27,157 bases of DNA from Planctomycetaceae bacterium UBA4732 (GTDB lineage Bacteria > Planctomycetota > Planctomycetia > Gemmatales > Gemmataceae). Below the pieces are notes generated by a model. It searched no databases and had not been told where the DNA came from. It saw nothing but the letters and a program-made list of their open reading frames with translations. Where the stretch lies: positions 5,972-33,128 of the forward strand of contig DHJA01000235.1 in the NCBI GenBank assembly GCA_002404095.1, read 5' to 3'. This document shows, piece by piece, positions 1 to 27,157 of the stretch (position 1 is its first letter; the number at the start of each line of letters is the position of its first letter). A program made the translations under genes and the position numbers.

Positions 1-29
1 GCGCCATACTTGGCGCCGTTTTCTGCCTA

Positions 30-2135
30 TTGCGCCAGATTCCACAGAAATTGCCGCGGCTGACCTATTGCCTGATAATGGCGGCCGCGGTGGCGGGCGG
101 ATTGCTGTTCTGGTTCGGCCAATTCGGCGACGCCGGCCAAAAGCACATTTTGAGATACGAGATTCTCTTCGCGGCGCAGCTCGCGGCGGCCGTGGTGTTC
201 TTCTACCTGCTGACGTTCGCCGGCCGGGAGGATGAATCCGAGGTCGAGATCGCCGTCGTGTGCGCCGGCCTCGCTGTCTCGCTCGGCCTCCTCGCCAATC
301 ACTACATCGCTCCCCAATTGCATTACGTCGTTTTCTTTGTTCCCGTCGCCCTGTTCTTCGTCTACGTCCTGAGGGCTTTGCCGTGGCTGCGCGTCGTCAA
401 GCACTCTTTCCGCGGTTTGAGCTATGCGCGGGTTGGCCGTCACCGCCGCGCCCTCCAGTCGTTCCGCCGCGCTCTCCAGCTCGACCCGCAAAACAAACGG
501 GCGCGCGCCGGATATTGGGACGTCCACCGCTCGCTAGACCTCAACCAGATCGCCAGCGATCCGCAGACGTTGGCCCTTGTCGATCTCGACCTTTGCCTCG
601 ACCGGGCCGGCGCCCTGCTGTTGCAGGACAAGCCCGGCCCCGTCCAACTCGACGAGGCCCACGCCCTGCTCGATCTGGTGCAGCGTATGAGGCCGCCGTT
701 GCAACCGCGAATCGACTACTGGCGCGCGGTCGCCCATACCCACGCCCGCCGTTACGACGAGGCGGCGGAGGAACTGGGACGTTTGCTCGACCCGATTCAT
801 TACGGCCGCGACAATCCGCAGCGCCAGACGGTGCTGTTGCCGGCGTATCAGTTGGCCCTGACGTTGTCGGAGGAACTGCGGCGCCGCGTTGGCCAACCAC
901 AGCTCGCGCAACCGGGCCGGCGCATGGAAGGCATCGCCGTGGTCGAGCGCACGCTGGCGGCGAACAACGAAGACGAGGCGGCGTGGGGACTGAAACGACT
1001 GCTATATAGCGACTTAACGGAGGGAGAATACTTCCAGGCGATGGGCGAACAGCACCTACCGCCGCCCGGCGAGGGGCCGCCCGCGTTTGACTACAACTAC
1101 GTTCAACAGCTGGGCCTGGCCCTGATCGAGGACGACGGGCGCTGGCAACGCGGCGGCGAGTACTTGCGCATGGCCGCCCACGGCTTACCGGCGCTTGGGC
1201 CGACGCTGTTTTTGCAAATCGCGCAGGCGCAGCAGCGCTCCGGCAAGATGGAAGAGGCCCGGCACAACTTGGAACTGGGCAAGCGCGCCGGCCGGTCCAT
1301 CGGGCCGAAGAACCTCGGCGACGCCGAGCGCGCCGCCTACTTTGCCACGGTCAAATATCTAGGGGAGATGGCTCAGGCGGCCGGCGACCTCGACGCGGTG
1401 ATCGAGAATTATCACCTGTACGCGGAGTCGGAGCGCAGCGGCCTGGAAACGCTGCGCACCCTGGCCGACCTGAACGAGCGCAAGGGCGATCCTCTGTCGG
1501 CCTTGCGCTACACGGAACAGGCGTTGCTGTACAACCCCAAGGACGCGGACCTGATAAGCCGCAAAGACCGATACTATTACTCGGTAATGCCGAACGACCT
1601 GCGCGAGCGGCTCGATTCGATGCGCGGCGGCTTCGATTTCGATTACTGCCTGCGCCGAACGCAGACGGTCCTTAACGGCAAGTTGACCGACCCGGAATGG
1701 CTGGACGTGGCGGCGCATCTGATTCAATTGGCCTTAGTGGTTAAGCCGGATAGGTTGACGGCGAAAGTGCTTTATGCGCGTGTGCGGCTGCGTTACGGCG
1801 AGCGCGAAGAGGCGATCGCGCTGTTGGAGCAAGTGCGCGAACCGAAGCCGGAGCATTTCGCCGAGGACGACGAGGACGCATGGTACGTCTCCTGCCAGCT
1901 ATTGGGCGACTTGTACATGGAAGCGGGCCGGGCGGACTTGGCGGTACCCTGTCTGACCGAGTTCCGCAAAAGCGCCAAGAGCGGCGCCAAGACGTTGTAC
2001 AAGCTTGGGCAGGCGTATGAATTGTTGGGCGACCGCGTTCGGGCCATGAAGTCTTATCAGCAGGTGACGGCTTACGAAGGCAATCCGTTGATGTACGACG
2101 CCAAAAGCGCGTTGCATCGCTTGCAGGCGGGCTGA
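30..2135 (+). CDS. TPR-repeat membrane protein (5' end uncertain, possibly partial)
   Basis: The protein of up to 701 residues begins with four hydrophobic segments in its first ~120 residues (for example around LIMAAAVAGGLLFWFG and VVFFVPVALFFVYVL). A long soluble region of degenerate TPR helices follows; a clear one reads GRHRRALQSFRRALQLDPQN. TPR domains are protein-binding scaffolds, so this looks like a membrane-anchored assembly or interaction protein, but no specific function can be named. The first usable codon is TTG at 30, with ATG at 78 as an alternative. No in-frame stop lies between base 3 and the TTG, so the true start may be upstream of the window. The stop is TGA at 2133-2135. 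The toxin-antitoxin pair follows after 108 bases. Confidence 0.75.
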   Translation: MRQIPQKLPRLTYCLIMAAAVAGGLLFWFGQFGDAGQKHILRYEILFAAQLAAAVVFFYLLTFAGREDESEVEIAVVCAGLAVSLGLLANHYIAPQLHYVVFFVPVALFFVYVLRALPWLRVVKHSFRGLSYARVGRHRRALQSFRRALQLDPQNKRARAGYWDVHRSLDLNQIASDPQTLALVDLDLCLDRAGALLLQDKPGPVQLDEAHALLDLVQRMRPPLQPRIDYWRAVAHTHARRYDEAAEELGRLLDPIHYGRDNPQRQTVLLPAYQLALTLSEELRRRVGQPQLAQPGRRMEGIAVVERTLAANNEDEAAWGLKRLLYSDLTEGEYFQAMGEQHLPPPGEGPPAFDYNYVQQLGLALIEDDGRWQRGGEYLRMAAHGLPALGPTLFLQIAQAQQRSGKMEEARHNLELGKRAGRSIGPKNLGDAERAAYFATVKYLGEMAQAAGDLDAVIENYHLYAESERSGLETLRTLADLNERKGDPLSALRYTEQALLYNPKDADLISRKDRYYYSVMPNDLRERLDSMRGGFDFDYCLRRTQTVLNGKLTDPEWLDVAAHLIQLALVVKPDRLTAKVLYARVRLRYGEREEAIALLEQVREPKPEHFAEDDEDAWYVSCQLLGDLYMEAGRADLAVPCLTEFRKSAKSGAKTLYKLGQAYELLGDRVRAMKSYQQVTAYEGNPLMYDAKSALHRLQAG

Positions 2136-2172
2136 TCGATTTTAGTTGCGAAGGATTTCGCCGCACTTCCTA

Positions 2173-2199
2173 TTGAAGTATGGCATCTGATGGTATAGT
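2173..2199 (+). promoter_or_regulatory. Putative extended -10 promoter of the toxin-antitoxin pair
   Basis: TTGAAG (2173-2178) and TATAGT (2194-2199) are 15 bases apart. A TG dinucleotide one base before the -10 makes it an extended -10 element, which tolerates a short spacer. A small inverted repeat, ACTTC-N5-GAAGT (2165-2179), overlaps the -35. It could be an operator for the HTH antitoxin, but its arms are short. Confidence 0.35.
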
Positions 2200-2243
2200 A
2201 GAGAAGTGAGGATCAAAGGGAGGGCAGGACGGCAGAGCGTACT

Positions 2244-2669
2244 ATGGCTGACAAAAAGCCCCAGCGCCGGGAGGCTTCGCTCCAGTACCCGCTTCATCTC
2301 TTGGACCCAGAAGACCTGTTGAGTTTCATCGCATCGACGGTCTTTGAGCGGGCCTGGGAGCGGTGCGGACTGACCGACGACGACCTGTTTGAATTGCAAC
2401 TGGGCATCATGGTTCGTCCGAAAGCGGCGCCCGTGATGGTAGGGACTGGCGGCCTAAGAAAGGTTCGTTTCTGCCCGGCCGGCGCCGCTCACGGCAAAAG
2501 CGGCTCGCATCGAGCGTGTTACGTTTACTTTGAGGAGTTTGGCATCGTACTCCTGCTCACCGCGTACCCCAAAAACAAAAAAGACAATCTCTCACCAGCC
2601 AGTCGGAATGCCATGCGAAAAATGATCGAAGCACAGCACCAGCTGCTTCGCCGAGGGCCGATAACATGA
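2244..2669 (+). CDS. RelE/HigB-type toxin
   Basis: This 141-residue protein has a C-terminal half typical of RelE/ParE-superfamily toxins of the HigB2 type. GTGGLRKVRF is followed by a lysine/serine turn (HGKSGSHRACYVYF), a hydrophobic strand (GIVLLLTAYPKN) and a basic helix (RNAMRKMIEAQ). Toxins of this family are ribosome-dependent mRNA endonucleases that block translation. The first ~50 residues (LLSFIASTVFERAWERCGLTDDDLFELQLGI) resemble the N-terminal helix that precedes the fold in this branch. Its stop overlaps the antitoxin start in an ATGA, so the two are translationally coupled. The order toxin then antitoxin is as in higBA. The family call is firm; the exact subfamily is inferred. 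Confidence 0.8.
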   Translation: MADKKPQRREASLQYPLHLLDPEDLLSFIASTVFERAWERCGLTDDDLFELQLGIMVRPKAAPVMVGTGGLRKVRFCPAGAAHGKSGSHRACYVYFEEFGIVLLLTAYPKNKKDNLSPASRNAMRKMIEAQHQLLRRGPIT

Positions 2670-3073
2670 ACAAGCGACAGGAAACCGATCGTCTGAAGAA
2701 AGAAGATGGCATGAGCGGCTCGGTCGAAAACGAGATCCTGGAGGCTCTTGCTGAATTCACGGACGCCCTGGAAAAGGGTGAAGTGGCGCAGCGCCTCACT
2801 TGTCGTCAGGTCAAGTTAAACCTGGAGTCGTCGCACTACAGCCCGCAACTCGTCAAGAGTACGCGAAAAGTCCTGGGAGTCAGCCAGCCCCTATTTGCCC
2901 GATTCCTGGGCGTCTCCGCCAAGACCGTGCGATCTTGGGAGCAGGGCGTTAACCCGCCCAGCCCCATGGCGTGTCGTTTTATGGATGAAATTCGTCGGGC
3001 GCCGGCGCACTGGGCGGCCAGACTGAGGGAGGTTGTAGTCACCGACAGCGCCTGCGAGAGTCTGAAATTGTAG
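2666..3073 (+). CDS. HigA/Xre-type helix-turn-helix antitoxin
   Basis: This 135-residue protein has an Xre-like helix-turn-helix at about residues 66-100: VLGVSQPLFARFLGVSAKTV, then RSWEQGVNPPSP. This pattern is typical of antitoxins paired with HigB/RelE toxins. Antitoxins of this kind bind and neutralise the toxin and repress their own promoter. The N-terminal ~45 residues are charged and may be the toxin-wrapping part. The start at 2666 overlaps the toxin stop by four bases. Internal ATG codons (residue 16) are alternatives, but the ATGA overlap favours the first. The stop lies 22 bases before the convergent WD40 gene's end. Confidence 0.8.
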   Translation: MNKRQETDRLKKEDGMSGSVENEILEALAEFTDALEKGEVAQRLTCRQVKLNLESSHYSPQLVKSTRKVLGVSQPLFARFLGVSAKTVRSWEQGVNPPSPMACRFMDEIRRAPAHWAARLREVVVTDSACESLKL

Positions 3074-3085
3074 CGTGGTTCAAAG

Positions 3086-3105
3086 GCGACGCGGTTCAAG
3101 GCGCC
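3086..3105. repeat. 20-bp direct repeat, left copy
   Basis: GCGACGCGGTTCAAGGCGCC here is identical to 6150-6169. The two copies bracket the WD40 gene and the small protease gene; this copy includes the WD40 stop codon region. It could mark the ends of a duplicated or moved segment. No inverted terminal repeats or transposase accompany it. Confidence 0.5.
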
Positions 3106-5543
3106 GGCCTTCGGGACAGACGTTCCAGAGACGCCTTCGCCTCCTGGGTCAAACGCGCCGCCGGCGCACCCCCGGCGACTTGTTTCAAGACTTTTTCGGC
3201 CTCCGATGTACCAATTCGCTCAAGAACCTCTATGGCGCGAAATCCTTGCAAACTCAGATGATCAAGATTCTGAAGCAAACGCTCGAGCCGCTGGCGGACT
3301 TCCGCCGACGGCCGTTCGTCGAGCATCTTGCGCAGCGCCGGCTCAACCAGATTCCCTTGCTCGCGGAGTTCCTTTTCGGCTTTCTCTCGGATGGTGAAGT
3401 CGTCGCTGTCCAGGTCGGTGAGCCGTCGTGCCGTTTCCTTGGGGTCCGCGCCCGGCAGTGGGCGTAAATGCTCTTTTAAGAGCGGTAAAGTCTGTTCGGG
3501 CGCGGCGGTCAAGGCCCAGATCGCTCGGTACGCCTCGGCCGCGTCGTCGCTGGCCAGCGCGGCCCAGGAATCGCTCAACTCCTTGGGAGATAGAGCCGCC
3601 GTCTCAAACCGACCCCTAAGCATCCGGCCGGTCGCGTCCCAGACCAACGCGATCGTGTCGCCGCCGCCCGAGGCCAGCATCTTGCCGTCTGATGAGAACG
3701 CCATTTGTGCGTAGTCCATTCCCTGATGTCCAGCGAACTTCGCCCGCACCTTCCCGGTCGCCACTTCCAGAAGAAGGATGGGTTTTTCTTTGTCCGGGGT
3801 GTAATTGGAACTTTCTGAAACCGCCAGGCTCTTGCCGTCCGCGGAAAAGGCGCAATTTCCGGCGTAGCCCGCGGGGAAACGTCGGACTTCCCGCCCGGTG
3901 GCGACTTCCTGGATATGGAACGCTCGATCCCCCTTGAAGTCATTAACGGCGATGAGTCGGCCGTCGGCGGAAACGGCGCTGATATAGTTGGTTTGCTTCA
4001 GGCGTCCACTCCGCTCCTTGCCATTGGTCACGTCCCAGAAGCGGGTTGTCTCATCCCTGCCGCTCGAAACCAGGGTCTTGCCGTCCGGCGTGAAGAACAA
4101 GGAGTAAACCTCGCCATCGTGACCGCGGAATTGTTGCAATTCCTTCCCCGAGGCGACGTCCCACAAACGGATAGCGTTCTCGCCAGCCGCCGCCGCGACG
4201 GTTCGACCGTCCGGCGCGAAAGCGAGCGCCCATCCCCGACCTCCATTCACCCGTTCCGCTGGTCCTTTCAGTCGGAACAGACATTTGCCCGTGGCCGTTT
4301 CCCATAAGAAAAGCGTCCCGGATCCCGTGCCCGCCGCGAGCGTCTTGCCGTCCGGAGAAAGCACAACGACGTGAGGATAATCTCGATCCGTCTCGAATTG
4401 GCGGATTACCTTGCCGGTGGCGGTTTCACACAGATGGATGCCGCCGCCGTTTTCGGCGCGGAGAACCAGCTCTTTGTCGTCCGCCGTGAACCCCACCGCT
4501 TTCTGCGGCCCGCGATTCCACCCGGCGCGTGAAACAGGGAGTTCCTTCCCGGTGGCCGAGTCGAATAGATAGACGACGCCGTCCATCCCGCCGGCGGCGA
4601 CCGTCTTTCCATCCGGCGAAAAGGCCATGTCCCCCTGGAGTGTGCCTTTGCACTGGCAGACTTCTTTCCCCGTCGCCACGTCCCATAGCATAACTTCGCA
4701 ACCCAGTACCTTGCCGTCCGGTGAAAAAGCGAAGGAACGGAGTCCATTACTAACGTATTCCCAACGACGGACCTCTTTGCCTGAAACAATGTCATAAAGG
4801 CGAACGGCCTTATGCGTTTTCGTGGCCAGCAGCTTGCCGTCCGGCGACAGAGCCACGTCTACCACTTCTTCCGGCTCCTGGAAACGGTGGAGTTCCTTGC
4901 CGGTCGCCGCGTCCCAAATCCTCGCCGTTTTGTCTTTGCTGGCGGACGCGAGGAGCTTGCCGTCCTTGGAATAAACAACCACGATGGGAGCCTTCTCATG
5001 CCCCGTAATCTTGCGGCTGAACTTCCCCGTGGACGGATCGAATATCTGGATTGCTGGATCGTATTCGGTGCCCAGAGCCAACTCCTTGCCGTCGGGGGAG
5101 AAGGCCACGGAGGTGGCCGCTCCGCTATTGCCGCCCTCCAAGTCTCGCAGCTTCTTCCCGGTGGACACCTGCCACAGTCCAAACGTCCCGCCCTTGTCGG
5201 ACGCCAACAATTCGCCGTCCGGAGAGAAAGCGATCACATGAAAAACGGAGCCGAATGGGTCCACAAATCGTTGGACCAGCTTGCCCGTGGCCGCATCCCA
5301 GAGGCGGAGTTCGCCGTGGGCGCTGCCGGAGGCCAGGAGCTTACCATCCGGTGAATAGGCGATGGTGTAGATTTGGCTGCCATGCCGTAAGCGCATGGTC
5401 CCCATGCGGGCGAGCGCGCCCGGCGGCAGCGGATCGCCGAACGCATCCACCGGCGCCGATTCCGCACTTAACACCCCCGAATTGGTGGTCATGTTCAAGG
5501 CGAACAGGAGGGCGGCGACGACGGAGAGTTTGGTGGTGGTCAT
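3096..5543 (-). CDS. Secreted WD40-repeat protein with HEAT-like C-terminal domain
   Basis: A signal peptide (MTTTKLSVVAALLFAL...) is followed by about twelve WD40 blades, recognised by recurring FSPDGKLLASGS and LWDAATGKEL motifs to about residue 640. Beta-propellers of this type are interaction platforms. The C-terminal ~170 residues (DDFTIREKAEKELREQG, EPALRKMLDERPSAEVRQRLERLL) match the HEAT-like helical tail often joined to WD40 repeats in planctomycetes. The protein is probably exported; its ligand is unknown. Two upstream in-frame ATGs (5555, 5585) would give up to 829 residues. The start at 5543 was chosen because the signal peptide then begins correctly, but its ribosome site is weak (AAGG 12 bases away). 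A short fossil of a very similar gene lies at 10222-10285. Confidence 0.85.
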   Translation of the reverse strand: MTTTKLSVVAALLFALNMTTNSGVLSAESAPVDAFGDPLPPGALARMGTMRLRHGSQIYTIAYSPDGKLLASGSAHGELRLWDAATGKLVQRFVDPFGSVFHVIAFSPDGELLASDKGGTFGLWQVSTGKKLRDLEGGNSGAATSVAFSPDGKELALGTEYDPAIQIFDPSTGKFSRKITGHEKAPIVVVYSKDGKLLASASKDKTARIWDAATGKELHRFQEPEEVVDVALSPDGKLLATKTHKAVRLYDIVSGKEVRRWEYVSNGLRSFAFSPDGKVLGCEVMLWDVATGKEVCQCKGTLQGDMAFSPDGKTVAAGGMDGVVYLFDSATGKELPVSRAGWNRGPQKAVGFTADDKELVLRAENGGGIHLCETATGKVIRQFETDRDYPHVVVLSPDGKTLAAGTGSGTLFLWETATGKCLFRLKGPAERVNGGRGWALAFAPDGRTVAAAAGENAIRLWDVASGKELQQFRGHDGEVYSLFFTPDGKTLVSSGRDETTRFWDVTNGKERSGRLKQTNYISAVSADGRLIAVNDFKGDRAFHIQEVATGREVRRFPAGYAGNCAFSADGKSLAVSESSNYTPDKEKPILLLEVATGKVRAKFAGHQGMDYAQMAFSSDGKMLASGGGDTIALVWDATGRMLRGRFETAALSPKELSDSWAALASDDAAEAYRAIWALTAAPEQTLPLLKEHLRPLPGADPKETARRLTDLDSDDFTIREKAEKELREQGNLVEPALRKMLDERPSAEVRQRLERLLQNLDHLSLQGFRAIEVLERIGTSEAEKVLKQVAGGAPAARLTQEAKASLERLSRRPAP

Positions 5544-5633
5544 AGCGTTCGACATCCTTGCGGGAAGGTTTTCGCTCGCGCTCATTCTACGATCTGTTTG
5601 TAAGCCATTGGGGCGCCATACAGAATGTCCCTC

Positions 5634-6068
5634 TTAATACACCTCCATGACATGCTCGCCGCCGTGTTCTGGGTTGCCGATCAAACGCCGGCCTTGGGTG
5701 TCAACCACAAGATCAAGCGACTCCAAGGGAATCTGACCAATCAGGGCAGGGCAGTCGTCCGAAACTTCCGTCACGTCACAGGTGCATTCTCGGTCCTGCA
5801 CGACGAGGTACGCCCCGCCGTAGGTTTGCAAAGTTGTCAAGCCCGTGGCAGTGCGAGCGTTGCGGGTACGTAGCAAAGTTAGGCCGAGCTGCGCAATGAG
5901 CCGCTTCGGCAATGACAGCGTCGTGGCGCCGGTATCGACCAAAGCGTCCGTTACCTCCACACTTCGGATTTGGTCCGCCGGCAGAGTTCCCACGCGGGCG
6001 TTGTAGACATCGGCTATGTTTGCGATCTTCGCCGTCACGATCACTCTACCCATCGTCGCAGTCTCCAT
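5634..6068 (-). CDS. Retropepsin-like (clan AA) aspartic protease
   Basis: This 144-residue protein carries the single aspartic protease half-site ALVDTGATTLSLP (DTGA at residues 45-48) and the later ALIGQIPLESLDLVVD segment with the hydrophobic-hydrophobic-Gly signature. Such proteins act as homodimers, each giving one catalytic Asp, and cleave peptide substrates; no physiological substrate is known for this bacterial group. There is no signal peptide. GGAGG lies four bases before the ATG at 6066-6068, fixing the start. The end GGEHVMEVY is usual for the group. A near-identical copy of this gene's first 13 codons and ribosome site survives at 10281-10335, on the far side of the carbamoyltransferase cassette. 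Confidence 0.82.
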   Translation of the reverse strand: METATMGRVIVTAKIANIADVYNARVGTLPADQIRSVEVTDALVDTGATTLSLPKRLIAQLGLTLLRTRNARTATGLTTLQTYGGAYLVVQDRECTCDVTEVSDDCPALIGQIPLESLDLVVDTQGRRLIGNPEHGGEHVMEVY

Positions 6069-6149
6069 ATGGCCTCCAGTTAGGCAAGAAAGAACGGGCG
6101 TTGCTATCGTACCATGCTTGGCGCATCCCAGCGCGTACCAAGAATGACC

Positions 6150-6169
6150 GCGACGCGGTTCAAGGCGCC
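6150..6169. repeat. 20-bp direct repeat, right copy
   Basis: Identical to 3086-3105. It lies in the 255-bp gap between the protease start and the carbamoyltransferase. Nothing else in that gap is recognisable apart from weak similarity of 6086-6130 to 10336-10380. Confidence 0.5.
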
Positions 6170-6323
6170 TGTCTCCCTTCGCTTTTCGCCCTCTCAATTC
6201 GGCTTGTGCCGAAATCCGGCGCAGGGTAGTATCCCCCCCACGGCAGCATCGGCCGGCGCTCGCCCCGCGAGTGCAACCCCGTGCTCCCCCCATCCCAGCC
6301 AGACCCCACAGGAGGTGTGTGTC

Positions 6324-8180
6324 GTGACGGCCATTCTTGGGATCTCCGCCTTCTACCACGACAGCGCGGCCGCTCTGGTCGTGGATGGGGAGATCGTCGC
6401 AGCCGCCCAGGAAGAACGCTTCACGCGGAAGAAGCACGACGCCAACTTCCCCGCCGCCGCCTGCGCGTACTGCCTCCGGGAGGCTAAGCTCTCGGCCGAC
6501 CAGGTGGATTACGTCGCCTTCTACGAAAAGCCGCTGACCAAGTTCGAGCGCCTCTTGGAGACGTACCTCGCCTACGCGCCGCGCGGGCTGCGCAGCTTCA
6601 GCGCGGCCATGCCGCTGTGGCTGAAGGACAAGCTGTTCATGCGCCGCGCCATCCGCCGACACCTCGGGGCGGCCGCGCGCACGCCAGTCGTTTTCCTCGA
6701 CCACCACGAGAGCCACGCCGCCAGCGCGTTCTTCCCCAGTCCGTTCGAGGAGGCGGCGATCCTCACGCTGGACGGGGTCGGCGAGTGGAGTACGACGTGC
6801 AGCGGCGTCGGCGCGGGCAACCAGATCCGCCTGACCCGCCAGCTGCGCTTCCCCCACTCGCTGGGCCTGCTCTACTCCGCGTTCACCTACTACTGCGGTT
6901 TCAAGGTGAACAGCGGCGAGTATAAGCTGATGGGCCTGGCGCCCTACGGTCGGCCGCTCTACGCCGACGCGATCTACCGCCATCTCATCGACCTAAAGCC
7001 CGACGGCAGTTTCTGGCTCGACATGGACTACTTTAACTACTGCCAGGGGCTGACAATGACGAACCGGCGCTTCCACGCGCTGTTCGGAGGACCGCCGCGG
7101 CCGGCGGAATCCAACGTCGAGCAACGGCACATGGACCTGGCGGCCAGCATCCAGGCGGTCGCCGAGGAGGTCGTGCTGCGCCTGGGCCGCGATCTGCACC
7201 GGCAGACCGGGCAGAAGAACCTGGTCTTGGCCGGCGGCGTTGCCCTGAACTGCGTCGCCAACGGCCGGCTGCAGCGCGAAGGACCGTTCGAGTCCATCTG
7301 GATCCAACCGGCGGCCGGGGACGCGGGCGGCGCGCTCGGGTCGGCCCTCTTCGTCTGGCACCAGCTCCTGGGCAACAAGCGGCAGGCCCGGCCCTCGGAC
7401 GCGCAGCACGGCAGCCTGCTGGGGCCGGCCTTCTCGTCTCAGGAAATCCACCGAATGCTCAACGCCGTCGAGGCGCCCCATGAGCGCTTCGACAGCGAGG
7501 ACGAATTGCTCGAACACATCGCCCGGCTCCTGGCCGAGGAGAAGGTGGTCGGTTGGTTCCAGGGCCGAATGGAGTTCGGCCCGCGCGCCCTGGGCGCCCG
7601 CAGCATCCTGGGGGACGCCCGCTCGCCGGCCATGCAGGCGAACCTGAATTTGAAGATCAAGTTCCGCGAGAGCTTCCGCCCCTTCGCGCCGATCGTGCTG
7701 CGCGAACACGCGCACGAGTGGTTCGACCTTGCCCCGGACCAGGAAAGCCCGTACATGCTGCTGGTGGCCCCCGTCGCCCCCGGCCGGCGGCTCCCCGTCC
7801 CGGCCCAGCATCTGCGCACCATGACCGACGACCCCGACCTGTGTCGCCGGGTCAACGTGGTCCGCTCGACCATCCCGGCGGTGACGCACGTCGATTACAG
7901 CGCACGGCTGCAGACCATTGACGCGGAGCGGAACCCGCGCCTGCACAAGCTCTTGAGTACGTTCCACCGGCTGACGGGGTGTCCGGTGCTGGTCAACACC
8001 AGCTTCAACGTCCGCGGCGAGCCGATCGTGTGTACGCCGCGGGACGCGTACCGTTGTTTCCTGGCCACCGAGATGGACGTGCTGGTGCTGGAGAACTACG
8101 TGGTCCACCGCTCCGCCCTCAAGGGCGGCGCCGACGACCGCCAGCGCCGCCAGCACCTGGCCCAATTCCAGCTGGACTAA
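6324..8180 (+). CDS. O-carbamoyltransferase (NodU/CmcH/SxtI family)
   Basis: This 618-residue enzyme should transfer a carbamoyl group from carbamoyl phosphate, through a carbamoyl-adenylate made with ATP, to a hydroxyl of an unknown acceptor. The N-terminal Kae1-like domain shows HDSAAALV (residues 12-19), the metal-binding HHESH (127-131), DGVGEWST (150-157) and VLAGGVALNCVANG. The C-terminal YrdC-like carbamoyltransferase domain shows MEFGPRALGARSILGDAR and FNVRGEPIVCTP. Length is normal for the family. The start is the GTG at 6324, eight bases after GGAGG (6311-6315); the reading frame runs further upstream to 6114 but that part has no family similarity. It leads a tight four-gene unit with SxtJ-like, DUF5989 and SGNH genes, the order seen for sxtI-J-K-L. 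The acceptor cannot be told from sequence. Confidence 0.92.
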   Translation: MTAILGISAFYHDSAAALVVDGEIVAAAQEERFTRKKHDANFPAAACAYCLREAKLSADQVDYVAFYEKPLTKFERLLETYLAYAPRGLRSFSAAMPLWLKDKLFMRRAIRRHLGAAARTPVVFLDHHESHAASAFFPSPFEEAAILTLDGVGEWSTTCSGVGAGNQIRLTRQLRFPHSLGLLYSAFTYYCGFKVNSGEYKLMGLAPYGRPLYADAIYRHLIDLKPDGSFWLDMDYFNYCQGLTMTNRRFHALFGGPPRPAESNVEQRHMDLAASIQAVAEEVVLRLGRDLHRQTGQKNLVLAGGVALNCVANGRLQREGPFESIWIQPAAGDAGGALGSALFVWHQLLGNKRQARPSDAQHGSLLGPAFSSQEIHRMLNAVEAPHERFDSEDELLEHIARLLAEEKVVGWFQGRMEFGPRALGARSILGDARSPAMQANLNLKIKFRESFRPFAPIVLREHAHEWFDLAPDQESPYMLLVAPVAPGRRLPVPAQHLRTMTDDPDLCRRVNVVRSTIPAVTHVDYSARLQTIDAERNPRLHKLLSTFHRLTGCPVLVNTSFNVRGEPIVCTPRDAYRCFLATEMDVLVLENYVVHRSALKGGADDRQRRQHLAQFQLD

Positions 8181-8198
8181 CCTGACGGGAGGGCTTTC

Positions 8199-8612
8199 AT
8201 GAACTGGTCTGACATCCCCCGCAACCCTGATCGGCGCACGCTCCGCCAGTTCGCCGCCCTGTGCGCGCTGTTCATCGGTCTGGCTGCTTGCCGGCAGGGC
8301 TTCGCGGCCGGCCGGCCGGGACTGGCAGCGGCCCTCGCGCTTGTGGCCGTCGCCGTCGGCGTGTTGGGCATGATCCGGCCGGGCCTCTTTCGCCCCATCT
8401 TCGTCGGCGCCATGATGGCAACCTTCCCGATCGGCTGGTTGGTCTCGCGGGTCGTGCTGGCGGGCCTCTTCTACGGCCTGTTCACCCCGTTGGGGCTGTT
8501 GTTTCGCCTCCGCGGTCGGGACGTACTCGAGCGCCGCCGCCCGAACCGGGACAGCTACTGGGTTCCCAAGGAAACGCCGGCGGACGTGCGGGCGTATTTC
8601 CGACAGTCTTGA
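8199..8612 (+). CDS. SxtJ-family membrane protein
   Basis: This 137-residue protein has three to four hydrophobic helices: FAALCALFIGLAACRQGFA, GLAAALALVAVAVGVLGMI, and a long one from PIFVGAMMATFPIGWLV to LGLLFRLRG. A polar tail follows with the signature RRPNRDSYWVPKE. These match the SxtJ family, named from the saxitoxin cluster and found almost always next to NodU-type carbamoyltransferases; its molecular function is unknown. GGGAGGG lies six to twelve bases before the ATG. It starts 18 bases after the carbamoyltransferase stop and ends 15 bases before the next gene, so the three are surely one transcript. Confidence 0.85.
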   Translation: MNWSDIPRNPDRRTLRQFAALCALFIGLAACRQGFAAGRPGLAAALALVAVAVGVLGMIRPGLFRPIFVGAMMATFPIGWLVSRVVLAGLFYGLFTPLGLLFRLRGRDVLERRRPNRDSYWVPKETPADVRAYFRQS

Positions 8613-8627
8613 CCGTGGAGAGATGGA

Positions 8628-8834
8628 ATGCCTTCCCCCCCTGGCAACGAGAACGAGTTCGCCCGCGCTTCCGCCGACCAGGCGGGCGCGAACCTGTTCG
8701 GCGACTTCTGGAACTTCCTGCGCGTGAGCAAGAAGTGGTGGCTGCTGCCGATCGTGATCGTCCTGTTGGTATTGGGCCTGCTGCTGCTGATGTCCGGCAC
8801 CGCGGCGGCGCCGTTCATTTACACGCTCTTTTGA
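8628..8834 (+). CDS. DUF5989/SxtK-type single-helix protein
   Basis: A 68-residue protein has a polar N-terminus, then FGDFWNFLRVSKKWWLLP leading into one transmembrane helix (IVIVLLVLGLLLLMSG), and ends with APFIYTLF. The KKWWLLP entry and PFIYTLF end are the hallmarks of DUF5989, a small family that travels with SxtJ and the carbamoyltransferase and corresponds in place to SxtK. Its role is unknown; a membrane anchor or assembly factor for the carbamoylation complex is only a guess. A GGAGAGATGG ribosome site directly precedes the ATG. Confidence 0.85.
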   Translation: MPSPPGNENEFARASADQAGANLFGDFWNFLRVSKKWWLLPIVIVLLVLGLLLLMSGTAAAPFIYTLF

Positions 8835-8845
8835 GCCACGGGGCG

Positions 8846-8905
8846 TTTCGCCGCTTGTCATTTCGCCGCTTGTCATTTCGCCGCTTGTCATTTCGCCGCT
8901 TGTCG
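8846..8905. repeat. Four 15-bp tandem repeats with a following hairpin
   Basis: The unit TTTCGCCGCTTGTCA occurs four times in a row; only the last base of the last unit differs. The last unit's CCGCTTGTC (8896-8904) is complementary to GACAAGCGG (8918-8926), so the array ends in a possible stem-loop. An alternative small stem, TGTCG-TTTCA-CGACA, lies inside it. The array sits in the 134-bp gap between the DUF5989 and SGNH genes, the only long gap in the cassette. Confidence 0.85.
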
Positions 8906-8968
8906 TTTCACGACAAAGACAAGCGGAAATGGACTTCATCCCCACATGGGGGCAAGGAGAGCCTCGTG

Positions 8969-10255
8969 ATGCGGCGGACTGGCTTGCCGGCGTTCCTGGC
9001 GATTACCGTTCCTTTCTACCTTGCGCTGCTCTGGTTCACGAGCTGCCTGTCGCGCCGTTCCGGAGTGCTCGTGTTCGCGATCGGCGTGGCCGGCCTGCTC
9101 GCCTCCCTGCTGGCCCTGCGTTGGCAGCGCCGGAGCCCCCTATTCGGGCTGTACCTGCTGGTCGTGCTCGCAGCCGTTTCGGGCCTGGGTCTGGAGGCCG
9201 TCCTTCGCCTCTGCCCGGCCGTGCTCACGGGCGAAGTGGCCAACGCGGCGTACGGCGGTTACCACGACCTGTGCGGCGGCATCTACAACCGCGACGCGCA
9301 CATGGCGCTGGCCCTGCGCCCGAACTGCCGGCGGGAAATCTACTGGAACGGCCATTGGTGGCGCCACGAGACCAACGCCGGCGGCTATCGCGGGCCTGCG
9401 GTGGACCAGGCCGACGCCGTTTTCCTCGGCGACAGTATGATCTACGGCCACGGCGTGGAAAACGAGGACACGGTGGCCAGCCGCTTCGCCGTCCGCACCG
9501 GGTTGCCGGTCGCCAACCTCGGCCAGCAGGGAACCTGCCCTATCCAGTACTGGCTGCGCTTGCGCGAGACCGGCCTGGGGCTGCGGCCGCGGCTGGTGTT
9601 CGTGTGCTGCCACTTCAACGACATCGACGAGGCCGCCTACTTCTATGATGCCGCGGAACTTCGCAGGTTCGTGGGCCGGCCGGTCGAGCAGGACGAGCCT
9701 CCCCTCGCCAATTCAACTTTCCAGCCCCGGCGGTGGTGGAGCCCCGAGCAGTTCTGGAACGAACACCTGGCCCTGCCGCTGCGCATCGCGGGGGCGGGAA
9801 GCGGCCTGATCCATGCCGCGAAGGCCCCTGAACCCGCGGTGCGGCCAGGCCGTCCGATGTCCCGCTTCGTGCCCGACGAGCAGTATGTGGAATCGCCGTT
9901 CGCCCCATGGGCAGAAGGCGAGCCGGAAAGCCGGCGGCTGGGCTGGCAGGCATACGTCCGTGCCCTGGAGAAAATTGACTGCTGCTGCCGCCGGCAAGGC
10001 GCGACGATGGTTCTCTTCGACCTCGGCTACCCGCGCGCCTATTCCCAGGCGACCGAGGCGGCGGCGCGCCGGATAGGAGTTCGCTACAGCCCAGCGGGTC
10101 GGCTCGTCTTGGACCGTGCCCGCGCCGGTGAAGATACGTACCTGGCGCACGACGGCCACTGGTCGGCCCACGGCTGCGACCTCGTTGCCGCGGAACTGGT
10201 GAAGGAAATGAACGCGGCTCCGCCGGAGGCCAGAAGCTTGCTGTCTGGAGAATAG
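8969..10255 (+). CDS. Membrane-anchored SGNH/GDSL hydrolase (SxtL position)
   Basis: The 428-residue protein begins with three hydrophobic helices (about 8-27, 32-50 and 59-78). The SGNH hydrolase domain follows: block I FLGDSMIYGHG with nucleophile Ser156, block II NLGQQGT, block III CHFNDID with Asn217, and block V DGHWSAHG near residue 405 giving Asp and His. Such enzymes are esterases, acyltransferases or deacylases, and many membrane-anchored ones modify envelope polysaccharide. The position after carbamoyltransferase, SxtJ and DUF5989 matches sxtL in saxitoxin clusters. AAGGAGA precedes the ATG at 8969; the longer upstream frame is antisense-like noise. The last ~11 codons (from PPEARSLLSGE) are encoded by a WD40-gene fragment in the opposite sense, so the natural C-terminus has been replaced; the catalytic block is intact. 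Confidence 0.85.
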   Translation: MRRTGLPAFLAITVPFYLALLWFTSCLSRRSGVLVFAIGVAGLLASLLALRWQRRSPLFGLYLLVVLAAVSGLGLEAVLRLCPAVLTGEVANAAYGGYHDLCGGIYNRDAHMALALRPNCRREIYWNGHWWRHETNAGGYRGPAVDQADAVFLGDSMIYGHGVENEDTVASRFAVRTGLPVANLGQQGTCPIQYWLRLRETGLGLRPRLVFVCCHFNDIDEAAYFYDAAELRRFVGRPVEQDEPPLANSTFQPRRWWSPEQFWNEHLALPLRIAGAGSGLIHAAKAPEPAVRPGRPMSRFVPDEQYVESPFAPWAEGEPESRRLGWQAYVRALEKIDCCCRRQGATMVLFDLGYPRAYSQATEAAARRIGVRYSPAGRLVLDRARAGEDTYLAHDGHWSAHGCDLVAAELVKEMNAAPPEARSLLSGE

Positions 10256-10335
10256 GCGATGCTATAGACTTGGCTGCCATGCCGTCACGATCACTCTACC
10301 CATCGTCGCGGTCTCCATACGGCCTCCGGTCAGGC
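10222..10335 (-). pseudogene. Fossil joining a WD40 gene fragment to a retropepsin 5' end
   Basis: Bases 10222-10285 align without gaps to 5325-5388 of the WD40 gene (55 of 64 identical by eye). Read on the minus strand they still spell HGSQ-, then YSIAYSP-like blade sequence. Bases 10281-10335 align to 6031-6085, the ribosome site and first 13 codons of the protease gene (METATMGRVIVTA), differing at four or five bases, all transitions. The two parts share GCCGT at the junction, as if about 640 bases between them had been deleted at a microhomology. Weaker similarity runs on to about 10380. It overlaps the end of the SGNH gene. Confidence 0.8.
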
Positions 10336-10526
10336 GTCGGTGAAGGGGCATCGCCATTGTACCAGCCGTTGGGAATTCCCTGTGCGGTTCCTCATAAATA
10401 ACTTGACGCGCGGCCTGGCGTCTGCGCAAATGAAAGCGCGATCGAAAATGCAGTCCCCTGGGCTCGCGCGTGCGCGATGCGAATTTTGGAATCAGGCCAC
10501 AATGACGACAAAACGGAGGCGCCAAA

Positions 10527-10772
10527 ATGACTACTACGAGACATGAGAACGATGTTTTTGACCGAGAACTCCCTGTCTTGCTGTCGAACCCCGCGAATCA
10601 TGACAAGTACGCACTCATCCACGGCGACGCAGTCGATAGCGTATGGCCTACGCTGGACGAAGCTTTGCAGCAGGGATACGACCGCTTTGAATTGGAGCCG
10701 TTCTTAATACGCCACATCGTCGAACACGAGGAGTCGCGGTACTTCCCTCACGGCGTAAGCTCATGTCAATAA
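10527..10772 (+). CDS. Small conserved-type protein preceding a retropepsin
   Basis: This 81-residue cytoplasmic protein has no transmembrane segment. The segment FDRELPVLLSNPANHDKYAL, then IHGDAVDSVWPTLDEALQQG and YDRFELEPFLIRHI, resembles short DUF5678-like proteins encoded directly before retropepsin-like proteases; this recognition is from memory and moderate. GGAGG lies about six bases before the ATG. Its stop overlaps the start of the downstream protease by ten bases, so the two are coupled. A role as partner or substrate of the protease is only suggested by this coupling. Confidence 0.65.
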   Translation: MTTTRHENDVFDRELPVLLSNPANHDKYALIHGDAVDSVWPTLDEALQQGYDRFELEPFLIRHIVEHEESRYFPHGVSSCQ

Positions 10773-11152
10773 TCACTGGTTCAGTAGACCATCTGGGCGC
10801 CGCGGTTGACGTATTGGTAGGAGTCAGCCGCGCTAGAGAGGAAAAGTTGCGGAAAGTTGGCCACTCGGTCCCTCCGGCAATACCCCTGCGGCTTGTGATC
10901 GATACGGGCAGCTTCTCCACCGCGCTATCCTCCGCCATTTTCCCCAAGCTGGGGATCGGGCGAATCTACCGGACTCCCGTTCACACGACCCTTACGACAC
11001 AGGATAATCCGCATTTGGCAGACGTGTTCGACGTGAGCATCACGCTGGTTTCAGGGATGGATCAAATGGTTATATCTAGCGTGCCAATTCTCTCCTCTCC
11101 GTCTTGCAGCCTGGACGCTCCAACCAACGGCATCCTCGGACGGACATATTGA
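10763..11152 (+). CDS. Retropepsin-like aspartic protease, frameshifted near its C-terminus
   Basis: The 129-residue open frame holds the aspartic protease half-site LVIDTGSFSTAL (DTGS at residues 47-50), preceded by a ~40-residue basic N-terminus. It stops at NGILGRTY, in the middle of the second conserved segment (usually G-I/L-hydrophobic-G-x-D-hydrophobic-L). One frame over, the expected continuation TDILNLCVFTYSG runs to a stop at 11214, so a single base seems to be missing near 11137-11140. Either the gene is a recent pseudogene, the sequence has an error, or the protein is made by frameshifting. It is coupled to the small ORF upstream. It is only distantly like the protease at 5634-6068. 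Confidence 0.65.
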   Translation: MSIITGSVDHLGAAVDVLVGVSRAREEKLRKVGHSVPPAIPLRLVIDTGSFSTALSSAIFPKLGIGRIYRTPVHTTLTTQDNPHLADVFDVSITLVSGMDQMVISSVPILSSPSCSLDAPTNGILGRTY

Positions 11153-11214
11153 ATCTGTGCGTGTTCACCTACAGCGGACCCCATCAGTCGTTTCAGCTCG
11201 CGTTTAACGCCTGA
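11140..11214 (+). pseudogene. Out-of-frame C-terminal tail of the retropepsin
   Basis: Reading from 11140 gives TDILNLCVFTYSG, then PHQSFQLAFNA and a TGA at 11212-11214. This is the usual end of the family: an Asp-hydrophobic-Leu segment followed by a beta strand and a short tail. It has no start of its own. Confidence 0.6.
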
Positions 11215-11502
11215 ATCACCCTGATAGACTGGACGGGCGCGTGCCAAAAATGGCCGCCCTCTTCCGTCTCATCTGCCACATTGGCACCGCCGCCCCTTCA
11301 AGTCTGTTGTCGTCATTGCACGGAAGTTGCCTCTTTCAAATAAGTTACATCACATTACCCGCACGGCACATCGCTTGCTACCGTGCCAGTGCAACCTCTG
11401 GCAAGAGAATCCCTCTCACGGGCTGCGCGCAGCGCTCCGGCCAAACGACCGCGACGACTGGCGCCGAATGACCGGATTGACACATTGAAAGGAGATGCGT
11501 GA
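11215..11502. promoter_or_regulatory. Leader region of the chaperone cluster
   Basis: This 288-bp stretch has no gene. It should hold the groEL1 promoter, but no CIRCE element (TTAGCACTC-N9-GAGTGCTAA) is present. An imperfect inverted repeat, GCACGGCAC (11361-11369) against GTGCCAGTGC (11383-11392), could be an operator or a leader hairpin. A strong ribosome site, AAAGGAGA (11488-11495), sits before the groEL1 ATG. No convincing -35/-10 pair was identified. Confidence 0.35.
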
Positions 11503-13212
<1,710 letters not shown>

Positions 13213-13246
13213 TCAATGGAACCTTCGAGATAAGGGACTCGCAATC

Positions 13247-13564
13247 ATGGCGAAGGAAAAAGACAGCAGCAATCTGAAGATTCGTCCGCTGGACGACCGG
13301 GTGGTAGTAGAGCCGCTGGACGCCGAAGAGAAAACGGCCGGCGGCATCCTGCTACCGGACGCCGCGCAGCAGAAGCCGCAACGCGGCAAGGTGCTGGCGG
13401 TCGGGCCGGGCAAGCTTAGCGACAAGGGCGAACGGCACGCCGTGGCAGTGGCCAAGGGCGACGAAGTCATCTACGGCCGCTACAGCGGCAACGACGTAAA
13501 AGTGGACGGCCGCGATGTGAAAATCATGCGCGAGAGCGACATCCTCGCTAAAGTGGTGAAATAA
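13247..13564 (+). CDS. groS: GroES co-chaperonin
   Basis: This 105-residue Hsp10 protein caps GroEL rings. It has KIRPLDDRVVVEPLDAEEKT, then the mobile loop with the GroEL-binding AGGILLPDAAQQKPQRG (about 31-47), and ends with the beta-hairpin region and IMRESDILAKVV. It is the only groES in the window and lies between the two groEL genes, so it may serve both. The N-terminus is about ten residues longer than in E. coli. It sits 34 bases after groEL1 and 120 bases before groEL2; an F2 palindrome fills the second gap. Confidence 0.95.
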   Translation: MAKEKDSSNLKIRPLDDRVVVEPLDAEEKTAGGILLPDAAQQKPQRGKVLAVGPGKLSDKGERHAVAVAKGDEVIYGRYSGNDVKVDGRDVKIMRESDILAKVVK

Positions 13565-13575
13565 CGTCAGTTCCC

Positions 13576-13655
13576 GGCGAGCCGGGAGCGTAAGCGACCG
13601 GAGTTTCAGTCAATCGCTGACACCTTACTCCGGTCGCTTACGCTCCCGGCTCGCC
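13576..13655. repeat. F2 palindrome, intact copy
   Basis: Two perfectly complementary 28-base arms (13576-13603 and 13628-13655) begin with GGCGAGCCGGGAGCG and enclose a 24-base loop. It lies between groES and groEL2. A second copy at 22206-22411 has been split by another element. A hairpin this strong could attenuate transcription or protect the groES mRNA end; there is no T-run, so it is not a standard terminator. Confidence 0.9.
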
Positions 13656-13684
13656 GAATCGATGAAAAACGGAGATCATTCAAT

Positions 13685-15313
13685 ATGGCAAAGCAACTGC
13701 TCTATACCGACGAAGCGCGTAAGAAGCTGTTGGCCGGCGCCGACAAGCTGGCTCACGCCGTCGGCGTCACCCTCGGGCCGACCGGCCGCAACGTCATCCT
13801 CGACAAGTCCTTCGGCGGGCCGACCGTGACCAAGGACGGCGTGACCGTCAGCAAGGAAATCGAACTGGCCGACCCGTTCGAGAACATGGGCGCCAAGCTC
13901 GTCAACGCCGTGGCCCAGAAGACCAGCGACGTGGCCGGCGACGGCACCACGACCGCCACCATCCTGGCCCTGTCGATCTACCAGGAAGGGCTGCGCAACA
14001 TCACGGCCGGCGCCAACCCGATGGCCATCAAGCGCGGCATCGAGAAAGCTGTCACGGCCGTCGTTGATGCGCTGAGCAAGATGTCCAAGAATCCTAAGAA
14101 GATGTCGCGTGAAGACGTGGAATACGTCGCCAGCATTAGCGCCAACAACGACCCGAAAATTGGCAAATTGATGGCCGACGCCTTCGAGCGCGTCGGTCAG
14201 GAAGGCGTCATCACCGTCGAAGAGGGCAAAACCTCCGAGACGACGCTGGAGTTTGTCGAGGGTATGCAGTTCGACAAGGGCTACATCTCGCCGTACTTCA
14301 TCACGACGCAAGACATGACCTGCGAGCTGGAAGACGCCTACATCCTCATCTACGAGAAGAAACTGTCGAGCGTCCGCGACATGCTGCCGCTCCTGGAGAA
14401 GGTGGCGCAGACGGCCAAGCCGTTGCTTATCCTCGCCGAGGACGTGGAAAGCGAAGCGTTGGCGGCCCTCGTGGTCAACAAGCTGCGCGGCGTCCTTCAG
14501 GTGTGCGCGGTCAAGGCGCCCGGCTTTGGCGACCGTCGCAAGGCCATGCTCGGCGACATCGCCGTGCTGACCGGCGGCGAGTTCATCAGCGAAGACCTCG
14601 GCCTCAAGCTCGAAAACGTCCAGCTCGAACAACTCGGCCAGGCCAAGACGGTCAAGGTCGAGAAGGAAAGCTGCACGATCATCAGCGGCGGCGGCAAGAA
14701 GGAAGCGATCAAGAAGCGCGTCGATCAGATTCGCAGCCAGCGCGACCAGACCGAGAGCGAGTACGACAAGGAAAAGTTCAGCGAACGGCTGGCGAAGCTG
14801 GTGGGCGGCGTGGCCATTGTGCGCGTCGGCGCCGCGACGGAAGCGGAGATGAAGCAGACCAAGGGCCGCGTTGAAGACGCCCTGCACGCCACTCGCGCGG
14901 CGGTGGCCGACGGCATCGTGCCCGGCGGCGGCGTGGCGCTGCTGCGTTGCATTCCGGCCGCGAAGGACGTGGCCAAGACGCTCGAAGGCGACGAGAAGCT
15001 CGGCGCCGAGATCGTGACGCGCTCGCTGGAGAAGCCGATTCGGACCATCGCCGAGAACTCCGGCGTGGACGGGGCGGTGGTGGCCGACGAAGTGCGCATG
15101 CGCAGCGAAAAGTCCGTGAACATTGGGTATAATGCTAACACGGGCGAGTACGTGGATATGTTCAAGGCCGGCATCGTGGACCCGACGCGGGTGACGAAGT
15201 CGGCTCTGACGAACGCCGCCAGCATCGCCGGCCTCATGCTCACGACCGAGGTGATGATCACCAAGATCGATGAGGAGGAGCCGGCCAACAAGGTGCATGG
15301 GGCGATTCGGTAA
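13685..15313 (+). CDS. GroEL chaperonin, copy 2 (no GGM tail)
   Basis: A second full-length Hsp60 subunit, 542 residues. ATP-site residues ([11 protein letters not shown], Asp86), [13 protein letters not shown] and [15 protein letters not shown] are intact. It ends in [18 protein letters not shown] and lacks the Gly-Gly-Met tail of copy 1, so the ring cavity and clients probably differ. A GGAG ribosome site precedes the ATG by about a dozen bases. Several planctomycetes carry multiple groEL genes; copies without the tail are often thought to be specialised. It is not a recent duplicate of copy 1: the two differ throughout, including extra residues near 115 ([15 protein letters not shown]). 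Confidence 0.93.
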
Positions 15314-15322
15314 GCGAAGAGT

Positions 15323-15383
15323 TTGTCCTATAAGTCCCATACGTCCTATAAGTCCTATAGGACGTATGGGACTTATAGGACAA
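15323..15383. repeat. F1 palindrome copy A
   Basis: Two perfectly complementary 28-base arms (15323-15350, 15356-15383) flank the five-base loop AGTCC. The arms are made of 9-bp units GTCC-Y-ATA-M read in tandem (GTCCTATAA, GTCCCATAC, GTCCTATAA). It lies between groEL2 and dnaJ and ends 23 bases before the dnaJ start. Related copies are at 19939-19995 and 23851-23905. Confidence 0.9.
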
Positions 15384-15406
15384 GCTGAAACTGCGAGCGA
15401 AGCGAC

Positions 15407-16594
15407 ATGGCCGGCAAACGCGATTACTACGAAGTTTTAGAGGTCACGCGCGAGGCCGATGACGACACGATTAAGAAGTCCTATCGCCGGCTAGCCCTCC
15501 AACACCATCCCGACCGTAATCACGGAAATAAAGAAGTCGAAGTCCAGTTCCGCGAATGCGCCGAGGCGTTCGAGGTGCTGCGCGATCCCGAAAAACGGGC
15601 GCGCTACGACCGTTATGGCCACGCCGGCCTTGAAGGCATGAATATGCCGAATTTCGGCGACGCCGATTCGGTAATGGATGTCTTCGGCGATCTGCTTGGG
15701 GGTTTGTTCGGCGCCGGGGGCGGACGCCGCGGCGGTAGGGCGGCGGGCGGACGCGATCTGCAAGTAGCCGTCGAGCTGGACCTGATCGAAGCGGCCAAGG
15801 GCGTCACCAAGACGATTCATTTACGCCGCGAGGAAGGCTGCGGCGACTGCGCTGGCAGCGGCGCCAAACCGGGGACGAAGCCATCGCCTTGCCGTCGTTG
15901 CGGCGGTCGCGGCGCCGTCCTCATGGGACAAGGTTTCTTCCGCATTCAGCAAACTTGTCCCGGTTGCGGCGGTCGCGGCGCGGTCATCACCGATCCCTGC
16001 CCGAAGTGCCACGGCGCCGGCCGCATCGAAGTCACGCAAGACGTGCCGGTCAACATTCCGGCCGGCATCGACAATGGCATGACGATTCGCCACGACGGCT
16101 ACGGCGATCTCGGCAGCCGGGGCGGCCCGCCGGGCGATCTCTACGTTGTGGTGAAGGTACGCAAACATCCGTTGTTCGGCCGCGACGGTTTGGACTTGCA
16201 TTGCGACGTACCGATCACGTTCAGCCAAGCGGCGCTAGGCGGACCCATTGAGGCGCCCACGCTGGACGGCACGTTTGTCACGCATACGTTGAAGCGCGGC
16301 GTCCAAACGGCGTCGGAGGTTCGCATTCACGCCTTGGGAATGCCGAATGTGGGACGCGACGGCCGCAATGATGGTCGTAAAGGCGACCTCGTGCTGCACC
16401 TGAACGTCGTGACGCCGCGCAAGCTCACCAAACGGCAGGAAGAGTTGTTGCGCGAGCTGGGCGAGATCGACGGCGTTCATGTCTCGGCGGAACATAAGAG
16501 CTTTTTGGATAAGGTTAAGGCGTTCTTTGTGCCCGCGGAGGAGAGTTCAGGCGAGCGGCGGGGTTCATCCCCACCGTCCGGCCCGCCGGGATAA
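15407..16594 (+). CDS. dnaJ: DnaJ (Hsp40) co-chaperone
   Basis: This 395-residue protein has full type-I DnaJ architecture. The J domain (1-75) has HPD at 34-36, which stimulates the Hsp70 ATPase. A Gly/Phe-rich linker follows (to ~115). A zinc-finger region holds four CxxCxGxG motifs: [24 protein letters not shown] and CPKCHGAG (145-205). The substrate-binding C-terminal domains come last. It delivers unfolded clients to DnaK, whose gene is not in the window; grpE is next downstream. The ribosome site is weak. The last ~16 codons ([16 protein letters not shown]) and the stop are encoded by an F3 repeat that begins at 16548, so the natural tail has been replaced. Confidence 0.93.
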
Positions 16595-16842
16595 ACCGTG
16601 AAGTATCTACACAGCCCTCCGGGTTTCCTCTACGGACGAGGGTGCCATGCTTTCGCGGCCTCTCTTCCGCACCGTGCTCCCGCTAAAGCCGCCGCGAAAG
16701 CATGAGACCCACGCGAGGACTCATGCTTTCGCGGGGTTGGGACCGGACGAGGTTTCAGGACCGGCCCGCGAAAGCATGGCACCCTCGACCCAAGAGTATG
16801 TTTGTGTGGGTACTTCACGGATAAACCCCACGGCTCGCCTGG
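16548..16842. repeat. F3 nested composite palindrome, copy 1
   Basis: Outer arms CAGGCGAGC...GGGGTTCATCC (from 16548) and GGATAAACCCC...GCTCGCCTG (to 16841) pair with few mismatches. Inside the right outer arm lies a 221-bp inner part (16598-16818) flanked by the 9-bp direct repeat GGATAAACC (16589-16597, 16819-16827). The inner part has arms starting GTGAAGTA and four copies of CATGCTTTCGCGG in alternating orientation (16646-16658 +, 16692-16704 -, 16722-16734 +, 16766-16778 -), giving two hairpins on a common stem. It covers the end of dnaJ and fills most of the gap to grpE. Confidence 0.88.
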
Positions 16843-16873
16843 GCATTGCTGAAGATTGGAGCGGAGAAACGAT

Positions 16874-17407
16874 ATGGCCGAGATGAAAAATCAAAAGCCG
16901 GCCCCGGAAGAAGCCGCCGTAAATAGCGACGTGGCGCAACTCCAAGCAAAGTTGGCGGAAGCCGAGCAAACGCGCGATCAAAACCTCGACCTCGCCAAAC
17001 GCACCCAGGCCGAGTTTGAGAACTACCAGAAGCGCGCACAGCGGGACAGCACCCAAGCCCTCCGATTCGCGCAGGCGCCGCTCGCTTTTGACATACTCGC
17101 GGCCCTCGACAATCTGGATCGCGCCGTCGCGGCGGCCCAACAAGCGGGCGAAACGGGTCCTCTGGTTCAGGGTGTGGCGATGGTTCAGTCTCAGTTGTTG
17201 GATATGTTCCGCCGTCACGGCGTCACGCGCCTCGACGCCCAGGGCGAGCCGTTCGATCCCAATTTTCATCAAGCGGTCATGCAGCAGCCGTCGAAGGAAC
17301 ATCCGGCGGGAACCGTTATGCAAGTGTTGGAACACGGCTACCGAATCCATGATCGCGTCCTTCGGCCGGCCCGGGTCATTGTCTCGGCGCCGCCGGCTTC
17401 AGCATAA
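16874..17407 (+). CDS. grpE: GrpE nucleotide exchange factor
   Basis: This 177-residue protein releases ADP from DnaK. A coiled-coil N-terminal half (about 20-60) ends in the diagnostic AEFENYQKRAQRD. The four-helix region (FDILAALDNLDRAV) and the C-terminal beta domain (FDPNFHQAVMQQ, then GYRIHDRVLRPARVIVS) are complete. The ATG at 16874 was preferred to the TTG at 16856 because GGAG lies seven bases before it. It follows dnaJ after the F3 repeat and precedes an FmdB-type gene by 16 bases. Confidence 0.93.
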   Translation: MAEMKNQKPAPEEAAVNSDVAQLQAKLAEAEQTRDQNLDLAKRTQAEFENYQKRAQRDSTQALRFAQAPLAFDILAALDNLDRAVAAAQQAGETGPLVQGVAMVQSQLLDMFRRHGVTRLDAQGEPFDPNFHQAVMQQPSKEHPAGTVMQVLEHGYRIHDRVLRPARVIVSAPPASA

Positions 17408-17423
17408 AGAAAGCGTTTTCACC

Positions 17424-17756
17424 ATGCCGACTTACGAATACGAATGCGACGCTTGCGGCCATGAGTTCGAGGAATTTCAGTCGATGTCCGACGAGCTATT
17501 GGTGAAGTGCCCCAAGTGCGGCAAGAAGAAGCTCCGCCGGCTCTTCGGCACCGGCGCCGCCGTGTTGTTCAAGGGATCGGGCTTCTACGAGACCGATTAC
17601 CGCAGCGATTCCTACAAGACCGCGGCCAAGGCCGACGAGGCGGCGTCGAAGCCGGCCGCTACGGACGGCAAAGCCGGCGCATCCGACGCGCCGGCGGCGC
17701 CTGCGGCCGACAAAAGCAAGAAGACCGAGACAAAAAGCCCCAAGTCGAAGGACTGA
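17424..17756 (+). CDS. FmdB-family zinc-ribbon protein
   Basis: This 110-residue protein opens with MPTYEYECDACGHEFE and has the four zinc ligands Cys8, Cys11, Cys29 and Cys32 of the FmdB/CxxC_CXXC regulatory family. FKGSGFYETDYRS then follows, a conserved motif of the group. The last ~45 residues are a low-complexity Ala/Lys/Pro tail. The family was named from a formamidase-operon regulator, but most members have no tested role. It lies between grpE and yacG, in the same orientation and close enough to share the transcript. The ribosome site is poor, so it may depend on coupling. Confidence 0.85.
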   Translation: MPTYEYECDACGHEFEEFQSMSDELLVKCPKCGKKKLRRLFGTGAAVLFKGSGFYETDYRSDSYKTAAKADEAASKPAATDGKAGASDAPAAPAADKSKKTETKSPKSKD

Positions 17757-17763
17757 GCGGCCG

Positions 17764-17955
17764 ATGATTAAAGCGTCCTGCCCGATCTGTGAAACAAAGC
17801 TGAGCGGTCGGACGACGGCGGACCTACCGTATCTGCCTTTTTGCAGCCGGCGCTGCAAAACAATCGACCTTGGCCGGTGGTTGGGTGAGGCGTATCACCT
17901 CCCCGCGGAGGACCAGGACGATCCTTCGGAGAATGAGACAACGGAAGTCCCCTAA
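17764..17955 (+). CDS. yacG: YacG, DNA gyrase inhibitor zinc-finger protein
   Basis: A 63-residue protein with the YacG zinc finger: Cys6-Pro-Ile-Cys9 and Cys27-xxx-Cys31, followed by the diagnostic KTIDLGRWLGEAY. E. coli YacG binds GyrB and inhibits gyrase. It starts seven bases after the FmdB-type stop. A strong intrinsic terminator follows its stop at 33 bases, making it the last gene of the chaperone run. Confidence 0.9.
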   Translation: MIKASCPICETKLSGRTTADLPYLPFCSRRCKTIDLGRWLGEAYHLPAEDQDDPSENETTEVP

Positions 17956-17987
17956 GCCGGCCGAACACTCGGCCGTTCCCATAGAGA

Positions 17988-18022
17988 AGAGGCGCGGCGA
18001 AGAGCCGCGCCTCTCTTTTTTT
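17988..18022 (+). terminator. Rho-independent terminator after yacG
   Basis: An 11-bp GC-rich perfect stem (AGAGGCGCGGC, 17988-17998; GCCGCGCCTCT, 18004-18014) with a five-base loop is followed by C and seven T residues (18016-18022). It is the one textbook intrinsic terminator in the window and closes the plus-strand chaperone cluster. Confidence 0.93.
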
Positions 18023-18061
18023 GTCCCCTTCTGAATAATCCGCTTAAAAGGCACTAACACA

Positions 18062-18316
18062 AGGCGAGCGGCGAGGTTTATCCCCGCCGTCCGGCCCGCC
18101 GGGATAAACCCATTAGTCCTACACAAGGGGGGGTGCCATGCTTTCGCGGCCTCTACCAACACCGTGCGCCCACTCAAACCGCCGCGAAAGCATGTATCCC
18201 ACGCGAGGACTCATGCTTTCGCGGGGTTGGGACTGGACAAGGTTTCGGCGGCGGGCCGCGAAAGCATGGCACCCTACTTGTGTAGATACTAATGGGATAA
18301 ACCCGGCGGCTCGCCT
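18062..18316. repeat. F3 nested composite palindrome, copy 2
   Basis: Same plan as 16548-16842. Outer arms AGGCGAGC...GAGGTTTATCC and GGATAAACC...GGCTCGCCT hold an inner part (18111-18294) between direct repeats GGATAAACC (18102-18110, 18295-18303). The inner arms start CATTAGT and end ACTAATG, where copy 1 has GTGAAGTA and TACTTCAC: both arms changed together. Four alternating CATGCTTTCGCGG cores are present. With the terminator it accounts for the 382-bp gap between yacG and the Uma2 gene. Confidence 0.88.
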
Positions 18317-18337
18317 GGCGCTTTTTCAAAGCAGGAT

Positions 18338-19075
18338 TCAGGAGGATTGCTTGAGCCGGACTTTCTCCAAGCGCTTGACAAACGCAGCGTGGGCGCGGCT
18401 GGACAAGCCCTTCTCCACGGTTTTAATGAGGCGCAGGCCGTCGCGCTCCATCAGAGCGGCGACGTCAATCCACAAGCCGGGGAAAACGCAAGAGCGCGCG
18501 ACGCCGTGGCGATCCGGCTGAATCATCTTCTTAGCAGCGAAGTTGAACCAATGAAGCTCGCGCTCCTCGATACAGAGAACCAGATACTCATGCACTCCGG
18601 CTTGTTCGTAATCCTGGCGCTTCTGGTTCATGTCCAATGCTCGGGTACTATGAGAGACCTCCGCGATCAGCTCGGGCGGCCCTTCGTAGTATTCGTCGTC
18701 TGTGACGTGCGACTGGCCACCGTATTCCGGCAAGATACGTAGGGTCAAGTCCGGCTGCGGTTCTCTCTCCTCACCCAAAATCTGCGTGGCGTTGTCGCTC
18801 GCATCCACCCCTGTGGTGGCGTCTTCATAAACCGATAGCAAATGGCTAAACTTGAGGTGATACTTTCCGTGCGGGCGTCGCAGAGGGGATGCCATGTAAT
18901 CGACTCCACTCGCTAAGTAAACGACTCCACCCACTAGCTCGAACTTCACGTTATCAGGATAGGCTTCATAACGTCGATGAAATTCGCGCTGATTCATGCG
19001 GTCGCCGTTGCAGAGGAGCGGCAGCGTTTCAACTTCGACAGGCGGCGTTATACGGGCCGCGGAATTCATTCTCAT
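18338..19075 (-). CDS. Uma2-family (DUF820) PD-(D/E)XK-like protein
   Basis: This 245-residue protein has the Uma2 pattern: an N-terminal helix FHRRYEAYPDNVKFELVGGVVY, a middle segment with EPQPDLTLRILPEYGG, then PPELIAEVSHSTRALDMNQK and YEQAGVHEYLVL. The Asp and Glu of the PD-(D/E)XK nuclease fold are in place, though the usual Lys after the Glu-x motif is not evident. Family members are predicted endonucleases, very abundant in planctomycetes and cyanobacteria, with no established substrate. The start at 19075 follows GGGAGG by nine bases; the frame runs upstream to 19159 without a ribosome site. It is divergent from the HAD gene. Confidence 0.85.
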   Translation of the reverse strand: MRMNSAARITPPVEVETLPLLCNGDRMNQREFHRRYEAYPDNVKFELVGGVVYLASGVDYMASPLRRPHGKYHLKFSHLLSVYEDATTGVDASDNATQILGEEREPQPDLTLRILPEYGGQSHVTDDEYYEGPPELIAEVSHSTRALDMNQKRQDYEQAGVHEYLVLCIEERELHWFNFAAKKMIQPDRHGVARSCVFPGLWIDVAALMERDGLRLIKTVEKGLSSRAHAAFVKRLEKVRLKQSS

Positions 19076-19189
19076 ATCGTGGTTCCTCCCCGCTCGATTG
19101 TACACGGAAAAGGACGGCGATTGATAGATGGACGCCGCCCCATAGTTTACTCTCTGCATTTGCCATCCGACAGGAATGAGGAGACGACG

Positions 19190-19876
19190 ATGCCGGAAAA
19201 GAACGGGTACGCGGCGATCTGGGACATGGACGGCACGTTAGTGGACACGGCGGAGCTGCATTTCGAGGCGTGGGCCGCGACGGCCAAGGAACGCGGTCGG
19301 CCGTTCAGCCGGGACGACTTCACCAACACCTTTGGCCGGCGCAACCCGGAAATCATTCACATTCTCTTCGGCGAGGCGCTCACCGGACGCGAGGCGCTCG
19401 ACCTCGCCGATCGCAAGGAGATGTTATATCGGGACGCGGCCAGCCAAGGCGTCGTGCTGCTGCCCGGTGTGCGGGCGCTGCTGGAAGACCTGGATCGGGC
19501 GGGCTTCCTTCAGGCCATCGGTTCCAGCGCTCCACGCGCCAATCTCGAACTCATCCTGCGTCTGACAGGGGTGGAACAATTCTTCCCAGCCGTCGTGGCG
19601 ATGGAGGACACTCAGCGCGGCAAGCCCGATCCGCAGGTGTTCCAGCTGGCGGCCCAGCGCCTGGGCATTTCGCCTGAGCGTTGTGTGGTATTGGAAGACG
19701 CCGTGGCGGGCGTGCAGGCGGCGCGGGCCGGCGGAATGAAGTGTATTGCGGTCCGCTTTGTCGGCCATCACTCCGAAGAAGCCTTGCGAGAAGCCGGCGC
19801 CGACCTCGTGGCGCCGACGTTGGAGAAGACGTCGGCCGAGATGGTGCGGCGCTTGTTTCAGTCGAGGATGAATTGA
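19190..19876 (+). CDS. HAD-IA hydrolase, beta-phosphoglucomutase-like
   Basis: This 228-residue protein has all four HAD motifs: DMDGTLVDT (nucleophile Asp12, acid/base Asp14), GSSAP (Ser112-113), GKPDP (Lys145) and LEDAVAGVQAA (Glu169-Asp170). The helical cap between motifs I and II is of the C1 type found in beta-phosphoglucomutase and small sugar-phosphate phosphatases. Whether it is a mutase or a phosphatase cannot be settled from sequence. GAGGAG precedes the ATG at 19190. The 114-bp gap to the divergent Uma2 gene should hold both promoters. Confidence 0.88.
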   Translation: MPEKNGYAAIWDMDGTLVDTAELHFEAWAATAKERGRPFSRDDFTNTFGRRNPEIIHILFGEALTGREALDLADRKEMLYRDAASQGVVLLPGVRALLEDLDRAGFLQAIGSSAPRANLELILRLTGVEQFFPAVVAMEDTQRGKPDPQVFQLAAQRLGISPERCVVLEDAVAGVQAARAGGMKCIAVRFVGHHSEEALREAGADLVAPTLEKTSAEMVRRLFQSRMN

Positions 19877-19938
19877 AGAACGTCGTCGCCGATTCCGAGG
19901 ATGCGCCCGTCGGAGTGGCGTCTCTATTGGTTCCATAA

Positions 19939-19995
19939 GTCCCATAAGTCCTATAAGTCCCATAGGTCCTATAGGACCTATGGGACTTATGGGAC
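19939..19995. repeat. F1 palindrome copy B
   Basis: The 24-base arms (19948-19971, 19972-19995) pair with one mismatch and no loop. The 9-bp units read GTCCCATAA, GTCCTATAA, GTCCCATAG, GTCCTATAG and then turn over. It lies 95 bases before the chosen start of the CRTAC1-type gene; translating through it gives the spurious KSHKSYKSH-type peptide. Confidence 0.88.
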
Positions 19996-20017
19996 GTTAT
20001 CTCCTTTCGGTTTTCTC

Positions 20018-20046
20018 TTGACACGCCTCGCGCTGGATGTGAGGAT
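20018..20046 (+). promoter_or_regulatory. Possible promoter of the CRTAC1-type gene
   Basis: A perfect -35 box TTGACA (20018-20023) is followed after 17 bases by GAGGAT, a poor -10 (three of six). It lies between the F1 palindrome and the start codon at 20090. Weak support. Confidence 0.3.
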
Positions 20047-20089
20047 TGCATTTACAGACGTTCGGTTCTCGCGCCCCAAGGTGACTGGG

Positions 20090-21868
20090 ATGCGGCGCAT
20101 CGTTGTCGGGTTCGTCTCATTGTCTTTCCTGGCGGTCGGCGCCTCGGGGCTGAGTTGTCAGCGCCCGCAAGCGACTTCCTCCGGGTCGGCGGCGCCGTCG
20201 GCCGCACCCGCATGGTTCATAGACGTCACCGAGGAAGTGGGGCTGCACTTCGTCCATGACGCCGGCCCCGTGGGCGCTTATTTCATGCCGCAGCAAGTCG
20301 GCTCCGGCGCCGCCCTGTTCGATTTCAATAACGACGGCCGCCTCGACATTCTTCTGCTCCAAAACGGCGGCCCCAACGGCGCCAAGAATTGCCTTTACGA
20401 GCAGACGCCCGACGGACATTTCAAAGACGTGAGCGCCGGTTCCGGCCTGGACTTCGCCGGCTACAACATGGGCGTCGCCGTCGGCGACGTCAACAACGAC
20501 GGCTGGCTCGACGTGCTGATTACGCAAACCAACGGCGTCAAGCTCTTCCTCAACAACCACGACGGAACCTTCACCGACGCGACCGAAGAGGCCGGGTTGA
20601 ACAATCCCGGCTGGGCCGCGTCGGCGGCGTTTTTCGACTACGACCGCGACGGCCGGCTCGATCTCGTCGTCGCCAATTACGTCGATTATGATCCCACTTG
20701 GCCCTGTAAAGGCGGCGACGGCAGTCAGGATTATTGCGCTCCCAAAACGTTCCACGGCCGCGTCAGCCGGCTGTTCCATAACGTAAGCCTCCCTTCTTCG
20801 CCGGGGAAGGAAGCGAGCGCCAAGGTTCCGCGCGTGCGCTTTGAGGACGCGACCGAATCCTCGGGGTTGGGGCGAATTCCCGGCCCCGGTTTGGGAGTGG
20901 TGTGCGCGGACTTCAACGGCGATGGTTGGCCGGACGTCTTTATCGCCAACGACGGCGCCCCCAACCGGCTGTGGATCAACCAGAAGGACGGCACGTTTAC
21001 GGAAGAGGCGGTGAAGCGCGGCGTCGCCTACAACGGCATGGCGCAGGCTCAGGCCGGCATGGGCGTGGCGTTGGGCGACGTGGACGGCGACGGCTTCTTC
21101 GACCTCTTCGTCACGCACTGGACGGAAGAGACAAACACGCTATGGAAACAAGGGCCGCGCGGCTTGTTCCACGACGAGACGGCCGTCGCGGGTCTGGTCG
21201 CCCCGGCGTGGCGCGGCACCGGCTTCGGCACCCTGTTGGCCGACTTCGACAACGACGGCAATCTCGATTTGGCCATCGTCAACGGCCGGGTGTCGGCCCG
21301 CGCCGCGCCGGACGACTGGTCACTCGGCCCGTTTTGGAGCAAGTACGGCGACCGCAACCAGCTGTTCGCCGGCGACGGTCACGGCCGCTTCCGGGATGTT
21401 TCGCCACAAAATACATCCTTTTCAGGGCATTATAACGTGGCGCGCGGTCTGGTGCGCGGCGACGTCTTCGGCGACGGCGCTCAGGACCTACTGGTGACAA
21501 CGATCGGAGGCCCGGCTCGGCTCTACCGCAACGTCGCGCCAAAGCGCGGCCATTGCCTGGCGGTTCGTGCCTTCGACCCCGCGCTGAAGCGGGACGCGCT
21601 GGGCGCGGAGGTGCGCGTGCTGGCCGGAGGCAAGACGCGCACCGTATGGCTGCATCCGGCGGAAAGTTACTTGTGCAGCAGCGAACCGCGCGCCCATTTC
21701 GGACTCGGTTCGTCCGAAGAGGTGGATTCCATCGAAATACTCTGGCCAGACGGGGCGCGTGAGACATTCCCCGGCGGCCGCGCCGATCGGCGGGTCGAGC
21801 TGCGCAAGGGAGAAGGGCGGCCGACGCCGGCTGCGGCGGCCCCCCGCAGGTCGCCACCGTGCCCGTAA
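20090..21868 (+). CDS. Exported FG-GAP/ASPIC (CRTAC1-type) repeat protein
   Basis: The 592-residue protein starts with a signal sequence (MRRIVVGFVSLSFLAVGASG, then LSCQ, possibly a lipoprotein site). Seven FG-GAP/VCBS blades with calcium-binding loops follow, for example FDFNNDGRLDILL, GDVNNDGWLDVLI, ADFNGDGWPDVFI and GDVDGDGFFDLFV. The C-terminal ASPIC/UnbV domain (GAEVRVLAGGKTRTVWLHPA, SIEILWPDGARETF) is complete. Such proteins form calcium-stabilised extracellular propellers. ATG at 20090 follows AAGGTG; the frame upstream to 19901 is translated repeat and was left out. After KGEG, where family members usually end, the frame reads on for about 18 Pro/Ala/Arg-rich residues into the next gene's sequence. 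Confidence 0.88.
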   Translation: MRRIVVGFVSLSFLAVGASGLSCQRPQATSSGSAAPSAAPAWFIDVTEEVGLHFVHDAGPVGAYFMPQQVGSGAALFDFNNDGRLDILLLQNGGPNGAKNCLYEQTPDGHFKDVSAGSGLDFAGYNMGVAVGDVNNDGWLDVLITQTNGVKLFLNNHDGTFTDATEEAGLNNPGWAASAAFFDYDRDGRLDLVVANYVDYDPTWPCKGGDGSQDYCAPKTFHGRVSRLFHNVSLPSSPGKEASAKVPRVRFEDATESSGLGRIPGPGLGVVCADFNGDGWPDVFIANDGAPNRLWINQKDGTFTEEAVKRGVAYNGMAQAQAGMGVALGDVDGDGFFDLFVTHWTEETNTLWKQGPRGLFHDETAVAGLVAPAWRGTGFGTLLADFDNDGNLDLAIVNGRVSARAAPDDWSLGPFWSKYGDRNQLFAGDGHGRFRDVSPQNTSFSGHYNVARGLVRGDVFGDGAQDLLVTTIGGPARLYRNVAPKRGHCLAVRAFDPALKRDALGAEVRVLAGGKTRTVWLHPAESYLCSSEPRAHFGLGSSEEVDSIEILWPDGARETFPGGRADRRVELRKGEGRPTPAAAAPRRSPPCP

Positions 21869-22194
21869 GCGGCAAAGTCACCGTGGACGACAAGCCGGTT
21901 ACCGCCGGCCAAGTTTCCTTCTTCGCGGCGGACGAAAAGGTCGGCGCGGGGTTGTGTGCGGGGACCATCGGGGCTAACGGCGAATACAAGGTTTTCTCAG
22001 AGGGCAAAACGGGGGCGCCGCTCGGGAAGTACAAGGTGACGGTAACGCCTTCGATGGTACCGCCAACGGGTGGAGGCGCCGCCCCGGCGACGCCCTACAA
22101 CTCCAAATACTCTGATTCCAAAGCGACGCCTTTGTCGCTGGAAGTGGTGAGCAGCCCGGCGGCGGGGGCTTACGATTTGAAATTGACCAAGTGA
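21859..22194 (+). CDS. Carboxypeptidase-regulatory-like domain protein, lacking its signal peptide
   Basis: This 111-residue ORF reads VSGKVTVDDKPVTAGQVSFF...GANGEYKV...GAPLGKYKVTVTP, the beta-sandwich pattern of the small transthyretin/carboxypeptidase-regulatory-like lipoproteins common in planctomycetes. Those normally begin with a signal peptide and a lipobox Cys. Here the same frame upstream of the GTG reads DAGCGGPPQVAT, the typical start of a mature lipoprotein, but the signal peptide is missing and an in-frame stop lies at 21760. It overlaps the CRTAC1-type stop by ten bases. It is probably a remnant produced by a deletion that joined the two genes; a coupled GTG start is possible. 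Confidence 0.55.
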   Translation: MPVSGKVTVDDKPVTAGQVSFFAADEKVGAGLCAGTIGANGEYKVFSEGKTGAPLGKYKVTVTPSMVPPTGGGAAPATPYNSKYSDSKATPLSLEVVSSPAAGAYDLKLTK

Positions 22195-22205
22195 GGAAGG
22201 ACGTT

Positions 22206-22411
22206 GGCGAGCCGGGAGCGTAAGCGACCGGAGATGGTTTCAGCGATTGCACGGAACTCCGGTCGCTTACCAGTACTTTCAAAATGTACTCCTCACGCTC
22301 CGCGTGAGGAACAACCAACGCCCCTAATGTGTTCCTCACGCTCTGCTCGCCGTTCCTCACGCGGAGCGTGAGGAGTACATTTTGAAAGTACTGTTACGCT
22401 CCCGGCTCGCC
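22206..22411. repeat. F2 palindrome, copy interrupted by F4
   Basis: The left arm (22206-22233) is identical to that of 13576-13655. The right arm is split: 22257-22270, then the F4 element, then 22398-22411. Removing the element and one TTAC restores a perfect 28-base arm and a 79-bp unit. It lies between the convergent ends of the 111-residue ORF and the TPR gene, eight bases from the latter's stop. Confidence 0.92.
22271..22393. mobile_element. F4: 123-bp MITE-like element with TTAC target duplication
   Basis: Perfect 42-bp terminal inverted repeats (22271-22312, 22352-22393) start CAGTACTTTCAAAATGTACT and enclose 39 bases. The element is flanked by TTAC on both sides (22267-22270, 22394-22397), and its host site is known from the intact F2 copy. 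It encodes nothing, so it must have been moved by a transposase supplied elsewhere. CCTCACGC occurs several times inside in both orientations, so each end also folds into its own small hairpin. Confidence 0.9.
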
Positions 22412-22418
22412 CGCGCTA

Positions 22419-23840
22419 TTAGCGCCCTTGTGCTTTCGGCATCGCCGCCAGTCGCGCCTGCACGTCCTGTCGCCAGGGCGCGTCCGGCGCCAGCCGCAAC
22501 GCCTGCTCGAAACCGGAACGGGCCTCGGCGTTTTGGCCGTCTTCGGCCAATGTTTCCGCGAGGCGCAAGTGAAGGTCCGCGAACTCCGGGTTGCAACGCA
22601 CGGCCTGACGAAGCGCGGTCAGCGCCTCAGCCCGCCTACCCAGATGCTCCAGAGAAAGCCCAAGGGCCATCAACGCGAAGCCGTAGTCCGGCTTGATGGC
22701 CAGCGCCTGACGCGCCGACGACTCCGCTTCACGAAACAACGCTTCCGCCCCCGTGCGGCCCTCAGCGCCTTGCTTGCTCAAATCTTCCCCCTCCTCGAAC
22801 AAGAGGAGAGCCAGGTAATAATGTGTTTGCACTTTATCCGGCGCCAGGCGCAATGCCTGCCGCAAGGCCTGTTCGCTGCCGGGATAGTCGCGCATCTGGG
22901 CGAAGCACTGACCCAGCAATAAAGGAGCCAGGTAGTCGTCGGGATATTCCGCCGTCATCGGCCGTACAATGGCGACGGCTTCCGGATAGTGTCCGGCGGA
23001 TTGAAGGGACTCGACCAGGCGGTAGCGATTCTTTTTCTTGACCGCCCAGAGAAGATATTCGTTGACGAACGGATCGACCCAATGGAGGTCTTTGGGCAGA
23101 CGGTCGGCTTGGGCGCGGTACTGGTCCGCCCTTGCCGCATCGCCCAACCTCTCACATACGGCCGCCAGTTGCGCGCTCGCGCTTTGACGCGCGAACGGAC
23201 TGCCGAGACAGCGGAGCAAGTGGGTGCGCGACTTATCCCAGTCTTGTCGGGAAATGGCTAAGAGGGCTTCGTCGAAGTTGGCCCGATCATCTTGCGGCTG
23301 GCGATCAAGGACGTGGCGGATATGGGCGCCGGCTTCGTCGAAGCGCCCGAGAATCATCAGCGTCTCCGCCAGCGTCAGCCGGGCCGCGGCGGCGCCTTCG
23401 TCCGCATCGGGGCAGCGTTCGACGGCCCGCCGCAGATAAGGCAAAGCGGCTTCCCGGTCTCCTTGATTCACAAGCGGCCCGGCCTGAAAATACGGCCAGC
23501 GCGGGTTGCCCGGATCGAGGCGTTCCGCCTCGGCAAAGCATGGACCACTTTCCGCGTCGAGTTCATTGGCCAGGAAGACTTCGCCCAGATCGGCCCAAGC
23601 CTTGGCGGAACGCGGCTCCTTTTGCACACGTTCGCGGACGGCCTGAATAGCGGCAACGACGGCCGGCTCCAGGTTGTCGCCTTTGGCCTCGGGCGGCGTC
23701 GGCGGAGTGTGCGAGGGGCCGACGAACCGCAGGATGATTACGACGGCCGCCACAGCCACGATCAAGAGGAGGCCCGCCAGCAGCAGACGCCTACCGAGGC
23801 CGAGGGGACGCCGGGGCGGGGGATTAGGGATGGCGGTCAT
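22419..23840 (-). CDS. Membrane-anchored TPR protein
   Basis: The 473-residue protein has a short proline- and arginine-rich N-terminus and one transmembrane helix (RLLLAGLLLIVAVAAVVIIL, about 18-37). About ten TPR units follow, for example EALFREAESSARQALAIKPD, then YGFALMALGLSLEHLGRRAE. TPRs bind partner proteins, probably on the outer side of the membrane; no specific role can be named. ATG at 23840 was chosen over the TTG at 23855. The F1 copy C palindrome begins ten bases upstream, so no standard ribosome site is seen. It is divergent from the P-II-type gene. Confidence 0.82.
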   Translation of the reverse strand: MTAIPNPPPRRPLGLGRRLLLAGLLLIVAVAAVVIILRFVGPSHTPPTPPEAKGDNLEPAVVAAIQAVRERVQKEPRSAKAWADLGEVFLANELDAESGPCFAEAERLDPGNPRWPYFQAGPLVNQGDREAALPYLRRAVERCPDADEGAAAARLTLAETLMILGRFDEAGAHIRHVLDRQPQDDRANFDEALLAISRQDWDKSRTHLLRCLGSPFARQSASAQLAAVCERLGDAARADQYRAQADRLPKDLHWVDPFVNEYLLWAVKKKNRYRLVESLQSAGHYPEAVAIVRPMTAEYPDDYLAPLLLGQCFAQMRDYPGSEQALRQALRLAPDKVQTHYYLALLLFEEGEDLSKQGAEGRTGAEALFREAESSARQALAIKPDYGFALMALGLSLEHLGRRAEALTALRQAVRCNPEFADLHLRLAETLAEDGQNAEARSGFEQALRLAPDAPWRQDVQARLAAMPKAQGR

Positions 23841-23850
23841 ATGGTAGTAT

Positions 23851-23905
23851 CTCAATTAGTCCTATAAGTCCTATACGTCCTATAGGACTTATAGGACTTA
23901 TTGAG
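23851..23905. repeat. F1 palindrome copy C, between divergent starts
   Basis: The 25-base arms (23851-23875, 23881-23905) pair with one mismatch around the loop CGTCC. Units read GTCCTATAA, GTCCTATAC, GTCCTATAG. It fills 55 of the 95 bases between the start codons of the TPR and P-II genes, so it is not a terminator here and must overlap promoter or leader sequence of at least one gene. Confidence 0.88.
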
Positions 23906-23935
23906 GCGCCTACCTCCAAGTGAGGACCGACGAAG

Positions 23936-24250
23936 ATGAAGCAGTTCACAATCGTAGTGAAGCCGTTTCGGGCGGAAGCCGTGTTACGGGCCATCGCCGA
24001 GTTGGACGTTGTCTCTTGCGTGGTGCGCGAAGTTAAAGGTTACAGTCGGCAAAAAGGCTATCTCGACCGCTACGCGGGCAGCGAATATAGTATGGCATTC
24101 CTCCCTAAAGTAGAAATTATCGTCAGCGTGGCCGACGACCGCGCCGAGGAGGCCGCCGACCGCATTGTGCGCGCCGCGCGCACCGGCCGTATCGGCGACG
24201 GCAAAGTCTTCGTGCTGGCCACGGGCTGGCCGGACGCCCTGGAGTTTTAG
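23936..24250 (+). CDS. P-II-family nitrogen regulatory protein
   Basis: This 104-residue protein aligns along GlnB/GlnK. The T-loop VKGYSRQKGYLDRYAGSEYS keeps Gln39 and Tyr51 (the uridylylation site in E. coli), followed by FLPKVEIIV with Lys58 and ARTGRIGDGKVFV with Thr83 and Lys90. P-II trimers bind ATP/ADP and 2-oxoglutarate and control nitrogen transport and assimilation. Two departures stand out: the canonical Gly37 is Ser, and the C-terminal IRTGE with its ATP-binding arginines is replaced by LATGWPDALEF. It is therefore P-II but may bind nucleotide differently. No amtB or glnA is beside it. Its stop overlaps that of the convergent transporter gene by four bases. Confidence 0.87.
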   Translation: MKQFTIVVKPFRAEAVLRAIAELDVVSCVVREVKGYSRQKGYLDRYAGSEYSMAFLPKVEIIVSVADDRAEEAADRIVRAARTGRIGDGKVFVLATGWPDALEF

Positions 24251-25020
24251 CTTTTCGCCGGGCCGTCATGGGAATGGGCGTGGTGATGGGAGTAAACGCC
24301 CTTTTCCGCGCCGAACGTGCGGACGAGCGCCTCGTCGTTCATGATCTCCTGCGGCGCCCCTTCGCATTGAATACGGCCGTCTTGCAGGCAGAGAACGTGA
24401 TGCGCCATGAGACTGACCATGTTCAACTCATGCGACACCAGCAGGATTGTCACGCCGGTTTCGCGGTTGAGGTCGGCGATGAGCCGGTAGAACTCCTTGT
24501 CGCCCTGGAAGTCGATGCCGGCCGCAGGTTCGTCCAGCAATAGCAGTTCCGGTTGCGGCTGCAACGCCAGCGCCAGCAGCACGCGCTGCAATTCCCCGCC
24601 CGACAATTTTTCGACCGACTGATGCAGCAGCTTCAAGGCGCCGACGCGGCCCAGCGCCTGTTCCATGCCTCGGCGCGCCGCGCGGCCCACGCCCAGAAAA
24701 AGCGGCCGACGTTGCAACGCCAGGCCGAACAGGTCGTAGACGGTCAGCGGCACGTTGGCCTCGACGCGCAGCTTTTGCGGGACGTAGCCGACGTGCTCCG
24801 GCGTCGGCTTCGTATGGTCGTGGCCGCAGTGGAAGGCGATTTGGCCTCGGTACGGCGCCTCCTTGACCAGGGCGCGCAGCAGCGTACTTTTGCCCGAGCC
24901 GTTCAGTCCGATCAACGCCGTGATACGGCCGCGCGCCAACCCGGCGTCCACGCCTTTGAGGATGGCGTTGCCGCCCAAATCGACGTACAGGCCGCGAATC
25001 GTTACCAAGTCGGCGTTCAT
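24247..25020 (-). CDS. Zinc/manganese-type ABC transporter ATPase
   Basis: This 257-residue ATPase has Walker A GLNGSGKS (38-45), Q-loop GYVPQ (78-82), signature LSGGELQR (139-146), Walker B LLLLDEPAAG (159-168) and the H-loop in VSHEL (195-199). It powers uptake of the metal held by the binding protein encoded just upstream. The C-terminus is histidine-rich (YSHHHAHSHD), as often in ZnuC-like proteins. The ATG at 25020 overlaps the binding-protein stop in an ATGA, so the pair is coupled; the longer frame to 25077 was rejected for that reason. The permease gene that normally follows is absent: the next gene is convergent. Confidence 0.88.
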   Translation of the reverse strand: MNADLVTIRGLYVDLGGNAILKGVDAGLARGRITALIGLNGSGKSTLLRALVKEAPYRGQIAFHCGHDHTKPTPEHVGYVPQKLRVEANVPLTVYDLFGLALQRRPLFLGVGRAARRGMEQALGRVGALKLLHQSVEKLSGGELQRVLLALALQPQPELLLLDEPAAGIDFQGDKEFYRLIADLNRETGVTILLVSHELNMVSLMAHHVLCLQDGRIQCEGAPQEIMNDEALVRTFGAEKGVYSHHHAHSHDGPAKS

Positions 25021-25946
25021 TTGCTCAGCTCGTCGGCCAATTTGTCGATGTTTTCGGTCATCTTTTTCGTGTACCAATCAGGATCTTCTAAGTCCTTCGT
25101 CGTGGCCGTCTCTAACGGGTCGATCTCGACAATGTTCACGTCGCCGGCGCCGCGCTTTTTCAACTCGGCTTTAACGTTCTCGGCCGCCCGAATGGGATAC
25201 TGCGGCTCGATGGCGAGGACGCGGACGTGCTGCTCCTTACATATCTTCAGGATATCGGCGTAACGTGAAGTCGATGGTTCCATGCCTGGCTGCACTTCAA
25301 TGTACCCAACAACGTCCAGCCCAAAGTCGGCCGCGAAGTAGTTTAGCGACTCGTGAAAGCTGAGAAGTTTCTTGTCTTTCACAGACCCGAACCTCTCTCG
25401 GCCGTGGGCTAAAAGATTCTTCAATTCTTTGCTATAGCTCTCCGCATTGTCGTCGTAATCCTTGGCGTGTTCCTTATCGGCCTCTTTCAGCCGGTCTCGA
25501 ATTGCCTCGACCATTATCGCGGCCCGCGTCGGCCCCAGCCAGACGTGCGGATCGATCTCGCCGTTCGCCATTTTGATACGCTGATTTTCGGGAATTGCCT
25601 CGCCGAGCTTAATATACGACAACTTCGGATTGCCACTGTTGATGACGACCTTCTCCAGAAAGGCGCCGTCCAGTTCCAGACCGTTGGCAAACAGGAAATT
25701 CGCTCGCCGCAACAGGGTAGCGTCGTGCGCGGTCGGTTCGTAGTGGTGGACGCCGCCTTCTTTGGCCAGGCACACCACGGTCGCATGGTCTCCTGCCACT
25801 TTCTTCACGAAGCTGTCGAGCGGCGGAAACGAGACGACGACCTTCAACTTGCCGGCCGGCCAGGGGTTTGCGGCCGGGCTGCATCCTGACAGCATCGCCA
25901 GCGCGGCGATAACAAAAAGGGGAACGATCCGTCGTGCGGTTGTCAT
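25017..25946 (-). CDS. Zinc/manganese-binding lipoprotein (ZnuA/TroA-like, cluster A-I)
   Basis: The 309-residue protein has a lipoprotein signal (AMLSGC, Cys22) and the TroA/ZnuA fold. Likely metal ligands are His67 or His68 (GGVHHYEPTAHD), His134 (DPHVWLGP), His198 (SFHESLNYFAADFG) and Glu247 (LAIEPQYP). The set of three His plus Glu, without the His-rich loop of classical ZnuA, leaves zinc and manganese both possible. It captures the metal outside the membrane for the ABC transporter. ATG at 25946 follows GAGG by six bases. A good promoter with a palindrome over its -10 lies upstream, so a metal-sensing repressor probably controls it. Confidence 0.88.
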   Translation of the reverse strand: MTTARRIVPLFVIAALAMLSGCSPAANPWPAGKLKVVVSFPPLDSFVKKVAGDHATVVCLAKEGGVHHYEPTAHDATLLRRANFLFANGLELDGAFLEKVVINSGNPKLSYIKLGEAIPENQRIKMANGEIDPHVWLGPTRAAIMVEAIRDRLKEADKEHAKDYDDNAESYSKELKNLLAHGRERFGSVKDKKLLSFHESLNYFAADFGLDVVGYIEVQPGMEPSTSRYADILKICKEQHVRVLAIEPQYPIRAAENVKAELKKRGAGDVNIVEIDPLETATTKDLEDPDWYTKKMTENIDKLADELSK

Positions 25947-25970
25947 CGGCAACCTCGGAATGACATACTT

Positions 25971-26013
25971 TGTAATACCGTCCGTATTGTAGCTGGCATT
26001 TTACATGAGTCAA
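25971..26013 (-). promoter_or_regulatory. Promoter and palindromic operator of the metal transporter
   Basis: On the minus strand, TTGACT (26008-26013) and TACAAT (25986-25991) are 16 bases apart, a good sigma-70-type promoter. The 21-bp palindrome TGTAATAC-CGTCC-GTATTGTA (25971-25991) covers the -10 box and the expected start site. Such a placement is typical of Fur/Zur- or DtxR/MntR-type repression; which regulator is not known. Confidence 0.6.
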
Positions 26014-26092
26014 GCGCGGCTAACCGGGCGCCCCCTTGTTCGGTAGAATGACCACGCACTAACGGCGTTTCCTCTATCGGGGGTGCGGTATT

Positions 26093-27112
26093 ATGACGTT
26101 CGCCGTCCACACACGGACGCAACCCGGCGTGACAGGCCGCGATGCGACCCTTTACGTCCTTGACGACGGCGCCGGCGGCCGCGCCGAGGTCTGGCCGGCT
26201 CTCGGCTTCAACTGCCTTCATTGGGAAGCGGTGCGCGACGGCCGGACGCTCGATCTGCTCTACGCCGACCCCGCCCTGTTCACCGACGGCCGGCCCACGC
26301 GCAGCGGCATCCCCATCCTGTTTCCGTTCCCGAACCGTATCCGCGATGGGCGTTTTAGCTGGGACGGCAACGATTACCAGCTGCCGCTCAACGACGGCAC
26401 GCTCAAAAACGCCATCCACGGCTTCGCCTGCCGTCGGCCGTGGCGCGTCGTTGGCCAAGGCGCGGATGCGTCGTCCGCCTGGATCATCGGCGAGTTCCAG
26501 ACGGGGCGCGACGCGCCGGAGTGCCTTCCCCTCTGGCCGGCCGACCATCTCATTCGCATTACTTACCGTCTTGGGAAGGGGTCGCTTCGCGTCGAGGCGG
26601 AGGTCGTCAATCCGGATCGGCGAACGCTGCCGTTTGGCCTCGGCTATCACCCTTATTACCGGATGCCGTTCGCGCCCGACGCGACGGCGGCCGACTGTCT
26701 CGTTCAGGCGCCGGCCCATGAAATGTGGCCGTTGGTCGAATCGCTGCCCACCGGCGACCGGCGACCGCTCGGCCCGGCCCAGAACCTCAATACGCCGCGC
26801 CGCTTTGGCGACCTGCAACTTGACGACGTACTGACCGGCCTGTCGTCCAAGCCGGGCGCGGACGGCCTGCGCGACTGCGGCGTCCTGCGCTCAGGCGCCG
26901 CGACGCTACGCCTGTTGGCTTCGCCGGCGTTCCGCGAGCTGGTCGTCTTTACGCCGCCGCATCGGCAAGCGTTCTGCATCGAGCCGTACACCTGCACGAC
27001 CGATGCCGTCAATCTCCAGGCGCGCGGCGTGGACGCCGGCTGGCTGACATTGGCGCCCGGCGAACACTGGACGGCTGTTTTTGAGATGCGAGTGGCGACC
27101 CGTTCCGGCTGA
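26093..27112 (+). CDS. Aldose 1-epimerase (GalM-like)
   Basis: This 339-residue protein of the galactose mutarotase superfamily interconverts alpha and beta anomers of hexoses or related sugars. The substrate-binding PFPNRIRDG (78-86), the catalytic histidines in AIHGFA (His109) and GLGYHPYYR (His186), and the catalytic base in FCIEPYT (Glu297) are all present. There is no signal peptide, so it is cytoplasmic. A GGGGGTG stretch lies before the ATG. No sugar kinase or transporter gene is beside it, so the substrate is open. It is divergent from the metal transporter genes. Confidence 0.9.
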   Translation: MTFAVHTRTQPGVTGRDATLYVLDDGAGGRAEVWPALGFNCLHWEAVRDGRTLDLLYADPALFTDGRPTRSGIPILFPFPNRIRDGRFSWDGNDYQLPLNDGTLKNAIHGFACRRPWRVVGQGADASSAWIIGEFQTGRDAPECLPLWPADHLIRITYRLGKGSLRVEAEVVNPDRRTLPFGLGYHPYYRMPFAPDATAADCLVQAPAHEMWPLVESLPTGDRRPLGPAQNLNTPRRFGDLQLDDVLTGLSSKPGADGLRDCGVLRSGAATLRLLASPAFRELVVFTPPHRQAFCIEPYTCTTDAVNLQARGVDAGWLTLAPGEHWTAVFEMRVATRSG

Positions 27113-27134
27113 ATTGTCTGGTTCTTGGGTGTGG

Positions 27135-27153
27135 CACGGCCGTCTCGGCCGTG
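27135..27153. repeat. Short GC-rich hairpin at the window edge
   Basis: CACGGCCG-TCT-CGGCCGTG is a perfect 8-bp stem, 22 bases after the epimerase stop and followed by TTTC at the window end. It may be the terminator of that gene or the start of a further palindromic repeat; the window ends before this can be decided. Confidence 0.5.
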
Positions 27154-27157
27154 TTTC

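Follow-up and report, generated by a model that had tools for sequence, protein, structure and literature searches.

The window, a stretch of 27,157 nucleotides from contig DHJA01000235.1 of Planctomycetaceae bacterium UBA4732 (assembly GCA_002404095.1, called G000 here; 6.80 Mb, 299 contigs, 90% complete), carries at 22206-22411 a palindromic repeat, F2, whose right arm is split by a 123-bp element, F4. The neighbours of F4 are a short ORF ending at 22194, which has no Pfam match, and a convergent TPR-domain ORF on the minus strand (22419-23855); a tRNA scan of the whole window gave no hit. The features of the locus, together with a second F2 of the window, are listed below (C, L and G with a number denote contigs, loci and genomes, respectively).

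22206-22233, plus strand: F2 left arm, a REP hairpin of subfamily A (CCGGGAGC-GTAA-GCGACCGG) with the tetraloop GTAA at 22220-22223 (script check, mini-hairpin fold)
22234-22256, no strand: F2 spacer separating both REPs (sequence)
22257-22270, minus strand: F2 right arm up to the insertion, comprising the inner REP half CTCCGGTCGC and TTAC (script check)
22267-22270, no strand: target-site duplication copy 1, TTAC; on the other strand, loop GTAA (script check, 4-mer comparison)
22271-22393, no strand: F4, 123-bp MITE (BLAST, script check)
22271-22285, plus strand: F4 left transposon end CAGTACTTTCAAAAT (comparison with C98, C213 and the IS of relatives)
22286-22312, plus strand: F4 left core REP, with hairpin TCCTCACGC-TCC-GCGTGAGGA at 22290-22310 (REP flanking the C49 RAYT gene; fold)
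22313-22351, no strand: F4 39-bp middle (script check)
22352-22378, minus strand: F4 right core REP, inverted (script check)
22379-22393, minus strand: F4 right transposon end, inverted copy of 22271-22285 (script check)
22394-22397, no strand: target-site duplication copy 2, TTAC (script check, 4-mer comparison)
22398-22411, minus strand: F2 right arm beyond the insertion, consisting of the outer REP half GCTCCCGGCTCGCC (script check)
13576-13655, no strand: uninterrupted F2 REPIN (two inverted REPs), between the Cpn10 and Cpn60 genes

The original prediction, made from the letters of the window, had described an F2 right arm split by a 123-bp insert with perfect 42-bp ends, a 39-bp middle and TTAC on both sides, and all of these numbers were confirmed. 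The F4 arms were identical over 42 bp and differed at position 43, and removal of the insert with one TTAC restored a perfect 28-bp F2 arm, 22257-22270 and 22398-22411 when joined being the exact reverse complement of the left arm (script). As had also been proposed, F2 is older than F4 at this locus, and F4 has no coding capacity, 123 bp being too short for a transposase gene. The F2 at 13576-13655, previously taken as the empty site, does have the same 28-bp arms with a single TTAC, but it is a separate F2 copy; for the insertion in the window, the other arm of the split F2, which is uninterrupted, serves as the built-in control.

Folding of the 206-bp stretch gave -90 kcal/mol, compared with -31.2 (sd 3.4) for shuffled sequences (z -17.5; 0 of 200 as good). 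A chance palindrome was ruled out by this comparison and by a copy of F4 on C101 (position 20037) that is identical over 123 of 123 bp. The identical copy also fits the recent insertion that had been read from the perfect ends, but does not prove it, since palindromes can also be corrected to perfection.

Elsewhere in the window, two Cpn60 (GroEL) genes lie either side of a Cpn10 gene (11503-15313) and are 71-80% identical over the repeated stretches reported; the uninterrupted F2 REPIN sits between the Cpn10 gene and the second Cpn60 gene of this region. A further palindromic repeat, built of 9-bp units GTCCYATAN, was seen at 15320-15386, 19930-19995 and 23851-23905.

REP hairpins, RAYT genes and the make-up of F4

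F2 is a pair of REP hairpins, and each arm on its own can form a small hairpin whose tetraloop is GTAA. Besides subfamily A, the REPs comprised subfamilies B (CCGCGACC-GTNA-GGGAGCGG), C (CCGGGTCGC-GTAA-GCGCCCGG) and D (CCGGGGGC-GTAA-GCCCCCGG). Shuffled sequences folded as well as the mini-hairpin in 30 of 200 cases for A and 22 of 200 for B, which are mismatched subfamilies, and in 0 of 200 for D. The loop was GTNA in 75 of the 79 intact left arms of a first 1.23-Mb sample of G000, and 223 arms of the whole assembly matched GAGCCGSGRSCGTNAG. With its closing pair, the GTNA loop fits d(cGNNAg), which the title of Nakano et al. (2002; cited in PMC5090098) names among four stable DNA tetraloop motifs.

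Ten Y1-transposase loci were found in G000, eight of them above the Pfam cut-off. The Y1 gene on C250 lies between D-type REPINs and that on C175 between B-type REPINs (both genes above the Pfam Y1_Tnp and below the NCBIfam cut-off), indicating that the F2-type repeats are REPINs with RAYT-like genes; subfamily A, the window's type, was not seen at any of these ten loci. Six of the ten (L151, L152, L153, L155, L156 and L157, on C46, C250, C175, C49, C143 and C154, respectively) lie amid repeated hairpins of their own kind, so that several separate REP-RAYT systems coexist in this genome.

Each 42-bp arm of F4 is composed of a 15-bp transposon end and the REP of a third RAYT. The F4 core consists of two inverted REPs identical to those that flank, on both sides, a RAYT-like gene on C49, which passed the Pfam model Y1_Tnp (24.8, cut-off 23) and missed the NCBIfam model REP_Tyr_transpos (52, cut-off 80); a gene in G021 with 58% identity to it is flanked by the same hairpin. 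The outer part of the arm occurs with another core, as copies on C98 and C213 carry CAGTAGTTTCAAAAT after GTAA, followed by a different core hairpin. These two copies share the first 15 bp of the F4 end (with S for C at position 6), the IS of relatives described below share the first 12 bp, and the C98 copy is complete, with GTAA on both sides. The transposon end is thus short and the core exchangeable. Transposon ends of 42 bp, as originally predicted, were therefore ruled out, since C98 and C213 share the first 15 bp only and the RAYT-flanking REPs the inner part only; the end measures about 15 bp, and the remainder of the arm is a REP hairpin.

Other combinations of ends and cores were also seen. 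A decayed REP on C13 (L100:80-130; C13:~80), found once in the 1.23-Mb sample, adjoins a CTGTACTTTCAAAC end, apparently decayed, together with GACGCTGAAATTCTCAGCGTC, the hairpin of a third core. In G011, a genome of another genus of the same family, the MITEs (L250-L261) have CAGTAG / CAGTAGTTTCAA ends and a core formed by a long palindrome (GACCCCACCCCCCAACCCCCTCCCCTAAAAGGG...), which in L250 and L259 continues into the outer flanks, as if these had been copied or corrected.

With such a core, F4 could be a plain REPIN moved by its RAYT, a Y1 (HUH-type) enzyme, via single-stranded DNA into hairpins. The core REPs on both sides of the C49 gene agree with this, as do hairpins with the same TCC/GGA loop at four of six homologous RAYTs (50-58% identity; one of the four in G000) and an earlier report of REP dimers in palindromes (PMC3733652). 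However, the REP copies at the C49 RAYT have neither CAGTAC ends nor a surrounding F2, the same ends occur with another core, and DDE-type IS show the same ends and target (see below), so we consider it improbable that a RAYT moved F4.

Target sites and target-site duplications

Insertion of F4 is highly site-specific, the site being the REP tetraloop, a feature absent from the original prediction. BLAST with F4 gave 78 matches in G000 (40 of the 51 first-look candidates scored), including, besides the identical copy on C101, eight with 91-95% identity over 108-123 bp. Fifty element ends were tabulated by a filter that did not require a REP, namely at most two substitutions in the end, with either a core motif or a gap in the assembly no more than 45 nt away; the C13 copy lies outside it. 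A REP half-arm (at most one mismatch) followed by GTNA, TNAC or GTAC adjoined 46 of the 50 ends, compared with a background of 739 in 3.03 million strand-positions (2.4e-4; 1.52-Mb sample of G000, true REPs included). The four ends without a standard REP were at degenerate REPs (C98 and C213), at a loop variant (C202) and at a decayed end (C203).

The ends are not all independent, because the copies on C49, C124 and C130 have common outer flanks, as have those on C79 and C101:157; these copies were either duplicated along with their surroundings or assembled twice, and some copies at contig ends may be the two sides of one insertion. The common outer flanks of the F4-bearing REPs at L138:1-160 (C49), L270:~800 (C124) and L271 (C130) contain GTGTCCCAGTTTGGCGAGC and look as though the nested set had travelled inside a larger mobile repeat.

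Eighteen copies in G000 could be read on two sides (16 pairs from the 50-end table, C204:7430 and C180). Fifteen of them lay between the outer and the inner half of a REP (9 gap-free, 6 across runs of N), and all 15 directly flanked copies had equal 4-mers on both sides, 13 GTAA and 2 GTTA as read along the REP. Among the remaining three, C8:5413 and C204:13216 had inverted flanks and C203 a decayed right end. The identical copies of the window and C101 are flanked by GTAA, while C283, which matches them fully except for its gap, has GTTA on its two sides; this indicates that the 4-mer belongs to the target and not to the element. An element that carries its own 4-mer was ruled out by these essentially identical copies with GTAA or GTTA on both sides; insertion of this kind, as by IS608-like elements, occurs after TTAC.

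When the directly flanked copies of relatives were included, the duplicated 4 bp coincided with the REP loop in 19 of 19 copies compared (15 in G000, 2 in G011, 1 each in G064 and G065). At least six of eight stem positions were paired, one bulge allowed, at 17 of the 19 sites vs. 14.7% of the 2914 CGTNAG sites sampled; with bulges disallowed, the corresponding values were 15 of 19 vs. 5.2%. As all 19 sites are REPs, these stem counts do not separate sequence from shape. The proposed non-autonomous transposition with a 4-bp duplication is supported by the equal 4-mers and by the autonomous elements found in relatives.

A direct duplication is not universal. Copies without TTAC-type duplications, which the original prediction had named as counter-evidence, do occur in part, at C8:5413 and C204:13216, each with outer REP halves on both sides, and in the C49/C124/C130 group, whose flanks are inverted as far as they can be read (on one side, or across a gap). 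The GTAC at C8:5413 was rejected as a duplication, because this 4-mer is its own reverse complement and an outer REP half stands on either side; the copy thus belongs to the inverted type. Inverted flanks were also seen in G011 at L250 and L251 and, imperfectly, at L254 and L259. Recombination between two copies in different REP arms would predict such outer/outer flanks together with inner/inner ones.

The constancy of the site might also arise without repeated insertion, if F2 and F4 had spread as one composite repeat or if gene conversion had acted between F2 copies. This would be in line with the 46 of 50 ends lying at the same place of F2-like repeats and with the flanks that the two groups of copies share beyond the REP. 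However, the targets span several REP subfamilies, and F4 stood in both orientations relative to the REP (7 vs. 5 among the 12 copies with a readable asymmetric middle). At 5 of the 15 directly flanked copies (C8:10692, C158, C177:16993, C214 and C283) there was no long second arm within 75 bases, in a check in which the C99 stretch enters an assembly gap and C98 was not properly covered; a single REP thus seems sufficient as a target. Since, in addition, the loops are GTAA or GTTA and match on both sides, and two IS of relatives (L342 and L340) chose the same site, spread without repeated insertion of F4 is very unlikely.

Outside G000, a GTDB scan with the F4 end gave three matches, all in unrelated organisms and taken as chance, and a scan of viral sequences gave none (records near the window's genome were possibly left out of both scans). 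Of 58 genomes of relatives, 4 had matches to F4 itself (E<=0.001), always in or beside the core part, and the 22-bp F4 end pattern was present in 1 of 94 other genomes, with two mismatches.

Related insertion sequences and the movement of F4

Among 102 genomes of the order, exact CGTNACAGTASTTTCRA occurred 14 times in G000, all at known MITE places, 18 times in G011, twice in G015 and once each in G033 and G073. In G015, the end runs into an apparent reading frame at two contig ends, and a 130-nt IS stretch from there, used as a DNA query against 95 genomes of the family, found relatives in seven, including G015, and no match anywhere in G000.

Five full-length IS of 1244-1320 bp (1.24-1.32 kb) with ends CAGTASTTTCAA and terminal CAGT were found in relatives. 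Two of them lie inside the loop of a B-type REP, have CAGTAGTTTCAA ends and are flanked by direct 4-bp duplications: L342 in G064 (1267 bp, frame broken, GCCA/GCCA) and L340 in G065 (1258 bp, frame open, TTGC/TTGC). L344 (G064, frame open) and L337 (G062, frame broken) are of the inverted type, between two inner REP halves, and L335 (G033, frame open) has no recognisable REP and no duplication that could be seen. Derivatives with internal deletions that keep both ends (L341, 726 bp, and L343, 585 bp, in G062; L338, 260 bp, in G077) are intermediates toward MITEs. In the genus g17, five of the seven two-sided IS or deleted IS were inverted (L337, L341 and L344; imperfectly, L343 and L338) vs. 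direct flanks for L340 and L342. A REP-like half was present at each of L339, L333, L307 and L310, which were read on one side only; L336, without an end, was left out. G011 contains MITEs, of which two (L317 and L325) are directly flanked among seven two-sided copies read, as well as L333, which is related to the IS transposase (52% identity over 297 aa).

The intact transposases, P0001 (389 aa, L344) and P0002 (379 aa, L335), have a DDE_Tnp_1 domain, and among all NCBIfam models their best match was ISH3 (NF033541; E 1e-39, 136.4 and 136.3 bits). As 136 bits is below the curated cut-off of 225 for this model, the elements are named ISH3-like rather than ISH3. The motif Y-(2)-R-(3)-E-(3)-R, read by eye, is YRERFGIETSYR in P0001 and YRKRFGIETSYR in P0002. 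A PDB search with the transposase gave no match up to E 1. Among the 120 matches listed of 880, the named homologues were from Gemmata (83-97% identity across 99-100% of the length), along with a G. obscuriglobus homologue of 93% identity across 60%; remote tblastn matches, all below 60% identity, lay in 55 plasmid records, mostly haloarchaeal and several annotated ISH3. Taken together, these matches indicate that the taxonomic family concerned is probably Gemmataceae.

The expectation of a full-length IS with the same ends and 4-bp duplications was thus borne out in relatives, for the first 12 bp and with two duplicated cases, but no such IS was found in G000. Beyond the MITEs, no exact 17-mer of loop plus IS end occurred in G000, and tblastn with the transposase gave no match in the 1.52 Mb searched of 6.8 Mb (22%). 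F4 and the IS have only about 12 bp in common. As no ISH3-like gene was seen in G000 (whole in the DNA search, 22% in the protein search), F4 could instead be moved by an unrelated, non-ISH3-like DDE transposase of this genome, the 12-bp match being convergence on a preferred target; this is very unlikely, because 12 terminal bases, the duplication length and an unusual target within one taxonomic family would hardly be obtained twice, and G011 has both the MITEs and the transposase relative.

We therefore conclude that F4 is very probably a MITE of the ISH3-like IS family, with a REPIN core, moved in trans by the DDE transposase into REP tetraloops. In detail, a DDE transposase supplied in trans would recognise ends of 12-15 bp (CAGTASTTTCAA...) and join them to target DNA cut with a 4-nt stagger on either side of a REP hairpin's tetraloop (GTNA or GCNA), and gap repair would then copy the loop into a direct duplication, TTAC = GTAA in the window. 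The REPs that serve as targets are members of RAYT-associated REPIN families. What lies between the two ends is interchangeable, and in F4 it is the REPIN of another RAYT, which stretches the perfect arms to 42 bp. The enzyme that moved F4 in this genome would be an ISH3-like one, or a copy of it since lost or unassembled, and the REPIN would have come between the transposon ends either by insertion into a shorter MITE or by capture through template switching, both of which are possible.

A bolder version, which we regard as possible but rather doubtful, is that the ISH3-like transposase reads DNA shape: it would recognise the extruded REP hairpin with its stable tetraloop and duplicate exactly the loop, and REPINs would serve as the landing pad of a mobile family that itself carries REPINs. 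If so, the inverted-flank copies could arise from two ends joined to the loops of two hairpins.

Comparison with known systems

REPs are common in bacteria, and several transposons prefer them as targets. To our knowledge, there is no settled answer for DDE elements on how REPs are targeted. In the present case, the duplication coincides with the loop, the opposite REP arm is often a built-in empty site, and the non-autonomous and full-length elements are both in hand, so that recognition of the sequence by a DDE transposase can be told from recognition of the hairpin by experiment. IS110-type elements have been reported to use RNA-guided targeting (PMC11208160, PMC11187229).

The ISH3 family, one of IS4-related DDE elements, is described as having 1225-1500 bp, CRGT ends, 4-5-bp duplications and the motif Y-(2)-R-(3)-E-(3)-R (De Palmenaer 2008, PMC2266710). 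The IS of relatives agree with it in size, CAGT ends, motif, best profile match and, where direct (two of the five full-length copies), the 4-bp duplication. They differ in being bacterial and aimed at REP loops, and in scoring 136 of the 225 bits, whereas in the 2008 survey ISH3 occurred in archaea only and its duplications, typically of 5 bp, lay between A and T (PMC2266710).

Known REP-targeting IS include IS1397, ISKpn1 and ISPsy8 (IS3), IS621, ISPa11, ISPpu9 and ISPpu10 (IS110), ISRm22 (IS4) and ISRm19, and the families named for REP targeting are IS3, IS110, IS4, IS256 and IS5, with ISH3 not among them (PMC1525189). The present elements likewise insert into REPs; however, the known ones are autonomous and of other families, while F4 is a MITE with a REPIN core. 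For IS1397, the insertion point is reportedly the palindromic unit's loop, and 3-4 bp are duplicated.

REPs or REP dimers inside palindromes have been reported for T. roseum GTAG-23, H. neapolitanus CGTC-1 and A. variabilis GTAG-15, the T. roseum dimers lying inside CCGSSCC(n3,4)GGSSCGG (PMC3733652). Section 7 of that paper mentions no transposon ends, duplication or transposase, all three of which are described here for the present elements. As in REPIN and RAYT systems (PMC3116915, PMC2817692), the REPs of F2 subfamilies B and D, like those of the F4 core, each lie on both sides of a Y1 transposase gene in G000, but F4 adds transposon ends and a 4-bp duplication. Among the titles and abstracts searched, none was found to describe ISH3-like IS and MITEs aimed at REP tetraloops with REPIN cores.

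We know of no RAYT system that makes a 4-bp duplication. Similar to other bacterial MITEs, F4 is short and non-coding, with terminal inverted repeats, a target duplication and transposase-bearing relatives, while its strict site choice and interchangeable REPIN core set it apart from them. The present case also shows how long perfect palindromes come about in these genomes when separate mobile repeats, each served by an enzyme of its own, become nested in one another.
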